Positions 1 to 64,000 of a DNA stretch of 64,000 nucleotides are shown here, piece by piece. Numbering within the stretch: position 1 is the stretch's first letter; each line of letters begins with the position of its first letter. This DNA comes from Parvicella tangerina (lineage in GTDB: Bacteria; Bacteroidota; Bacteroidia; Flavobacteriales_D; Parvicellaceae): NCBI RefSeq assembly GCF_907165195.1, contig NZ_OU015584.1:1550001-1614000 (forward strand), written 5' to 3'. Made by a program: the position numbers and the translations under genes. The notes under the pieces are model-generated. The model saw only the letters and a program-made list of their open reading frames with translations. It made no database searches and was not told the DNA's origin.

Positions 1-2698
1 TCAATACACTGGTATTACTTGAGCTAGTAAAGTCACCTGCGATTTCAATATCACAATTAAGGATAACTTCTCCTCCAGTTTTGTTAATCACAAAATGACC
101 AAAATCGTTGACTCCAGTACAGCTTCCGTAGATGTTCTGCGTGGCACTTCCTCCGTCAAAAACGATTGTAGAGTTTGCGCCAAACACGATATTTCCATTA
201 TTTGTAAAATCACCACAAACATGCAGTGTTGCATTGTTTTGAAGAGTAAGTGTAGCAGAAGGATTGATCGTTAAATCTTCAACATATCTGGTGTCACCAG
301 TTGGTATCAATGGTTGATTTGTAACTCCGCTGGTAACAATGGCATTTACTCCACATACTGGACTAACAGAACAGTTACCCCAGTTCGCTTGGTCTGTCCA
401 GTCCGTTGTGCTATTCCCTGCCGTCCAGTAAATGGTTGATGGTGCAGAATAATCAACCACACCAGGACCCGAATTACCAAAGTCTAAGTTAAAGCCTTGA
501 GTACTTCCTGAGAAGTTCTGAACACATAGAAGTAAAACATCCCCAGCCGTAACACTGACAGTAGGCTCAAACGCAGCATCAAACCAACTGTTGATCGGAG
601 CTGGCGCATTTCCGCCCGGAGCAACCCCAGTTACCCCGTCACCATCATAGTTACATGCCACTAAAGCATCTCCAGGTGAGGCAGTTATATTGTTACAGTC
701 AGTGGTGGCGCCTGTACCAGAAATACGCCATACTAAATAGTCATAATCTGTTTCGGCACCATTCGAATTATTCGAACCATCGTTTGGCATGATGGTAAAG
801 TTAAAGTCTCCTGTTGCAGCAATATCAATTTGTAACCACATGGAATTTTTCTCACCACCAGTACAGTTTCCTGTTCCGTCAAAGTCATCATAAGCTCCAG
901 TTCCAGAGTATCCCGGATTTCCTACACTAAATGTAGAGCTACATAGCAGCAACGGAAAACTACAATCTTGACCAGGTACAGGTACAGGAGCATCACAGTT
1001 TCCTGTTCCTGTCCATGTCAAGCCGCTCAAGTCTGGATAATAATTGTTTTCCAGTTGATTGCCATAACCATCGTACACGTCAAAATAGCATTCATCGTCA
1101 TAGCTAGAGGCACCTGTAAAGATGATCTCAATTGCGTCACCGTTATCTGCAGGGAAAGTATGCGTTCCTGGACCTCCGCCTGAAGCTAACGTAATACCAC
1201 TTAAAACAGTACTACCGTTAACGGTAACATCTACGGTTGCTCCCTGCCATCCATCACTCCAATAGTCATATAATTCCAACGTGTGTAAACATCCAGCTCC
1301 GCAGACCCACTGTGCATAGAGTGTTACATCAGAGGCAAAACTGTAAGTAGCACCATCGGCATAAGATGTACCACTGCCATCAGCAGCTGTGTTCCATTCT
1401 AAGAAATAACAACTACTCTGTGTAAATGTATTTGAATTCAAGGAAGCAGATGAATTTCCAGCTTGAGGAGTCATAGTTCCGGTTCCACCATTGGCATTGA
1501 AGGTAACAGTATAAACCGGAGAACAGCTTCTCGAAATGGTAAAGTCACCCGTATCAGTGGATCCATCAAAAATACTGCTCGAAGCAACATAGACATAATA
1601 GGTCACTGCATTGGTTGTTATAAACGTGTAGCTTTCAACCCCTCCACTAAAGGCGGCATCTTCACAATCGATGTTAGTGAGTGAACCACAACTACCTGAA
1701 TAAATAACGATTTCCTGATCATATCCAGCTTCGGCATCAACGTCAATCGTTGTTTCCTGACCATCACCAGTAAACGTATACCAAACACCGTAATCACTGG
1801 CGCAACTTGCATCATCAGCTACTGCTGTGGCATAATTAGTGGTCCCAGCTAGGTTGTTTGTTCCGCAAGGAAGAGCTGTAGCATCTGCACAAAGATCATT
1901 AGAAGGAGCAGTAGGAGCTACACAAGCAGTGACACTAATATCATTGGCGTCATCTCCAGAACCTACTAATGCAGCTGTGTTATCATAAAGGTAGAAATCA
2001 TTTTCATAAGTAAATGAACCATTTGCATTGTAAACAACATCAATATCATCACCTACATCAGCCGTTATGGAAAAACAAGCGGGTCCGTAGCCGCTACCAA
2101 GGGTGATGTCATTTAATACGACAACTCCATTCACTAACACATCTACTGAGTTAGAGCCCCAACCATCTCCATAGGTGTCTTCTAGACATACTTCATGATC
2201 ACAGGTTCCACCACCACCTCCACCACCAGTCGCATCGTAAACGCAAAGCTCACCTGTGTAAGATGCATTATCCCAATAATCTTGGATTCTGATCATGTAT
2301 ACTTGACCTACAGTGGTAGCATAGGTAATAGTTTCGTCAGAACCACTTCCAGCATCATCTGCACATGCCAAAGCTGACATACCTGTGCTACAAGCTCCTG
2401 TAAACAAATGCAAGACAGGATCAAAACCAGATCCTGGTGAATATGTAATCGTTGTTGACGTGCTTGTTGCCGTAAACCACGCCCATACATCATCTCCATC
2501 CCAGGCACCACAACCTGATGCGCTATTCCAATAACTACTATTGTTGGTACTATTCCAAGTTTCGAATGAGCACGAAGCGCCTACCGTAATTTCTGCACCA
2601 GCGTTACCTAAGTTACAGTTTGCACTTTGAGAATAGGAATTTGCAGTCAGTATCAACACTACGAATGCCAAAAATATACTTTCGTTAATTCTGCTCAT
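1..2698 (-). CDS. Large secreted multidomain protein, C-terminal part beyond window
   Basis: The reading frame is open from an ATG at 2698 to base 1, about 899 residues, and continues off the left edge. Residues 1-24 form a signal peptide ending in NSYSQ. The rest is extracellular in character: Cys, Gly, Thr and Asn rich, with almost no Lys. Two related stretches carry the signature TYGDGWGSN (near 2150-2200) and YDYWSDGWQG (near 1240-1270). A stretch near 1310-1500 (FNANGGTGTM to VTLYAQW) resembles an InlB B-repeat / Listeria-Bacteroides repeat. A segment DWTDQANWGNC near 390 is common in flavobacterial surface proteins. The 98-residue gene upstream ends one base before this ATG, so translation is probably coupled. 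A T9SS sorting domain is expected at the missing C terminus, but that is inference. Function unknown; adhesion or surface matrix is plausible. Confidence 0.8.
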   Translation of the reverse strand, partial: MSRINESIFLAFVVLILTANSYSQSANCNLGNAGAEITVGASCSFETWNSTNNSSYWNSASGCGAWDGDDVWAWFTATSTSTTITYSPGSGFDPVLHLFTGACSTGMSALACADDAGSGSDETITYATTVGQVYMIRIQDYWDNASYTGELCVYDATGGGGGGGTCDHEVCLEDTYGDGWGSNSVDVLVNGVVVLNDITLGSGYGPACFSITADVGDDIDVVYNANGSFTYENDFYLYDNTAALVGSGDDANDISVTACVAPTAPSNDLCADATALPCGTNNLAGTTNYATAVADDASCASDYGVWYTFTGDGQETTIDVDAEAGYDQEIVIYSGSCGSLTNIDCEDAAFSGGVESYTFITTNAVTYYVYVASSSIFDGSTDTGDFTISRSCSPVYTVTFNANGGTGTMTPQAGNSSASLNSNTFTQSSCYFLEWNTAADGSGTSYADGATYSFASDVTLYAQWVCGAGCLHTLELYDYWSDGWQGATVDVTVNGSTVLSGITLASGGGPGTHTFPADNGDAIEIIFTGASSYDDECYFDVYDGYGNQLENNYYPDLSGLTWTGTGNCDAPVPVPGQDCSFPLLLCSSTFSVGNPGYSGTGAYDDFDGTGNCTGGEKNSMWLQIDIAATGDFNFTIMPNDGSNNSNGAETDYDYLVWRISGTGATTDCNNITASPGDALVACNYDGDGVTGVAPGGNAPAPINSWFDAAFEPTVSVTAGDVLLLCVQNFSGSTQGFNLDFGNSGPGVVDYSAPSTIYWTAGNSTTDWTDQANWGNCSVSPVCGVNAIVTSGVTNQPLIPTGDTRYVEDLTINPSATLTLQNNATLHVCGDFTNNGNIVFGANSTIVFDGGSATQNIYGSCTGVNDFGHFVINKTGGEVILNCDIEIAGDFTSSSNTSVL

Positions 2699-2699
2699 A

Positions 2700-2996
2700 T
2701 CAATTTCCTATTTGCTTTAATTCGTAATAATCAACCCCAAACTTGAACAGTTTGCCTTCAATGATCTTTGGATCTAAAACTCGAAAGGTAGAAACCGTAT
2801 ATTCATTCTTATTTTCATTCAGTTCAATTGATTCAGCTTGAGTAATGTTTGTTATGAATGTTTCAAACTCATCCCAGTCTTGCACATCAGCAGCTTCAAA
2901 TTGAATTACATAAGATGTAGGAATTTCGTCCAGACTTTGAGCCAATATTCCCCCAGAAAGAAGAGTAGCCAAAATTAAAGTGTACAAGTATTTCAT
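2700..2996 (-). CDS. Small exported protein of unknown function
   Basis: 98 residues. The N terminus (MKYLYTLILATLLSGGILAQ) is a clear signal peptide with cleavage expected after LAQ. The mature part of about 78 residues is acidic, with no Cys and no motif that I recognise. Its TGA stop (2700-2702) is followed after one base by the ATG of the giant secreted protein, so the two genes form a transcriptional and probably translational unit. The fold might resemble small periplasmic alpha/beta domains, but nothing in the sequence proves that. The family is not recognised; the arrangement suggests an accessory factor for the surface protein. Confidence 0.7.
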   Translation of the reverse strand: MKYLYTLILATLLSGGILAQSLDEIPTSYVIQFEAADVQDWDEFETFITNITQAESIELNENKNEYTVSTFRVLDPKIIEGKLFKFGVDYYELKQIGN

Positions 2997-3104
2997 GTTA
3001 TAATTTCATTGGTTAATATAAATTTAACCTATTATCCATATCTATAACGATCGAAAGAATGCATAGTCTATTTGTTTTAGACGAAGTGCTCTTTTTCAAG
3101 GATG

Positions 3105-3133
3105 AAAAAAGGAGATGCGTAGACACCTCCTTT
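3105..3133 (-). terminator. Rho-independent terminator of fsa
   Basis: On the minus strand AAAGGAG and CTCCTTT form a stem around a short loop, followed by six T residues (A at 3105-3110 on the plus strand). It lies about 30 bases after the fsa stop codon and fits the end of that transcript. Confidence 0.7.
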
Positions 3134-3161
3134 AAATGTATCGATAATATTCGTAATTTAT

Positions 3162-3818
3162 CTATCCGTTGGCTTTCTGATAATCAGCTAAGAATTTTTC
3201 TAATCCAATGTCTGTAAGCGGATGTTTTAATAAAGCAGTAATCGCACTTAAAGGTCCTGTCATCACATCAGCACCAATCTCAGCACATTCTATAATATGC
3301 ATTGGATGTCTCACAGATGCTGCAAGAATCTCTGTTTCAAACATGTAGTTGTCATAGATATTTCTGATTTGTGCAATTAAATCCAATCCATTCGTTGAAA
3401 CATCATCTAATCGTCCGATAAAAGGAGAAACATAGGTTGCACCAGCTTTAGCAGCTAAAAGCGCCTGACCAGCAGAAAAGATCAATGTGCAGTTTGTTCT
3501 GATACCCTTATCAGAAAAATACTTGATCGCCTTAATTCCTTCCTTGATCATTGGTACTTTTACCACAATATTTCCGTGAAGTTCTGCAAGTTTTTCACCT
3601 TCCTTAACCATCCCGTCAAAGTCAGTGGAAATGACCTCTGCACTAACATCTCCATCAACGATATTACAAATATCTATATAGTGTTGTAAAATGTTTTCCT
3701 GTCCGCTAATACCTTCTTTTGCCATTAACGATGGGTTGGTCGTTACACCGTCCAAGATGCCCAGGTCCTGCGCTTCTTTGATCTGTTCTAAGTTTGCTGT
3801 ATCAATAAAAAACTTCAT
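3162..3818 (-). CDS. fsa: Transaldolase / fructose-6-phosphate aldolase family enzyme
   Basis: 218 residues from the ATG at 3818, the usual length for the short TalC/FSA-type transaldolase family. The N terminus [20 protein letters not shown], the [11 protein letters not shown] motif, the Schiff-base lysine segment NIVVKVPMI, the [16 protein letters not shown] strand and the [10 protein letters not shown] motif are all present. The family transfers or cleaves dihydroxyacetone units in the cytosolic non-oxidative pentose phosphate pathway; whether this protein acts as transaldolase or aldolase cannot be read from the sequence. A longer frame begins at 3842, but the promoter at 3840-3869 places the transcription start downstream of it, which favours 3818. 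Monocistronic, with its own promoter and terminator. Confidence 0.93.
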
Positions 3819-3839
3819 GTTCGATTGTTTTGGTTTGTG

Positions 3840-3869
3840 CAAATGTAAAAACTAACTTTCTGAGACAAA
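3840..3869 (-). promoter_or_regulatory. Bacteroidota-type promoter of fsa
   Basis: On the minus strand TTTG (3869-3866), an 18-base spacer and TACATTTG (3847-3840) match the -33/-7 consensus of the primary sigma factor of Bacteroidota. The inferred start of transcription near 3834 gives a leader of about 16 bases. Confidence 0.55.
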
Positions 3870-3906
3870 TGGAATTCAATCAATAATGGCTGCAAGTTAT
3901 TCACAT

Positions 3907-3935
3907 AAAAAAGGCACAGTAAATCCTGTGTCTTT
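3907..3935 (-). terminator. Terminator of the TonB receptor / lipoprotein operon
   Basis: Minus strand: AAAAGACACAG, a six-base loop and CTGTGCCTTTT form a hairpin with a single mismatch, running into six T residues. It lies 20 bases past the stop of the Cys/His lipoprotein gene. Confidence 0.65.
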
Positions 3936-3955
3936 TGTTAATTTAAAACAAATAG

Positions 3956-4171
3956 TTAGTGCTCATGACAATGAACAGTATAAACTGTCCCATTCTCTTC
4001 GTATCCGTTTGCTTCTAAGCTTTCCAATTCATCATCACATTTTTCTCCTAATTCTACTTCACCGTTAGGCCCATCATAGTGGCACTCGTGACATTCTGAT
4101 TTATTACAGCTAGAAGCTGCAAAAACTAAAACTGCAGCAGCAGCCATCAATGATAATCTTACTTTTTTCAT
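3956..4171 (-). CDS. Small Cys/His-rich lipoprotein, possible metal-binding partner of the TonB receptor
   Basis: 71 residues. A lipoprotein signal peptide ends in FAASSC with the lipidated Cys at 22. The mature part of about 50 residues holds a CHECH cluster right after the anchor, a further Cys in the middle (GEKCDDE), and ends in VHCHEH. It is very acidic. Clustered Cys and His suggest binding of a transition metal such as zinc or copper. The gene starts one base after the stop of the TonB receptor and ends at a terminator, so it is the last gene of that operon and shares its promoter. The metal is inferred from the adjacent Fur-family regulator; the protein family is not one that I can name. 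Confidence 0.75.
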   Translation of the reverse strand: MKKVRLSLMAAAAVLVFAASSCNKSECHECHYDGPNGEVELGEKCDDELESLEANGYEENGTVYTVHCHEH

Positions 4172-4172
4172 G

Positions 4173-6407
4173 TTACTTATTTTTCTTGGTTATTAAATTG
4201 AATTTTAATGCGATATAAAAATTTCTACCTGGCGCAGGTATCTCAAAGGGTTTTAGTCTTGATAAATGATTGATGTATTCTTCATTAAGAATGTTTTTCA
4301 TGCCCAATTGTATGTCAATTGGATAGTTGATATTCAGTTTGAAACTAGCACTTAGGTTGAGGAGGTGATATCCTTGGCTAGGTGTCTCAAAATAGCTTAC
4401 CCGGTTTTGGTCTAAAAAGTAGAGATGTTGTAAGGCAACATAGTCAATAATAAATTTACCTTCTGATTCGAATTGATACCTCAATAGGGTGTTAAACCTG
4501 GTTTGAGGAGTCAGTGGCAAAGGTTGACCATCTGAGCGCTTGGCTTGAATAAATGAAGTATTATGCTCTAAATGCAGCTTGTGCGCAAAATGTGGATGGT
4601 AATGTAAACTAAAATCTCCACCAATCAATTGAGCATTGGGATCTTGTTTGTATTCGTAAACATCATAGCCTCCGATTATAGTATCCGTAGGAGAGATGTA
4701 AATGTAGTTTTGAATTTGATTGTAGTAAGGATTCAAAGCCAAGTACAGATGTTCTCCTGAATATTCTATCGAAAAATCGAATTGAGTTGCTTTCTCACTC
4801 TTCAATTCAGTTGAGCCAATTTCATACCGCATGGTGCCGTGATGAACGCCATCAGCTAACATTTCACTACTATGAGGAGGTCTGAATCCAGAGGAAGTGT
4901 TAAATCGGAAAGTAAGTTCTTTGATGGATTTATTGAATCCCGCAGAATAATTGAAGCCATTAAAACTGTAATTAGTTATGCTATACTCATTACTATAAAT
5001 CTTTATCATTCGTTGATCATACCTGCCTCCCATCTGATAGTTCCATCCTTTAATTTCTCCCTGAAAAATTGCGTAACCGCCAAAATCTCCAACATTGGCA
5101 TCTGGAATAATCATTTCTTCTGCCTTAGGATTGTTAGTAATGTTTTGAAGCATTCCTTGCGAACCAATTAGCAGGTGATGTGATTTAGCAACAGTTCTAT
5201 CCCAGACAACATTGTAGGTATAGTTATTCAATGTCAAGTCAAGGCCGGGTATGGTTACTTTTTCGTCATATTCTACTAATTGATTAGACGTGAATCCTGT
5301 TTTGACTTTCAAATTAGAGTTATTGAAGTAGAACCCATTTTCAATGATTGCAAAATGGTTGGTTATTACCTGAGCAGGAATAGTTTTTTCTCGCTTCTGC
5401 TGATCGCTGATAAAACTTTCTAATGAGAAGATAGAGTCATGCGTATGTCCTGGTATTCCAATACGGTTTCTAATGAAATTATATCTGGCGGTAATTACCC
5501 AGTTTTTATAATTGTAGCCTAAGGAGCCTTTGATATCGTTTTGTTGGAACCTTGAATTTTTTACGTACGACCCATTAGGAAGTTGATAGTCTGCAGCAGA
5601 AACATGATTGGCAAATAGGTTAAATTTCAAACGCTTTCCACTTGTTTTAAAGCCAACAGCATTGTTCAGTTTCATTGAGTTGCTCTCGAAGCTTGTTCTG
5701 TAAAAGGTCTCTATCGAGTTTTGGTTAGCAAAAGGTTCCTCTTGCAAGAAAAGTACTCCTCCTAGAGCATCAGCTCCATAAAGAAGTGAGGATGGACCTT
5801 TAATGATTTCTACTGTACCAATTCCATTTTCACTGATCCCTAATCCGTGATCTCCTCCCCATTGCTGATTCTCAATTCTGAGCCCATTCAAGTAAGTAAC
5901 TACTCGCATGCCAGACATTCCTCTGATTACGGGCTTGCTGATTCCATTACCAGTACTTAGATTGTACACGCTTGGAATGTTTGCGATGGCTTCTCCTAAG
6001 TCATTGTTTTGAATGGTAGATAATTCGTCCATCGATCTTTTTTCAACATTCACGATACTGTTCTTTTGTAGTGATCCAGATGTTGATACTACAAATTCTT
6101 CGAGTTCTATGTGAGAGTGATCAAGGTAAAAGGTGGTTGCCGATAGTTTTCTGTCAAATTTTACAAGAATTGTTTCATATCCAACAGCGCTAATTTTTAT
6201 GGTTGTATTTTGCGGAAGGTCACCTGTAAAATTGAATTTGCCATTTTCATCACAAACTACACCCGTATTGAGGTCGATGAATTGTAGTGTCGCATAGGGT
6301 ATAGGATCCTTGCTTTCGGAATCCAGCACCTGACCTGAAAGATCAACAGAACTTGCAAACGTAATTGCGCTGAAAAAAGATATTATGACGATAACTATGA
6401 CTCTCAT
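4173..6407 (-). CDS. TonB-dependent outer-membrane receptor, probable metal (zinc) uptake
   Basis: 744 residues, the normal length for a TonB-dependent receptor. A signal peptide covers residues 1-19, then a carboxypeptidase-D-like regulatory domain (about 22-100), a plug (about 115-230; PVIRGMSGMRVVTYLNG, GPSSLLYGADALGG) and a beta barrel ending in a hydrophobic strand with an aromatic residue (FYIALKFNLI). The plug segment ENQQWGGDHGLG recalls the zinc receptor ZnuD. The gene shares a short intergenic region with a divergent Fur-family repressor gene and has palindromic operators across its promoter, so it is most likely derepressed on metal starvation. Zinc is favoured because the regulator looks Zur-like; iron or copper are alternatives. 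Confidence 0.88.
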   Translation of the reverse strand: MRVIVIVIISFFSAITFASSVDLSGQVLDSESKDPIPYATLQFIDLNTGVVCDENGKFNFTGDLPQNTTIKISAVGYETILVKFDRKLSATTFYLDHSHIELEEFVVSTSGSLQKNSIVNVEKRSMDELSTIQNNDLGEAIANIPSVYNLSTGNGISKPVIRGMSGMRVVTYLNGLRIENQQWGGDHGLGISENGIGTVEIIKGPSSLLYGADALGGVLFLQEEPFANQNSIETFYRTSFESNSMKLNNAVGFKTSGKRLKFNLFANHVSAADYQLPNGSYVKNSRFQQNDIKGSLGYNYKNWVITARYNFIRNRIGIPGHTHDSIFSLESFISDQQKREKTIPAQVITNHFAIIENGFYFNNSNLKVKTGFTSNQLVEYDEKVTIPGLDLTLNNYTYNVVWDRTVAKSHHLLIGSQGMLQNITNNPKAEEMIIPDANVGDFGGYAIFQGEIKGWNYQMGGRYDQRMIKIYSNEYSITNYSFNGFNYSAGFNKSIKELTFRFNTSSGFRPPHSSEMLADGVHHGTMRYEIGSTELKSEKATQFDFSIEYSGEHLYLALNPYYNQIQNYIYISPTDTIIGGYDVYEYKQDPNAQLIGGDFSLHYHPHFAHKLHLEHNTSFIQAKRSDGQPLPLTPQTRFNTLLRYQFESEGKFIIDYVALQHLYFLDQNRVSYFETPSQGYHLLNLSASFKLNINYPIDIQLGMKNILNEEYINHLSRLKPFEIPAPGRNFYIALKFNLITKKNK

Positions 6408-6410
6408 AAA

Positions 6411-6425
6411 TGCAACAATGATGCA
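6411..6425. promoter_or_regulatory. Fur/Zur-type operator 1
   Basis: TGCAACAATGATGCA is a 7-1-7 inverted repeat with one mismatch between the arms. It begins four bases upstream of the ATG of the TonB receptor and covers the transcription start and part of the -7 box (TACATTTG, 6431-6424, minus strand). Occupancy should block the receptor promoter. The half site TGCAACA is shared with operator 2. Confidence 0.7.
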
Positions 6426-6448
6426 AATGTAATGTTTTATTTGTTAAA

Positions 6449-6463
6449 TGCAACATTGTTGCA
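6449..6463. promoter_or_regulatory. Fur/Zur-type operator 2 between divergent promoters
   Basis: TGCAACATTGTTGCA is a perfect 7-1-7 palindrome, the geometry typical of Fur-superfamily operators. It overlaps the -33 position of the receptor promoter (CAA at 6451-6453, 19 bases from TACATTTG) and that of the regulator gene (TTG at 6456-6458, 18 bases from TACTTTTG at 6477-6484). A single site could therefore repress both directions, giving autoregulation. Confidence 0.75.
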
Positions 6464-6476
6464 ATGAAAAATGTGT

Positions 6477-6484
6477 TACTTTTG
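6477..6484 (+). promoter_or_regulatory. -7 box of the Fur/Zur-type regulator gene
   Basis: TACTTTTG matches TAnnTTTG. With TTG at 6456-6458 the spacer is 18 bases. Transcription would start near 6491, only a few bases before the ATG at 6495, so the mRNA would be almost leaderless. Confidence 0.5.
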
Positions 6485-6494
6485 AGTACAGGAT

Positions 6495-6908
6495 ATGATA
6501 GAAGAACTTTTAAAAAGTAAAGGCGTAAGAAAAACAGCTTTTCGAGCTGAGGTTTTGGAACTGTTTGCATCTTCTAATGCTGCTGTTGATATGGAAAGTA
6601 TTGAGGCGCATTTGGGAAAGTTTGATCGGATCACCTTGTATAGAACGATGAAGACTTTTCTAGAGAAGGGATTGATTCACGAGATTAATATCGGTGGGGA
6701 GAAGAAATACGGGCTTTGTGATCATGAGTGTGGTGAAGATCATACCCATCATCACGATCATGTTCATTTTCATTGCGAAGACTGTAAAGAAGTGTTCTGT
6801 CTGGAAATAAGTGCTTTCCCTGATCTTGAGATTCCTGGTTATGAGATTGAAGAAATGGAGATACAGCTCAAGGGAATTTGTGAACGATGCAAAAAGAAAC
6901 TCAGATAA
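6495..6908 (+). CDS. Fur-family metal-responsive repressor, Zur-like
   Basis: 137 residues. An N-terminal winged helix (about 1-75) contains the recognition region FDRITLYRTMKTFLEKGLI, typical of the Fur superfamily. The C-terminal dimerisation half has a His-rich stretch (HTHHHDHVHFHCEDC, about 83-97) and two CxxC pairs, C94/C97 and C129/C132, which form the structural zinc site of Fur/Zur/PerR proteins. Other ligand residues lie in the His-rich stretch, which fits zinc sensing better than iron. It is transcribed divergently from the TonB receptor and has operators across both promoters. Zur is my favoured assignment; Fur or Nur cannot be excluded from sequence alone. Confidence 0.85.
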   Translation: MIEELLKSKGVRKTAFRAEVLELFASSNAAVDMESIEAHLGKFDRITLYRTMKTFLEKGLIHEINIGGEKKYGLCDHECGEDHTHHHDHVHFHCEDCKEVFCLEISAFPDLEIPGYEIEEMEIQLKGICERCKKKLR

Positions 6909-6985
6909 AAGTCAGGATTAGGAAAAAGGCTTAAATTTGTTAGAATTAAGAACCCACTTTTGGTGGAATAAAAGAAAGGAACAGT

Positions 6986-7945
6986 ATGTACAATTCAGAT
7001 GCGGAAGGAATAGATGCTTTAGTGAGTAAATACAAGCTGCTAAATCAAGAGATTGGAAAAGTGATTGTTGGACAAGAAGATGTGGTTAAACAGGTTTTAA
7101 TCTCTATTTTTTCCAGAGGACATTGTCTGCTTGTTGGAGTCCCAGGATTGGCTAAAACGTTGTTGGTAAATACGATTTCAGAGGTGCTTGGATTAAGTTT
7201 TAACCGAATTCAATTTACACCAGATTTAATGCCTTCTGATATCATTGGTGCTGAAATCCTTGATGATACCCGGAACTTCAAATTCATGAAGGGGCCAATT
7301 TTTGCAAATATTATCCTTGCAGATGAGATCAACCGAACACCTCCTAAAACACAGGCGGCTTTGCTAGAAGCAATGCAAGAACGTGCAGTTACGGCTGCAG
7401 GACATAAGTATAAACTGGAGCCTCCTTTTTTCGTGTTGGCAACCCAGAACCCGATTGAACAAGAAGGAACTTATCCACTTCCAGAAGCACAGCTCGATCG
7501 ATTCATGTTTAACATTTGGGTTGATTATCCTACTTATGAGGAAGAATTGGCCATTGTAAAAGCAACAACTAATGATAGTGATGTACCTTTAAATCACATT
7601 TTAACAGGTGAAGAGATTGTTTACTTTCAGAATTTGATCAGAAGAATGCCTGTTGCTGACAATGTAATCGAATATGCTGTGAAACTAAATGGGAAGACTC
7701 GACCGAACGGTGAGTTAGCTCCTGATGTGATCAAGAAGTTTGTTTCTTGGGGAGCTGGTCCCCGTGCTAGTCAGTACCTAATTATTGGAGCAAAATGTCA
7801 TGCAGCCATCAATGGTAAATACTCTCCAGATATTGAGGATGTTCAGGCAGTTGCAGAACCAATCCTAAGACACCGTTTAGTTAGAAATTATATGGCAGAA
7901 GCAGAAGGGTATACGATTGAGCGAATCATTCAAGAACTCTTGTAA
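6986..7945 (+). CDS. MoxR-family AAA+ ATPase
   Basis: 319 residues, the usual length for MoxR proteins. Walker A GVPGLAKT at 51-58 (the A before K is typical of MoxR), Walker [10 protein letters not shown] with D113/E114, and sensor 1 in LATQNP (N155). MoxR ATPases act as chaperones that assemble or activate substrate proteins, often together with DUF58 and von Willebrand factor A proteins encoded next door. None of these partners is present here. The next gene, a membrane SpoIIE-type phosphatase, begins three bases after the stop, so the two are co-transcribed. The client protein is unknown. Confidence 0.92.
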
Positions 7946-7948
7946 TCA

Positions 7949-10012
7949 ATGAAGAACTACCCCCTCAACAAATTTATTGCTTTCTTTCTCTTTATCTCAA
8001 CCACCTTCTCGGGTTGGTCTGGATATGTTGTGGTAGAATGTGAGGAGGGAAAAGCTGATCTAACTACCGTTAACTTTCAAACGGAGTATATGCGGCTTGA
8101 CGGAAATTGGGAGTTTTATTACAACGAGTTGTTAACACCTGATGAGCTAGAACTGATATCACCTAAAAAGTTTGGACAAGTACCAGGTTTTTGGAAACAT
8201 TATAATGATAGCCTCTCTAAGTTTGGATGTGCAACGTATAGGTTAAAATTTTCCCTATCGAAAGACCAGTTGTTAAGTCAATTATCACTCAGAAACACCA
8301 ATATTCATAATGCCTTTAAAATATGGCTTAATGGAGAGGTTATTGCTGAAGTAGGGAGGGTGGGAACTTCTTACGAAAACAGTGTCCCCAGATGGTTGCC
8401 GCTATTGGTAAAACTGCCTAACCTAAAACAGGAAAATGAACTGGTCGTTCAGGTGAGCAATTATCGACATCGGAATGGAGGTGTACAGGATGCCTTTGAA
8501 ATAGGAGAAACAAGTTATTTTGAAGAAGAATATCGTCATCAGTTTTTTAGTGAGGTATTTTTGGCGGGGGCTGCATTTGTTTTGGGATGTTTTTTTATTG
8601 GAATGTTCTTTTTTTGGAAAAAGGATAAGGCAGCATTGTATTTTGGTGTTTTTTCAATCTTTTTTAGTTCTAGAGTCATGCTGATAGGTACGCGTTCTCT
8701 GGGCTTTTCGTTTCCTGATCTTCCCTGGGACTTTTTAATAAGATTGGAATACATCGGTATGTTTGCGATGCATTATTTCATGTTTCACTTCGTTTACCAT
8801 GCGTTCAAAAAACAAACCAGTAAAAGTTACCTGAATATATTGAAGATCATCACGATTTTATTGGTGTTAACCTGCCTGATTCCAGGAGATTACTTTACGT
8901 ACCTGACTATCCCGAATAACTATTACTTGCTGACTACCTTCGTTTATTGTGTGTTCATTTTTGTCAAGGCAATGAGGGCTAATGTCCCAGGAGCTATTTG
9001 GGCAATTTTAGCTATGATCGTGTTTTTCCTGACTACCATACCTATGGTGCTAGAGTATTCCAACTTATTCATCACGGATCCTGTAATATTAAGCGTTAGT
9101 TATATCGCATTTATGCTGAGTATGTCACTTGTATTTGCTGCGCGTTTTGGTTTCTCATTTACTTACCTTGAAAGTTTAAAGAACAGTGAAGAAGTGCAGA
9201 AGAGAGAGGTGTTGAGACAAAAGGAGCGAGTTGAAAAAAGTACGACACTGATTAGAGAAAGCATGAATTACGCTCAGGGAATTCAGCAGTCCATGTTGCC
9301 TACAGACAACGATCTTCGCAACATATTCGGAGAATGTTTCATTTTCTTCAACCCCGCTGGCAAAGTGAGTGGAGACTTTTATTGGGTAAAACAACGAAGA
9401 GATACGAAGGAGGCTTTGATTGCAGTTGCTGATTGCACGGGGCACGGAGTTCCAGGTGCATTTATCAGTTTAATTGCCATAAGTGCGTTAGACAATTTGG
9501 TAGAGCGAAAAGACCATGTGGAGACAGACCTGCTGCTTGCAGAGTTGAATGATGTAATGCACGATAGGTTGCAGCGTTCTTATGAAAAAGGAAAGGTCAT
9601 TAAAGAGGGTCTTGATATTGGCGTTTGCAAATATAATTTTGAAGATCACACCCTTTGTTTTTCAGCTGCTCATCATAAATTATTGGTGATCAGGAAGTCA
9701 GGAGAGTTTTTTGTTTACCGTGGTGATAATCACCATTTGGGCATGCCGTTAAGCTTTGATTTTGAATTTAAGAAGTATTCATTGAAGTTAGAAGAAGGTG
9801 ATCAGTTTTACTTGTTTACTGATGGAGTATACGATCAAAAGGGAGGAGGAGAAGGTAAAAAGCTTTATTTGAAGCGAATGATTGATGAAATCTTGAAAAA
9901 TAGCCAACTCCCGCTTCATCGTCAGAAGATTGAGTTTGAAGAGTTTATAAGTGAGTGGATGGAAGATAACGATCAAATGGATGACATGCTACTTTTTGGA
10001 ATGAAAGTATAA
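7949..10012 (+). CDS. 7TM receptor-like membrane protein with C-terminal SpoIIE (PP2C) phosphatase domain
   Basis: 687 residues. A signal peptide (1-20) is followed by an extracytoplasmic jelly-roll-like sensor region (about 30-190; LDGNWEFYYNEL, FKIWLNGEVIAEVGRVG) of the 7TMR-DISMED type, a block of seven or so membrane helices (about 200-400), a short coiled coil (about 405-430) and a SpoIIE phosphatase domain to the end. The phosphatase shows the metal-binding motifs SGDFYW, ADCTGHGVPGA and FTDGVYDQ. Such proteins dephosphorylate anti-sigma-factor antagonists or other serine phosphoproteins in response to an outside signal. The gene starts three bases after moxR. No anti-sigma or STAS gene lies nearby, so the substrate is unknown. 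Confidence 0.88.
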   Translation: MKNYPLNKFIAFFLFISTTFSGWSGYVVVECEEGKADLTTVNFQTEYMRLDGNWEFYYNELLTPDELELISPKKFGQVPGFWKHYNDSLSKFGCATYRLKFSLSKDQLLSQLSLRNTNIHNAFKIWLNGEVIAEVGRVGTSYENSVPRWLPLLVKLPNLKQENELVVQVSNYRHRNGGVQDAFEIGETSYFEEEYRHQFFSEVFLAGAAFVLGCFFIGMFFFWKKDKAALYFGVFSIFFSSRVMLIGTRSLGFSFPDLPWDFLIRLEYIGMFAMHYFMFHFVYHAFKKQTSKSYLNILKIITILLVLTCLIPGDYFTYLTIPNNYYLLTTFVYCVFIFVKAMRANVPGAIWAILAMIVFFLTTIPMVLEYSNLFITDPVILSVSYIAFMLSMSLVFAARFGFSFTYLESLKNSEEVQKREVLRQKERVEKSTTLIRESMNYAQGIQQSMLPTDNDLRNIFGECFIFFNPAGKVSGDFYWVKQRRDTKEALIAVADCTGHGVPGAFISLIAISALDNLVERKDHVETDLLLAELNDVMHDRLQRSYEKGKVIKEGLDIGVCKYNFEDHTLCFSAAHHKLLVIRKSGEFFVYRGDNHHLGMPLSFDFEFKKYSLKLEEGDQFYLFTDGVYDQKGGGEGKKLYLKRMIDEILKNSQLPLHRQKIEFEEFISEWMEDNDQMDDMLLFGMKV

Positions 10013-10015
10013 ACC

Positions 10016-10052
10016 AAAAAAGCGCTTCAACAGTTTGCTGAAACGCTTTTTT
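10016..10052. terminator. Strong, symmetric Rho-independent terminator
   Basis: AAAAAAGCG, TTCA, a loop, TGAA and CGCTTTTTT form a long hairpin with a T tract on either strand. It ends the moxR-SpoIIE operon four bases after the stop codon. Confidence 0.8.
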
Positions 10053-10156
10053 GTATGGGTTGTTCATTGGTTATTGCTGTAAGGCAAGTTGTAGTATAAA
10101 CGCTTTAAAAATGAATAGTTGCCTGACAATTGATTTTTTTTGAAAAAGTTTAAACC

Positions 10157-10164
10157 TATATTTG
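10157..10164 (+). promoter_or_regulatory. -7 box of the exported protein gene at 10204
   Basis: TATATTTG matches TAnnTTTG and lies 40 bases upstream of the ATG at 10204. The -33 element is not clear. An upstream frame start at 10162 would lie inside this box and is therefore unlikely to be used. Confidence 0.45.
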
Positions 10165-10203
10165 GTACCACATTTGTGTAAAAACTCTTCAAAAAGAAAA
10201 ACC

Positions 10204-11058
10204 ATGAATAGATTAGTTCTCATTCTTATAGTTATGTTAGGTGTAAATGCTATGGCTCAGGAAGCGGCAAAAAAAGCATTGTTAACCATTGAAGAACATG
10301 CTTATTTCAAAAAGTTTAATAAGAAGTGGAAGAAAACTAAAGAAGTTGACTGGGAAAAGTCGGTTCAGGAGGCGGAGAGTATTGAAGAACTCAACAAGTT
10401 GTTTAATGAATATAGTGATCTTTTTGCGCAAACTTCTTCCTTTTCAATGGGCAATTCAACAGCAACGAACGAGATTGAGTTTATTGAATATATGATCAAA
10501 GTGGAAGGAGTTTTGGCCAATGATTTTGCTCCAGATTGGTCTGAGGAAGATCGGATGAAATGGCGAGGTGAATTAGAAGAATTTATGGTTTTGGAGAAAG
10601 AAAATAAAAAGAAGAAAGATCAAATGGCACGCTTCCAAAAGATGACGGCTATGGTGGCTGATTTTTCTAAGAAGTTTCCTAAAATCTGGGAGGATAGTAA
10701 AGAGAGCGCATTTGAAAATACTTCTTCCATAGCAATTGTTGGAGGCAGTGAGATAGCGGTAACCAAAGACCAGTATGGAGTAGCTAGTCTAAGTGTTTTC
10801 TTTGATACGGAAGATGATGCTAAAATGGCAGAAAAACTAATGGAAGAATTGGTGCTGATCATTGAAGAGAATGTAGAAAAAGGGTATAAGCAGGGTAATG
10901 ACATGGATGCCGAATATACTGGTAGCATGCGAAAAAAATATCAGTTTGAAGGTGAAAAATTTGCCGAAACAGCAAAGAAACCAACTGTAGCTATTGGGGT
11001 GTTGAAAAACAAAAAAGGAGTTAAGGTAGTAGTTACAGAACCAGTGTTTGGTCATTGA
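10204..11058 (+). CDS. Exported protein of unknown function
   Basis: 284 residues from the ATG at 10204. MNRLVLILIVMLGVNAMAQ is a signal peptide. The mature protein is rich in Lys and Glu and predicted mostly helical, with charged stretches such as EKENKKKKDQMARF. The C-terminal part (about 180-284) alternates strands and helices and contains a hydrophobic strand IAIVGGSEIAVTKDQYGVA. There is no Cys pair or catalytic motif. The start at 10204 is chosen because it begins the signal peptide and lies downstream of the promoter box. It is monocistronic and convergent with the hydrolase operon. The family is not recognised; it is probably periplasmic. Confidence 0.75.
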   Translation: MNRLVLILIVMLGVNAMAQEAAKKALLTIEEHAYFKKFNKKWKKTKEVDWEKSVQEAESIEELNKLFNEYSDLFAQTSSFSMGNSTATNEIEFIEYMIKVEGVLANDFAPDWSEEDRMKWRGELEEFMVLEKENKKKKDQMARFQKMTAMVADFSKKFPKIWEDSKESAFENTSSIAIVGGSEIAVTKDQYGVASLSVFFDTEDDAKMAEKLMEELVLIIEENVEKGYKQGNDMDAEYTGSMRKKYQFEGEKFAETAKKPTVAIGVLKNKKGVKVVVTEPVFGH

Positions 11059-11092
11059 ATGCTGACGTTTAGATCAAAAAGCGCAGAATTGA

Positions 11093-11194
11093 GAAGCTCG
11101 CGAAGCTTCGGGATCAATTGAGCACGCGTGTAAGCCAAAAACTACGGTTTAAGTTTAGTTTATTTATACAGAACGCTGAAGCGGAGCTTTGGCG
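11093..11194. repeat. Two extragenic palindromes between convergent genes
   Basis: GAAGC and GCTTC at 11093-11109 flank the palindromic core TCGCGA. CGCTGAAGC / GCTTTGGCG at 11174-11194 forms a nine-pair hairpin if two G-U pairs are allowed. Neither has a T tract, so they are not typical terminators. They resemble the short extragenic palindromes common in Bacteroidota. Confidence 0.4.
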
Positions 11195-11208
11195 CTTGGT
11201 AGTTAAAG

Positions 11209-12279
11209 TTAGTATTTAAGTACAAAATCAATAATCTCTGATTTAAAGTTTAGAGGGTCACTTATATAAGGTTCATGACTTGAATTAGAAAGAACGATGA
11301 AATACTTATCGTTATCCAAAGTACCAAAATTGTTAAATACATCAGCACCTTCCTCTGGGACAATCAGGTCGTCATATCTTCCCCAAATTAATAATGAAGG
11401 TATAGTCACATTTGAAACTTCGGCTATGAGGTTTGTGCCTTCGGCATCAGCGTTTAACTTGTCATTTACAATTTCTAAGTTGGATGATAAATATGCGGGA
11501 AAAGGATTGTAACTTGATAAAAATCCAATTTCCAAATACTGACGTACGGATAATGTAGCTAATTCTTCGGGAATGATTATTTCGCCTGGATCTCCTACAT
11601 ATGATTGCCATGTGTTTTTTTGCTCTCGAGTTGTTATTGTCGGATTATTATCAGTCCATTCAAGGGCATTCGTCCAATGTTCAATCATATTTCCCTTTAA
11701 AATCTCTTCATTTGCTAAATTGATTAAGAAGGTGCGTCTATATTGCCAGCTTAAATCAAAGTCAAAGTTGTAGGCTCCGTCTATTGATATCCAACCTGCG
11801 ATTTTCCGTTCATATTCAGAATTGAGCAAATAGTTAATTCCAATAAAGCCACCGAAACTGTGCCCCATAAGGTAAATCTGCGGATTTTCATAAGCACTTT
11901 CCAAAACAGAAACAATGGCATCAAGATCATCTACATATTGTTGAATGGTAAGTGTACTTTCGTCAATGTTCCCTTGGGAATTGCCACATCCTCGCTGATC
12001 GTAGTATACTATCGCGAAATTCTCTTCGAGTCCTGTTGACCAATCGAACATATCTGCACGTGCTATGTCAATGCTCGTCAGACCAGGCCCACCATTTATA
12101 TATATCACGAATTTGCGAGATGAAGTATTTCCACGTACCCATACAGGTAACGTGGTTTCGCCTACATTAACATGAAAGAACGTATCAGAATTTTCTGATA
12201 TTTCAAAGTCTTCAACCTTAGCGCAGCGCACTAACCCCAACCCAACTAATATCGATAAAATGCATATTCTAAAATTCAT
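11209..12279 (-). CDS. Alpha/beta-hydrolase lipoprotein, proline-iminopeptidase-like
   Basis: 356 residues. A lipoprotein signal ends in GLVRC (lipidated C19). The alpha/beta-hydrolase core shows the oxyanion motif NGGPG (62-66), the YYDQRGCGNS strand-loop, the nucleophile elbow GHSFGG with S141, a probable acid in WGRYDD (D303 or D304), and H335 in SNSSHEP. HGGPG-like and DQRGxG motifs together are typical of proline iminopeptidases and related S33 peptidases, so a peptidase acting on short peptides at the cell envelope is plausible; an esterase is the alternative. The start overlaps the stop of the beta-barrel gene upstream by ATGA, indicating translational coupling. Confidence 0.85.
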   Translation of the reverse strand: MNFRICILSILVGLGLVRCAKVEDFEISENSDTFFHVNVGETTLPVWVRGNTSSRKFVIYINGGPGLTSIDIARADMFDWSTGLEENFAIVYYDQRGCGNSQGNIDESTLTIQQYVDDLDAIVSVLESAYENPQIYLMGHSFGGFIGINYLLNSEYERKIAGWISIDGAYNFDFDLSWQYRRTFLINLANEEILKGNMIEHWTNALEWTDNNPTITTREQKNTWQSYVGDPGEIIIPEELATLSVRQYLEIGFLSSYNPFPAYLSSNLEIVNDKLNADAEGTNLIAEVSNVTIPSLLIWGRYDDLIVPEEGADVFNNFGTLDNDKYFIVLSNSSHEPYISDPLNFKSEIIDFVLKY

Positions 12280-12896
12280 AGTAATGCCTTTAAATTGTAA
12301 CTTACTCCTATTTCAAGTACGAAATAGCCAACGCCTTTTGGGAAATTGGGCAGAGCATAGATGAATTGAGGTTTAATAAGCCATTCTAGTGGGACGTTTC
12401 TTGAAAGACTCATGTTTCTTCCGATTGAGGCGGATATCGAAGTAATGAAATAATCATTGTGGAAGTATTTTTCCTTTAGGTCTCCGTTCTCAACATAAAT
12501 GGAAGGTGTCAAAGTCTTCATGTACCCACCACCAAGTCCCATTTCATAAAAAAGTCCCGACTTACTTTCGACTCGATACTTTGGCTCTAATACTGTAAAA
12601 TAACCCGATTGGTATCGATTGTGATTAAAGCCGCCTGCGCTTATACCAAGCAGGTAGCTCCTTCGTACATATATATATTCGTCCATTTTCTCAGACTTTC
12701 TTTTTTTATGGTGTATCTTTAGATGTAATTGATGATTATATCCGATTTTCAGACCAGGGTGAGTAATCATTTCACCAAAATATGATAGAGAAATTGATTT
12801 GGAGCCTCTGGTTTTAGCATAGCATTCACTCAGAGTATCTTGCGCTTGAATTGCTGCCACAGATAGGACAAAAATAAGGGTATAAAGAACTTTCAT
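12276..12896 (-). CDS. Outer-membrane beta-barrel-like protein
   Basis: 206 residues. A signal peptide (1-18, ending IQAQ) is followed by alternating strands with glycine and aromatic residues, for example SYLLGISAGGFNH and GLFYEMGLGGGYMKT, and a final strand FVLEIGVSYNL that resembles an outer-membrane barrel. There is no known motif. It overlaps the following hydrolase gene by four bases, so both are likely made together and both act in the envelope. The AraC-type regulator gene lies upstream on the same strand with 58 bases between, and may belong to the same transcript. Confidence 0.7.
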   Translation of the reverse strand: MKVLYTLIFVLSVAAIQAQDTLSECYAKTRGSKSISLSYFGEMITHPGLKIGYNHQLHLKIHHKKRKSEKMDEYIYVRRSYLLGISAGGFNHNRYQSGYFTVLEPKYRVESKSGLFYEMGLGGGYMKTLTPSIYVENGDLKEKYFHNDYFITSISASIGRNMSLSRNVPLEWLIKPQFIYALPNFPKGVGYFVLEIGVSYNLKALL

Positions 12897-12954
12897 TTTA
12901 TTTCTTTTACCGCAAAAATCAATTTAATTGATCTCAAATGATTGTAAAAAATCG

Positions 12955-13767
12955 TCAATACGAATTTTTGCGGAAAATCTTATCTTGGATACCCAACTTC
13001 ATAGCGTTTAATTTTTCTGGGCTTAAACCAGTAAAGTTTTTCACCTCTTTGATGAAATGAGCTTGGTCATAAAAGTCAAATCTTCCTATATATTCCCCTG
13101 AAGTGGCGTTTTTCATGAAATAAGAGGTAAATCTTACCAGTCTTGAATACATTTTAGGTGTAACACCCAATTTCTGCTTAAACTTCCTCTCAGTAGTTTT
13201 GAGTGAAAGTTCAACTTTCTGGGCAAGGTCACTAATCAAAGACAAACCTTTTGATTGTTCTATAAGACTAATTAGTTCTTCAAAATGAGGGTCTCTTTCT
13301 TTTGAGTTCTTTTCAATGTAATTTTCGAAGTAATTTTCAATTAATTTAATACGGTTGTTTTGAGATGGTGATTTGTAGATGTCTTGCTCCAAGGTAATTA
13401 TTGATTCACCGAATATCTCAGAAGGAACTAAACAGTTGTCAACAGTATTTCTGATGTCAACTTGACATAAACTATAAAAGGTTCGAGGCAAAAACCGAAC
13501 GCCAATGATAGGACTTTCATTAAGGACACATATTTGGGGTATTGTTCGTATGCCACAGACCTGACTTTTATTTTGTGTCGCTTTTTTTTGCTCTTGCTTA
13601 AATCTTTGAATAGTCGAAGAGGTAAATATCAGTTCGATTGATTTATCTGGAACCAGATAGTGATGTCTTTGACTCTTACTTCCTTCATGAAAGTTCTCCC
13701 ACCAGATGCACTCAATGTATTCAGATAAAGTGCCTTTCGGTTTTACTTCTTGATATTCCCATTCCAT
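12955..13767 (-). CDS. AraC-family transcriptional regulator
   Basis: 270 residues. The N-terminal part (about 1-150) begins with WEYQEVKPKGTLSEYIECIWWE and has VPDKSIELIF, typical of the AraC proteins with a DUF6597-like sensor domain. The C-terminal part (about 165-260) is the double helix-turn-helix: LISDLAQKVELSLKTTERKF, then GVTPKMYSRLVRF, and the conserved second motif FYDQAHFIKEVKNFTGLSPEKL. It is a cytoplasmic DNA-binding regulator. Its targets may be the barrel and hydrolase genes downstream on the same strand, which is inferred from position only. Ligand unknown. Confidence 0.88.
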   Translation of the reverse strand: MEWEYQEVKPKGTLSEYIECIWWENFHEGSKSQRHHYLVPDKSIELIFTSSTIQRFKQEQKKATQNKSQVCGIRTIPQICVLNESPIIGVRFLPRTFYSLCQVDIRNTVDNCLVPSEIFGESIITLEQDIYKSPSQNNRIKLIENYFENYIEKNSKERDPHFEELISLIEQSKGLSLISDLAQKVELSLKTTERKFKQKLGVTPKMYSRLVRFTSYFMKNATSGEYIGRFDFYDQAHFIKEVKNFTGLSPEKLNAMKLGIQDKIFRKNSY

Positions 13768-14038
13768 ATTTTAAAATGTTCGTTAAGATACATCGTTTAC
13801 AAAAGTTAAAGGTTAGAGTTTACAATAAATTAGTTTCTAATCTGACGGATTGACCTTTGCTTCTTAATTCATTTTCAGTAAAGTAACCTAAAAATACGTA
13901 GGGTAGAGGAACCTGGCTGCTGGCAGGCAGGAGTTACAATTTTTGTTTTTAGTACTGAGCAAAATCGGAGATTGCCCGCAGGGAAATATCTCCTTTGGCA
14001 TTCACTCTTGGTCAGTTCCAATTACCCTTTTTAGTTAC
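13768..14038. other. Intergenic stretch with weak hairpins
   Basis: No gene is supported here. GGAGAT / ATCTCC at 13967-13993 pairs around a 15-base loop and might end the membrane-protein transcript coming from the right, but it lacks a proper T tract. The GC-rich stretch CTGCTGGCAGGCAGG near 13916-13931 resembles repeats seen in other Bacteroidota intergenic regions. Confidence 0.3.
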
Positions 14039-14512
14039 TCAACCCTTATGTGATTTTATATCTTGTTGGGGTCCGTTACTTTTGACCCATTTCGTCTTTA
14101 GTGCTTTCACAAAGGATCGCGACTCTGCTGAGCTAGCCTTGAAAAATACTGGACTATTATTTACTGCATTTTTTTTCATTTCAATTTTATAGAAGTCAAC
14201 AGAGTTCCAACTTTGATTGGTAAAACTAGTATGATTAGCAATTCTTAGAATTTCTTCGGTTTTGATTACGATGGGTTGCTCTGAACCAAATACAATTATT
14301 CCGTTTTCAGATATTTCAATTGTTTTAGTGTCAGGAAAAATCAAAGAACCGAGCAAAGAAACAGCAAGAAAGAAAGTCCCAAGAAGTAATAAGACCAATC
14401 CGGTACTGGTCATTGGATTATTGACTATTGAGATCAGTAGAAAAGTAATGAAAAGTCCAATTCCAATCAGTTTAAGAGTTTTACTATATGCGAATCCTTT
14501 GTCCGATTGCAT
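14039..14512 (-). CDS. Small membrane protein with two membrane helices
   Basis: 157 residues. Two hydrophobic helices (about 13-32 and 36-57: GIGLFITFLLISIV and GLVLLLLGTFFLAVSLLGSL) lie near the N terminus, followed by a soluble domain of about 100 residues with the pattern TIEISENGIIVF. This resembles the pleckstrin-homology-like domains that follow paired helices in many small bacterial membrane proteins; that comparison is by eye. The gene stands alone between the AraC gene and uvrA. Function unknown. Confidence 0.65.
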   Translation of the reverse strand: MQSDKGFAYSKTLKLIGIGLFITFLLISIVNNPMTSTGLVLLLLGTFFLAVSLLGSLIFPDTKTIEISENGIIVFGSEQPIVIKTEEILRIANHTSFTNQSWNSVDFYKIEMKKNAVNNSPVFFKASSAESRSFVKALKTKWVKSNGPQQDIKSHKG

Positions 14513-14573
14513 TAACTTTTTTTTAATTAAACATAACCATAGGATAACAGGAAATAAACAATGATCAATTGAC

Positions 14574-17378
14574 CTAAATCTTCCCCTTCAAGAACTGACC
14601 AGTATAAGAAGCTTTACACTTAATTAAGTTTTCTGGAGTTCCCTCAAAAACAATGTTCCCGCCTTCTTTTCCGCCTTCCGGACCAAGATCAATGACCCAG
14701 TCGGCACATTTGATAACTTCGGCATTGTGCTCAATCACAAGAACGCTGTGACCAATTTCGATCAACGCATTCAAAGCTTTTAAGAGTTTCTTTATATCAT
14801 GAAAGTGCAGACCCGTTGTGGGCTCATCAAAAATGAATAACGTCTTCTTTTGTGCGTTCTTCTTAGATAAGAAAGAAGCAAGTTTGATTCGTTGTGCTTC
14901 ACCACCTGATAGGGTATTGGACGATTGTCCTAACTGCACATAACCCAAGCCTACATCTAGTAGCGGAGTTAACTTCTCCACAATCTTCTTACAGAATTTA
15001 TTATCGGCATGTTGTCCAAAGAATTCCAGCGCATCTTCAATCGTCATGGTCAAAACGTCATAGATAGACTTTTCCTGAAACTTCACTTCCAGCACTTCAT
15101 CTTTAAAACGTTTTCCGTTACACTGTTCACAGGTCAACAATACATCAGCCATAAACTGCATAGACACTTTGATCTCGCCTTCTCCTTCACAAGCATCACA
15201 ACGTCCTCCTTCTACATTAAAACTAAAGTGCTTGGGCTTGAATCCGTTGATGGTAGATAATTGCTGATCGGCAAATAACGCTCTGATGTCATCAAAGGCT
15301 TTTACATAAGTCACAGGATTACTTCGGCTACTTTTTCCAATAGGATTCTGATCAACAAACTCTACTTCTTCAATACGCGCAAAATCTCCCGATAAATTAT
15401 CGCACTCACCCGTTTTCAGACTGGTTCCTCCATAATTCTTTTTCAAAGCAGGGTAGAGGATTTGCCTCACCAAAGTAGATTTACCACTTCCACTTACTCC
15501 AGTAACCACCGTTAGTACTTCTAATGGAAACTTTACATCAATGTTCTTGAGGTTATTCTGCCGTGCTCCTGCTACAAGAAAACTGTTTTTCCATTTTCTT
15601 CTTTGCGTAGGCGTTTCAATTTTTTCTCTACCCGTGAGATATTTAGCGGTAAGACTATTTTGCTCTTCAATTAAATCACTGTGTACTCCCTGAAAAACCA
15701 CTTCTCCTCCATGAGTCCCAGCCATAGGGCCCATGTCAATAATCTCATCGGCTTCCCGCATCACTTCTTCCTCGTGCTCCACAATGATCACGGTATTTCC
15801 TAAGTCTCTCAATGATTTTAAAACCTTCAATAAACGGTGCGTATCTCTAGGATGAAGACCAATAGAGGGCTCGTCCAAAATGTACATAGACCCCACCAAA
15901 CTGCTTCCAATACTGGTGGCTAAGTTTATTCGCTGAGACTCTCCTCCAGATAGTGAATTAGATAGTCGGTTTAAGGTAAGATACCCCAAACCTACATCAC
16001 TCAAATAGTTCAGTCGGGCCTTTACTTCGGTAATGATTCGCTTGGCTACAACCTGTTCATTTTCTGTAAACGATAATCCTTCAAAGAAAACAATGCACTC
16101 ATCAATGCTCATGGCCGCCACCTCTGCAATAGATTTGCCGCCTATCTTTACATAATGAGCGTCCTTTCGTAGTTTACTACCCTTACAATCCGGACATTCA
16201 GTTCGTCCTCTATATCTGCTCAGCATCACGCGGTACTGAATCTTATAGGTTTTGGATTCTAAGTACTTAAAGAAGGCGTTTAAACCGCTAAAGTATTTGT
16301 TCCCCGTCCAAAGCAATTCTTTCTGCTCATCGGTAAGGTCAATATAGGGACGGTGAATTGGAAAATCAAATTCATCCGCATTCATCACCAGTTCATTTTT
16401 CCACATCGACATGCTTTCTCCTCGCCAACAGGCAATGGCGTCATCATAGATCGAGATGTTCTTGTTCGGAATAACTAAATCATGGTCAATACCCATAACG
16501 CGTCCAAATCCTTCACAAGTCGGACAAGCACCAACAGGGTTATTGAATGCAAAGAAATCGAGTGAGGGCTCTTCAAACTTCATCCCATCCAACTCAAACA
16601 AGTTAGAAAAGGTTTGTGTGGAGGGATTGGTCTTACTATCAAAGATCACCAATTGACAAGAGCCATTTCCCTCTAAGAACGCTGATTCAATACTTTCCGC
16701 AATTCGACTGATATTATCTTTTTCCTGAGAGGTCTTGATTCGGTCAATGATCAAGTGGATGCGATTGCCTTCAATGAGTGCGGGATCAGCATTTGCTATT
16801 TCAACGATCTGTTCATCGAGATAGATTCTCCTAAACCCTTGATCTGAAAACAACTCGAGTTGTTTCTGTGCTGTTCTTCCATTCGGTATTCTAATTGGGG
16901 CAATGACCAATCCTTTTAAGCCATCTTCAAACTGAAACAGGTACTCCAAAGCGGTTTGGGTGTTGTCTTTAGTTACTTCTTTTCCAGAAATAGGAGAGAT
17001 GGTCTTACCAATTCTGGCGTACATCAGTTTTAAGAAATCATAGATCTCCGTACTCGTCCCAACAGTTGATCTGGGGTTAGAAGAATTGACCTTTTGCTCA
17101 ATCGCAATGGCGGGCGAAATACCTTTGATACTTTGAACATCGGGTTTCTCCAATCTACCTAAGAATTGACGAGCATAAGAACTAAGACTCTCCACATACC
17201 TTCTTTGCCCTTCTGCGTAAAGGGTGTCAAACGCTAAGGATGATTTGCCGCTTCCAGACATCCCAGTCACTACGGTCATTTTATTCCTCGGAAAGGCTAC
17301 ATCTACATTCTTCAGGTTGTGCACCTTGGCACCTTGCACTAAGATGTGCGTTTTGTATGAAACGTCTTTTTTGCTCAT
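14574..17378 (-). CDS. uvrA: Excinuclease ABC subunit A
   Basis: 934 residues, a normal UvrA length. Two ABC ATPase halves are present: Walker A GMSGSGKS at 39-46 and GVSGSGKST in the second half; two LSGGE signature motifs (SNSLSGGESQRINLA and SNTLSGGEAQRIKLA); and zinc-binding CxxC pairs (CPTCEGFG, CPDCKGS, CDACEGEGE, CEQCNGKRF). UvrA dimers scan DNA for bulky damage and load UvrB in nucleotide excision repair. All motifs are intact and the sequence is the housekeeping type. It stands alone on the minus strand, and the downstream membrane-protein gene is not obviously linked. Confidence 0.97.
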   Translation of the reverse strand: MSKKDVSYKTHILVQGAKVHNLKNVDVAFPRNKMTVVTGMSGSGKSSLAFDTLYAEGQRRYVESLSSYARQFLGRLEKPDVQSIKGISPAIAIEQKVNSSNPRSTVGTSTEIYDFLKLMYARIGKTISPISGKEVTKDNTQTALEYLFQFEDGLKGLVIAPIRIPNGRTAQKQLELFSDQGFRRIYLDEQIVEIANADPALIEGNRIHLIIDRIKTSQEKDNISRIAESIESAFLEGNGSCQLVIFDSKTNPSTQTFSNLFELDGMKFEEPSLDFFAFNNPVGACPTCEGFGRVMGIDHDLVIPNKNISIYDDAIACWRGESMSMWKNELVMNADEFDFPIHRPYIDLTDEQKELLWTGNKYFSGLNAFFKYLESKTYKIQYRVMLSRYRGRTECPDCKGSKLRKDAHYVKIGGKSIAEVAAMSIDECIVFFEGLSFTENEQVVAKRIITEVKARLNYLSDVGLGYLTLNRLSNSLSGGESQRINLATSIGSSLVGSMYILDEPSIGLHPRDTHRLLKVLKSLRDLGNTVIIVEHEEEVMREADEIIDMGPMAGTHGGEVVFQGVHSDLIEEQNSLTAKYLTGREKIETPTQRRKWKNSFLVAGARQNNLKNIDVKFPLEVLTVVTGVSGSGKSTLVRQILYPALKKNYGGTSLKTGECDNLSGDFARIEEVEFVDQNPIGKSSRSNPVTYVKAFDDIRALFADQQLSTINGFKPKHFSFNVEGGRCDACEGEGEIKVSMQFMADVLLTCEQCNGKRFKDEVLEVKFQEKSIYDVLTMTIEDALEFFGQHADNKFCKKIVEKLTPLLDVGLGYVQLGQSSNTLSGGEAQRIKLASFLSKKNAQKKTLFIFDEPTTGLHFHDIKKLLKALNALIEIGHSVLVIEHNAEVIKCADWVIDLGPEGGKEGGNIVFEGTPENLIKCKASYTGQFLKGKI

Positions 17379-17417
17379 CGAAATGCGAAGTTAACAGTAA
17401 AAAACAAAAATGGAGAC

Positions 17418-18638
17418 CTAAATGTTCGCATCAATTCCTTTTGTGTCAAAGGCATCTCTTAAACCGTTGCCAAACAACATGAAGGCAAACACCAAGATCA
17501 CGATACATAGACCAGGCAGAATGGCTAAAAATGCTGAGTCTAAATTGTCAATGTAGTCGGCATGAACGGTAAGAATTCCTCCCCATGATGGTGTTGGGAT
17601 TTGCGTACCGATGCCCAACCAGCTTAGCCCAGCTTCAATAAGAATTGCGGCCACAAAGTTATTTGCAGATTGCACAATCACTGGACCAATAATGTTAGGA
17701 AACACGTGCCTGAAAATAATTCTGGAGTCTTTAAAACCAAGTGCCTTCCCAGCTTCAATGTATTCCTTTTCTCTGATACTCAATACCTGACCTCGCACCA
17801 ACCTTGCAAGATCCACCCACATCACTAAACCAACACCAATAAAGACGGAAGTAAATCCTTTGCCTAATATTAACGTGATGGAAATAATCAGCAGTAAAGC
17901 TGGTATAGACCAGATCACGTTGATCAGCAACATAATCGCCTCATCCACCCATCCTCGATAAAAACCTGCAATAGCTCCAAGGACCACCCCGATAACCAAA
18001 GAGATCAATACCGAGATGAAGCCAACAGATAGGGAGATTCTAGCACCTGCCATCAATCTGCTCAGTAAATCTCTTCCATGAGAGTCCGTTCCTAAATAGT
18101 AGGTCAACTCAATGAGGTTATTCTCTTTAACCTCCTGTTGCATTTCATCTACACTTTTAACAATTGTACTGCCATCCAACAGATAAATCTCAAATTGGCC
18201 ATCCTGAATCTCTTTAAACTTGATGTCCTTGGCAATGTCAAGTGGATATAATACATCGGGCAATGGTTTAGCCTGATAAGCGGGCTCGTAATGCAAGGCA
18301 CGGCTCGTATCCATGAATTCCTCAAACACGATGTTAATACCATCGAACTGATAACTCAAATACGGAAACTTCTTGTGCGGAAGACGTTCTCCTCCAGCCA
18401 GCAGTTTGCCAAAGAATCCTACTTCTTCTACGTTTTCATTTCTTCTAACCAGTATGTGTTTGACTACCGTTCCAGGTCTGATCTCTGAAATGGGAGGGAT
18501 TTGATCATCACAATCTTCCGAAGTGTCCATACGAATATTTGCCCCTAATAAGGCAATGATGGCAGTAAAAACGATGATGCCTAAGCCGATCATGGCCGGA
18601 GTATTCTTTTTGAGCTTCCTCCAGGCATCATTCCACAT
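17418..18638 (-). CDS. OppC/DppC-type ABC transporter permease with large periplasmic insertion
   Basis: About 406 residues from the ATG at 18638 (MWNDAWRKLKKNTPAMIGLG). A TTG at 18660-18662 that overlaps the stop of the preceding gene is an alternative start. One membrane helix at the N terminus is followed by an unusually long extracytoplasmic segment of about 150 residues, then the permease domain with five helices, opening with YYLGTDSHGRDLLSRLMAGARISL and carrying the EAA-loop EAGKALGFKDSRIIFRHVFPN. The family moves oligopeptides or related solutes into the cell. No ATPase, partner permease or binding protein is encoded nearby, so the other subunits must come from elsewhere. It follows the glycosyltransferase gene directly. 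Confidence 0.88.
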   Translation of the reverse strand: MWNDAWRKLKKNTPAMIGLGIIVFTAIIALLGANIRMDTSEDCDDQIPPISEIRPGTVVKHILVRRNENVEEVGFFGKLLAGGERLPHKKFPYLSYQFDGINIVFEEFMDTSRALHYEPAYQAKPLPDVLYPLDIAKDIKFKEIQDGQFEIYLLDGSTIVKSVDEMQQEVKENNLIELTYYLGTDSHGRDLLSRLMAGARISLSVGFISVLISLVIGVVLGAIAGFYRGWVDEAIMLLINVIWSIPALLLIISITLILGKGFTSVFIGVGLVMWVDLARLVRGQVLSIREKEYIEAGKALGFKDSRIIFRHVFPNIIGPVIVQSANNFVAAILIEAGLSWLGIGTQIPTPSWGGILTVHADYIDNLDSAFLAILPGLCIVILVFAFMLFGNGLRDAFDTKGIDANI

Positions 18639-18658
18639 GTTATTTTGCTGCTCTTCCT

Positions 18659-19726
18659 TCAATCGTTATTTCTTTTTCCCGTGTTCTGTAGAATCTTGAT
18701 CACAACTCGTAATAAATGAATCGGATAGAACCAAAAAACAAGTGGAGCAAATAATAGCACCTTAAAACGTTCATAGTACGTTGCGCCCAAAAATAAGAAT
18801 AAAAAATCAACGACAAATTTTATAAATAGGATAATCCAACCCGATGAAAAATGAGTGATCAACGATAATGGAAGCAAAAGGTTAGCAATGAGTACAAGCC
18901 ATGCAGCCAAACTTGCTTGTGGTAATCCTACAGCCTTATTTTTACCGGACCATCGGGCAGACTGCTCAAGATATGCGTTCCAGCTAACCTCACAATGGGT
19001 AGTGACGGGTTTTCCTATCCTCGGATGGATCACCACTTCATGATCAAGTGCTGCTTTGAGCAAAAACATATCATCTCCTGATGGAATGTGCATATTCCCG
19101 TGATAGGGAATGGTCTCCTGAAAAACGGATTTTCGATAAGCCAGATTGGCTCCTGTGGCAAGCATAGGCACTTCCATATTTGCCGATCCTAAGGTAATAC
19201 CTGCCAAAAGTAAACTTTCGGCTTCCTGAATATTCTCAATGATACGCCAGCTATTGGTCGTTTTTAGCGCAACACCAAGGGATACATCTGCTTGTGGTTG
19301 TACTTGTCTCAGTAAGTCTTTCGGGAGTTCACAGTCAGCGTCTACCGTCAGTATATAATCGTATTTAGCTTCAGCAATGGCTTGTGATAGAGCGGCTTTT
19401 TTTCCGGATTGTTCAGCGAGTTGAATCACCGTATGGTCAATGCTTTTGTCGAGGTCACCAAGTAGGGCAAGCGTGTCATCTGTACTCGCATCATCAACGA
19501 GGATCACCTCAAACCAATCTCTCGGGTAGTCCAACTGATTGATGGAACGACAGAGTTTGTTGGCGGAATTGGCTTCGTCTCTAAAGGGAATGACCACGCT
19601 GATCTTAATATTGCCGCTTTCGGTTTTTCCCTTCCCCAATAAACCAATAAATCCAATACCCGGAATGATTAAAACAATCACCACGTAAAGTAGAAGAATC
19701 AGACAATATGTGAGAAACAATAACAC
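18659..19726 (-). CDS. Family 2 glycosyltransferase, membrane-anchored
   Basis: 355 residues from a GTG start at 19726 that directly abuts the TAA of the upstream gene. An N-terminal membrane helix (about 1-25) precedes the GT-A domain: VVIPFRDEAN, ILVDDASTDDT, the DxD-type motif TVDADCELP, SGDDMFLLKAAL and the QxxRW-type motif QSARWSGKNKA. C-terminal helices (about 265-335) make it a membrane enzyme. It likely transfers a sugar from a nucleotide donor to a lipid or envelope acceptor at the cytoplasmic face. The neighbour upstream is a flippase-like membrane protein of the lysylphosphatidylglycerol synthase type, which suggests a joint role in making or moving a glycolipid. Confidence 0.88.
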   Translation of the reverse strand: MLLFLTYCLILLLYVVIVLIIPGIGFIGLLGKGKTESGNIKISVVIPFRDEANSANKLCRSINQLDYPRDWFEVILVDDASTDDTLALLGDLDKSIDHTVIQLAEQSGKKAALSQAIAEAKYDYILTVDADCELPKDLLRQVQPQADVSLGVALKTTNSWRIIENIQEAESLLLAGITLGSANMEVPMLATGANLAYRKSVFQETIPYHGNMHIPSGDDMFLLKAALDHEVVIHPRIGKPVTTHCEVSWNAYLEQSARWSGKNKAVGLPQASLAAWLVLIANLLLPLSLITHFSSGWIILFIKFVVDFLFLFLGATYYERFKVLLFAPLVFWFYPIHLLRVVIKILQNTGKRNND

Positions 19727-20725
19727 TTACTTCTTTAATAAAATGATCCCGCCAATGATGGAGGGTAGTACAACATTAATTAACCAGATAAAAAGGGAAG
19801 CAATAATGACCGTTTCCTCAAGTCCAAAGGGAATCACTAAGAAAACGGCTATGGCTTCACGCGTTCCAAGGTTCCCCATAAAAGGCGATGGAATAAGCGT
19901 TGAAAACAGATAAAGAACACCGCAAAATGCAGCCGTCCAGATCAACTCTGGTTCTGCACCAAAAAGGGTTAATGCCACATGAAACTGAGCAATAAAAACC
20001 AAGTACCTAAGGATGGCAATACCTAAAATGGTATGTAGTCTCAATTCGGTAAGGTCTCCCAAGAACTCCAGTTTGGTAATGAGGTTGTTCAAGTACTTCC
20101 ACTTCAGCTTTCTGAGCAGTTCGAGGAGCACTTTTTGCTGATAGAAAATAAATAAAGCCATACAGCAAACTATCGTCATAACAATGATAAGGGTGTTTAT
20201 GGGTAGTTGTTCAGGGTAGTGAAAACCGATTGCAAAGTTCCAGGAAAGAATTAACCCGATCAGTGCGAATAGTAATGTGGTTACCAATTGAGCGTAGTTG
20301 CCAACAAACGTAGAGAAAGTAATCGTAGTTTTTGGAATCTCCTTGATGTAGGTAAAGCGACCAATAAAGGTGCCCAGTCGGTCTGGGGTTAGAATGGCTA
20401 CGGCATTACCTGCATAAACGGCTTTTTGAGTTCTTAGAAATGTACTTTCTTTCAATAGCGGAAGGGTTTGTCTCCATTTGAGATTTTCTAAACCGTAGTT
20501 GACGAATTGAAGCAGAACGAGACCTGTGAAAAGTAAAATACCTTGCGTTTGGAATAAATGCTCACTGACCAAATCGCCTAGATTATCCAGATTTCGATGT
20601 GTAAACTGCGTGTAGAGGTAGTAAATTGCTAATGCGAAAATGATTAGCTTTACAGCAAATACTAGCGGTTGATATAGCTTATTATTCTTAATGTTTGAAA
20701 GCTTAATTACCACAAAAATAGTCAA
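19727..20725 (-). CDS. Lysylphosphatidylglycerol-synthase-like integral membrane protein (UPF0104 type)
   Basis: About 332 residues. Eight or so membrane helices are spread over the whole length. The motifs [36 protein letters not shown] and [19 protein letters not shown] match the flippase domain of the LPG-synthase transmembrane family. There is no C-terminal aminoacyl-transfer domain, so it is not a full MprF. The start is uncertain: no ATG exists near the N terminus, and TTG at 20725 or GTG at 20713 are the candidates; the TTG overlaps the ruvC start by one base on the opposite strand. The gene abuts the glycosyltransferase gene, suggesting co-transcription. Confidence 0.8.
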
Positions 20726-21279
20726 TGAAGGACTACGACAAAATAATTTTAGGCCTTGACCCTGGAACCAATGTAATGGGGTACGGATTGATAGGTGTTC
20801 AAAAGAAGAAACTGTTACTGATCAATACGGGAGTAATTCATTTGGCTAAACTCGAAAATCACCAACTCAAACTGAAGTCTATTTTTGAGAAAGTGAGCTT
20901 TTTAGTTAAGGAGTACCTCCCAGATGAGGTGGCAGTAGAAGCTCCGTTTTTTGGGAAGAACGTACAGTCAATGTTGAAGTTAGGTCGTGCGCAGGGAGTG
21001 GCGATGGCCGCAGTACTTACACATGACTTGCCCATAGTGGAATATTCGCCTAAAAAGATCAAGCAGAGCATAACGGGTAATGGTAACGCGAGTAAAGAAC
21101 AGGTGGCAGCTATGCTTCAAAGCATCTTAAACTTTAAAGAGTTGCCGAAATACTTGGATGCCACAGATGGCTTGGCTGCGGCAGTTTGTCATCACTTTCA
21201 AGGTGGAGCAGGGGAGAAGAAAAAGTCTTACAGCGGCTGGGATGCCTTTTTGAAAGATAATCCAGACCGAAAAAAATAA
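20725..21279 (+). CDS. ruvC: Crossover junction endodeoxyribonuclease RuvC
   Basis: 184 residues. RNase-H-fold nuclease with the expected acidic residues: D12 in [14 protein letters not shown]72 in [11 protein letters not shown], and D145/D148 in [15 protein letters not shown]. RuvC cleaves Holliday junctions in the RuvAB complex during recombination and repair. The C-terminal tail of about 25 residues is Lys-rich and ends in DRKK. It is transcribed divergently from the flippase-like gene and ends within a bidirectional terminator. Confidence 0.96.
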
Positions 21280-21308
21280 TGCCCCAGCATTTCTGTCAGG
21301 GCATTATT
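21275..21308. terminator. Bidirectional terminator between ruvC and the efflux operon
   Basis: AATAATGCCC and GGGCATTATT are perfect ten-base complements around a 14-base loop. The hairpin overlaps the ruvC stop codon and lies 41 bases from the end of the convergent efflux gene. Confidence 0.75.
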
Positions 21309-21348
21309 CCGAAAGTTAACTATTAATTTACTGAGAAAAGTATCTCTA

Positions 21349-22776
21349 TTATCTCCATCCTCCTCCTAGCGCTTTGTATAAGTTCACGATGGCATGCATC
21401 TGTTCTTGTTTGGTCTCTACGAGTTCCATTTTTGATTCAAGCGCATCTCGCTGGGTGAGCAAAACCTCCATATAGTCAGCACGAGCCGACTTAAATAGGC
21501 TTCCAGCAATAGTCACGGATTCAGTGAGTACTTCCACTTGCTGCTCGCGCAAGGCATAACTCGAACCGTAATTATTGATCTTACTGAGTTGGTTGATCAC
21601 CTCAATATGGGCGTTTAAGATGCTTCGCTCATATGCATACACGGCTTGTGTTTGCTTGGCGTTTGAGGTAAAGTAAGCTGCCTTAATCGCATTTCGATTG
21701 ATCACGGGGGCTACCAGATCACCAGCTAAATTAAATAGTAATGACTCTGGCGTAGTGATGAGGTACTTCGGATTAAAAGCTTGGTAACCAAGTCCTGCAG
21801 TGATCCGAATAGAAGGGTAGAAAGCTGCTCTGGCAACATCCACATCTATTTTTGAGGCAACCAACTCAAGTTCTGCCTGACGAATGTCTGGTCTGTTCGC
21901 TAAAAGTTGTGAAGGAATTCCTGTATAGATACTATCCCATTTCAAATCTAAAAATTGGTTGGAACTGCGCGCAATGGGTTGCGGAAATCGCCCAATCAAA
22001 AAGTTGATCCTGTTCTCGGCTTCCACAATAGACTGCTGAATGGTAAACTGTAAACTTTTGGTTTTCAATAATTCAGCTTCAAACTTTTTAACCGCAAGCT
22101 CGGTTACCTTAGCAAAGAGCTTCTGTTGTTTAACGGTATTCAAAGCGTTTTGCTGAATATCGATGTAACTGTTTACGATTTCTAACTGGTTATCCAAAGC
22201 AAGTAACTCGTAATAATTCTCCGCAATTTCAGCCACCAGTTGTGTGATCAGAAAGTTTCTTCCTTCAATACTGGAAAGATACCTCGTAAAGGCAGCTTTC
22301 TTTGCATTCCGAAGTTTTTTCCAAACATCAATCTCCCAAGACATGTTTGCTCCTAGGTAGAAGTCGCCCAGGGGTTCTGGAAATTCCTTGTCTGGCATGA
22401 TCTCAGTATTGGCGTCATTGGCTCCCTGACTCGTGTATCTACCTACTTTTTCTGCACCAACTGCCGTTCCAACATCTACAAAGGGAAGGTATTCTCCCTT
22501 GCGGGCCCCCACCTCATAGTTCAGGATCTCAATTTCTTGCATTACAATGTTCAACTCCTGATTGTTCTTTAAAGCGGTATCGATTAGTGCAGCAAGATGT
22601 TCATCCTTAAAGAAATCCCGCCATTTTATCGTGGCACTATTCGTAGTATCCTCAGAACCTGTATACGTGTCAGGCATTGCCGTATTCTCCGTTTTACGCA
22701 TAATGCCTGGTGCACACGAGACAATCGTCATCAACAGGACGATAATCGTTCCATATATGATTCTATTCTTCTTCAT
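21349..22776 (-). CDS. Outer-membrane efflux lipoprotein of the TolC/OprM (NodT) type
   Basis: 475 residues. A lipoprotein signal ends in MTIVSC (lipidated C21). Two repeats of the outer-membrane efflux protein family follow, with long helices; typical segments are LVAEIAENYYELLALDNQLEIV in the first half and SQLLANRPDIRQAELELVASKIDVDVARAAFYPSI in the second. The protein forms the trimeric outer-membrane channel of a tripartite pump. Its start overlaps the end of the RND gene by 14 bases, so translation is coupled. It is the last gene of the operon: adaptor, transporter, channel. Confidence 0.93.
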   Translation of the reverse strand: MKKNRIIYGTIIVLLMTIVSCAPGIMRKTENTAMPDTYTGSEDTTNSATIKWRDFFKDEHLAALIDTALKNNQELNIVMQEIEILNYEVGARKGEYLPFVDVGTAVGAEKVGRYTSQGANDANTEIMPDKEFPEPLGDFYLGANMSWEIDVWKKLRNAKKAAFTRYLSSIEGRNFLITQLVAEIAENYYELLALDNQLEIVNSYIDIQQNALNTVKQQKLFAKVTELAVKKFEAELLKTKSLQFTIQQSIVEAENRINFLIGRFPQPIARSSNQFLDLKWDSIYTGIPSQLLANRPDIRQAELELVASKIDVDVARAAFYPSIRITAGLGYQAFNPKYLITTPESLLFNLAGDLVAPVINRNAIKAAYFTSNAKQTQAVYAYERSILNAHIEVINQLSKINNYGSSYALREQQVEVLTESVTIAGSLFKSARADYMEVLLTQRDALESKMELVETKQEQMHAIVNLYKALGGGWR

Positions 22777-25700
22777 AATTGATGTCTTCTGTTAATGGTT
22801 CAAAATCTTCATCCTTGATCATGGTTCTGCCTTCTGCCCATGACCCAAATATGTAGTACAATCCAGGTACGATGAGCAACCCGAAAATGGTTCCAAAGAG
22901 CATTCCTCCTAGTGCAGAACCTCCAATGGTTTGGTTACCTATGGCTCCAGCACCGTGCGATAATACCAACGGTATCAATCCAGCAATAAAAGCAAAGGAG
23001 GTCATCAAAATTGGCCTGAACCTCACCTTGGCTCCTTCAATGGCTGCTTCTAAGATGGTGGCGCCTTGTTGGTGTTTTTGCACAGCAAACTCTACAATCA
23101 GTACCGCATTTTTACCAAGGAGTCCAACCAGCATTACCAAACCAACTTGTGCGTAGATATCATTGGCTAATCCCATTCCCTTGATCCATAAAAAGGACCC
23201 GAATACCCCTGCTGGTAAGGAGAGAATAACGGCAAGCGGAATGATAAAGCTTTCATACTGGGCAGAGAGTACAAGGTAAACAAAGATCAATACGATCAGG
23301 AAAATGTAGATCGCCTCGTTTCCTCTTTTCGCTTCATCATAAGAAAGTGCTGCCCAATCTATATCATAACCTCTTGGTAAGGTGGCTGCTGCAACTTCCT
23401 TCACGGCATCAATGGCTTCTCCACTACTATATCCTTTGGCATTTCCTCCTCGAATCGCAGCGGTGTTATACATGTTAAAACGATTGATCTCATTGGCTCC
23501 CTGCTTTTTGACGAGTTTCATAAATGCAGATAGCGGAACCATTTCTCCCTGGTCGTTCTTTACCCAAAAGTTAAGAATGTCATCAGGAATTCTCCTAAAT
23601 CGTGGTGCTGCCTGAACAAACACTTTGAAGAAACGTTGGTATTTAATGAAACCGAGTTCATAAGTACTTCCCACAAATATGGATAATGTATTCATCGCAT
23701 CTTCAATGGATACTCCTTTTTGCATGGCTAACTCATTATCAATCTCGATCTCTAACTGCGGATAACTGGAACTGAAGAAGGTGAATAACCCTGTTACTTC
23801 TGGTCGCTTCTCTAGTTCGGCCAAAAAATTGTCGGTTACTTTCTGTAATTGCGCATAGTCGCCAGAGTTCGTTTTGTCTAGCAACTGTAGGGCAAAACCA
23901 CTTGCAGCACCAAACCCTGGTACGGCTGGTGGTGCAAAGAACTCAATAGTTGCTCCAGGTATATGTTCATGAGCCACATGCTCTAGCTCTTCCAGTATTT
24001 CTTCTGAAGTATGCTCGCGTTCATCCCAGGGTTTCAGATTAATCAGACAGGTTCCGGCATTTGATCCTCTTCCTTCGGTTAATACCTCATAACCAGCAAT
24101 AGAGGAAACGGACTGTACCCCATCTACTTCTTTTAGAATGAGCTCTTGCAATTCACTGGAGATATCATTGGTTCGCTCTAGTGTTGATCCTGGAGGGGTT
24201 TGCACAATGGCGTAGAGCATCCCCTGATCTTCGTTGGGCACAAATCCTGAGGCAAGATGAGTGGAAATGTAGTAGATGCCTGCTAAGAAACCAAACCACA
24301 TCAAAGCAGTGATTAACCAGCGGTGAGCGATCAGACGCAACAATTTCACATAGGCATTGGTCAATTTTTCAAAACCTCTGTTGAAGGAGTCTAACGCCCT
24401 TGTAAAGATGTTTTGCCTTTTTTCTTTTCCATGGTTATTCTTTAAGATCATGGCAGAAAGTACAGGAGTGAGCGTTAGTGCTACTAATCCAGATAAAACA
24501 ATCGAGCTTGCCATGGTTATAGAGAACTGCCGGTAGAATACACCCACTGGTCCAGGCATAAAGGCTACAGGAACAAACACAGCTGTCATCAGCAAGGTAA
24601 TGGCAATCACGGCACCGCTAATTTCACCCATCACAAGTTTCACGGCCTGAAATGGTGAACAGTGTATTTCTTCCATCTTGGCATGAACGGCTTCAACAAC
24701 CACAATGGCATCATCTACCACAATCCCAATAGCTAGTACTAATGCAAAAAGTGTGATCATATTCATGGTCAGTCCAAAGGCTTGCATAAAGATGAACGCC
24801 CCGATAAGCGAAATAGGAACCGCCAGGGTGGGAATAAGTGTGGATCTCCAATCACCTAAAAAGATGAATACAACTAGTGCAACCAATATAAAGGCATCTC
24901 GCAGCGTATGTTCCACATTTTCCATGGAGGCATCCAGAAATTGTGATACATCATAACTGATCTCATAATCCATCCCAGGAGGAAAGGATTTTTTTAGCTC
25001 TTCCATTTTAGCTTTTACGTTGGCTATGACTTCACTCGCATTACTTCCGTAAGTCTGCTTCAAAACAATTGCCGCTGAAGGAAGGTTGTTCAGGTTGGAG
25101 TAAATATCGTAATACTCACTACCTAACTCTACCTCGGCAATATCTTTTAATCGAAGAAGCTCACCATCGGGGTTTGCTCGAATAATGACATTTTCGTACT
25201 GATCTTCTTTGTCGTAACGGTCAGAATAAATCAAGACATACTCAAGTGCCTCTGATTTATCTCCATCCCCTCTACCAATACGACCTGGCTTACCAATTAA
25301 ACTTTGTTCATTAAGTGCTTCCATGACTTCCTCAGGAGAAACCTGATAAGCTCTCATTCGATCTGGATTCAGCCAAATTCGCATGGCGTATTGTCTACTT
25401 CCTAAGATTTTTGCCTGACCAATTCCGTTGATTCTTTGTAGCTCTGGAATCATGGTTACGCCCGCATAGTTGAATAAGAACTTCATATTGGCATTCTCAT
25501 CAGTACTAAAAAGGTTGATGTACATCAACATACTGGGGATAATAGGCGTGATGATTACTCCCTCTCTTTGAACTAATTCGGGCAACTTGTTCCGCACTTG
25601 TTCTACCCGGTTGGAGATCTGAACCAGACATTGATTAATATCGGTCCCTGGTTCAAATACAATCCTGATATTACATTCACCTGCACTCGTAGCATCAGAG

Positions 25701-25936
25701 GCCATATAACGCATACCCCAGGCACCATTGATGGCCTGTTCTAGTGGGATAATAACGGATTCTGTTAGTGTTTTTGCACTGGCTCCAGGGTAGGAGGCAG
25801 AAACCATGACCACAGGAGGAGCAATTTGCGGAAACTGCGATGTGGGCAGCGTTTTTATTGATAGTACGCCCATAAAAATGATCACCACGGATAAGACGAT
25901 GGCAAGCACCGGACGTTTTAGAAATTTGCTAAACAT
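22763..25936 (-). CDS. RND efflux transporter, hydrophobe/amphiphile (AcrB) family
   Basis: 1057 residues, a normal length for HAE1-type RND pumps. The N terminus FLKRPVLAIVLSVVIIFMGV, the porter segment LPTSQFPQIAPPVVMVSASYPGASAKTL, the proton-relay helix with GIVVDDAIVVVEAV, and the second-half motif LLGKNAVLIVEFA are present. It drives proton-coupled export of drugs, detergents or similar compounds from the inner membrane and periplasm. It is encoded 21 bases downstream of its adaptor gene and overlaps the outer-membrane channel gene. The last residues (about 1030-1057) are acidic. The substrate cannot be predicted. Confidence 0.96.
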   Translation of the reverse strand: MFSKFLKRPVLAIVLSVVIIFMGVLSIKTLPTSQFPQIAPPVVMVSASYPGASAKTLTESVIIPLEQAINGAWGMRYMASDATSAGECNIRIVFEPGTDINQCLVQISNRVEQVRNKLPELVQREGVIITPIIPSMLMYINLFSTDENANMKFLFNYAGVTMIPELQRINGIGQAKILGSRQYAMRIWLNPDRMRAYQVSPEEVMEALNEQSLIGKPGRIGRGDGDKSEALEYVLIYSDRYDKEDQYENVIIRANPDGELLRLKDIAEVELGSEYYDIYSNLNNLPSAAIVLKQTYGSNASEVIANVKAKMEELKKSFPPGMDYEISYDVSQFLDASMENVEHTLRDAFILVALVVFIFLGDWRSTLIPTLAVPISLIGAFIFMQAFGLTMNMITLFALVLAIGIVVDDAIVVVEAVHAKMEEIHCSPFQAVKLVMGEISGAVIAITLLMTAVFVPVAFMPGPVGVFYRQFSITMASSIVLSGLVALTLTPVLSAMILKNNHGKEKRQNIFTRALDSFNRGFEKLTNAYVKLLRLIAHRWLITALMWFGFLAGIYYISTHLASGFVPNEDQGMLYAIVQTPPGSTLERTNDISSELQELILKEVDGVQSVSSIAGYEVLTEGRGSNAGTCLINLKPWDEREHTSEEILEELEHVAHEHIPGATIEFFAPPAVPGFGAASGFALQLLDKTNSGDYAQLQKVTDNFLAELEKRPEVTGLFTFFSSSYPQLEIEIDNELAMQKGVSIEDAMNTLSIFVGSTYELGFIKYQRFFKVFVQAAPRFRRIPDDILNFWVKNDQGEMVPLSAFMKLVKKQGANEINRFNMYNTAAIRGGNAKGYSSGEAIDAVKEVAAATLPRGYDIDWAALSYDEAKRGNEAIYIFLIVLIFVYLVLSAQYESFIIPLAVILSLPAGVFGSFLWIKGMGLANDIYAQVGLVMLVGLLGKNAVLIVEFAVQKHQQGATILEAAIEGAKVRFRPILMTSFAFIAGLIPLVLSHGAGAIGNQTIGGSALGGMLFGTIFGLLIVPGLYYIFGSWAEGRTMIKDEDFEPLTEDINYEEE

Positions 25937-25957
25937 GACGTTGTTTTTTTAGGTTGA

Positions 25958-27037
25958 TTATTCTACGTAAACATCCAGGTCTGAAATAGCCTCTTCAGGA
26001 GATACAAAATCATATTTGATCTCATCGCCATCGGATACCTTTCGGATGCCATCCAGCACTATTTTGTCAGTGGCTTTAAGTCCGTTGACAATAAATAGAT
26101 CTGGCATCTCACCGATAATATCGAGTTCGGTTTGATGAACGATATTGTCTTCATCTACCACAAAAACATATTTTTTCTCTAAGATCTCAAAAGTGGCTTT
26201 TTGCGGAATAATGATCGCATCTGAAATGGGGACGTCCATGAAAATATTTCCTGTTTCTCCGTGTCGAAGAAGTCCTTCAGGGTTGGGGAATACCGCCCTA
26301 AAGGCAATATTTCCTGTTTCGTTATTGAAGTCGGCCTCGATGGTTTGTAAATGACCGATGTGCGGAAAGAACTTATGATTGGCCATTTGTAGCTTAACTT
26401 GAATCAAACTGTCTTTTTTAGAACTGGTCATAAAATCGAGGTACTCTGCCTCAGGCACGTTAAAATAAACCCACATCTCACTGTTATCAGATAGAATGGT
26501 TAGGATTTCACCTTCTTCTAACAGACTTCCTTGACGGGCGTGAAACTTATCCATTATGCCATCAAATGGAGCCTTGATTTCCGTAAAGCCCATATATACC
26601 TCGGCTAAATTTAGCTCAGCAAGCGCTTTGTCTAACTTAGCTTTGGTCAACGCCAATTCATTGGCAGAAACGATGTCTTTGTCGGCAAGAGATTTCGTAT
26701 TCTGATACTCGATCTTGGCATACTCTGCTTCTGCCTGAGCTTTTTTAAGCTCTGCTTCATAAAGCAATGGCATCAGCTTGAACATTAATTGTCCCTTCTT
26801 GACGTGTTGACCTTCATCAACGTATATGTCTTGTAGATATCCTTCGTCTAACGCTCTCAACTCAATATGCTGGATAGCATGAATTTGACAAACGTATTTC
26901 TTGGAAGTAAGGGTGTCTTTCTGAAGCGGACTGGTAACAATTAAAGTAGACTCCAGTTCTTCATGGCCGTGTTCAGATTCGCAGCTACTGTATGTTAATA
27001 GACTTAACACAGCGCAAATCAGTACTATTTTTTTCAT
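25958..27037 (-). CDS. RND efflux periplasmic adaptor (membrane fusion protein)
   Basis: 359 residues. A lipoprotein signal ends in TYSSC (lipidated C19), followed by HEHGH-like residues EHGHEE. The biotinyl-lipoyl half motifs LDEGYLQDIYVDEGQHVKKGQLMF and TEIKAPFDGIMDKFHARQGSLLEEG flank an alpha-helical hairpin (about 95-150). A barrel domain and membrane-proximal domain follow. It links the inner-membrane pump to the outer-membrane channel. It is the first gene of the efflux operon. A small, possibly frameshifted gene lies just upstream on the same strand. Confidence 0.94.
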   Translation of the reverse strand: MKKIVLICAVLSLLTYSSCESEHGHEELESTLIVTSPLQKDTLTSKKYVCQIHAIQHIELRALDEGYLQDIYVDEGQHVKKGQLMFKLMPLLYEAELKKAQAEAEYAKIEYQNTKSLADKDIVSANELALTKAKLDKALAELNLAEVYMGFTEIKAPFDGIMDKFHARQGSLLEEGEILTILSDNSEMWVYFNVPEAEYLDFMTSSKKDSLIQVKLQMANHKFFPHIGHLQTIEADFNNETGNIAFRAVFPNPEGLLRHGETGNIFMDVPISDAIIIPQKATFEILEKKYVFVVDEDNIVHQTELDIIGEMPDLFIVNGLKATDKIVLDGIRKVSDGDEIKYDFVSPEEAISDLDVYVE

Positions 27038-27184
27038 GGTTTATTGATTTCAAGTTGGTTGATTTCCAAAATTTTTAACGTGCAACAGAATGCACAGACC
27101 CGAGATGATCACCACGAAGATTAGCTGGTGATACGCCTACGGAAAATTGAATTGGATTCAGGAGATATTACCTGAATATGGAAA

Positions 27185-27648
27185 TCATAGCCTGAAAACT
27201 TGAAATAGAATACAGTTATCTGCTATCCTTATCGGTAGATGATTTTCACTGTATATAATGAGATTGTTGCTGTTTTCTTGCGCTGCCAGAAGGGGTAAAG
27301 CACTACAACACATAATTTCTCGGTAGTAGAAATCCTTTACAGAAACTTTTTTGAGGCGTGTTTCTTCCTCTAGCTCTTCTTCTTCGTTCTCCTCATTTTC
27401 CTCATTTTCAAAAGGAGACTTCGAGAGCAGATGATTCATCCAATCAGCAAAAAAATGATTGGGTTGAACCGCTTTTTTGCTTTGATTTACTTTTGTTTTT
27501 GGGTAAAACCATAGCAAGAACCATGGGATCCAACTACTTCGGTTGAGCCTGCGTAGGCATTGAATAGCCCACCTCCTCCAAAGAGAAGTGTTAACATCAA
27601 AATGCTAGACAGAATATGTAGTCGTACTAAACGCATTACACCGCTAAA
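27185..27648 (-). pseudogene. Small exported protein gene broken by a probable -1 frameshift
   Basis: Two overlapping minus-strand frames look like the halves of one gene. The first, from an ATG near 27636-27638, starts with a signal peptide (MRLVRLHILSSILMLTLLFGG to AYAGS) and ends at 27487 after FTQKQK. The second (27517-27185) is one base back in frame and continues with FFADWMNHLLSKSPFE, a run of Glu/Asn residues, then SVKDFYYREIMCC and a hydrophobic C terminus. Joined, they make an exported protein of about 145 residues. The break lies in an A-rich stretch (CCAAAAACAAAAG on the minus strand) prone to slippage or sequencing error. It is encoded upstream of the efflux operon and may be an accessory to it. 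Family not recognised. Confidence 0.45.
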
Positions 27649-27738
27649 GTAGAAATTCAATTCATTATAGAAAGCAAAACAATCGTTAATTTTCGTTAAC
27701 CAATAGATGAATGATAAGATGAATAAGATAGAGGCCAA

Positions 27739-27768
27739 TAAAAAGCCCCCGAAATGATTTCAGGGGCT
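27739..27768 (-). terminator. Terminator of the M43 metalloprotease gene
   Basis: Minus strand: AGCCCCTGAAAT and ATTTCGGGGGCT form a hairpin with a single bulge or mismatch, followed by TTTTTATT. It lies 19 bases past the stop codon at 27787. Confidence 0.8.
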
Positions 27769-27786
27769 CGTTAACCGAAGATTAAA

Positions 27787-29934
27787 CTACTTCACCATAA
27801 CCTTTTGGTGGAGTAATCTAGATTCACCTGATTTAACCACGATCAGATAAATGCCGTTCGAAATCGTTGTGCCACTCATTAGTCCTCCCATTGCTATCGT
27901 CTGATTACCTGCTGAAACTTTAATGCTGGTTTTAACCAGTTGTTTACCAGTAATATCGAAGAGTTCAACGCTTAATAATTGTTCAGATGATGAGTTAATA
28001 TCCAATGTCAATTCGTTAATGTGGTCTACTGGATTAGGGTAGAGGTTCACGTTGACTGCCTCATCACTTGCTGCAGACATGGTTCCCTCAATGGCTATGT
28101 CGTCAATGAATACATGATTCGCGTAATCACCAGAAGTGAATTCAATCTTGAACCTCACCTGATTGGTAGTAAGACTCCCATTAATCGGAATCGATGCTAC
28201 TCCCCATTGGTCTGATGTGGGATAGAAATCGCTTCCTGCCTGTCCTCCTGTGTAAAGCTCAGTACCCGCTAGTGTTAGCCTTGGTATCCAGGTGTCTCCG
28301 CAATTGGTAGAACTGTAAACTTTGATTGTTTCGGTCATTTCTTCAATTGCTGAAGTGGAGGAGGCAGTTGCGTATTTAAAAGTGAAGAAACCTCCTTTTA
28401 CCAATGAAAGGTCATACGATGGGGTAAGGAAATAATCCTTCATTCCACCATTAGTTCGATAGGCATCTAGCATCAATGCGTGATCACCCGAAAAGCTTGC
28501 TTCATCGGTTAATTGCCAGTTGGCAACGTTAACTGTACCACCGTTTAAGACCACAAAGGCCAAATCTGTGTTCTCCTCGGCATGATTTGAACTCGGATAA
28601 AAATCGTAGATGTTCGTGGCATCGTAGTCTTCTAAATCATCGGCATGCACGCCCGTAATTTGACTGAAATCATCTTCTACAAATATGGACCGTGTTATCG
28701 TTTTACTGTCACTTCCTGAGGCATTAGAAACCGTTAAACTAACCTGATGCCAACCACTTTCTGAAAATGTAACCATTGGATGTTGATCTGTACTCGTAGC
28801 TGGTGATCCGTTTTCAATTTGCCAGTTCCATGAAGTGGGAGTTCCATTATAAGAGTTGTCAAATAGGGTAATCGTTTCTCCTGAGCACAAGTGATCGTCA
28901 GAGGGGTAAAAATCGGCTATGGGAGCGCAACTCTGAGGAGTGGAACCATCTGCAACTCCTGTAGCAATTAAGTTAGCTTCTGACCAAAGATTGTCTCTCA
29001 AGGCAGTGGGTAGGTGCAGCACAGCCCTCATAGCGGCAGTCTGCTCTTGGGTAAACATAGAAGAACAATAGGAGTACTCCATATAGTTTTGATAGTTCTC
29101 TTCTATACCTGGGTTGCAAATGTCTGTAGCTCCAGTCGGACAGTAATTCCATCCTTTGGTAGCAGGAGTGTCCTGGAAACCATCGTCCCCGCAGGCTTGT
29201 CCGGGATCGTTATTGTCTCCCCAAACGTGAGGAAGAGAGAGGTAATGACCAATCTCATGGGTGAGCGCTCTCGAATTATTGACAGAACTGGTCCCAATGC
29301 TTCCAATGTAGTTATGACGAATGATCACCCCATCTATGTAAGCTCCAAATCCTGAAATCGTTGCAGAAGGGTAGTAAGCATATCCTGCAACGCCATTTTC
29401 CATATTTTTAACAACCCAAACATTAAGGTACTTTGACCTGGGCCAGTTGTGCATTTTGGCGCCATCGTCTCCAATGTTTGTTTCTTGGGTGTAAATACGG
29501 TCAATACCATTTGTGCAATTACCGTTCGGATCAATTGTAGCTAGCCTGAATGATAATCGGGGATTTCCAATCAACGTATTGAACGCTGGTACTACTGAGG
29601 CCGTATCTAGATTCAGTTTTTGATAGTCGCGATTCAAAATCTCCATTTGATCGAGTATTTGGGCATCTGATATGTTCTCCGGACCATATTCATGAAGAAT
29701 ATGAAAAACAACTGGTATGACAAACAGGGAGTCGTCTCCTGATTTTTGCTGAACCCCTTGCTTAATTAAATCGATTTCAGCTTTGCGGTTTTTTAAATAG
29801 TCACTGTAGTCTACAAAACGACTGTCTGGGGTTAAATTTCCACAAGAAAAATTGCTTTTGTCCTGTGCGGTATTTGATAGGGAAACCAAACTGATTGCCA
29901 GTATCCCCATAACTTTTAAGTATAAAGTTTTCAT
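27787..29934 (-). CDS. Secreted M43-family zinc metalloprotease with PKD domain and T9SS sorting domain
   Basis: About 715 residues from the ATG at 29934 (MKTLYLKVMGILAISLVSL), which begins the signal peptide; an in-frame start 15 codons upstream would precede it. The pappalysin-type (M43) catalytic domain has HEIGHYLSLPHVWG, the extended zinc motif HExxHxxxxxH, and a later MEYSYCSSMF segment that supplies the Met-turn. A PKD domain (SPATSTDQHPMVTFSESGWHQVSLTV) and a jelly-roll-like region with FIDDIAIEG follow. The C terminus, from VNLYPNPVDH to LHQKVMVK, is a type A T9SS sorting signal, so the enzyme is exported through the type IX system and may be anchored at the surface. Likely degrades extracellular protein. 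Confidence 0.93.
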   Translation of the reverse strand: MKTLYLKVMGILAISLVSLSNTAQDKSNFSCGNLTPDSRFVDYSDYLKNRKAEIDLIKQGVQQKSGDDSLFVIPVVFHILHEYGPENISDAQILDQMEILNRDYQKLNLDTASVVPAFNTLIGNPRLSFRLATIDPNGNCTNGIDRIYTQETNIGDDGAKMHNWPRSKYLNVWVVKNMENGVAGYAYYPSATISGFGAYIDGVIIRHNYIGSIGTSSVNNSRALTHEIGHYLSLPHVWGDNNDPGQACGDDGFQDTPATKGWNYCPTGATDICNPGIEENYQNYMEYSYCSSMFTQEQTAAMRAVLHLPTALRDNLWSEANLIATGVADGSTPQSCAPIADFYPSDDHLCSGETITLFDNSYNGTPTSWNWQIENGSPATSTDQHPMVTFSESGWHQVSLTVSNASGSDSKTITRSIFVEDDFSQITGVHADDLEDYDATNIYDFYPSSNHAEENTDLAFVVLNGGTVNVANWQLTDEASFSGDHALMLDAYRTNGGMKDYFLTPSYDLSLVKGGFFTFKYATASSTSAIEEMTETIKVYSSTNCGDTWIPRLTLAGTELYTGGQAGSDFYPTSDQWGVASIPINGSLTTNQVRFKIEFTSGDYANHVFIDDIAIEGTMSAASDEAVNVNLYPNPVDHINELTLDINSSSEQLLSVELFDITGKQLVKTSIKVSAGNQTIAMGGLMSGTTISNGIYLIVVKSGESRLLHQKVMVK

Positions 29935-30052
29935 GTTAAATTGCTTAAGGTTAATAGTACGATTATACCCTTGTTTCACTACTTCTCAAAGAAGTAATGT
30001 AGAGCTGAGTACAATCAATTATTTTACGGTAATAGATATCTCGAGAACGGTG

Positions 30053-32455
30053 CTATAGGCTTAGTCGTAAACTAATAACAAAGTTCCTCCCTGGAGCGGC
30101 TATTCCTGAACTGTAAGGCTTGTAACGTTTGTCAAGAATGTTCTCAACACCAGCCGAAACATGGATGAAACGATATTGATAGGATGCTTTTAGATTGAGG
30201 GTGTACCATTCTGGAGAATACGTGTTCCCATTTTCGTCTAAAGCATAAATTTCCGTTTTCCCTTGTTCAGAAGGAGGCATGTCTTCACTGCGCACTGCAG
30301 CGTTATAAAGACCGTATACCTGAACGTTCCAATGCTTGTAGCGATATCCTGCTTTTAGGTTGCCAAACATTGGTGCGGCATGCCTTGAAGGGCTTTCCTG
30401 ACCGTCTTCTGTTACGTCTACTCCTCGTTGGTAGTTCAAGTCTCCTCCTAAATAGAAGGATTCTCCAAAGTGGTAGGTGAAACCAAACTGCACTCCAAAA
30501 ACATGGGCATAAGCTGCATTCTGAATCGCCTGAACCTTGCTCATCACCCCATCATATAGTATGCTGTCTTCTCCATTTAAGGTGTAGTCTCGTCTTACAA
30601 GCGCATTTTGAAGATAGGTATAATAGAAGGCTCCGTCAATTTTGAATCGCCTACCGAGCACAGAAGCAAATCCTAGATCTCCATTGTAGGCATACTCTGC
30701 TTCTAGATTGGGATTGGGAATCACAACTGCTCCTGGTTCTGAGTCAAATACCTTACCCATATCGTCCACATTGGGAGATCTGAAAGCAGTCGAAACATTG
30801 CTGGTGAGAATACTGTTCTTACCAACTTTTAATACCACCCCAGCACTTCCAGTTAAAGCCCCGTTGTTAAAGGAAGCTTTCGTAAACGGGAATGGATAAA
30901 AAGTAGTGTCAAAGTCAGCATCCATGCTAAAATGATTATACCGCACTCCAATCGACAAGTCGAGCTTTTTCGATAATGTGATCTTGTCGGTGATGAAGGC
31001 GGCATAAGACTGCCAAACAGCATTAGGGTATCTGGCGGGTCCAGGAGATGCTATCTCTTCAATAATATTATAGTCTTCACCAATACTGTTCACATTGTTA
31101 TTGACGTACTCTAACCCGTAAGTAATGGTATGCGTGCTGTCAATGGATTTGATGAAATCAAGGTTTGCACTGGCTGCATCCACCTTTTCGTAGCGATCTT
31201 CTCGGGTGTCCTTGTTGAGGGATCGGCTATGCCTGCTCTCCTCAAAGTTTTGATAGGCCAGGTTTAACTTAACATCATCAAATAACTTCGTGGGAGTACT
31301 TAGTTTTACTTCCAGATGATTCATCATCCACTTTTGCGGACCATAATACCAGTCTCCGTACCTTGGAAGTCCATTTCGCATTCTCAGGTGACGGTCGTAT
31401 CGTCCGTAATCTGAGGTCGTAGAATAATGAAACCCATAGTCAAACTCGAGTTTGTCAGAAGGTCTGAACTTGATCTTCTGCATGATGTTGAGTTGATCAT
31501 ACCCTGAAGGCGTTTGTAAATTCTCATTTTCATTGATCGAAACTACATCAGAATCATTGATACGTTCAACATTAAAGGGTTTGATATAATCATCTGGACC
31601 ATTTGACCCCATCACTAGATCTCCGTAGTTTACGTGAGAAATACTGGTGGCAAAGCCTATTTTTTTCCAGCCTAAACTAATATCAATGTGCTTGGATTGC
31701 TCCTGATTAGCGGTTGAGTACCTCCCAGCAAGAGACCCCTTCACGAGCAGTGAGTCATTTGTGGATAATAGGGGTTCTAAAGTGGTAAAACTCATTACGC
31801 CTCCAATTGCGTCACTACCATAGATCACACTTCCCGGACCAAAGATCACTTCTGTGTTTTTGATGGAGTAAGGATCTAGAGAGATGACATTTTGAATGTT
31901 TCCTCCTCTGAAAATCGCTGTATTCATCCGAACACCGTCAATAGAATAGAGTAGTCGGTTTGTGGCAAAACCTCGAATCATTGGGCTTCCTCCTCCCTGC
32001 TGACTTTTCTGAATGTATACTTTACCTGAAATGGCCAATAAATCTGCAGCCGTCTGAGGGTTCTGTAATTTCACTTCAGCAGGTTTGATCGTACTGACCT
32101 TTTGAGGTGAGGTCTCTGATTGTACTTTCCACCGGTTAGTGGCTACAACTAGTTCCCCTAGCGGTAGTGAAGTAATGGTCATTTCAACCCGGTAATTCAT
32201 TTTTTTGATCATTTTTGGGGTTAATGACATCGTGTGATACCCCACGTGCCTAAAGCTAATGGAGTCTTCTTTTGAAAGTGATGAAATGTCCACGATTCCA
32301 TCCTCATTGGTTTTTAAATAGTGTTGGGTTGAGCCGCTGATGTGAACATCACTGATCGGTTCTTCAGTGATCATATCCACAACAGTAATCTGCTGAGCAA
32401 AAGAAGCTGAACAGAATAACAAAAGCAGCGCGAACCCCGAAATACTTAATTTCAT
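30053..32455 (-). CDS. TonB-dependent receptor, haem/haemoglobin type
   Basis: 800 residues. A signal peptide (1-20, ending ASFAQ) is followed by a carboxypeptidase-D-like domain (about 22-95), a plug (about 115-230: GGGSPMIRGFATNRLLYSIDG and GPGSVIYGSDAIGGVMSF) and a beta barrel ending in FVISLRLSL. The barrel carries FRSP and, about 20 residues later, NPNLEAE, which correspond to the FRAP and NPNL motifs of haem receptors. It is therefore most likely a haem or haem-protein receptor, although other TonB receptors share parts of this plug signature. The small membrane-anchored protein encoded 52 bases upstream probably belongs to the same operon. Confidence 0.88.
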   Translation of the reverse strand: MKLSISGFALLLLFCSASFAQQITVVDMITEEPISDVHISGSTQHYLKTNEDGIVDISSLSKEDSISFRHVGYHTMSLTPKMIKKMNYRVEMTITSLPLGELVVATNRWKVQSETSPQKVSTIKPAEVKLQNPQTAADLLAISGKVYIQKSQQGGGSPMIRGFATNRLLYSIDGVRMNTAIFRGGNIQNVISLDPYSIKNTEVIFGPGSVIYGSDAIGGVMSFTTLEPLLSTNDSLLVKGSLAGRYSTANQEQSKHIDISLGWKKIGFATSISHVNYGDLVMGSNGPDDYIKPFNVERINDSDVVSINENENLQTPSGYDQLNIMQKIKFRPSDKLEFDYGFHYSTTSDYGRYDRHLRMRNGLPRYGDWYYGPQKWMMNHLEVKLSTPTKLFDDVKLNLAYQNFEESRHSRSLNKDTREDRYEKVDAASANLDFIKSIDSTHTITYGLEYVNNNVNSIGEDYNIIEEIASPGPARYPNAVWQSYAAFITDKITLSKKLDLSIGVRYNHFSMDADFDTTFYPFPFTKASFNNGALTGSAGVVLKVGKNSILTSNVSTAFRSPNVDDMGKVFDSEPGAVVIPNPNLEAEYAYNGDLGFASVLGRRFKIDGAFYYTYLQNALVRRDYTLNGEDSILYDGVMSKVQAIQNAAYAHVFGVQFGFTYHFGESFYLGGDLNYQRGVDVTEDGQESPSRHAAPMFGNLKAGYRYKHWNVQVYGLYNAAVRSEDMPPSEQGKTEIYALDENGNTYSPEWYTLNLKASYQYRFIHVSAGVENILDKRYKPYSSGIAAPGRNFVISLRLSL

Positions 32456-32507
32456 AATTCTCTGATTAGGTTAATACTAATGGGTAAATAGGGTAGAAGT
32501 ACTATGC

Positions 32508-33035
32508 CTAAACCTGCGGAGGATGATCAGCTTCCTTGAGAAATGGATTACAATAAAAATTACTTAAGTGATCTGAAATGGAGAAAGAATCAGCCAACAT
32601 AGCTGATTCGCTAAAAGTGTCCGTGTTGCAGAATAAATGACTCAAAAATTGATGAAACTCAACTAACGGATGCTTCCCGTTATGCTGATTGGTGAATTCA
32701 CTCGCTAGATAGTTATCCAAATGCTGAAATAACTCCGTTTCTTGCTCATCGGATACACATTGCAGCACTACCGATCCATCTTCATGGATTGTCTTGTAAA
32801 CTACGTCATACATCATCCCCTTATACTTAAACTCTTTCGAGTGCTCCCATTCAAATTGATCTTGATTCTCTTCCGTGAGAACGAAAGTGTACAGCTCATC
32901 TTTATCGACTCCTTTTTTGATCTTGGTCTTGATCTCTTTTTTAATGGCGTACTCCTTCATCTTAAATAAATAGAAGAAGCCACCAAGGTTGGCAAGAAAC
33001 AAAAGCAATATGACTGAACTGATGAGGCGCTTCAC
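32508..33035 (-). CDS. Small membrane-anchored protein upstream of the haem-type receptor
   Basis: 175 residues. An N-terminal hydrophobic helix (about 5-24, SSVILLLFLANLGGFFYLF) anchors or exports the protein. The rest is hydrophilic, with Cys residues at three places (VVLQCVSDE, HLFCNTDT, NFYCNPF) and several His (NQHNGKHPLVEFHQFLSHLF), and ends in EADHPPQV. A comparable Pro/His tail occurs, as I recall, in small proteins encoded beside metal- or haem-type TonB receptors of Bacteroidota. It is encoded on the same strand 52 bases before the receptor. A role in metal or haem handling is an inference from position and residues. Confidence 0.7.
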   Translation of the reverse strand: MKRLISSVILLLFLANLGGFFYLFKMKEYAIKKEIKTKIKKGVDKDELYTFVLTEENQDQFEWEHSKEFKYKGMMYDVVYKTIHEDGSVVLQCVSDEQETELFQHLDNYLASEFTNQHNGKHPLVEFHQFLSHLFCNTDTFSESAMLADSFSISDHLSNFYCNPFLKEADHPPQV

Positions 33036-33087
33036 AATGCGAAGATAATTGCTGAAAGTGAATTATCCTACTTTGGGTAATTTTTGC

Positions 33088-33807
33088 TCACTCGTAGTAG
33101 ATGCTTCCTTCTCCTGTTTGCGTAATGAATCGAGTAGTCCCTGTAGTATCTGCCAGATAAATATCTCCACGTGATCTTAACTCCAGGATATACGCTTTAC
33201 TTGCTTTGAGATGAAAATCTCCAATGCTCTTGTTATGTCCATGGCAGGTTTGTGTTGCTAAATTTTCCAGGTGATAGTTTCCTGAGCCAATGCAGTATGC
33301 ATAGAGATACTGACTCTGCCCCTCGGCTGTTATTTGAGGAGAGCCTTCTAATGCGATGGTGGTGGAGTCATTATTCAAACTAAGTGCGATAGTGGAATAG
33401 CAATCATATCCAGAGATATGGAGGTTGTGTTGAATTTTATCAGTAATCTCAATAACTCCATAACCAAATAATAACAATTCTTCCATAGAGGAATAGTGAA
33501 CGGTAATTTGGATCTCGTCCTGATTGCTCATAAAGAGACATTTATTGTCATTCGATAGCGTAAGGTGGCTACCTGATTCTGATAGCACTACATTATTCAC
33601 CATATTTTTGCCTCCAGTAATCGCTACATAAGATAAGGAATCATTCAAGAAGTTAACGTTAAGATCATCATAAATACTTATCGTTTTATAAGTTGAATTA
33701 ATAGTCCTCGTGATAGTAGTCAATTCACCTGGCTGGTCAAAGCACCTGTTTTCTTTTTCGCAAGCACTGATTAAGAGCGTCAATATGATTAAACTCAGCC
33801 ACTTCAT
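33088..33807 (-). CDS. Lipoprotein with GIN-type (DUF2807) head domain
   Basis: 239 residues. The lipoprotein signal ends in LLISAC (lipidated C16). The rest is built of short repeated strands, as in the right-handed helical GIN/DUF2807 domain: ISIYDDLNVNFLNDSLSYVAITGGKNMVNNVV near the start and later HLENLATQTCHGHNKSIGDFHLKASKAYILELRSRGDIYLADTTG. Such proteins are widespread in Bacteroidota; some were annotated as adhesin heads, but the function is not settled. It overlaps the upstream PagL-like gene by four bases (33804-33807), so they are translated as a unit. Confidence 0.82.
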   Translation of the reverse strand: MKWLSLIILTLLISACEKENRCFDQPGELTTITRTINSTYKTISIYDDLNVNFLNDSLSYVAITGGKNMVNNVVLSESGSHLTLSNDNKCLFMSNQDEIQITVHYSSMEELLLFGYGVIEITDKIQHNLHISGYDCYSTIALSLNNDSTTIALEGSPQITAEGQSQYLYAYCIGSGNYHLENLATQTCHGHNKSIGDFHLKASKAYILELRSRGDIYLADTTGTTRFITQTGEGSIYYE

Positions 33808-34877
33808 AACGTGTAACCAATTCCTAGGGTGAAAAAATCTGCAACTGTTCGATGTGTTCTCATCTTGATCTTGGTAAACCAGTGTCCGTTAAAAAAATAC
33901 TGAAAGAATACGTTGCTATAAAACCCTTTTGAAATAGAGGGTCTGTTCAGTAAATAGTACCCCAGTCCTGCACCTAGTTTTATTTCATCAAAATTCAATA
34001 TATAGACAGATGAAATGCCAATCTGAAAAAGTTTTCCCTCTTTAATGTCAAGGGCCTTGTTGTAATAGAAATCTAACCCATTAGACCAGGCATGTTTAAT
34101 ACTAAATTGTTTGGTGTAATGCGCTGATCCGTTAATTATGGGATGTTTGTCTGCAAAAGCTTTTGAAGTTCCTTTAACACCTGCATGAAGTTCAAGCTCA
34201 ATTTTTCTCGGTGTGTATGGAAGAATTGAAATTACCGAAACAGAATCGGGTTGAGGGAGGTGTTTTTGAAGCGTGAAACGCTTCCCAATAAAAAGGTGAA
34301 TATAGTTCATGCCAAGATTGGGTGACGAGAAACTTGCGTTAGAAAAGTGACTGATGCCAAGCCCCGTGTTAAATCCTCCACCTTTGCCAATCGTGAAGTT
34401 CTTTTCCAATCGCAACTGGATATTCACGTTGAAGTGACTGCCAATTGCATTTTGCTTCGGATTGGTGAATTTATTGTAAATACCTTGCACAAAACCGAGC
34501 CCCATGCCCATTTTAATGACTAAAGGGTGGTCGCTTCTATATAACGGAATGGCACCAAATGTGGTTAAATAGGCTTGTAACCCTGTAATGTTTCGGTTCC
34601 CGCCATCTGCTACTCCTAGCATCAGACCAAAGTAGGGCAGTCGATAAGGTTGATGGTGAAAGTCTGAACCGTCTGTCCTTAAGGTGTAAGCAACTTCGCC
34701 AATAACTGAAGGACCGCTCTGCAAATGCTTCACCGCTTGCTTGTGAGGAACGAAAGAACCAAAAGCACCGTTAATATCAAGGTACTTTCCAAATTGCGAT
34801 TGTGCCGTAATCCCTGCACAAAAAAGTAGGGACAAAAGAAAAAGATTAGTTTTTATGCTGTCAGTAAGATTACGCAT
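33804..34877 (-). CDS. PagL-like lipid A 3-O-deacylase, outer-membrane barrel
   Basis: 357 residues, longer than Pseudomonas PagL but with the characteristic active-site strand ISHFSNASFSSPNLGMNY, which supplies the His and Ser (HxS) of the catalytic triad and the PNxG turn. A signal peptide covers about residues 8-26. The second half (from about 215) contains a further set of barrel-like strands, ending TLGIGYTL. The enzyme family removes an acyl chain from lipid A in the outer membrane and so modifies the surface. It overlaps the GIN lipoprotein gene by four bases. The start codon lies only 26 bases from that of mazG on the other strand. Confidence 0.8.
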   Translation of the reverse strand: MRNLTDSIKTNLFLLSLLFCAGITAQSQFGKYLDINGAFGSFVPHKQAVKHLQSGPSVIGEVAYTLRTDGSDFHHQPYRLPYFGLMLGVADGGNRNITGLQAYLTTFGAIPLYRSDHPLVIKMGMGLGFVQGIYNKFTNPKQNAIGSHFNVNIQLRLEKNFTIGKGGGFNTGLGISHFSNASFSSPNLGMNYIHLFIGKRFTLQKHLPQPDSVSVISILPYTPRKIELELHAGVKGTSKAFADKHPIINGSAHYTKQFSIKHAWSNGLDFYYNKALDIKEGKLFQIGISSVYILNFDEIKLGAGLGYYLLNRPSISKGFYSNVFFQYFFNGHWFTKIKMRTHRTVADFFTLGIGYTL

Positions 34878-34902
34878 CTTTGCAAAAGTAAAATTTAATT
34901 TT

Positions 34903-35673
34903 ATGCACTCACGAGAAGAAAAACTAGCTGCATTTGGTCGGCTTCTTGATATAATGGATGATCTTCGGGAGAAATGTCCTTGGGATAAAAAGCAAACGCT
35001 GCAATCACTTCGCTACCTTACCATAGAAGAAACGTATGAATTGGCAGATGCTATTCTTGAAAATGACCTCAATGAACTAAAAGGTGAAATAGGAGACTTA
35101 ATGCTGCACATGGTCTTCTACGCTAAAATTGCCTCAGAAACGAATGATTTTGACATAGCAGATGTATTGAATACGGTGTGTGACAAACTGGTTGAAAGAC
35201 ATCCACATATTTACGGAGATGTGCAGGCAGAAACGGAAGAAGAGGTAAAAGCAAATTGGGAGAAAATCAAGCTGAAGTCTGGAAAGAAATCGGTGCTCGA
35301 GGGTGTTCCTAAATCACTACCAGCAATGGTTAAGGCAACTAGAATTCAGGAAAAGGCGAGAGGGGTTGGCTTTGATTGGGATAATTCTGATCAGGTATTC
35401 GAAAAGCTGAATGAAGAGATCGATGAACTAAAAGTTGAGGTCAACACGAACTCAAACAAGATTGAAGATGAGTTTGGCGATGTACTTTTCTCGATGATCA
35501 ACTATGCACGCTTTGTGGGTGTGGACCCAGAATCCGCATTAGAGAAAACCAATAAGAAGTTTATTAAAAGATTCCAATACCTTGAAACTGAATCTGCAAA
35601 GGATGGCAAGCAATTGGGTGAAATGTCACTTTCAGAAATGGATGCATATTGGAACAAAGCTAAAGAATTATAA
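34903..35673 (+). CDS. mazG: Nucleoside triphosphate pyrophosphohydrolase MazG
   Basis: 256 residues from the ATG at 34903 (MHSREEKLAAFGRLLDIM); an earlier in-frame start at 34855 would read through the start region of the divergent gene. Two MazG helical domains are present: the first with CPWDKKQTLQSLRYLTIEETYELADAI and GEIGDLMLHMVFYAKI (the ExxE-x-ExxD metal sites), the second with LNEEIDELKVEV and IEDEFGDVLFSMINYARF. MazG hydrolyses non-canonical or excess nucleoside triphosphates to monophosphates in the cytoplasm. All acidic ligands are intact. Monocistronic. Confidence 0.95.
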   Translation: MHSREEKLAAFGRLLDIMDDLREKCPWDKKQTLQSLRYLTIEETYELADAILENDLNELKGEIGDLMLHMVFYAKIASETNDFDIADVLNTVCDKLVERHPHIYGDVQAETEEEVKANWEKIKLKSGKKSVLEGVPKSLPAMVKATRIQEKARGVGFDWDNSDQVFEKLNEEIDELKVEVNTNSNKIEDEFGDVLFSMINYARFVGVDPESALEKTNKKFIKRFQYLETESAKDGKQLGEMSLSEMDAYWNKAKEL

Positions 35674-35726
35674 TGCCTCTGGAGAGGAAGTGATTTTTAT
35701 TGTAAATTAGACTAAGCTTCGTTATC

Positions 35727-36233
35727 ATGAAAAGAGTGTTTATTGGGATAATTGTTTGGCAAGTTGTAACTTCTTTGTCTAGTTGTGCAACGGCTCTTCA
35801 AAAAGAAAAGGCTAGCAGTGATGCTCAAAAACCTGAGCCAATAGAAGTCCTTCAATTGAAGGACATTGATGATCCGTATGATTACTTAGATACAGCTTTT
35901 CAAATCCAACACTTGTATTTTGATGTGGATAAAGCCATTATTCCAGATGTGTCAAAAGATGAGCTGGATGAGTTAGTGGATATTTTGACAACTTATCCTG
36001 AAATGAAACTTGAAATTCACGGACATACAGATGTAACAGGAGATTGGGATGCTAACGTTGCCTTGTCTAAAAATCGAGCAGAATCTGTTAAGGCTTATTT
36101 GGTAGATAAGGGGATTGATCCAAAAAGGGTTTACACGTTTGGGCATGGACCAGAAATTCCTTTAATGGAGGGTGATTTTGAAGAAGCTTATCAGTATAAC
36201 AGACGGGTTGAATTTGAGTATACGTTAAAATGA
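35727..36233 (+). CDS. OmpA-family peptidoglycan-associated lipoprotein
   Basis: 168 residues. The lipoprotein signal ends in SLSSC (lipidated C20). A short acidic linker precedes the OmpA C-terminal domain (about 58-165): IQHLYFDVDKAIIPDVSKDELDEL, LEIHGHTDVTGDWDANVALSKNRAESVKAYLVDKGI and the final NRRVEFEY. The Asp and Arg that bind meso-diaminopimelate in this family are present (HTD and NRR positions). It should tie the outer membrane to peptidoglycan, like Pal. There is no Tol cluster nearby, so it is not clearly the Tol-Pal Pal. Confidence 0.9.
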   Translation: MKRVFIGIIVWQVVTSLSSCATALQKEKASSDAQKPEPIEVLQLKDIDDPYDYLDTAFQIQHLYFDVDKAIIPDVSKDELDELVDILTTYPEMKLEIHGHTDVTGDWDANVALSKNRAESVKAYLVDKGIDPKRVYTFGHGPEIPLMEGDFEEAYQYNRRVEFEYTLK

Positions 36234-36301
36234 TTCTGACAAAAAAACTGTGAAATCCTCAGTAATCTTTTTTAGTAGTTTTTTTATTCAGTGTAAGCAC
36301 T

Positions 36302-36309
36302 TAACTTTG
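36302..36309 (+). promoter_or_regulatory. -7 box of trkA
   Basis: TAACTTTG matches TAnnTTTG and lies 21 bases upstream of the trkA ATG. No exact TTTG is found at the -33 distance; a T-rich run is there instead. Confidence 0.4.
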
Positions 36310-36330
36310 CTGCCATAAGATTGACGATAC

Positions 36331-37671
36331 ATGAAGATCATAATTACAGGGGCTGGAGCAGTTGGATATCATTTGGCCAAAATGCTTTCAAGTGAATCTC
36401 AAGATATCTATTTGATAGATTCCAATGAAGAACGACTGAATTACGTAACTTCTCACATAGATGTTTTTGGAATACCTGGTGACGCAAAGTCATTTAAGGT
36501 ACTTCAAGATGCGAAAATTGAGGAGTGTGACCTTTTGATCGCTGTAACTTCTTCAGAAGAAACCAACCTCTTGGTTTCCATCATCGGAAAAAAGTTAGGA
36601 GCAAAGCAAACGATTGCAAGAGTTAGTGAACTGAAAGCCGGAGATATTGATTGTGAGAAGTTCTACAATGATCTGGGAATTGATACCGTGATCTCACCAG
36701 TAATTTTGGTTCAGGAGGAAATAAAAAGGCTGATTAATCGTGCGGTTTTTACTGATGACCTCGAGTTTGAAGAAGGTAAGTTGACCGTATTTGGAATCCA
36801 TATTGACGGTTCTTCTCCATTGTCAGGAAAAACGGTGTCAGAGAGTGCGAACTTGAACCCAAATCTTTCATTCAGACCGATCGCTCTGCACAGAAATGAT
36901 CAAACCGTCATTGTTACGAGAGATACGATGATCAAGGATAATGATATTGTCTATTTCATCTCAACACCTGAGTCGATAGATGACATTATTGAAATCTGTG
37001 GCAAACAGTCTTTCGAGATTGATAACATTATGATTCTGGGAGGTAGTCGAATAGGTGTTTTGGCCGCAGCTTCTCTGGAGAATGAATTTAACGTTACCCT
37101 GATTGAAAAAGATAAACATAAGTGTGAGAAAATTGCAGGAATCCTCAAACGTACTCTTGTGTTGAATATGGATGTAAGAGATGTTGAAAGTTTGGAGGAA
37201 GAAGGATTGAGAGATATGGATGCCTTTGTAGCTGTTACGGGTGATTCAGAGACCAACATCATGTCTTCTTTAGTGGCTAAAAATCATGGTGTGGCGAAGA
37301 CAATCGCACGAGTTGAAAATATCGATTACATTCACCTATCTCAAGCAATTGGTATCGATACCTTAATCAATAAAAAGATCATCGCTGCGAGTAGTATATT
37401 TAAATACGTGAGAAAAGGGGAAATAGCTGCAATAGCGAGCTTGCATGGTGTTGATGCTGAAATTATCGAGTTTAACGTAAAACAGGGTAGTAAGATCACT
37501 AAGGGAGCGTTGAAGGATCTCAAGTTTCCAAAAACAGCTACGATAGCAGGGGTGGTGCGGGGACAATCAGGGTTCATTCCGTTTGGTAATTTTGAAGTGA
37601 TCGCTGGAGATCGGGCAGTGGTGTTTTCATTGACAGAATCGATTTCACAAGTAGAGAAGTTTTTCCAATAA
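36331..37671 (+). CDS. trkA: Trk potassium uptake regulatory subunit TrkA
   Basis: 446 residues, made of two copies of a Rossmann (TrkA_N) plus TrkA_C unit. The first starts MKIIITGAGAVGYHLAKMLSSE with the GxGxxG-type NAD motif, and the second at about 233 with IMILGGSRIGVLAAASLE. The C-terminal RCK_C domains (about 145-220 and 370-446) bind regulatory ligands. It gates the TrkH channel on the cytoplasmic face in response to NAD(H) or nucleotides. trkH follows after three bases, so the two subunits are made as an operon. Confidence 0.95.
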   Translation: MKIIITGAGAVGYHLAKMLSSESQDIYLIDSNEERLNYVTSHIDVFGIPGDAKSFKVLQDAKIEECDLLIAVTSSEETNLLVSIIGKKLGAKQTIARVSELKAGDIDCEKFYNDLGIDTVISPVILVQEEIKRLINRAVFTDDLEFEEGKLTVFGIHIDGSSPLSGKTVSESANLNPNLSFRPIALHRNDQTVIVTRDTMIKDNDIVYFISTPESIDDIIEICGKQSFEIDNIMILGGSRIGVLAAASLENEFNVTLIEKDKHKCEKIAGILKRTLVLNMDVRDVESLEEEGLRDMDAFVAVTGDSETNIMSSLVAKNHGVAKTIARVENIDYIHLSQAIGIDTLINKKIIAASSIFKYVRKGEIAAIASLHGVDAEIIEFNVKQGSKITKGALKDLKFPKTATIAGVVRGQSGFIPFGNFEVIAGDRAVVFSLTESISQVEKFFQ

Positions 37672-37674
37672 GCT

Positions 37675-39174
37675 ATGCCAAAAAGACTGATCAATTTTAG
37701 AGTAGTTCTTCATGTCATTGGTTCGTTGATCATCATCAACGGAGTATTGATGTCTTTGGCTATACCATTTTCTCTTTATTACAAAGATGGAATGTTGTTG
37801 CCTTTTGCTACTTCTTTTTCCATCACACTTCTGGTGGGACTGTTCTTAAGAATCTATACCAGAGAGCATAAAAATGATGAAATTAAAAAGCGAGAAGGAT
37901 TCCTCATCGTAGCAATGGGATGGCTTTCCATGGCTTTGTTTGGTTGTCTGCCGTACCTGATTTCTGGCTCCATACCACATATCTCGGATGCGTTTTTTGA
38001 GACCATGTCTGGTTTTACAACTACTGGTGCTACGATCCTTGGAGGTGACCCCGCAGAACTGGGAGGAAATTTTGTCAATAAAATATCTCACTTACCAGAA
38101 TCACTCCTTTTTTGGAGAAGTATGACCCAGTGGATCGGTGGTATGGGTATCATCGTCCTTACTGTGGCCATCCTGCCAATGTTAGGAATTGGAGGAATGG
38201 AGCTGTTCGTGGCGGAAGCTCCTGGACCAACCAAAGATAAAATTCACCCCAGAATTAAAGAAACAGCCAAAAGATTGTGGGTAATTTACCTGAGTTTGAC
38301 ACTCTTAGAAACAATTGCACTACTGTTCTGCGGTTTAGATTTTTATGAATCCATTAACCATGCGCTAACAACGAACTCAACAGGTGGTTTTTCTACACAG
38401 GATTCAAGTATAGCTGGTTTTGGAAACCCAGCGGTAGAGTATGTGATTGTCATCTTCATGTTCTTGGCTGGAACCAACTTTACGTTGATCTATTTTGCAC
38501 TAAAAAGAAAAGTCTTTCAGATTAGAGAAAATGATGAGTTTAAATGGTACCTCATGGCAGTGGTCGGACTAACCGTTTTACTATCGTTTCTCATTTATAA
38601 CGGAGAATCGATAGAAGAAACCATAAGAACGGCACTGTTTCAGGTGGTAAGTATAATTACGACCACGGGTTATGCAACAGCAAATTATTCTAATTGGGGA
38701 CCGTTGGTGATGCTGATCTTCTTTTTACTCCTGTTCTCTGGGGCTTCTGCAGGAAGTACCAGTGGTGGTATTAAGATCGTAAGAATTGTTTTGCTGATCA
38801 AAAATGGTTTGGTTGAGTTTAAACGAAGATTGCATCCTAAAGCCGTGATACCTGTCAACTTAAATAAAAAGCCAGTTCCTAATAATATTATTTACAACCT
38901 GTTGGCTTTTATCTTTCTTTACCTCTTCATTTTTACCATCGGTTCGATTCTCGTTACCATGTTTGGAGGTGTTGAATTTGAAGAAGCGATCAGTGCCGTA
39001 GCGACAAGTGTTGGGAATGTAGGGCCAGGTCTGGGAGATTTTGATCCAGATGGTACCTTTGCAAAATTGCCTGACGCAAGTAAATGGATTTTAAGCCTTT
39101 TAATGTTGATGGGAAGGTTAGAATTATTTACCGTTGCTTTAGTAATGACTCCCTATTTCTGGAGAAGAATTTAA
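37675..39174 (+). CDS. trkH: Trk potassium uptake channel subunit TrkH
   Basis: 499 residues with about ten membrane helices. The pore loops of the Trk/Ktr family can be recognised: SGFTTTGATILGG, NSTGGFSTQDSS, TTTGYATANYSNWG and SVGNVGPGLGDF, each with the selectivity-filter glycine. The SAGSTSGGIKIVRI segment is typical. It forms the potassium-selective channel in the inner membrane together with TrkA. It starts three bases after trkA, and the TraB-family gene follows after one base. Confidence 0.95.
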   Translation: MPKRLINFRVVLHVIGSLIIINGVLMSLAIPFSLYYKDGMLLPFATSFSITLLVGLFLRIYTREHKNDEIKKREGFLIVAMGWLSMALFGCLPYLISGSIPHISDAFFETMSGFTTTGATILGGDPAELGGNFVNKISHLPESLLFWRSMTQWIGGMGIIVLTVAILPMLGIGGMELFVAEAPGPTKDKIHPRIKETAKRLWVIYLSLTLLETIALLFCGLDFYESINHALTTNSTGGFSTQDSSIAGFGNPAVEYVIVIFMFLAGTNFTLIYFALKRKVFQIRENDEFKWYLMAVVGLTVLLSFLIYNGESIEETIRTALFQVVSIITTTGYATANYSNWGPLVMLIFFLLLFSGASAGSTSGGIKIVRIVLLIKNGLVEFKRRLHPKAVIPVNLNKKPVPNNIIYNLLAFIFLYLFIFTIGSILVTMFGGVEFEEAISAVATSVGNVGPGLGDFDPDGTFAKLPDASKWILSLLMLMGRLELFTVALVMTPYFWRRI

Positions 39175-39175
39175 T

Positions 39176-40051
39176 ATGATGAAAAGATTACTGACTTATT
39201 TGTTTGGTTCAGCACTTGTCTTTAGTGCCGTTGGTCAGACAACTCAAAAAAGTTTAGCCTGGAAGATTACAGGAAATGGCTTGGAAAAGCCTTCCTACCT
39301 TTATGGAACGATGCACACACAAGATCAGAGAGCTTTCGAGTTTAAAGATGGAGTGCTGGACGCTCATAAATCTACTGAGGTGTATGTAATGGAGGTGAAT
39401 ATGGATCTAGCTGATCAGTTTGCCATTATGGATATGATGATGATGAAAGGAGATACAACGCTGGAAGACCTGCTTTCAAAATCTCAATACGACTCGGTAG
39501 CTTTGTATTTTAATGATTCATTAGGACAGCCTTTGTCCATGTTCAAAAGTATGATGCCCATACTTACCGCTCAAACGATAGAACTTCAAAACTTAAGTGC
39601 TGAACAAGATCTGGCGCTAGACTTATATTTTGCTGATTTAGCAAAAGAGCAAGGAAAGGAAGTTATCGGACTGGAAACGGCAGAAGAGCAGGTAGCGGCT
39701 TTAAGTGCCGTTTCATACAAAGATCAAGCATTGGCGCTCTATGAAATGGTGAAGAACAAGTATGCAGGCAAAAAAGATAATACCATAAATGATTTGGTTG
39801 ATTTATACGTTCAAGGTGATTTAGAGGGGATGTTAGCACTAACTTCTGAAGAGTCAATGACTTCAGAAAAGGCGCAGACTACCTTTGAGGATAACCTGAT
39901 TCTGAAAAGAAATAGAGTGATGACGCAAAGAATGACAAAGGTTATTCACGAAAAGTCGGCATTTGTGGCCGTAGGAGCTGCTCATCTCGGTGGAGAGAAT
40001 GGAATTATTACGATGTTACGGATTCTTGGCTATACGGTAGAGCCGCTTTAA
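39176..40051 (+). CDS. TraB/GumN-family exported protein
   Basis: 291 residues. The signal peptide (about 1-20) ends near SAVGQ. The TraB/GumN domain follows: SLAWKITGNGLEKPSYLYGTMH with the GTxH motif, EVYVMEVNMD, KEVIGLETAEEQ, and the C-terminal FVAVGAAHLGGENGIITML with the second GxxH motif. The family is related to the Tiki metalloproteases, and the paired GxxH motifs and the ExxD-type acidic residues fit a metal site. Cell-envelope peptidase activity is possible but not shown for most members. It starts one base after trkH and may be part of the same transcript. Confidence 0.85.
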   Translation: MMKRLLTYLFGSALVFSAVGQTTQKSLAWKITGNGLEKPSYLYGTMHTQDQRAFEFKDGVLDAHKSTEVYVMEVNMDLADQFAIMDMMMMKGDTTLEDLLSKSQYDSVALYFNDSLGQPLSMFKSMMPILTAQTIELQNLSAEQDLALDLYFADLAKEQGKEVIGLETAEEQVAALSAVSYKDQALALYEMVKNKYAGKKDNTINDLVDLYVQGDLEGMLALTSEESMTSEKAQTTFEDNLILKRNRVMTQRMTKVIHEKSAFVAVGAAHLGGENGIITMLRILGYTVEPL

Positions 40052-40157
40052 CTGAAAGTCAACCTTGTTCAGCTGCAATTAAGCAGTAGTTTGAAGCAGT
40101 TAATAAAACCCTTAATAAATCCTTAATAAAATCAAGAAAAGGAGTGTAGGATATAAT

Positions 40158-40165
40158 TATATTTG
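40158..40165 (+). promoter_or_regulatory. -7 box of guaA, leaderless arrangement
   Basis: TATATTTG matches TAnnTTTG and ends only five bases before the guaA ATG at 40171. If used, transcription would start at or next to the A of the ATG. No ribosome binding site is visible. Confidence 0.45.
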
Positions 40166-40170
40166 TTGCC

Positions 40171-41703
40171 ATGCAAGAAATGATTCTAATCCTTGACTTC
40201 GGATCGCAATACACACAGTTGATTGCGAGAAGGTTACGTGAGTTAAATACCTATTGTGAAATTCATCCCTGGAACAAACCGCCTGAGATTACATCTAATA
40301 TCAAAGGGGTCATTCTCTCTGGAAGTCCATTTAGTACACGTGATGAAAAAGCTCCAAAGCCTGATCTCTCTGCTATTAAAGGGAAGTTGCCTTTGTTAGG
40401 CGTTTGTTTTGGAGCACAATATTTGGCAAATAATTATGGGGGTGAGGTGTTACCTTCTAAGATCAGAGAGTACGGTAGGGCAAACCTTTCGTTTGTAGAC
40501 ACTTCGTGTACCCTTATGCAAAATGTAGGACAGCATTCTCAGGTGTGGATGAGTCATGGTGATACAATCGCTTCATTGCCAGATAACTACACCGTAGTGT
40601 GTTCTACCGAAGATGTGGCAAACGCTGGCTATCGAATTGAAGGTGAAAAAACCTATGGTATTCAGTTCCATCCTGAGGTATATCACACCACGGATGGAAA
40701 GCATTTATTGAAGAATTTTGTGGTTGATGTGTGCGGATGTGCTCAAGACTGGACACCGGATGCATTCGTTGAAACCACAGTGGCTGATCTGAAACAAAAA
40801 CTAGGAGATGACAAAGTGATTCTAGGGTTGTCTGGTGGAGTTGATTCATCCGTTGCAGCCGTATTGCTGCATAAAGCAATTGGAGATCATTTGCATTGTA
40901 TTTTCGTGGACAATGGGCTCTTGAGAAAGGATGAGTTTGAACAGGTTTTGGAGTCTTACAAAGGCATGGGACTGAACGTTAAAGGAGTGGATGCCAAGAA
41001 TAAGTTCTACGAAGCACTAAAAGGAGAAAGTGATCCAGAAAAAAAGAGAAAAATCATCGGACGTGTTTTTGTTGAGGTGTTTGATGATGAATCGAAGAAA
41101 GTTGAGAATGCGAAATGGTTGGGACAGGGAACGATTTATCCTGATGTTATTGAATCGGTTTCTGCTACTGGAGGACCTTCAGCAACAATAAAGTCGCACC
41201 ATAACGTAGGTGGACTTCCCGACTACATGAAATTGCAGGTGGTGGAACCTTTGAAACTGCTTTTTAAGGATGAAGTGAGGAGAGTAGGGAAGTCATTGGG
41301 AATTGATCCAGCAATTTTAGGAAGACACCCTTTTCCTGGCCCAGGTCTTGGAATTAGAATTCTAGGAGATATCACAGCAGAAAAGGTACGTATTTTGCAA
41401 GAGGCTGATAGCATCTTTATCAATGGATTAAAGAAAGCAGGACTTTATGATGAGGTTTGGCAAGCTGGGGTAATGTTGTTGCCAGTGCAGTCAGTTGGTG
41501 TAATGGGAGATGAAAGGACTTATGAAAATGCAGTAGCTTTGAGGGCAGTTACATCAACAGATGGAATGACAGCAGATTGGTGCCATTTGCCTTATGAGTT
41601 TTTAGCTAAAGTGTCTAACGATATCATCAATAAAGTAAAAGGAATTAACAGGGTGACCTATGATATTAGCTCCAAGCCGCCTGCGACCATTGAATGGGAA
41701 TAA
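40171..41703 (+). CDS. guaA: GMP synthase (glutamine-hydrolysing)
   Basis: 510 residues, full length. The glutaminase half has the Cys nucleophile in [11 protein letters not shown] and the His/Glu of the triad in [11 protein letters not shown]. The synthase half has the PP-loop [13 protein letters not shown], and the dimerisation domain carries [12 protein letters not shown] and ends [11 protein letters not shown]. It converts XMP, ATP and glutamine to GMP in the cytoplasm. The promoter box sits right at the start codon. The LysM-containing gene follows after nine bases and may be co-transcribed. Confidence 0.98.
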
Positions 41704-41712
41704 AATTAGATT

Positions 41713-43629
41713 ATGACAAAGCAAATTATAATAACCTTTGTGTTGATCTTTTCTACCTTAATTGGGTTGAGCCAAATTGGTGAAGCAAAAGTGGTGGAAA
41801 AAGATGGGAAAGAGTTCTATGAACATAAAGTAAAAAAAGGACAAACAGCCTACGGCATCTCTCAAATGTATGATACAAAGGTGGATGTGCTCTTTAAGTT
41901 TAATCCAGAAGCTGAAGGTGGTCTCCAGATCGGACAAATGCTCTACTTGCCAGTTACTAAAAAAGAAGATGAAGAAACAGTACCTGTTTCAAATGAAACC
42001 AATTCTGATCAAGAAGAGGATGTTGAGAGTCTTCAGCAAGAGGAGGTAGTGTCAGATACGAATAAGGTTATTCACATTGTGAAAGCAGGAGAAACCATGT
42101 TTGGCATTGCCAAGAAATATGGTGTAACACTAGATGACCTCAAGGCTGCGAATGGTAACTCAGCTGCTTTGAATATTGGTCAAGAACTCATAATCCCCGT
42201 GGATAAAGCAGATAAGAATAATGAGACAGAACCGCTTATTAAAGATCCTATTAACTATAGCGTAGATCCTGGTGATAGTGTTGTTTTACACAAAGTAAAG
42301 AAAGGAGATACGTTTTATTCGTTGTCTAAATTTTATGAGGTGAGTGGTCAGGAAATCAGAGATGCAAATGATGGGTTGCCTAAAGGACTACAGGTGGGTG
42401 AAACCATTCGGATTATTGTGAAGAAAAAACTTCCCGTGAATTATGTTGCTCCAGATTCAAACTTGGTGGTGGTTTATGATTCTACTTCGAGAGTAGAGAA
42501 CGTTTATGATATTGCGATCATGTTGCCTTTCATGCTGGATGAAAATGATAAGTTTAGAGCTAAGTGTCCTCCAGTTGGAGATTGTCCTTTCTACGGTTAT
42601 ACCATGATGTCGATTAACCTGGAACGTGGAATTATGATGGCTGTCGATTCTCTTCGAAAAGCTGGACTAAGTGTGAATATTCATGTTTACGACACAGAGA
42701 AAGACACCGCTGTAATCAATGATATCCTCCAAAAACCTGAAATGGAAGGGATGGATCTGATCTTCGGACCGCTATACCCGCGTCAAATAAAGATTGTAGC
42801 AGATTATGCAAGAAGCCATAAGATCCAAAATATCATTCCGGTTCCTGTATCGAATAAGGCCCTGTATAAAAACCCCTATTTGTCAAAATATGTAACGTCT
42901 ACACCTACTCAGGTAATAAAACTGGGAGAGTATGTTGCTGATCAGTTTCCCCTTGCAAATGTCATAGCTATAAAGAACAAATCAGATAAGCAAGATGCCT
43001 ACTATTTTGATGAATTTGTTGCGAGTTATAACGAAGCGTGTAAGAAGAATCCGAAACGTCTGAACCCACAGGTGTTAACAGCCGAGATGAGTACTTCCAG
43101 TAAGTTGACCAGCGTTGAAGGAAAGTTAAGTGATACTGCACTCAACGTGATCGTTGTTCCTTCTGAAGAGCTAGGGCATGTGAGTAATTTTGTAACAAAA
43201 TTGGTGGCAACTACAAATCGAAACCCCTATTCAAAATATCGTTATCAGGTAGTAGGTCTGGAAGATTGGATTGCTTTCGAAACCATTGATGAGAAGTATA
43301 AGAGCCGTTTTAAACTTAACGTAGTCACCTCTGGTTTTATCGATTATAATGATCCTCAGGTGACGAAATTCATCAAGAACTTCAGAGCAGAGTATGGAAT
43401 AGACCCAGATAAATATGCGATTAACGGTTTTGATGCGGCATTTACTAACCTGTCAGGGTTGTTGCTTTACGGCACAGCTTACGCACAAAACTATCACCTG
43501 CTTGAAACCGATGGTTATTCCTCTGGAAGCAGCTACCGCGCTGTAGAAGAGGGAAGTGGTTTTGAAAATCAGTCCGTTTACTTTCTAGAGTACGATGAGT
43601 ATCAGGTTAAAGTAGTAGACAAAAGATAG
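41713..43629 (+). CDS. LysM-repeat protein fused to a periplasmic-binding-like receptor domain
   Basis: 638 residues. A signal peptide (1-20) is followed by three LysM repeats at about 36-80, 119-162 and 191-236 (for example HKVKKGQTAYGISQMYDTKV and HIVKAGETMFGIAKKYGVTL), separated by acidic linkers. The C-terminal 390 residues (from about 255) resemble a type I periplasmic-binding or branched-chain amino acid receptor fold: YDIAIMLPFMLDEN, VNIHVYDTEKD, LIFGPLYPRQIKIVADYA, and NGFDAAFTNLSGLLLYG. It should sit in the periplasm bound to peptidoglycan. The fusion is common in Bacteroidota; its ligand is unknown. It follows guaA by nine bases. Confidence 0.88.
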   Translation: MTKQIIITFVLIFSTLIGLSQIGEAKVVEKDGKEFYEHKVKKGQTAYGISQMYDTKVDVLFKFNPEAEGGLQIGQMLYLPVTKKEDEETVPVSNETNSDQEEDVESLQQEEVVSDTNKVIHIVKAGETMFGIAKKYGVTLDDLKAANGNSAALNIGQELIIPVDKADKNNETEPLIKDPINYSVDPGDSVVLHKVKKGDTFYSLSKFYEVSGQEIRDANDGLPKGLQVGETIRIIVKKKLPVNYVAPDSNLVVVYDSTSRVENVYDIAIMLPFMLDENDKFRAKCPPVGDCPFYGYTMMSINLERGIMMAVDSLRKAGLSVNIHVYDTEKDTAVINDILQKPEMEGMDLIFGPLYPRQIKIVADYARSHKIQNIIPVPVSNKALYKNPYLSKYVTSTPTQVIKLGEYVADQFPLANVIAIKNKSDKQDAYYFDEFVASYNEACKKNPKRLNPQVLTAEMSTSSKLTSVEGKLSDTALNVIVVPSEELGHVSNFVTKLVATTNRNPYSKYRYQVVGLEDWIAFETIDEKYKSRFKLNVVTSGFIDYNDPQVTKFIKNFRAEYGIDPDKYAINGFDAAFTNLSGLLLYGTAYAQNYHLLETDGYSSGSSYRAVEEGSGFENQSVYFLEYDEYQVKVVDKR

Positions 43630-43639
43630 AGAAGACAGA

Positions 43640-44563
43640 CTACTTGATGGCAACCTCTTTAACGATTTCGTAGTATTGGTGGTAGATATCGTATTGATTC
43701 TCATTCCAAAACGTAAAGAGCTGATCAAACCTATCGTGAAGATCAAAATTTCTATTCCAATCGGCCTTTGCTAAACATACTGGACAAAGATAGGGTGGTT
43801 TGGCATCATTTTCCAGAATGTGAGCACTTCCGTTCATTAAACAATCGTAGTAAACACAATGTTTCATGGAGATCATGTGTCCTGTTTCATGAGATGCCAC
43901 CTTAAGGTTTCTCATAAAAGCACGGTTCTTGGTCTCTGGATAGTTTTCAATGTCTCCGAGTCTTCTCATACTCCAAACGCCCACGCGATTACTCAAACTG
44001 GCTTGTCCAAATACAAAGTTCCATTTTGGATCTGGAAAAATGTCAACTGCGGTGCATCCAATGAGTCCCCAGGCGTCATCGGGTAATGCCTTTAAAAGTT
44101 CTTTTTTCAAAAAGAAATCCGTAAGGACCTGAATCTCTTGAAGGTCATTTTTTCGAAAGAATTTTTCAGGAATGTTTTCATAGTCAATGTTCAGTGTGAA
44201 GGTATCTACTTCTGTATCGTAAAAAAGAGAGAGATAGGTCATCGTTTTATCAAAAATAACCTGTTGGGTCGCCATAAATGGACTCAGTTTTACCAGATAG
44301 AGTTTCGTCCTTTTTGCTGTTTTCGTTTGTGGCCATTTCTCTACGTAATCCTGAAAGCTTTCTGCTTTCTCAGGGTGTGCTTCCAACCAGTCTCCTTTTT
44401 GCGGAGCAGGCAGTGCATAGTGTAAATTCGATAAGCTATCGTAGATCATTGCCGCTCGTTTTTGTTCAACCTTAGAAACAGGTCTCAGGTGTTCCTCGTG
44501 CTGAGATGAGCAACTGCTAATAAGTATGATCAGGGCGATGATGAATGGAATGTTATATTTCAT
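43640..44563 (-). CDS. Archaemetzincin-like zinc metalloprotease, predicted lipoprotein
   Basis: About 307 residues from the ATG at 44563 (MKYNIPFIIALII). The lipoprotein signal ends in ILISSC (lipidated C18). The active site reads HETGHMISMKHC: H225, E226, H229 and H235 with C236 directly after, then C241 in YDCLMNGS and CPVC (C260, C263). This matches the archaemetzincin signature, a HExxHxxxxxH core followed by a four-cysteine zinc site. A TTG start three codons earlier is possible. It overlaps the NUDIX gene by 11 bases at the start, so the two are coupled. Function of the family in bacteria is not known; the lipoprotein signal places it in the periplasm. Confidence 0.85.
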   Translation of the reverse strand: MKYNIPFIIALIILISSCSSQHEEHLRPVSKVEQKRAAMIYDSLSNLHYALPAPQKGDWLEAHPEKAESFQDYVEKWPQTKTAKRTKLYLVKLSPFMATQQVIFDKTMTYLSLFYDTEVDTFTLNIDYENIPEKFFRKNDLQEIQVLTDFFLKKELLKALPDDAWGLIGCTAVDIFPDPKWNFVFGQASLSNRVGVWSMRRLGDIENYPETKNRAFMRNLKVASHETGHMISMKHCVYYDCLMNGSAHILENDAKPPYLCPVCLAKADWNRNFDLHDRFDQLFTFWNENQYDIYHQYYEIVKEVAIK

Positions 44564-45101
44564 TACGTTCAATCATACGTTGAACTTTGTAAATCGCAGC
44601 AACGCTGATCGCATCTCTGATCTCCCCTTGTTCTGTCATTTCAAATAGCTGCTGAAAAGGCAGTTTCCTAATGGTGATATCTTCATTATCATCTTGGCAA
44701 GGCTCGCCTAGTGTCAAATCTTGTGCAAGGTAGCAATAGGAAATCTCATCAGAGGCAGAATCACTAAGATCAAGTTCCTGAATCAATTTCCATGATTTGG
44801 CGAGTATGCCTACCTCTTCTTGTAATTCTCGCTTTGCAGTATCTAGTGGAGTAGTTCCTATAGGACAACCACCCTCTGGAATTTCCCAGGTGTAACGCTG
44901 AATTGGATAGCGGTATTGACCAACAATCCATGTGTTTAAATGTTCATCTAGAGGAATAATGCCTACGGCTAGATTTTTAAAATGAATGCAACCGTAGATG
45001 CCTTCACTACCCCCAGGCGTTATCACATCGTGGTGAGTTACTTTGATCCATGGAGTTTCGTATCTGGTTTCTTTATTTTTGGTTTGCCAGGGGTTTTTCA
45101 T
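44553..45101 (-). CDS. NUDIX hydrolase, ADP-ribose pyrophosphatase-like
   Basis: 182 residues. The Nudix helix region is TPLDTAKRELQEEVGI, preceded by PEGG. The REL-QEE-VG core is intact, while the first Glu of the canonical Gx5E part is replaced by Thr. The N-terminal part ETPWIKVTHHDVITPGG and the strand WIVGQYRYPIQRYTWEIPEGG match the ADP-ribose pyrophosphatase branch (NudF-like). It hydrolyses nucleoside diphosphates linked to another moiety in the cytoplasm. It is encoded upstream of the archaemetzincin gene with an 11-base overlap, and downstream of the T9SS cargo gene. Confidence 0.9.
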   Translation of the reverse strand: MKNPWQTKNKETRYETPWIKVTHHDVITPGGSEGIYGCIHFKNLAVGIIPLDEHLNTWIVGQYRYPIQRYTWEIPEGGCPIGTTPLDTAKRELQEEVGILAKSWKLIQELDLSDSASDEISYCYLAQDLTLGEPCQDDNEDITIRKLPFQQLFEMTEQGEIRDAISVAAIYKVQRMIERNEI

Positions 45102-45128
45102 CTAGCTTCTTTTCCTCAAAAATAAGGA

Positions 45129-47909
45129 TTAATCCATAACTTCAAATTTGATCAACTCTATACCTTGTTCAGTACTCACTCTTAAGAAGTATATCCCATT
45201 CGTCAAATCATCCGTGGCTAATCTGGTGTTGAACGAATCAGTAACTTCGGTTTTGACTAATTGTCCCAGAATATCTACTACCTGAACTTGATTGATTTTA
45301 TTCGAACTCTCAATATTCAAGAATCCAGTCTGGGTAGGGTTGGGATGAACCTTAACAGAAGCTGTCTGGTAATTGCTGTTCACTGCTGAAAAATGCTGAC
45401 AGAGATCTGCCGTATTTCCACTACCATAATTACTGATATGAAGTATAAAACGATCTTCTAAAGTTCCTGAATTGGCAGAGAAAGAGAAGATGCTATCAGC
45501 GAGCACATCGTGCAAATACCCAAGATACTTATCTTCCAAAATTAGGCAACTCAGGTTTTCCATGTGGTTCATATTCTTAAACACAAGCTCATAGTTACCA
45601 TCTGTTGGGATGTGAGCTCCAATAGGAATGTGTTTTGCTTCCAGATCTTCAAAGGAGTTAATCGATAAATAATTGTCTTTTCCCAACATATATAGCTGCG
45701 GAGCAGAAGGTAAAGGGCTGAAAAGTTTATAGGCATCATAATCGTCAAATGAGTTAGACGCATTGCCATTTTCTGCAATGACAATTTCATCGTGAAATCC
45801 ATTGTTGCCACCTTTTAATTCAACATGAAGGTTATGATACATGCCATTTTTTACAAAAGTAGGGTCTGTTTCTACCTTATCTTCTTCCTCGATCAATAGA
45901 CTTGCTCCCGGAGCAGTAGCGTGCACCCAAAAGGCTTGAGAAGAAGCAATGCTGTTGCCAACATCGTTGGTGCCAGAACCTGCTCCGCCTACATAAACAC
46001 CATAATTCCCCGCACTTCCAGACCATATCCAGATGGCATCAATCATATTGACTTTGTTGGCGGCATCGATACTATCCCAGGATACCGAACAGGGATAAGG
46101 GTTTCCAATGAGGTTCCAGCCTTTTTGCTCCTCAGTGGCAGCAATCTCTGCAGGAGTGATATTTTGATAATCTAACGAGTAGTTAAAGTTACCCGTAATC
46201 GGGGTTCCTGTCATTGAGGTGGTATAATTCCCAGAGCCGATATAAATGCGATGCCCTGCATCAGGGTAAACCGGATCAGCAATGCTGGTAGGCTCAACCC
46301 AACCATCTTCTTTAACCCCATTGGCGTTGTTTTCTTGGTAGGCGTAAACGCTGGTCCAACCAAAAGTAGGGTAGTTAGATCCAGGGAAGTTGGTCATGAT
46401 GATGCCGTCATCTTGATAATCGCCAAGTGTTTGACCATTCAAACCACTGGAAAGTTCTCTCCACTCGTTATTGGGGATGCTGAGATATCTGTTTACGGTA
46501 AGGTCTCCCACGTACGTATTAGAAAAGGGACAACTAGCTGTAGCAGTAAATACTTCCCCGGTAGAGGGACCAGGTCCATCCGAAAAAATCGTACTTCCTG
46601 TATTATCCACTAGTGTGTAAGTATTTTCTCCTTCGTATCTACCCGCATTGTATGTTAAAGAAAAACGAGCACCATCTGGGAGGGGTAGGTTGACTGTTGT
46701 TCCTGTTCCTTCAGCGTTATAACTATCAACGATTTCTCCATCCACCTTAAACGTGATATAACCTCCGTTCCACCCATCACCATAAGAATCACTCATAATC
46801 AATTGATAATCGCAAAAGTTCTGAATTCTGGTCAGCCTTCCCGTATTCGCTAGGTCAGAAGTCAGCGTTACAAGATTGTTTGAGGTGAAAGTACCACCTC
46901 GTAATCGTAAATTACCTGCTATATTATAACTGCCAGAGTTCAGAGTTACTCCTCCTTCTGAACGTACTTCAAAGTTGTAAAAAGTTTGGGCACCTCCCGC
47001 ATCTACGGTGTTGGGTGTAGCTCCAAACCCTTTGAACAAGACAGTGGATTCATTGGCAATAAACAGACCGTCATTATTCCAGTTGCCGTAAACCTGAAGG
47101 GAGTCCGTTGTATTGATTTCTAAAGATGCACTCGGCTCGATGGTTAGGTTGTTACATTTGGCTCCAGACCCAATCAAATTCGGGTAGTTCGTCAGTCCAG
47201 TCGGGATTACGGCATCCATAATGGGGTTGGGAATTCCTGCACTCCAGTTCCCCTCGTTAAACCAATCGGTATCAATGGCACCAGTCCAATTGGTGGTTGT
47301 TCCTCCAACAAAAACAAGTTGAATCTGAGGTTTATCCGTAGTCACGGTATTGGGGGTTGATCCACAGCTGCTCCCGTTATTGTCGGTCCAACTGTATCGG
47401 TAACCGTTGGCCGTTCCGTAAATCCTAACCTTACCAGAAGCATTCCAGGTAGGGTTCACCCGACTCCAGCAAACTTCAACGCCAATACTGCTCGTTCCAT
47501 CCCACAAAAAAGGCGTATCTAAGGGAATCATATCAAAACCACCAGCAGTTGGAGAATAATTAAAGGAGTTTACTACGGTAGTCCAACCGGTTGTTCCTAA
47601 TGGGGATGAAACATCATTAACACCAACATGCTTCATTTTTATGGTGTATTGTCTCAAGGTATAAATTGGACTTTCAACAACGTAAAAACCCATTTCTGAA
47701 ATGGGATTTGTACTGGACGCAAAGGCGTCTTGTAATTCTTGAGCCGTATATACCATTTGACACACGGTTCTTCTGTAATAAATATTAACAGGAGAGGAGT
47801 TTTGTTCCCACGATTCTCCTGTTCCTGCCCCTAGCTGAATGGTTTGTGCGTTCAGCAGAACGGATTGAAAAATGAGTAATATGAGCCATGACAAGCGGAT
47901 AGTGGGCAT
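45129..47909 (-). CDS. Large T9SS-secreted surface protein
   Basis: About 926 residues from the ATG at 47909 (MPTIRLSWLILLIF), which begins the signal peptide. The mature protein is rich in Thr, Gly and Asn. The first half has a Fn3/jelly-roll type segment (GTTGWTTVVNSFNYSPTAGGFDMIPLDTPFLWDG) and a middle repeat-like region. YQLIMSDSYGDGWNGGYITF is closely related to the YGDGW segments of the protein at the left edge. The C terminus, from VKVHPNPTQTGF to IELIKFEVMD, is a type A T9SS sorting signal. Function unknown; a surface or matrix protein is likely. A perfect palindrome lies in its promoter. Confidence 0.9.
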   Translation of the reverse strand: MPTIRLSWLILLIFQSVLLNAQTIQLGAGTGESWEQNSSPVNIYYRRTVCQMVYTAQELQDAFASSTNPISEMGFYVVESPIYTLRQYTIKMKHVGVNDVSSPLGTTGWTTVVNSFNYSPTAGGFDMIPLDTPFLWDGTSSIGVEVCWSRVNPTWNASGKVRIYGTANGYRYSWTDNNGSSCGSTPNTVTTDKPQIQLVFVGGTTTNWTGAIDTDWFNEGNWSAGIPNPIMDAVIPTGLTNYPNLIGSGAKCNNLTIEPSASLEINTTDSLQVYGNWNNDGLFIANESTVLFKGFGATPNTVDAGGAQTFYNFEVRSEGGVTLNSGSYNIAGNLRLRGGTFTSNNLVTLTSDLANTGRLTRIQNFCDYQLIMSDSYGDGWNGGYITFKVDGEIVDSYNAEGTGTTVNLPLPDGARFSLTYNAGRYEGENTYTLVDNTGSTIFSDGPGPSTGEVFTATASCPFSNTYVGDLTVNRYLSIPNNEWRELSSGLNGQTLGDYQDDGIIMTNFPGSNYPTFGWTSVYAYQENNANGVKEDGWVEPTSIADPVYPDAGHRIYIGSGNYTTSMTGTPITGNFNYSLDYQNITPAEIAATEEQKGWNLIGNPYPCSVSWDSIDAANKVNMIDAIWIWSGSAGNYGVYVGGAGSGTNDVGNSIASSQAFWVHATAPGASLLIEEEDKVETDPTFVKNGMYHNLHVELKGGNNGFHDEIVIAENGNASNSFDDYDAYKLFSPLPSAPQLYMLGKDNYLSINSFEDLEAKHIPIGAHIPTDGNYELVFKNMNHMENLSCLILEDKYLGYLHDVLADSIFSFSANSGTLEDRFILHISNYGSGNTADLCQHFSAVNSNYQTASVKVHPNPTQTGFLNIESSNKINQVQVVDILGQLVKTEVTDSFNTRLATDDLTNGIYFLRVSTEQGIELIKFEVMD

Positions 47910-47912
47910 AAA

Positions 47913-47940
47913 CAAAATTAAAACACGTATAAATACGTGT
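47913..47940 (-). promoter_or_regulatory. Promoter with an 8-2-8 palindrome before the T9SS cargo gene
   Basis: Minus strand -7 box TAATTTTG (47920-47913), three bases before the ATG at 47909. Directly upstream, ACACGTAT, two A, ATACGTGT (47923-47940) is a perfect inverted repeat filling the region between -7 and -33. Further away TAAAAATACGTTTTT (about 47951-47965) holds a partial extra half site. This arrangement indicates a specific transcription factor operator. Confidence 0.55.
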
Positions 47941-48056
47941 GCTTAACAGGTAAAAATACGTTTTTGTTTTGCGTGGAAAATATTTTTTAGATGAATACCT
48001 CCTTTGAATCGTTAGAAGAGGGGCTGTGCCAAATAAAGTTCTAAAGGTAACTCGGG

Positions 48057-49583
48057 TTACATGCGTCCATTAACGGTCTCAACAAGCACGTGATAATAGG
48101 GTTTCTTAAGCATTTTTGACTTGAGCCAACAGTAGAAGGCCATAGCTTGAAGATCCTCTGATTCTACCGGCCACCGCTCCAGCGTATTATCTACATGTTG
48201 AAAATATTCTTGAGTAGCTACCCAATAAGGTTTGTCAATACAGTCTTGAATGAACCCCAAAAAAGTCTTAATCCTTGAATATATGGGGAGCTGTAAAGCT
48301 TTTTTATAGTTTTTCTTAAACGTTTGAATTTTGGTTAGCGCCAAGTCGGTATTCCCCTTCTCAAAATGGGTGAGTAGCTCGATAAGACTCTTTCTCATCA
48401 CCCACTCGGTCCCCATTCGCTTTGCATACCAGCTATCATTATGTTCAAACTGAATTAACGTCCGCAAGGCCCCCGAATAGTTTTCCTGTTGAAATTGATA
48501 GACGGCCAAATTCAGGTTGATATTCAACGCATCCGTCATGGAGTGTTTGGCCACTAGTGGATGCGCCTCCTCGAGTGTGGTTATCGAATCTTCATTTTGA
48601 CCCATGTAGCTCTTTACGGCTGCGTAGATCAAAATGTATTTAGGATAAAAGAGGTTGTAATGAGACCGTTTATGTGCCTCAATTTCCTTCCTGAACTTTG
48701 TCAGGTATGTCAATCCCATTTCAAATTTTCGACTTCTGTATAACACATGACAGATCATGTAGAGGATGGAGAGCTTATAGAAGTGATCCTTCTTTTTAAA
48801 CAGTTGTTGTCCCTCAGTTTCCTCGTAGCGATCAATAATTACCGGGGCGAATGAAGCGTAGTCTTTTGAGGCCAATGCAGCACTTCTTATGATAGTCAGG
48901 AAATTGTACAGCAGTTTGGGTCTGTTGAATACAACGGTTTCTAGCTGATATTCATCCAATACACGCTCAATCTCTGAATGCAGATCGAGTGCCATCTCTT
49001 CTTTGATTTTGCGTTCCAGATTGTGTTTGATGATCATCTTGGCAACATTCGCTCTTTCGTCTTCATCTGCCAATTGCTTGTTTTTCTTCCAGTTTTGAAT
49101 GATCAGGTCAATTGCCGGTGCTGAATTGTGATTGGCGTGTGTTACTTGTAGATTATAAATATTGTCTAATAAGTCATATTGTTCATTCTTCAAAGCGAGT
49201 TCTTCTGCTTTGAGTAGATAATGCCATGCGGTTTCTCCCTGACTACTCTCAAAGAGAAAATGGGAGACGCTGATTAATCCCATGATGTAGGATGCGGCCG
49301 TGGTATCGTCATCCATCCGTTTAAGTACCAGAAACTCCATCAACTGTTTTAGCAAACGCTTTCTTACGCTGTGATAAGCATTCATATTTTTGGAATGTCC
49401 GTAGAGTAACGTGCAAATTTCTCTGGCCTTAAGGTTTTCGTCTTTCAGTAGGATGTTGAAGAGCTGCAAATCTTTCCGCTCCTTTTTACTCCGCTGGCGT
49501 TGTATAAAAGTTCTAAACTCTTTGACGTCATCATCGTGAAGCGAAATGATAATATCTTTTATGTAATCTACGTACTTTTTCAA
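48057..49583 (-). CDS. Helical repeat protein of unknown function
   Basis: 508 residues from a TTG at 49583, the only start in this frame, since an in-frame TAG lies just upstream. There is no signal peptide and no membrane helix, so it is cytoplasmic. Almost the whole protein is predicted as amphipathic helices. The middle part (about 110-420) has the spacing of TPR-like repeats: GETAWHYLLKAEELALKNEQYDLLDNIYNL and AVYQFQQENYSGALRTLIQFEHN. The N-terminal 70 residues are basic (RQRSKKERKDLQL, HSVRKRLLKQLMEFLVLKR). No catalytic motif is seen. It is transcribed divergently from the propeller kinase gene. I do not recognise the family. Confidence 0.78.
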   Translation of the reverse strand: MKKYVDYIKDIIISLHDDDVKEFRTFIQRQRSKKERKDLQLFNILLKDENLKAREICTLLYGHSKNMNAYHSVRKRLLKQLMEFLVLKRMDDDTTAASYIMGLISVSHFLFESSQGETAWHYLLKAEELALKNEQYDLLDNIYNLQVTHANHNSAPAIDLIIQNWKKNKQLADEDERANVAKMIIKHNLERKIKEEMALDLHSEIERVLDEYQLETVVFNRPKLLYNFLTIIRSAALASKDYASFAPVIIDRYEETEGQQLFKKKDHFYKLSILYMICHVLYRSRKFEMGLTYLTKFRKEIEAHKRSHYNLFYPKYILIYAAVKSYMGQNEDSITTLEEAHPLVAKHSMTDALNINLNLAVYQFQQENYSGALRTLIQFEHNDSWYAKRMGTEWVMRKSLIELLTHFEKGNTDLALTKIQTFKKNYKKALQLPIYSRIKTFLGFIQDCIDKPYWVATQEYFQHVDNTLERWPVESEDLQAMAFYCWLKSKMLKKPYYHVLVETVNGRM

Positions 49584-49687
49584 TTTTGGCGAATGCTATC
49601 AAAACCTACTCCAATATTAACTTTAATCAGGCATTTACACAAAAATACTTTCGAACAATCATTTAAGTCGTACCTTAGATTTTGAGA

Positions 49688-52600
49688 ATGAAAGCGTGGA
49701 ATGTCATATTATTTAGTGTCCTGTTCTGCTTGTGTGGGTTCGCCCAAAAAAGTCAGTTCCAGGTTTTTTCGGTGGAGGAAGGGTTGCCCCAGTCTCAGGT
49801 GTATGCCATGCTTATGGATAATAATCACCGAATTTGGCTGGGAACAAAAGGTGGTGGTCTTACGGTATTTGATGGAGCTAAGTTTAAAAACTTCGGAGAA
49901 AAAGAAGGGTTATTAGATGATAAAGTATTTGCCTTGTTTCAGGATAGTCATGGCATTATTTGGATAGGAACATCTAAAAATGTGGTCTCGTTCAATGGTC
50001 TTGAATTCACCTACCATGAGTTGATTACAGACAATTTAGTGGTTTCGGCTATTCAAGAGGATGCAGAGGGTAGAATATGGGTAGCTACAAACAAAGGTCT
50101 CTTTTATAGAAACCAGCAAAAGTGGGAATCTTATTCTGAAAAAGTGGGGGCTTTGATGGTGGATGTAAGCTGCATATTTTTGGATGATGAGGGTGTTTTG
50201 TGGGCTGGAAATGATGATGGACTTTTTAAGCTCTCCGAGATGGGGTATGAACAGTTTACAATTCATGAAGGGCTTACTTCAAATAAGGTGCGAAGCATCA
50301 ATGAGATGAACGGAAAGCTACTTGTAGGAACCTACGGAGGTGGACTGAATGTGTTGATCAACGGTGAGTGGAGAGTGCTGGGAGATCCCAAAGAAATTAT
50401 TAATGATGTATATGTTGATCACGAAAGTGAGCATGTGTGGTTAGCTACACACAATCACGGAATTGTTCAGATCAGACCTGAGAACAATTCAACGGTATAT
50501 TTTAATGCTGAGGATGGACTCTCTACTAACCATACTCGGATTATTGATCAAGATTATTGGGGTAATATCTGGGTGGGAACCTCAGGGGGTGGACTGAACA
50601 AAATGTTTACTCCCAATTTTGTGCACTTCAACGAAGATAATGGTATAAAAGGTAAGATGTTTTATGCTATTGAAAAATCCAGATATGGAGGGGTGTGGGT
50701 GAGTACGGGGAGTAATGGGGTAGCGAGGATCATAGGAGACTCCGTTGCCGTGTTTAACGCCTCAAACGGTTTTAAGGATGTTAAATCTAAAGCGTTGCTT
50801 GAGGATAGCGATGGTCACCTTTGGATAGGAACGGAGGGAGAGGGAATTTATTACTATGACGGTCAGCATTTTGTAAATCTGGATGGAGATGATGGACTAG
50901 CTGATAATTGGATTCGGTCAATAGTTGAAGATCAGGAAGGGGTAATCTGGGTAGCTACAGTTTCAGGAATATCAGCAATAACGCTGGATAAGTCAACCCC
51001 ATTATTTGATTATAAAATTCAGGATTTTAGTCAAGTGAAAGGTTTACCCGATGATCGTATAAACACGATGATCGTTGATGATGACAACCGGAAATGGTTT
51101 GGATGTCAGAGTGGTCACCTGGGGTATATTCTCGATAATAACATCTACTTTTCTGAAGAGGATCAGAAATTGATCAAGAGCCCCGTCAAATCGTTGGATA
51201 TTGATAGCGAAAATAGATTGTGGATCGCAACGGAGGGAAATGGTGTTTTCTGGGGTGATTTAGATAATCAATTTGTCAACTTTAATCGGATCGGAACGTC
51301 CAAAGGACTCAATAATAATAACGTTTACCTGATCCAGGCAGATCTCAAGAATAGGGTTTGGGCTGGTGCTGGCTCTGGTGTTGACGAGATTTCGGTGTCC
51401 AGCTCCGGAGAATTGATCTATATCAAACACTATTCAAAAAATGAAGGTTTTCTAGGTGGAGAAACGTGCTCTGATGCGGCTGATATTGATGAACAGGGGA
51501 GGGTGTGGATTGGTACACTAGACGGACTCAACTGCTTCTCCGCTAAGAAGGGGTTCGTGAACGATGTTCCGCCAAAGGTTTTTCTGGATGACATTACGAT
51601 TTTTTATGAAAGCATATTGAACACATCAGCCAAAGATCAAATCAGTGACTGGTTTACCGTAAAAGACAAGCTCCATCTCCATCATACGCAAAACCACCTG
51701 AGTTTTCATTTTGATGCCATTAACCTGATCAATCCGAATAAAGTCTTTTTTCAGTATAAATTAGAAGGGTTTGACGTGAGCTGGTCGCCCATTAGTGATA
51801 GGAATGACGCTACCTATAGTAACTTGCCTTCGGGTAATTATACCTTCAAGGTTAAAGCGGTAAATGAGGATGGTGTATGGTCAGAGGAACTGGTGATACC
51901 TATAGAGGTTTCAATTCCTTATTGGAAAACAACCTGGTTTTTCGCCAGTGTGGTGTCTGGTATTCTGATGGTTATTGGGATCATCGTCTTGCTGATTTTT
52001 CTGCGCTACCGCAGAAGAACCAAAGAGGAAAGGGAAATGCTTCGCATAGAAAGAAATATGTTGGAGTTGGAGCAAAAAACACTTCGTTTGCAAATGAATC
52101 CCCATTTTATTTTTAATGCGATGAATACGGTCCAGGCATTAATCGCTAAAAATGACACCAAAGAAGCTAGGTATTATCTGGCAAAGTTCAGTAAGCTTAT
52201 GCGAAAGATCTTAGAGAATAGTAGGCATAGCTTTATCTCTATTCAGGATGAGATGGAAACACTGGAGAATTACCTCAACTTGGAAAAATTAAATACGGAT
52301 TTTCCGTTCGATTATGAGATCATTGTTGATGATAAAATTCAGCCGGATGCCTATGGTATTCCTCCTTTGCTGTTACAACCATTTGTAGAGAACGCCATTG
52401 TTCATGGGATCAAAGAAATTGATTATCAGGGAAAAATCACCGTTCGGTTTATACTGAAAGAAAACTACATTGAGTGCGTAGTAGAAGACAATGGCAGAGG
52501 ACGAAAGGCTGCAAAAGAGGTCAGGCATCAGAAATCGAGTTATCATAAATCTACAGCATTGGTGTTAACGCAAGAGCGATTGTCAACGCTCAATGAAGAT

Positions 52601-52690
52601 AATAGTTATCAGAGTTTCGAGATCATTGACTTAGATGATCCATCAGGAACCAGAGTTGTCGTAAGAATTCCAATTGTTGAGGTTTATTAA
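49688..52690 (+). CDS. Propeller-type sensor histidine kinase (LytS/YehU class)
   Basis: About 1000 residues from the ATG at 49688 (MKAWNVILFSVLFCLCGFAQ), which begins the signal peptide. Residues about 25-660 are a two-component regulator beta-propeller with repeated motifs such as NHRIWLGTKGGGLTVFDG and EGVIWVATVSGIS. A Y_Y_Y domain follows (FFQYKLEGFDVSWSPI to GNYTFKVKAVNEDG), then one membrane helix (about 750-775), a coiled coil and a His_kinase domain with NPHFIFNAMNTVQALI (the His phosphoacceptor) and the N-box PFVENAIVHGI. The partner is normally a LytTR response regulator, but none is adjacent. The input ligand is outside the cell; identity unknown. Confidence 0.92.
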   Translation: MKAWNVILFSVLFCLCGFAQKSQFQVFSVEEGLPQSQVYAMLMDNNHRIWLGTKGGGLTVFDGAKFKNFGEKEGLLDDKVFALFQDSHGIIWIGTSKNVVSFNGLEFTYHELITDNLVVSAIQEDAEGRIWVATNKGLFYRNQQKWESYSEKVGALMVDVSCIFLDDEGVLWAGNDDGLFKLSEMGYEQFTIHEGLTSNKVRSINEMNGKLLVGTYGGGLNVLINGEWRVLGDPKEIINDVYVDHESEHVWLATHNHGIVQIRPENNSTVYFNAEDGLSTNHTRIIDQDYWGNIWVGTSGGGLNKMFTPNFVHFNEDNGIKGKMFYAIEKSRYGGVWVSTGSNGVARIIGDSVAVFNASNGFKDVKSKALLEDSDGHLWIGTEGEGIYYYDGQHFVNLDGDDGLADNWIRSIVEDQEGVIWVATVSGISAITLDKSTPLFDYKIQDFSQVKGLPDDRINTMIVDDDNRKWFGCQSGHLGYILDNNIYFSEEDQKLIKSPVKSLDIDSENRLWIATEGNGVFWGDLDNQFVNFNRIGTSKGLNNNNVYLIQADLKNRVWAGAGSGVDEISVSSSGELIYIKHYSKNEGFLGGETCSDAADIDEQGRVWIGTLDGLNCFSAKKGFVNDVPPKVFLDDITIFYESILNTSAKDQISDWFTVKDKLHLHHTQNHLSFHFDAINLINPNKVFFQYKLEGFDVSWSPISDRNDATYSNLPSGNYTFKVKAVNEDGVWSEELVIPIEVSIPYWKTTWFFASVVSGILMVIGIIVLLIFLRYRRRTKEEREMLRIERNMLELEQKTLRLQMNPHFIFNAMNTVQALIAKNDTKEARYYLAKFSKLMRKILENSRHSFISIQDEMETLENYLNLEKLNTDFPFDYEIIVDDKIQPDAYGIPPLLLQPFVENAIVHGIKEIDYQGKITVRFILKENYIECVVEDNGRGRKAAKEVRHQKSSYHKSTALVLTQERLSTLNEDNSYQSFEIIDLDDPSGTRVVVRIPIVEVY

Positions 52691-52804
52691 CTTTTTGAAA
52701 AACAAGGTTTAACTACTTGTTTTATATAGGTTTATGATTCCAATTAACATCAAATTATGGATTAATTATGACAATAATCATACTTTACAAAACGTTTTCA
52801 GTGA

Positions 52805-52812
52805 TATATTTG
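52805..52812 (+). promoter_or_regulatory. -7 box of the fatty acid desaturase gene
   Basis: TATATTTG matches TAnnTTTG and lies 18 bases before the ATG at 52831. A TTTA at 52784-52787 could serve as a weak -33 element. Confidence 0.45.
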
Positions 52813-52830
52813 TAAAAATTTTTAAGTTTA

Positions 52831-53925
52831 ATGAGTACACCAATTGTAAAATTTGACAATAGAAAATCCCCTGAATTCTTCAAAGAACTAAGTAAAAGAG
52901 TTAATCAATACTTTAAATCCAACGGCATTTCAAAATACGGTAACTGGAACATGAAATTGAAAACCGTTTTCATGCTTTCGCTATATATTGCTCCTTTTGT
53001 TTTGATGGTAACAGGAGTAGTTACCAATGTTTGGCTGATAGTCTTAATGTGGGCATTAATGGGAGTAGGTATGGCTGGTATCGGATTGAGCGTAATGCAC
53101 GATGCATGTCACGGGTCTTACTCAAAAAACAAACGAGTAAATAAAATATTAGGCGCTGTGCTCCAGATACTTGGAGGTAGTGACTTAAACTGGAAGATTC
53201 AGCACAATGTATTGCACCATACCTTTACAAATATCGATGGTTTTGATGAAGATATTGATACCAATGGACTAATGCGTTTTTCTCCAAATCAAGAGCGTAA
53301 GCGCTTTCATAAGTATCAGGTTTATTATGCGCCTTTCTTGTACGGTTTAATGACATTCTTCTGGGTGATCATGAAAGATTTTCAAGGATTGATCAGATAT
53401 AGAGATAAGGATCTCTTAAAGTCTCAGGGAGTAGAGTTCGGACCAAGCATGTTAAAGCTGGTAATTAGTAGGATAGTCTATCTGGGGATCATCTTAACGC
53501 TTCCTATCCTTTTTGTAAATATACCTTGGTGGGCAACATTGTTGCTTTTCTTTATGATGCATTTTATCGCTGGATTGATCTTAGCTTTGATCTTTCAGCC
53601 TGCTCATGTAATTAATGAAACAGAATTTGTAGTGCCTAATGAAGACCTGAGTGTTGAAAATCACTGGGCGATACACCAAATGAAAACGACAGCAAACTTT
53701 GCGAATAGAGCACGTTTGTTCTCTTGGTTTGTTGGAGGATTAAACTACCAGGTAGAACACCATTTATTCCCTAATATCTGCCATGTACATTACAGACACA
53801 TTAGCAAGATTGTTAAGGAGACTGCAAAGGAGTATCAAGTTCCTTATTATGAAGAGAAGACCTTTTTTGGTGCAGTGAGAAATCACTTTTCAATGATCAA
53901 TAAGTTAGGAAAAGGAACGATCTAA
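52831..53925 (+). CDS. Membrane fatty acid (acyl) desaturase
   Basis: 364 residues. The three histidine boxes of membrane di-iron desaturases are in order: HDACHGSY, HNVLHHTF and QVEHHLF, with an extra His in HVINETEF-HWAIHQMKTT between the second and third. Four membrane helices (about 48-70, 72-92, 167-190, 205-245) fit the usual topology, with the His boxes on the cytoplasmic side. It introduces a double bond into acyl chains of lipids or acyl carriers, probably at a front-end or delta position; the regiochemistry cannot be told from the sequence. It stands alone with its own promoter. Confidence 0.92.
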   Translation: MSTPIVKFDNRKSPEFFKELSKRVNQYFKSNGISKYGNWNMKLKTVFMLSLYIAPFVLMVTGVVTNVWLIVLMWALMGVGMAGIGLSVMHDACHGSYSKNKRVNKILGAVLQILGGSDLNWKIQHNVLHHTFTNIDGFDEDIDTNGLMRFSPNQERKRFHKYQVYYAPFLYGLMTFFWVIMKDFQGLIRYRDKDLLKSQGVEFGPSMLKLVISRIVYLGIILTLPILFVNIPWWATLLLFFMMHFIAGLILALIFQPAHVINETEFVVPNEDLSVENHWAIHQMKTTANFANRARLFSWFVGGLNYQVEHHLFPNICHVHYRHISKIVKETAKEYQVPYYEEKTFFGAVRNHFSMINKLGKGTI

Positions 53926-53943
53926 TCACTGTTCTATACTTTT

Positions 53944-53976
53944 TTTGTTTCTCATTCATCGACTTCATTATCTTTG
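53944..53976 (+). promoter_or_regulatory. Promoter of the SLC13-type transporter gene
   Basis: TTTG (53944-53947), a 21-base spacer and TATCTTTG (53969-53976) match the Bacteroidota -33/-7 consensus exactly. Transcription would start near 53983, two bases from the ATG at 53985, giving a nearly leaderless mRNA. Confidence 0.6.
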
Positions 53977-53984
53977 ATAGCTGA

Positions 53985-55778
53985 ATGGGTTCGGCAATGA
54001 TCATAACGTTACTGGTTATTCTGGGTGCTCTGGTGCTTTTTATCACTGGATGGCTTACCGTTGACATAGTAGGTTTATTGATTATTCTTTCCTTAGTCAT
54101 CTTTGGTGTGATCAGTCCTGAAGAAGGTGTTTCTGGTTTTTCCAACAATGCAACGCTTACCGTAGCTTTTATGTTTGTGGTGAGTGCAGCCGTGCTGAAG
54201 ACCGGTGCATTACAGCACTTTGCAATCCGACTGTCTAAAGTCTTTAAGAAGAACTATAACCTCGGGATGTTCTTGATGATGCTTCTGGTTGCGGTGATCT
54301 CCGCTTTTGTGAACAATACGCCAGTGGTGGCTGTGTTCATTCCCGTTATCATTCAGATAGCAAATCATTCTGGGAAATCACCCGCCAAAATGTTAATACC
54401 GCTGTCATTTGCTTCCATCTTAGGAGGAATGTGTACGCTGGTAGGTACTTCAACCAATATTCTGGTGGATGGAATCTTGCGTAAAGAAGGTTTTGAAGGA
54501 TTTGATATGTTTACCTTCTCGCATCTAGGGGTAGTATTCATGATCATTGGATTGATCTATATGTTGTTCCTCGGGATTCGATTATTACCGAGACATCGCA
54601 AACAAGAAGATCTGGATGAGAAATTTAACATGAAAGATTATGTTTCCGAGATAAAGATCCAGCAAGGACATCCTTCTGTGGGCAAGCGAATCATGGACTC
54701 AGACTGGGTAAGAGATTTGGAGATGGACATCATTGAAGTGCGCAGAGATGGTGATACCTACGCATTGCCCGCTGGAGATTTTGTTATTCAGGAAGGAGAT
54801 GTTTTAAAAGTAAAATGCAGTATTTCTAAACTTAAGAACCTGAAAGACCTCCAAAAAGCAAGTAACGCACCAACAGTTGAGATCAGTAGAGATACATTGA
54901 AGAACCCATGGACAACCCTGGTGGAGATGGTAGTAACAGCAGACAGTTCTTTTGATGGGAAAACACTAAAAGATCTGGACTTTAGACGAGTGTATAGATC
55001 CGTGCCGCTTGCCGTAAAACAAAGGGAAGAGGTGGTGCACAAGAAGCTGTACGATACCCCCTTAAAGTCGGGAGATATCATTCTCGCAGAGGTGAAAAAT
55101 CACTACTTGCCTGAGCTAAGAAAAATTGAGCGCGGACAAAATGCTCCTTTTGTGATGCTGAGTGAAGATGCCTATCAGGATTTTAGTCCAAGAAAATTTG
55201 GAGTAGTGGCGTTGATTCTGGCAGCAGTTATCGGAGTAGCAGCAACAGGAGTGACTTCGATCATGATTGCGGCAATGGCTGGAGTAGTGTCTTTTGTGCT
55301 TCTGGGAATCATTGATATGAAGGAAGTGTACAGGGCGATCAACTGGCAGATCGTATTTCTGTTGGCAGGTGCTTTAAGTTTAGGTACAGCTATGCAGAAC
55401 AGTGGTTTAGACATGTATTTTGCAGACGGTATTTTAGGTCAATTAAAAGGATGGGGACCAGTTGCTGTCCTCTCAGGAGTGTATCTGATGTCTTCTATCC
55501 TCACAGAACTCATGTCAAATAATGCCACAGCTGCTCTGATGACGCCAATTGCTTTGGGGATAGCCTCTTCGTTAGGAGTGAGTTACATGCCATTTGTTAT
55601 AGCTGTAATGATTGCCAGTAGTGCCAGTTTTATGACGCCTATCGGTTATCAAACCAATGCAATGGTCTTTTCAGCCGGACAGTACAAGTTTGTTGATTTT
55701 TTGAAGGTAGGAACAGCCATGAACATCCTCTTCTGGATCATCGCTACTTTCTTGATCCCCGTTTTCTTTCCTTTTTAA
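53985..55778 (+). CDS. SLC13/DASS-type anion transporter with two TrkA_C domains
   Basis: 597 residues. About twelve membrane helices are split by a cytoplasmic insert (about 205-395) that holds two TrkA_C (RCK_C) domains, for example SVGKRIMDSDWVRDLEMDIIEVRRDG and KTLKDLDFRRVYRSVPLAVKQREE. The transport motifs FVNNTPVVAVFIPV and LMSNNATAALMTPIALGIA, with LVGTSTNILVDG and TPIGYQTNAMVF, are those of the DASS family of sodium-coupled di- and tricarboxylate or sulfate carriers. The substrate is an anion, perhaps sulfate or a dicarboxylate. It has a clear promoter and no operon partners. Confidence 0.9.
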   Translation: MGSAMIITLLVILGALVLFITGWLTVDIVGLLIILSLVIFGVISPEEGVSGFSNNATLTVAFMFVVSAAVLKTGALQHFAIRLSKVFKKNYNLGMFLMMLLVAVISAFVNNTPVVAVFIPVIIQIANHSGKSPAKMLIPLSFASILGGMCTLVGTSTNILVDGILRKEGFEGFDMFTFSHLGVVFMIIGLIYMLFLGIRLLPRHRKQEDLDEKFNMKDYVSEIKIQQGHPSVGKRIMDSDWVRDLEMDIIEVRRDGDTYALPAGDFVIQEGDVLKVKCSISKLKNLKDLQKASNAPTVEISRDTLKNPWTTLVEMVVTADSSFDGKTLKDLDFRRVYRSVPLAVKQREEVVHKKLYDTPLKSGDIILAEVKNHYLPELRKIERGQNAPFVMLSEDAYQDFSPRKFGVVALILAAVIGVAATGVTSIMIAAMAGVVSFVLLGIIDMKEVYRAINWQIVFLLAGALSLGTAMQNSGLDMYFADGILGQLKGWGPVAVLSGVYLMSSILTELMSNNATAALMTPIALGIASSLGVSYMPFVIAVMIASSASFMTPIGYQTNAMVFSAGQYKFVDFLKVGTAMNILFWIIATFLIPVFFPF

Positions 55779-56140
55779 GGGAGTTGCAAATGCCATTTAA
55801 CATTTGCCCAGGCCCCATCAAAGATGTCATATTGAGCGAAATACGGAAGCCTCGCTAAAGTATGCAGTCGAGATACCTGATAGTTTCGAGTACTTCATAT
55901 CAATCTCTGCTACAGTTCGACCGCGTTCGCTTAAAGCCTTAGCGGTTGCGAAGTGATTGCATCGACTGACAAGGAGGAGCAATCGTATCGAGAACAAAAA
56001 AATCCCTTGCCAGTTAAAACCAACAAGGGATCTACGAGGAAGCATTCTCCTCCTTTTCACTATGCATATTCATAAGCAGTGATATTAATTATTAATAATT
56101 CTTCTAGCGTCAAACGTCTAGAGTCCAAAGTCAAACTATA
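55779..56140. repeat. Intergenic region with dispersed repeat copy A
   Basis: GCAAATG / CATTTGC (55786-55807) is a perfect seven-base hairpin. Directly after it lies copy A (55808-55903), about 87% identical by eye to copy B at 57425-57521, including the TGTCATATTGAGCG start motif. Beyond copy A the sequence holds a GCGTTCGC / AGCGGTTGCG-like stretch without clear symmetry. Frames across it on the minus strand are not credible genes. Confidence 0.6.
55996..56031 (-). terminator. Terminator downstream of the 257-residue gene
   Basis: Minus strand: ATCCCTTG, a loop and CAAGGGAT pair perfectly over eight bases, followed by seven T residues. It lies about 110 bases after the stop of the gene at 56141-56914. 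Confidence 0.75.
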
Positions 56141-56914
56141 TCACTCAGCAATTATGATCTGCATCGCTCTATCGGTGTCAAACGCATAGTACTGACCATT
56201 GATGAATTCTAAGAACTCAATACCTAGCGCCCCAATGATCACCTCATCACCGTCCAATACAGGCAAGGTAGGCAACTGAGCCGTTAGGGTAGTGGTCTGT
56301 CCTATCATTCCTCCAAGAGTAAGTTGCGAAGAGGTCACCATCGCATTAAGCGACTCTTTCGAATCATTGATGCTTTGGTACTTCTTTAAGTTGGCATCAA
56401 ACCCGTGGTTGGCGATAACACCAATAGCTAACTTAAACTGAAGATGCGTAGCAAACTCCGGAGCACTTAGATCAGTGATCGTGCTAAAGTCCGGTATGTC
56501 TACCGTGATCTCGTTTCTATCCGCATTCACCGTAGCTGTGATCGGTACATGGAGCATTGATTCAAGTTTGTCATCACCATTCAGTTCAAAACCAAGTAGT
56601 TTAGACTTGTGCGTCACCAAATCTATAACTCTCTGACCACGTGAACCACTACCTAGGTTAAGAATCTCACGCATGATTGAAAATAACCTATTTCTCGTGT
56701 TTCGATCAGCAAATGTCTCTTTTGCTTTTGATAGAGCCCTTAGCACAGCCGTGGAGCTAATAGACATTCCAGCAAACTCTTGCTGATTCTCCAAAACACG
56801 CTTGGTGGGTTTACGTTTTTCAAACTTATCGCCTATCATTGCGACCTTTCCTTTTTCAAATTTTATATCGCCCAACTTCCCGTTGATACGAAATAATGAC
56901 TTATATTTTGCCAT
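56141..56914 (-). CDS. Orphan protein of unknown function between direct repeats
   Basis: 257 residues. There is no signal peptide. The N terminus is basic (MAKYKSLFRINGKLGDIKFEKGKVAMIGDKFEKRKPTKR-like, residues 1-40, about every third residue Lys or Arg), followed by a helical segment (LRALSKAKETFADRNTRNRLF). The remainder is strand-rich and ends in YAFDTDRAMQIIIAE. I recall proteins with similar basic starts (GKxGDxxFxxxxGK) in Bacteroidota but cannot name the family or a function. It lies between dispersed repeat copies A and B and has its own terminator, as if acquired as a unit. Genuine gene by length, start and codon pattern. Confidence 0.7.
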   Translation of the reverse strand: MAKYKSLFRINGKLGDIKFEKGKVAMIGDKFEKRKPTKRVLENQQEFAGMSISSTAVLRALSKAKETFADRNTRNRLFSIMREILNLGSGSRGQRVIDLVTHKSKLLGFELNGDDKLESMLHVPITATVNADRNEITVDIPDFSTITDLSAPEFATHLQFKLAIGVIANHGFDANLKKYQSINDSKESLNAMVTSSQLTLGGMIGQTTTLTAQLPTLPVLDGDEVIIGALGIEFLEFINGQYYAFDTDRAMQIIIAE

Positions 56915-56947
56915 GATTTTAGTTTTTGGGATTGAATCTTTTTAGCC

Positions 56948-57080
56948 TGTCACTCTGACTCCGAGCATTCGGAGGAAGGATCTCCTGAAGGATAGCAGTG
57001 CTATAAAGTAGGAGGTACGCTCGCTTCATTTTATTCCACCTGTCAGCAGACAGGCAGGCTCAGTATGACAATTAGTGATT
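56948..57080. mobile_element. MITE-like element with imperfect terminal inverted repeats
   Basis: TGTCACTCTGA (56948-56958) and TCAGTATGACA (57070-57080) are inverse complements over 11 bases with two mismatches. Inside are two perfect hairpins, CTCCGA-gcat-TCGGAG (56959-56974) and CCTGTC-agca-GACAGG (57049-57064). There is no coding capacity. The TGTCAnnxTGA end motif also starts repeat copies A and B (TGTCATATTGA), so these may be parts of the same family. Terminal repeats, small size and hairpins fit a miniature element; flanking target duplications were not obvious. Confidence 0.5.
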
Positions 57081-57424
57081 CAATCTGATTATTAATTACA
57101 CTGTTTAACCTTTAAACAGTAATCTTTCATAGGGTCAATAATGGCGGTTAAAAGGTGTTTTGGCTATTGTTTTTTTCAGCCGGATTATACCATATATAGC
57201 ACTGGTGTGCGTATATTGCTCGCCTTGAGCATTAATGTTTTTAATTGGTAAGTTAAGGTTAGGTCTTCTCTTTAGAACGTATTTTGCCCTGAAGAACTCC
57301 GTTTCTTTCAATAGGTAGACTCAAGGATGAAAAAAGTAGTGCTGTCGATCCCTTAACTGATGGAGAAGCATCTCCTGAACTATAGCAGGAAGTCGCTAGC
57401 TATACAAAGTCTTCCTCTATGAAT

Positions 57425-57521
57425 CCAGCCCCCATCAAAAGTTGTCATATTGAGCGAAGTACGGAAACTTTGCTGGAGTATGCAGCCGAAATACCTCATA
57501 GTTTCGAGTACTTCACATCAA
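57425..57521. repeat. Dispersed repeat copy B
   Basis: Same orientation as copy A (55808-55903), with about 12 mismatches and one gap over 97 bases by eye. Both share CCCCATCAAA, TGTCATATTGAGCGAA, GTATGCAG and ATAGTTTCGAGTACTTCA. With copy A it flanks the 257-residue orphan gene, the MITE-like element and their spacers. Confidence 0.65.
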
Positions 57522-57958
57522 AACATCATAGTCATGTCATCTACAAAGAAATCGTCTTCACTACTCATTATCGTTTCAGAAGTCTCATTATAGTTTACAC
57601 GGCAAAGACGAAAAAGGTTCACAAAAAAGGGTTACCCAATTTTTGTTAAAATACTTAGTTGGTAGGACTTATTGAGTAACTCGTTCGTCTCATTGAGTAA
57701 CTGACATTCAGAGTAGCAGACTTTAACGTTTGTTAACACAATTAAAGGAAGAAAACCTGCTCAGCAAAGGTCAATACCGACAAAAAACACGTAGTTATAC
57801 GTATTGACATTTATCGATCAACTTCGTAGTTTTATACCATTAAAAAAACAAATTACTAACTATTAAAAGATATGCTGCAGATTAGACGTGTCTGCGTAAA
57901 GGTTTGAATATAGTAACCGTGTTGAAGAAAGTGAAGGACTGAGGCCTATACAGGAAAC

Positions 57959-57984
57959 AAAAAAGCCCCGGAGATAGCCGAGGC
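57959..57984 (-). terminator. tracrRNA terminator
   Basis: GCCTCGG and CCGGGGC pair over seven bases with one G-U pair on the minus strand, followed by six T residues (A at 57959-57964 on the plus strand). Confidence 0.85.
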
Positions 57985-58045
57985 ACTAAATGTTTTCACA
58001 ACGGAATAATCCTTATTGTGAATTGCTTTCAATTACTTGAGGACT
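57959..58045 (-). ncRNA. tracrRNA of the type II-C CRISPR-Cas system
   Basis: Read on the minus strand from about 58045. First comes the anti-repeat: GTAATTGAAAGCAATTCACAA pairs with a repeat of the type ATTGTGAATTGCTTTCAATTAC, close to known Bacteroidota II-C repeats starting GTTGTGAATTGCTTTC. Next comes the nexus-like AATAAGGATTATTCCGTTG, followed by TGAAAACATTTAGT. This order mirrors AATAAGGCTAGTCCGTTATCAAC in the Streptococcus tracrRNA. Last is the terminator hairpin GCCTCGG-ctatct-CCGGGGC with T6 (57984-57959). A possible -7 box TATCTTTA (58057-58050) puts the 5' end near 58043-58045. The exact ends and the array repeat cannot be confirmed in the window. Confidence 0.85.
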
Positions 58046-58159
58046 AATTTAAAGATAAAAATCGATTCAAACAAAATTCACTTGAGTTATAGGTTTAAAA
58101 GTCTAAATATTTAGTATTTTGTTCGGGAGATAAATAATAAAAACACTAACTACTTGACT
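58046..58159. promoter_or_regulatory. Divergent tracrRNA-cas9 promoter region
   Basis: Minus strand: TATCTTTA (58057-58050) for the tracrRNA. Plus strand: a near match, GTATTTTG (58114-58121), for cas9, one base from the TAnnTTTG consensus. An imperfect direct duplication spans both: ATTACTTGAGGAC-TTTAAA (58032-58053) and ATTCACTTGAGTTA-TTTAAAA (58077-58100). No Shine-Dalgarno sequence precedes the cas9 ATG apart from a GGGAG at 58125-58129, too far away to matter. Confidence 0.45.
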
Positions 58160-61100
58160 ATGAAACGAATTTTAGGATTGGATTTGGGGACAAACTCAAT
58201 TGGGTGGAGTTTGATACAAAATGATTTTGAAAAAAAAGAAGGACAAATTGATGGATTAGGAGTTCGTATCATTCCGATGAGTCAGGATGTATTAGGAAAG
58301 TTTGATGCTGGACAATCACACTCTCAAACGGCAGACAGAACAAAATACAGAGGAGTTCGCAGGTTGTACCAACGAGATAATTTACGTAGAGAACGTTTAC
58401 ATAGAGTTTTAAATATTCTTGGTTTTTTGCCGAAGCACTATGCAGATAATATTGATTTTGAAAAGCGCTTTGGACAGTTTAAACCAGGAAGAGAAGTAAA
58501 GCTCAATTATCGAAGAAATGAACAAGGGGAATATGAGTTTGTTTTTAAGAACTCATTTGAAGAAATGGTGACCGAATTTAAAAAGACACAACCTCACTTG
58601 TTTTATACCAAAGAAAATGGACAAGAAACTAATATCCCTTATGACTGGACACTTTATTATTTACGAAAAAAAGCGCTGTCACAACCTTTGACAAAAGAAG
58701 AGTTAGCTTGGGTCATCCTTAATTTTAATCAAAAACGTGGATATTATCAGTTGAGAGGGGAAGAGGTTGAAGAGGATAAAAACAAACAATTTGTTCAGCT
58801 CAGGGTTAAAGAACTCATAGATTCAGGAGATAAAGTAAAAGGAAACACATTGTATGATGTATATTTTGAAAATGGATGGAAATACGATAAACAAATTGTT
58901 AAAGTAGAAGATTGGAAGGGAAGAACAAAAGAGTTTATAGTAACGATTTCTACATTAAAAAATGGTGACACAAAGTATTCCTATAAAACAGTTGATTCGG
59001 AAAAGGACTGGATCGCTATTAAAGCAAAAACAGAACAGGATATTGATCAATCAAAGAAAACCGTTGGGCAATTTATTTATGAAACATTATTAGAAAACCC
59101 AACACAGAAAATTAGAGGAAAACTGGTAAAAACTATCGAGCGTAAATTCTATAGGGATGAATTCAAACAAATTCTTTCTAAACAAATAGAACTTCAACCT
59201 GAATTATTTACGCGTGAATTATACAAAGCGTGCGTTGAAGAGTTATATCCAAGAAATGAAGCACATCAAAACAGTATAAAGGATAAAGGTTTTGAATATT
59301 TATTTACAGACGATATTATCTTTTATCAAAGACCATTAAAAAGCCAAAAGTCGAATATTGCAGGGTGTCAATTAGAGTTTAGAAGCTATAAAAAGAAAAA
59401 TGTAGAAACAGGAAAACTAGAAGTTGTAAAAGAACCCGTTAAAGCAATTTCTAAATCACATCCTTTGTTTCAAGAGTTTAGAATTTGGCAATGGTTACAG
59501 AATCTTAGAATTTATAACAAAGAGAAAATTGAAAATGGGAAGTTAGAAGATATAACCCACCAACTTTTACCTGATGAAGCGAGTAGAGTAGCGCTATTTG
59601 ATTTCTTAAATTCAAAAAAGGAATTGGATCAGAAACAATTCCTTGACTTTTTTGTCAAACAAAAATTGATTGACAAGAAAGAAAAGGAGAATTATCGATG
59701 GAATTATGTAGAAGACAAAAAATATCCTTTTGCAGAAACCAGATCGCAGTTTTTAACTCGCATGAGTAAGGTAAATGAGATAGAAAATGTAGAGGAATTC
59801 CTTTCTGAAAAAACGCAAGTCGGGACTAACGAAAACAGCCCGTTTATTAGTAGAATAGAGCAGCTTTGGCATATAATTTATTCCGTTTCTGATATTGAAG
59901 AGTACAAAAAAGCATTGGGTAAGTTTGCCGAAAAGCACAATATTGATAAGGATTCTTTTGTAGAAAACTTTATCAAGTTCCCACCATTTAAAAGTGATTA
60001 CGGAAGTTATTCCAAAAAAGCGATCGAAAAACTGCTGCCTGTAATGCGAATAGGTAAATACTGGAGTGAAGAGGAGGTTCCGGATGAAGTAAAAAAACGA
60101 GCCAATTCCATTATGGAAAGAGTGAAAGCTTTAGGGTTAAAAGAAGTTTACTCTGATAAGGATTTAGCCAGTGCACTAGCCAATGTCAGTGATGATGATA
60201 TTTCGAAACAACTGATCAAAAGCTTAATCCCATTTAAAGATATAAATCCTGTAAAAGGTTTAAACACTTATCAAGCGACATATTTGGTGTATGGAAGACA
60301 CTCGGAAGTAGGGGATATCCAAAGATGGGAAAGTCCTGCAGATATAGACACATACTTAAGAAACTTCAAACAACATTCACTAAGAAACCCTATTGTAGAG
60401 CAAGTGGTTACAGAAACTTTGCGTGTGGTTAGGGATATTTGGAGTTATTATGGAAATGGAGAAAGAGATTTCTTTAATGAGATTCATGTCGAGTTAGGTC
60501 GAGAAATGAAGAGCCCAAAGGGAAAACGTGAAGAAATTTCAAAAAGAAATACCGAGAATGAAAATACTAATTACCGAATTCAAGAAGTCCTAAAAGACTT
60601 GATGGGGGATAAGAGTATTGAAGGTGATGTTAGATCGTATTCGCCAAGCCAACAAGAAATATTGAAAATTTTTGAGGAGGGGGTTTCTCAAAATCCTGAT
60701 GCAGATTACTCGGAGGTCAGCGAAGATGAGATTCAAAAGATCAAAAGAAATAATAATCCAACACAAAAGGAGATTCAACGGTATCGACTTTGGTTAGAAC
60801 AAGGATATATTTCCCCCTATACGGGAAAATTAATTCCTTTGAGCAAATTGTTTACACATGAATATCAAATAGAGCACATTATCCCCCAATCAAGATACTT
60901 TGACAATTCTCTTAGTAATAAAGTGATTTGCGAAAGTGAGGTAAATGAAGATAAGGGGAATAAAACAGCTTATGAATACCTGAAAGAGAAAAAAGGCAGT
61001 ATTGTAAACGGTCATCAACTACTAAGTTTAGATGGATATGAAGCTCATGTAGGTAAGTACTTCAAGAAAAACAAACAAAAACTGAAAAAATTACTTAGTG

Positions 61101-62707
61101 AAGATATTCCTGAAGGATTTATCAATAGACAATTAAATGATAGTCGCTATATCAGTAAACTAATCAAAGGTTTGTTGAGTAACATTGTCAGAGAAGAAAA
61201 CGAACAAGAGGCAACTTCTAAGAACTTAATTCCTGTTACAGGAGTCGTTACCTCGAAACTAAAGCATGATTGGGGCTTAAATGACAAGTGGAACGAAATT
61301 ATTGCACCTCGTTTTAAGCGGCTGAATGAATTAACCCAATCAAATAAGTTCGGTTTTTGGGATAAAGAAATCAATGCTTTTAGAATTCAGGTGCCGGATG
61401 AGATAAGCAAAGGGTTTAGTAAAAAGCGAATAGATCATCGTCATCATGCACTAGATGCTTTAGTAGTTGCTTGTACCACCAGAAATCATACGCATTATTT
61501 AAGTGCATTGAATGCCGAAAAAGAGAATTATGGATTAAGAGAAAAGTTATTGATCAAAAATGAAAAAGGTCATTTTACCAAAACCTTTCAAATGCCATGG
61601 AGTGGTTTTACAATGGAAGCTAAAAATGAACTTGAAAAAATCATTGTCAGCTTCAAGCAAAACTTACGGGTAATCAATAAAACCAACAACAAATTTTGGT
61701 CATACAAGGATGAAAATGGTAATTTAAACATAGGTAAAGATGGAAAACCCAAGAAGAAATTACGAAAACAAACTAAAGGAGATAGTTGGGCGATAAGACA
61801 GCCTCTTCATGAAGAAACGATATCGGGAGTTGTTAATTTAACTTGGGTAGAAACTAAAGGAGGAGAACAAATAACCGCAACAAGGAAAGTATTAGATAAG
61901 ACTTTTAATCTTAATAAAATTGAAAAAATTACTGATACAGGAATTCAAAAAATTCTAAAGAAATATCTAACTCAAGAAAAATTTAAGGCAATTGATAAAG
62001 CAGGAAACGTAAGTTATAACTCTGAAATCGCTTTCTCTCCAGAAGGTGTCGATGATTTGAATAAAAATATGAAAGATTTTAATGGAGGTAAGAATCATAA
62101 GCCTATCTATAAGGTAAGAGTCTATGAAAAGGGTAGTGGTAGGTTTCCTCTCAGTCATAAAGGAGTGAATAAAAAGAAATATGCACAAGGCTCTCCGAAC
62201 TTATATTTTACTATATACAGGAATGGAGAAAATAAGTATTATGAGACAGTTCCTTTACATGATGTAATTGCTCATCAAAAAGAGATGGCTCATTTATCTA
62301 AAAATGAAAGAATAGATGTTCCTGTAAAAAGTACGATAATTAATAAAGGAAAGGAAATTGAGGTGGATTTAGCTTTGGTTCTTTCTCCCTTAGATTTAGT
62401 TTATATACCGACATTGGAGGAAAGGGCAAATGGAAATAGTATTGATTTCAATAATTTAACAGATGATCAAATCAAAAGAATATATAATGTCAATGATTTT
62501 TCGGGGTATACATGTTATTTTTCTCCAAATACTTTAGCAAAAGCAATTTACCCTAAAGAAGTTGACATGAAATATAATGAGAAAAAGAAGAAAACTACAG
62601 GTTCTTATGATACTAAAACGGCAAGTTTAGAAGGAGACTCAATCAAAGACTGCTGCATTAAACTTAGAGTAGATAGACTTGGAAATATTTCAAGGCATTC
62701 AATGTAA
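58160..62707 (+). CDS. cas9: CRISPR-associated endonuclease Cas9, type II-C
   Basis: 1515 residues from the ATG at 58160; a TTG two codons upstream is a less likely start. Domains in order: RuvC-I with D8 in RILGLDLGTNSIGW; arginine-rich bridge helix (RGVRRLYQRDNLRRERLHRVL, about 62-82); a large recognition lobe (to about 760); RuvC-II with E778 in IHVELGREM; HNH with H906 in QIEHIIPQS and N929 in DNSLSNK; RuvC-III with H1095/H1096 and D1099 in DHRHHALDAL; then a long C-terminal PAM-interacting part. All catalytic residues are present, so it should cleave both strands of DNA matched to the crRNA-tracrRNA. The length is at the upper end for II-C, as is common in Bacteroidota. A tracrRNA gene is divergent, cas1 lies 73 bases downstream. 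Confidence 0.98.
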   Translation: MKRILGLDLGTNSIGWSLIQNDFEKKEGQIDGLGVRIIPMSQDVLGKFDAGQSHSQTADRTKYRGVRRLYQRDNLRRERLHRVLNILGFLPKHYADNIDFEKRFGQFKPGREVKLNYRRNEQGEYEFVFKNSFEEMVTEFKKTQPHLFYTKENGQETNIPYDWTLYYLRKKALSQPLTKEELAWVILNFNQKRGYYQLRGEEVEEDKNKQFVQLRVKELIDSGDKVKGNTLYDVYFENGWKYDKQIVKVEDWKGRTKEFIVTISTLKNGDTKYSYKTVDSEKDWIAIKAKTEQDIDQSKKTVGQFIYETLLENPTQKIRGKLVKTIERKFYRDEFKQILSKQIELQPELFTRELYKACVEELYPRNEAHQNSIKDKGFEYLFTDDIIFYQRPLKSQKSNIAGCQLEFRSYKKKNVETGKLEVVKEPVKAISKSHPLFQEFRIWQWLQNLRIYNKEKIENGKLEDITHQLLPDEASRVALFDFLNSKKELDQKQFLDFFVKQKLIDKKEKENYRWNYVEDKKYPFAETRSQFLTRMSKVNEIENVEEFLSEKTQVGTNENSPFISRIEQLWHIIYSVSDIEEYKKALGKFAEKHNIDKDSFVENFIKFPPFKSDYGSYSKKAIEKLLPVMRIGKYWSEEEVPDEVKKRANSIMERVKALGLKEVYSDKDLASALANVSDDDISKQLIKSLIPFKDINPVKGLNTYQATYLVYGRHSEVGDIQRWESPADIDTYLRNFKQHSLRNPIVEQVVTETLRVVRDIWSYYGNGERDFFNEIHVELGREMKSPKGKREEISKRNTENENTNYRIQEVLKDLMGDKSIEGDVRSYSPSQQEILKIFEEGVSQNPDADYSEVSEDEIQKIKRNNNPTQKEIQRYRLWLEQGYISPYTGKLIPLSKLFTHEYQIEHIIPQSRYFDNSLSNKVICESEVNEDKGNKTAYEYLKEKKGSIVNGHQLLSLDGYEAHVGKYFKKNKQKLKKLLSEDIPEGFINRQLNDSRYISKLIKGLLSNIVREENEQEATSKNLIPVTGVVTSKLKHDWGLNDKWNEIIAPRFKRLNELTQSNKFGFWDKEINAFRIQVPDEISKGFSKKRIDHRHHALDALVVACTTRNHTHYLSALNAEKENYGLREKLLIKNEKGHFTKTFQMPWSGFTMEAKNELEKIIVSFKQNLRVINKTNNKFWSYKDENGNLNIGKDGKPKKKLRKQTKGDSWAIRQPLHEETISGVVNLTWVETKGGEQITATRKVLDKTFNLNKIEKITDTGIQKILKKYLTQEKFKAIDKAGNVSYNSEIAFSPEGVDDLNKNMKDFNGGKNHKPIYKVRVYEKGSGRFPLSHKGVNKKKYAQGSPNLYFTIYRNGENKYYETVPLHDVIAHQKEMAHLSKNERIDVPVKSTIINKGKEIEVDLALVLSPLDLVYIPTLEERANGNSIDFNNLTDDQIKRIYNVNDFSGYTCYFSPNTLAKAIYPKEVDMKYNEKKKKTTGSYDTKTASLEGDSIKDCCIKLRVDRLGNISRHSM

Positions 62708-62780
62708 ATAAATTATAAACTTTGTAACCTAAAAAAGTTAATCTACGTATTGAAATCGCTGAAAATCAATAACTACCCTT

Positions 62781-63674
62781 ATGATCAAGCGAACATTATG
62801 CTTTACTGCGCCTGCTTATTTAAACACGAAAAATGAGCAGTTAGTCGTTAACTACCCTGATAAGGAGCAACCTGCTCGAAAGGTACCCATTGAAGACATT
62901 GGCTATGTAATTCTAGAACATCCGCAAATTACCATTAGTAATCGTTTGCTCGAAAAGCTCACCTTTCAAAATACGGCAATTATCAATTGCGATCAGCAGC
63001 ATCTTCCTGTAGGATTACTGATGCCACTCGCAGGCAACTCACTTCAAAATGAGCGGTTTAGAAATCAACTGGACGCTTCTGTTCCGCTGAAAAAGAACTT
63101 GTGGCAACAGACCGTACAAATGAAAATTAAAAACCAGGCCGGATTGTTGGCAGAGAGAGGAATTAGTTACGATAAAATGCTCTACTGGGCAGGTCAGGTC
63201 ACGAGCGGTGATAAAATGAACCACGAAGCACGTGCAGCGGCTTATTACTGGAGTCAATTGTTCGAAATTCCTTTTTTTAACCGATACCGAAAAGGAGAGC
63301 CCCCCAATAATTTGCTAAACTATGGCTACGCCATACTGCGTGCAGTATGCGCCAGAGCTCTGGTAAGTAGCGGTATGCTACCAACGTTGGGAATTCACCA
63401 TGCAAATAAATACAACGCTTACTGTCTCGCTGATGACATCATGGAACCCTATCGCCCTTATGTAGACATGGTAGTATGTTATTTAGTAGATAATTACGAT
63501 GATATTACCCAATTAACCCCAGAACTCAAAAAAGAACTACTCAGCATTCCAGCTCTTGATGTCATAATTGACGGAAAGAAAAGCCCCTTAATGGTCGCCA
63601 TGAGCAGAACCACCAACAGCCTCCACGAGTGCTTCGCTGGAATAACCCGAAAACTACTATACCCAGAATATTAA
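62781..63674 (+). CDS. cas1: CRISPR-associated integrase Cas1, type II-C
   Basis: 297 residues, normal for type II Cas1. The N-terminal beta domain starts MIKRTLCFTAPAYL; the catalytic helical domain has E149 in NHEARAAAYYW, H206/H207 in GIHHANKYN and D218/D219 with E222 in LADDIMEPYRP. Cas1 with Cas2 integrates new spacers at the leader end of the array. It is co-directional with cas9, 73 bases downstream. cas2 does not follow directly: the next 276 bases hold tandem palindromes and then a GIY-YIG gene begins. A Cas2 gene may lie beyond the window. Confidence 0.97.
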   Translation: MIKRTLCFTAPAYLNTKNEQLVVNYPDKEQPARKVPIEDIGYVILEHPQITISNRLLEKLTFQNTAIINCDQQHLPVGLLMPLAGNSLQNERFRNQLDASVPLKKNLWQQTVQMKIKNQAGLLAERGISYDKMLYWAGQVTSGDKMNHEARAAAYYWSQLFEIPFFNRYRKGEPPNNLLNYGYAILRAVCARALVSSGMLPTLGIHHANKYNAYCLADDIMEPYRPYVDMVVCYLVDNYDDITQLTPELKKELLSIPALDVIIDGKKSPLMVAMSRTTNSLHECFAGITRKLLYPEY

Positions 63675-63687
63675 ACAACCAAAAACC

Positions 63688-63927
63688 AAGGAGACTGAGC
63701 TCAAACCCCGCGCAAGTATCACCTCCAAAAACACCAAAAGGAGCACCCAATAAAGGAGACTGAGTTTGCACCCCGCGCAAGTATCACTCCCAAGAACATG
63801 AAATAAAGCAATAAATAAAGCAATAAATAAAGGAGACTGAGTTTGCGCCTTGCGCAAGTATCATCTCCAAGAACATGAAATAAAGTAACAAATAAAGGCG
63901 ACTGAGTTTGCGCTCCGCGCAAGTATC
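63688..63927. repeat. Four tandem palindromic repeats (about 65-base period)
   Basis: Units start at 63688, 63752, 63829 and 63894, each AAAGGAGACTGAG (fourth: AAAGGCGACTGAG), then a palindrome and CGCAAGTATC. Unit-to-unit distances are 64, 77 and 65; the extra 12 in the second come from a duplicated AAGCAATAAATA. The segments between also match each other (CCAAGAACATGAAATAAAG in two of them), so the whole 65-base block is repeated. On the minus strand TTGCGC-nnn-GCGCAA forms a six-pair hairpin with a three-base loop in units 3 and 4, with one G-U pair in unit 2, and decayed in unit 1. They lie immediately before the GIY-YIG gene. Confidence 0.8.
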
Positions 63928-63950
63928 GAAGTCCCGACTAAAAAACACCA

Positions 63951-64000
63951 ATGTCAAACGGCTACACATACATATTACAATGCGCAGACGGAACCTATTA
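63951..64000 (+). CDS. GIY-YIG nuclease, N terminus only (window edge)
   Basis: The ATG at 63951 opens a frame reading MSNGYTYILQCADGTY at the very end of the window. YTYILQCADGTYYTG-type starts are diagnostic of single-domain GIY-YIG endonucleases (URI/YhbQ class): the first Tyr-x-Tyr is the GIY strand. Only 16 codons are visible, so the catalytic Arg and Glu cannot be checked. The upstream 60 bases hold the fourth palindrome. The gene sits where cas2 is usually found after cas1, which may reflect an insertion. Confidence 0.75.
   Translation, partial: MSNGYTYILQCADGTY

Follow-up and report, generated by a model that had tools for sequence, protein, structure and literature searches.

CGTC-tagged REPs, together with their TGTC variants, occur in Bacteroidetes among several phyla (Di Nocera et al. 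2013, PMC3733652). In the excerpts of that survey which deal with their structure, the CGTC-tagged REPs have a stem of 8-9 bp that opens with complementary AT, a loop of 4-5 nt and a 3-nt tail which is mostly CCA. Inverted dimers are common, and some of them lie inside longer palindromes, as is the case in H. neapolitanus and A. variabilis (PMC3733652). According to the survey these REPs lack a dedicated transposase, and because none is linked to them their movement was left open by its authors (PMC3733652).

The element analysed here lies in a window of 64,000 nucleotides from Parvicella tangerina (contig NZ_OU015584.1, positions 1,550,001 to 1,614,000), between a 257-aa gene (-, start 56914) and cas9. 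It is probably best explained as a degenerate TGTC-tagged REP dimer that has no transposase ends of its own and is of a kind that spreads as a passenger core of MITEs. The original prediction had described it as a MITE-like element of 133 bases with imperfect terminal inverted repeats, possibly moved by a transposase encoded elsewhere; the observation is partly confirmed and its interpretation partly supported.

Position and build of the element

The element is real and starts at 56948 as predicted, but it ends at 57070 instead of 57080 and therefore measures 123 bp, positions 57071-57080 being flank. Its inverted ends exist (TGTCACTCTGA from 56948, with the partner TCAGTATGACA closing at 57070), although they belong to a pair of palindromic arms and not to a simple terminal-repeat MITE. 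Both internal hairpins that had been predicted are present, and the absence of coding capacity also holds, since no ORF of 80 aa or more runs over the element; the neighbouring frames are 56141-56914 (-) and 58154-62707 (+). The features are collected in Table 1.

Table 1. Coordinates of the element, its parts and related features in the window
Feature	Position	Strand	Remarks
Whole element: degenerate copy, two palindromic arms with TGTC tags in inverted orientation	56948..57070	.	123 bp; paralogous-copy alignment
Left arm: TGTCACTCTGA-[hairpin]-GAAGGATCTCC	56948..56985	+	
Extra hairpin CTCCG-AGCATT-CGGAG, replacing the short apical stem and GNA loop	56959..56974	+	
Spacer separating left and right arms	56986..57010	.	
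Right arm: TGTCATACTGAGC-[30 bp]-GAAGCGAGCGTACCTCC	57011..57070	-	
30-bp segment in right-arm loop, with CCTGTC..GACAGG palindrome	57028..57057	-	Missing from paralogous copy
Outer inverted repeat, left: GATTGAATC	56930..56938	+	Retained in paralogous copy
Outer inverted repeat, right: GATTCAATC	57077..57085	+	Retained in paralogous copy
Copy A, starts TGTCATATTGAGCG; arm-like with different insert	55825..55903	+	
Copy B; similarity to copy A 87% across 84 bases	57443..57521	+	
257-aa gene, start codon 33 bp beyond the left end of the element	56141..56914	-	Member of a family with 8 genomic places

In both arms the basal stem is mismatched and the loop carries an extra hairpin. The stem of the left arm opens with AC.. 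and not with complementary AT, and the GA..GA flanking the CTCCG hairpin is retained. Other CTCCG-type hairpins occur inside arms elsewhere in the P. tangerina genome, and in another genome (G194, loci L174 and L346) CCCCG..CGGGG stands at the matching position. Folded as DNA, the region 56940-57085 gives z = -2.20, with 4 of 200 shuffles equally good. The 9-bp outer inverted repeat has a score of 9, which is equalled by 6.8% of random positions and is thus within chance; inspection by eye revealed no target duplication there. TGTCAT also opens copies A and B, as had been noticed.

The family of the 257-aa gene has no match in Pfam, NCBIfam or PHROGs. One paralog, at 2559531, is 76% identical, and the alignment of the two upstream regions extends through the element, which measures 84 bp in the paralogous copy. 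Compared with this copy, the right arm in the window has exactly 30 extra bases directly after CTGAGC, and the left arm has the CTCCG..CGGAG hairpin at a point where the sequence of the paralog is shorter and degenerate. Since arms that are intact in other places do without these extra segments, we regard them as insertions; for the 30 bp of the right arm, loss in the paralog is a possible alternative. One of three aligned copies in the genome G413 has another 30-bp palindrome at the corresponding place. At both paralogs the element lies 33-35 bp before the gene start, and a promoter-like site is found at 57116-57088 (-), with 4 sites against 1.5 in shuffles. The window copy lies between the putative promoter and the gene start and was duplicated along with the 257-aa gene.

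Some other features were observed in the surroundings. T9SS sorting domains, which point to Bacteroidota, are present in 2 of the 7 proteins scanned. The cas1 gene (62781-63674) is followed, at 63683-63927, by about four imperfect copies of GGAGACTGAGTTTGC..CGCGCAAGTATC and by a frame that begins MSNGYTYILQCADGTYY and looks GIY-YIG-like by eye; no cas2 was seen between cas1 and the window end. Elsewhere in the genome (locus L016, 2622500-2626000), the sole Y1_Tnp gene has its own flanking repeat, which is partly repeated about 1.7 kb away.

The arm and its distribution

The intact arm consists of 28 nt: TGTC, a 5-bp stem, tandem G·A/A·G, a 2-bp stem, a GNA loop and TCTC. Hairpins of the d(GCGNAGC) type and tandem GA pairs are stable in DNA. 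Stem covariation was measured on 49 distinct strings obtained with a pattern that imposes nothing on the stem columns under test; it did fix G·A/A·G and the loop G and A, so their conservation is not independent evidence. In this set 94.5% of the cells are paired. Double changes number 63; shuffling gave 18.1 +/- 3.3, with none of 500 shuffles reaching the observed count, and sliding gave no more than 6. Within an element, the left and right arms are identical in only 3 of 45 convergent pairs; they differ at 77 compared stem sites, and at 64 of these both remain paired. The selected unit is probably the arm, a small self-complementary hairpin preserved at the DNA level. Among 174 distinct arms, G-T cells (39 of 1218) are about as rare as A-C cells (33), a balance that speaks for selection acting on DNA and not on a single RNA strand. 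According to the energy model, single arms fold no better than shuffled ones and both strands behave alike. We infer that the arm is recognised as single-stranded DNA.

In the 3.98-Mb genome of P. tangerina, a single contig, the motif TGTCAYNYTGA has 55 matches (33 + 22), compared with 17 for the reversed pattern, and several of them form convergent pairs of 83-199 bp, several pairs being 83-86 bp long. A covariance model gave 34 matches in the same genome, at least 24 of them at E 0.01 or better, a count that is a lower bound because 150 of 3,385 first-look candidates were scored. Four of the 24 are training sequences (953093, 3144785, 3610414 and 1957263), and the match at 1957263 may be due to chance. 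The window arms are absent from the 34 matches because their loops are altered. The genome family proposed in the original prediction does exist, with dispersed, non-coding members that share TGTCA ends, and a transposase encoded elsewhere is plausible for it. The family is neither single-copy nor without shared boundaries, but the 123-bp form of the window occurs once. BLAST of the element against the genome returned twelve pieces of 14-47 bases besides itself and no full-length second copy.

Beyond this species, 37 of the 395 phylum genomes contain the arm pattern, the reversed control giving 0 among the matches listed. The exact pattern was found in at least 120 stretches of species genomes, in records of many phyla; the 80 titled stretches include Bacteroidales, Anaerolineae, Acidobacteria, Clostridia, Planctomycetota and Armatimonadetes, as well as Alphaproteobacteria, Gemmatimonadetes, Omnitrophota, Latescibacterota and one archaeal MAG. 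Since the arm-bearing records are mostly MAGs, misbinned contigs may inflate this spread over phyla. Where arms in these 80 of at least 120 stretches are neighbours at less than 250 bp, 23 of 33 are convergent; arms are also found singly, in tandem and divergently. As particular arrangements, one locus (L161, G461:C15:42500-46500) is a tandem array of 32-bp units, partly N, each made of one arm plus CATC or similar, and in the genome G031 (L106-L119) arms that end in AGTCGAAGNAT point away from each other with about 20 bp between them, opposite to the arrangement in the window.

The placement of CCTGCC..GGCAGG palindromes in hairpin loops was tested on 13 distinct cases, and 165 of 10,000 permutations scored at least equally high. 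These palindromes have 48 matches in 1.51 Mb, of which 6 are near an arm cue and some of these are false. These counts hint faintly that such palindromes choose hairpin loops.

Alternative explanations

The element could be a classical MITE with TGTCA...TGACA terminal repeats served by an unknown DDE transposase. The common ends, some 12 inverted pairs in the genome and several pairs of 83-86 bp agree with this. Nevertheless, TGTCA...TGACA does not act like the terminus of something that transposes: a flush direct repeat of at least 4 bp was seen at 0 of the 45 convergent pairs, which come from many genomes. Moreover, the arms within one element differ while each remains self-paired, and single, tandem and divergent arms occur as well. 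A recurrent neighbour gene was sought among 2,096 ORFs near arms (clusters by eye); none was found, and hence no recurrent transposase. On this evidence a classical MITE is unlikely. With regard to empty sites, the gene of the congener is only 46% identical and its flanks are not alignable, so that none was found.

Alternatively, the element could be a REPIN mobilised by a RAYT (Y1 transposase) of its own genome, which may since have been lost or may work from another place. Such an origin is improbable, even though the element has two inverted palindromic units, there is one Y1_Tnp gene in its own genome and Y1_Tnp matches occur in 29 of the 36 genomes that contain arms. The gene of P. tangerina is flanked by a different repeat, the GTAG tag is absent, and the genome G031 has 16 matches of the arm core and no Y1_Tnp match. 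In addition, 60 of the listed Y1/RAYT places were examined in two sets of 30; no arm was present in the first set and one in the second, a number equalled by the control pattern, and a dedicated RAYT was rejected. It is similarly hard to credit that the element is a 5'-leader hairpin which regulates the 257-aa gene and is conserved for its role in RNA, for while the equal placement before two paralogs and the promoter-like site would suit this, the element has no Rfam match at E 1, G-T pairs are not in excess over A-C, TGTCA is missing (by eye) from the 330 bases that precede the more distant congener gene and arms elsewhere adjoin unrelated genes.

Carrier MITEs and relation to known systems

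A degenerate REP dimer carried as a passenger is the explanation that we prefer, and it draws on carriers found in other genomes. An outer inverted repeat with a score of at least 10 surrounds 13 of 44 convergent pairs, compared with 2.8% for mismatched flanks and random positions. In the other 31 pairs the outer repeat falls below score 10, and MITE carriage is thus not general on present evidence. The 44 elements include related ones (L151/L166; L219/L228/L248; three of L162). This count replaces an earlier one, with 20 of 180 pairs reaching the 99th percentile, in which overlapping pairs of one locus had been counted repeatedly.

In the genomes G414 and G194 the outer repeat is CACCTTACGCAAA, with 20 matches in each and 0 and 1 in the control. 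The MITEs with this repeat amount to 23 units. A REP pair forms the core of 13, and the remaining 10 have another core or none; examples among these 10 are a unit of 66 bp that lacks a long core, units whose cores are rich in CTCTGTG, and one that contains TGTCATTCCCGC..GCGGGAAT. An exact 7-bp target duplication, located two bases outside the repeat, accompanies 13 of the 23 units, whereas mismatched flanks give 4.3%; of the 13 units built around a REP pair, 8 have it. When one mismatch is allowed the figures are 18 of 23 and 24.5%, the latter being high because the targets resemble TTANTAA. The carriers of G194 and G414 therefore have both TIRs and target duplications, and the REP pair is their passenger: in these two genomes, where movement is demonstrable, what moves is a larger MITE whose terminal repeats are not those of the pair at its core.

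An insertion sequence with the same ends is found only in G414, where 11 IS ends with the CACCTTACGCAAA terminus read into the start MKKELLELYTDYLMSSFSYTTATG; it is known from about 120 bp of one end, after which the contig breaks. The best plasmid relatives of this start are transposases with identities of up to 75%. One such relative, which carries an ISAba11 group annotation, matches NCBIfam IS701_2 with 344 bits (cut-off 250). The start is accordingly IS701/ISAba11-like. By eye, the ends of this relative (GATGTTACGCA and its inverse) resemble the outer repeat GTTACGCA of a pair in the genome G263. A putative second carrier occurs in G542 (Chloroflexi), with the TIR TAGTAGTCAGTCAAGC, which adjoins a REP pair in 10 of 11 matches.

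A single arm is a REP, and two arms inverted around a short spacer form a REPIN-like pair. According to the mechanism proposed, such a dimer would have no ends of its own for a transposase and would spread as the passenger core of MITEs moved by ordinary DDE transposases, while the loops of its arms would tolerate or attract additional palindromes. By analogy with G194 and G414, the window copy may have arrived on a MITE; this arrival is inferential, because its outer repeat is within chance and no target duplication was seen. A wider and more tentative proposal is that TGTC/CGTC hairpin dimers are exchangeable passenger modules: they would insert at the tips of hairpins in mini-transposons that are not related to one another, and smaller palindromes would in turn insert into the dimers. 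If this were true, one widespread hairpin would travel through bacteria on many transposase systems, none of them its own. The MITEs that carry the dimer among several cores make REP movement testable at the bench, and the covarying arm is a probe usable across phyla.

In the open-licence PMC literature the end-motif strings have no match, only TCAGTCAAGC was recovered among the matches listed for the TIR and arm strings, and a link of REP dimers to MITEs with target duplications and to IS701-type IS was not found.

Related to the IS701/ISAba11-type MITEs, the carriers of G194 and G414 share the TIRs, the 7-bp duplications and, in G414, the same-ended IS; on the other hand they have several alternative cores, and the window copy has no CACCTTACGCAAA-type TIR. 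With the REPIN/RAYT system, as presented in the excerpts of its description (PMC6006769), the element shares two inverted palindromic units and a spacer, whereas here no RAYT is flanked by arms and there is no GTAG tag. The closest resemblance is to the CGTC/TGTC REPs, with which the arms share an unpaired CGTC/TGTC tag at one end, an AT stem opening (38 of the 49 arms have T-A at column pair 6-24), what appears to be the same predominance of inverted dimers and the lack of association with a transposase gene. However, the stem here has 5 bp, tandem GA/GA and 2 bp more, with a 3-nt loop; the tail is TCTC(C) in most arms and ATCCA in some of G256; the loops can contain extra hairpins; and the surrounding palindromes in G194 and G414 are MITEs with target duplications. 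Because stem and loop differ, the arm is filed as a variant or sister and not as a plain CGTC/TGTC REP. By these likenesses and differences in sequence, the window element would represent a branch of the CGTC/TGTC REP superfamily, or a group standing beside it.
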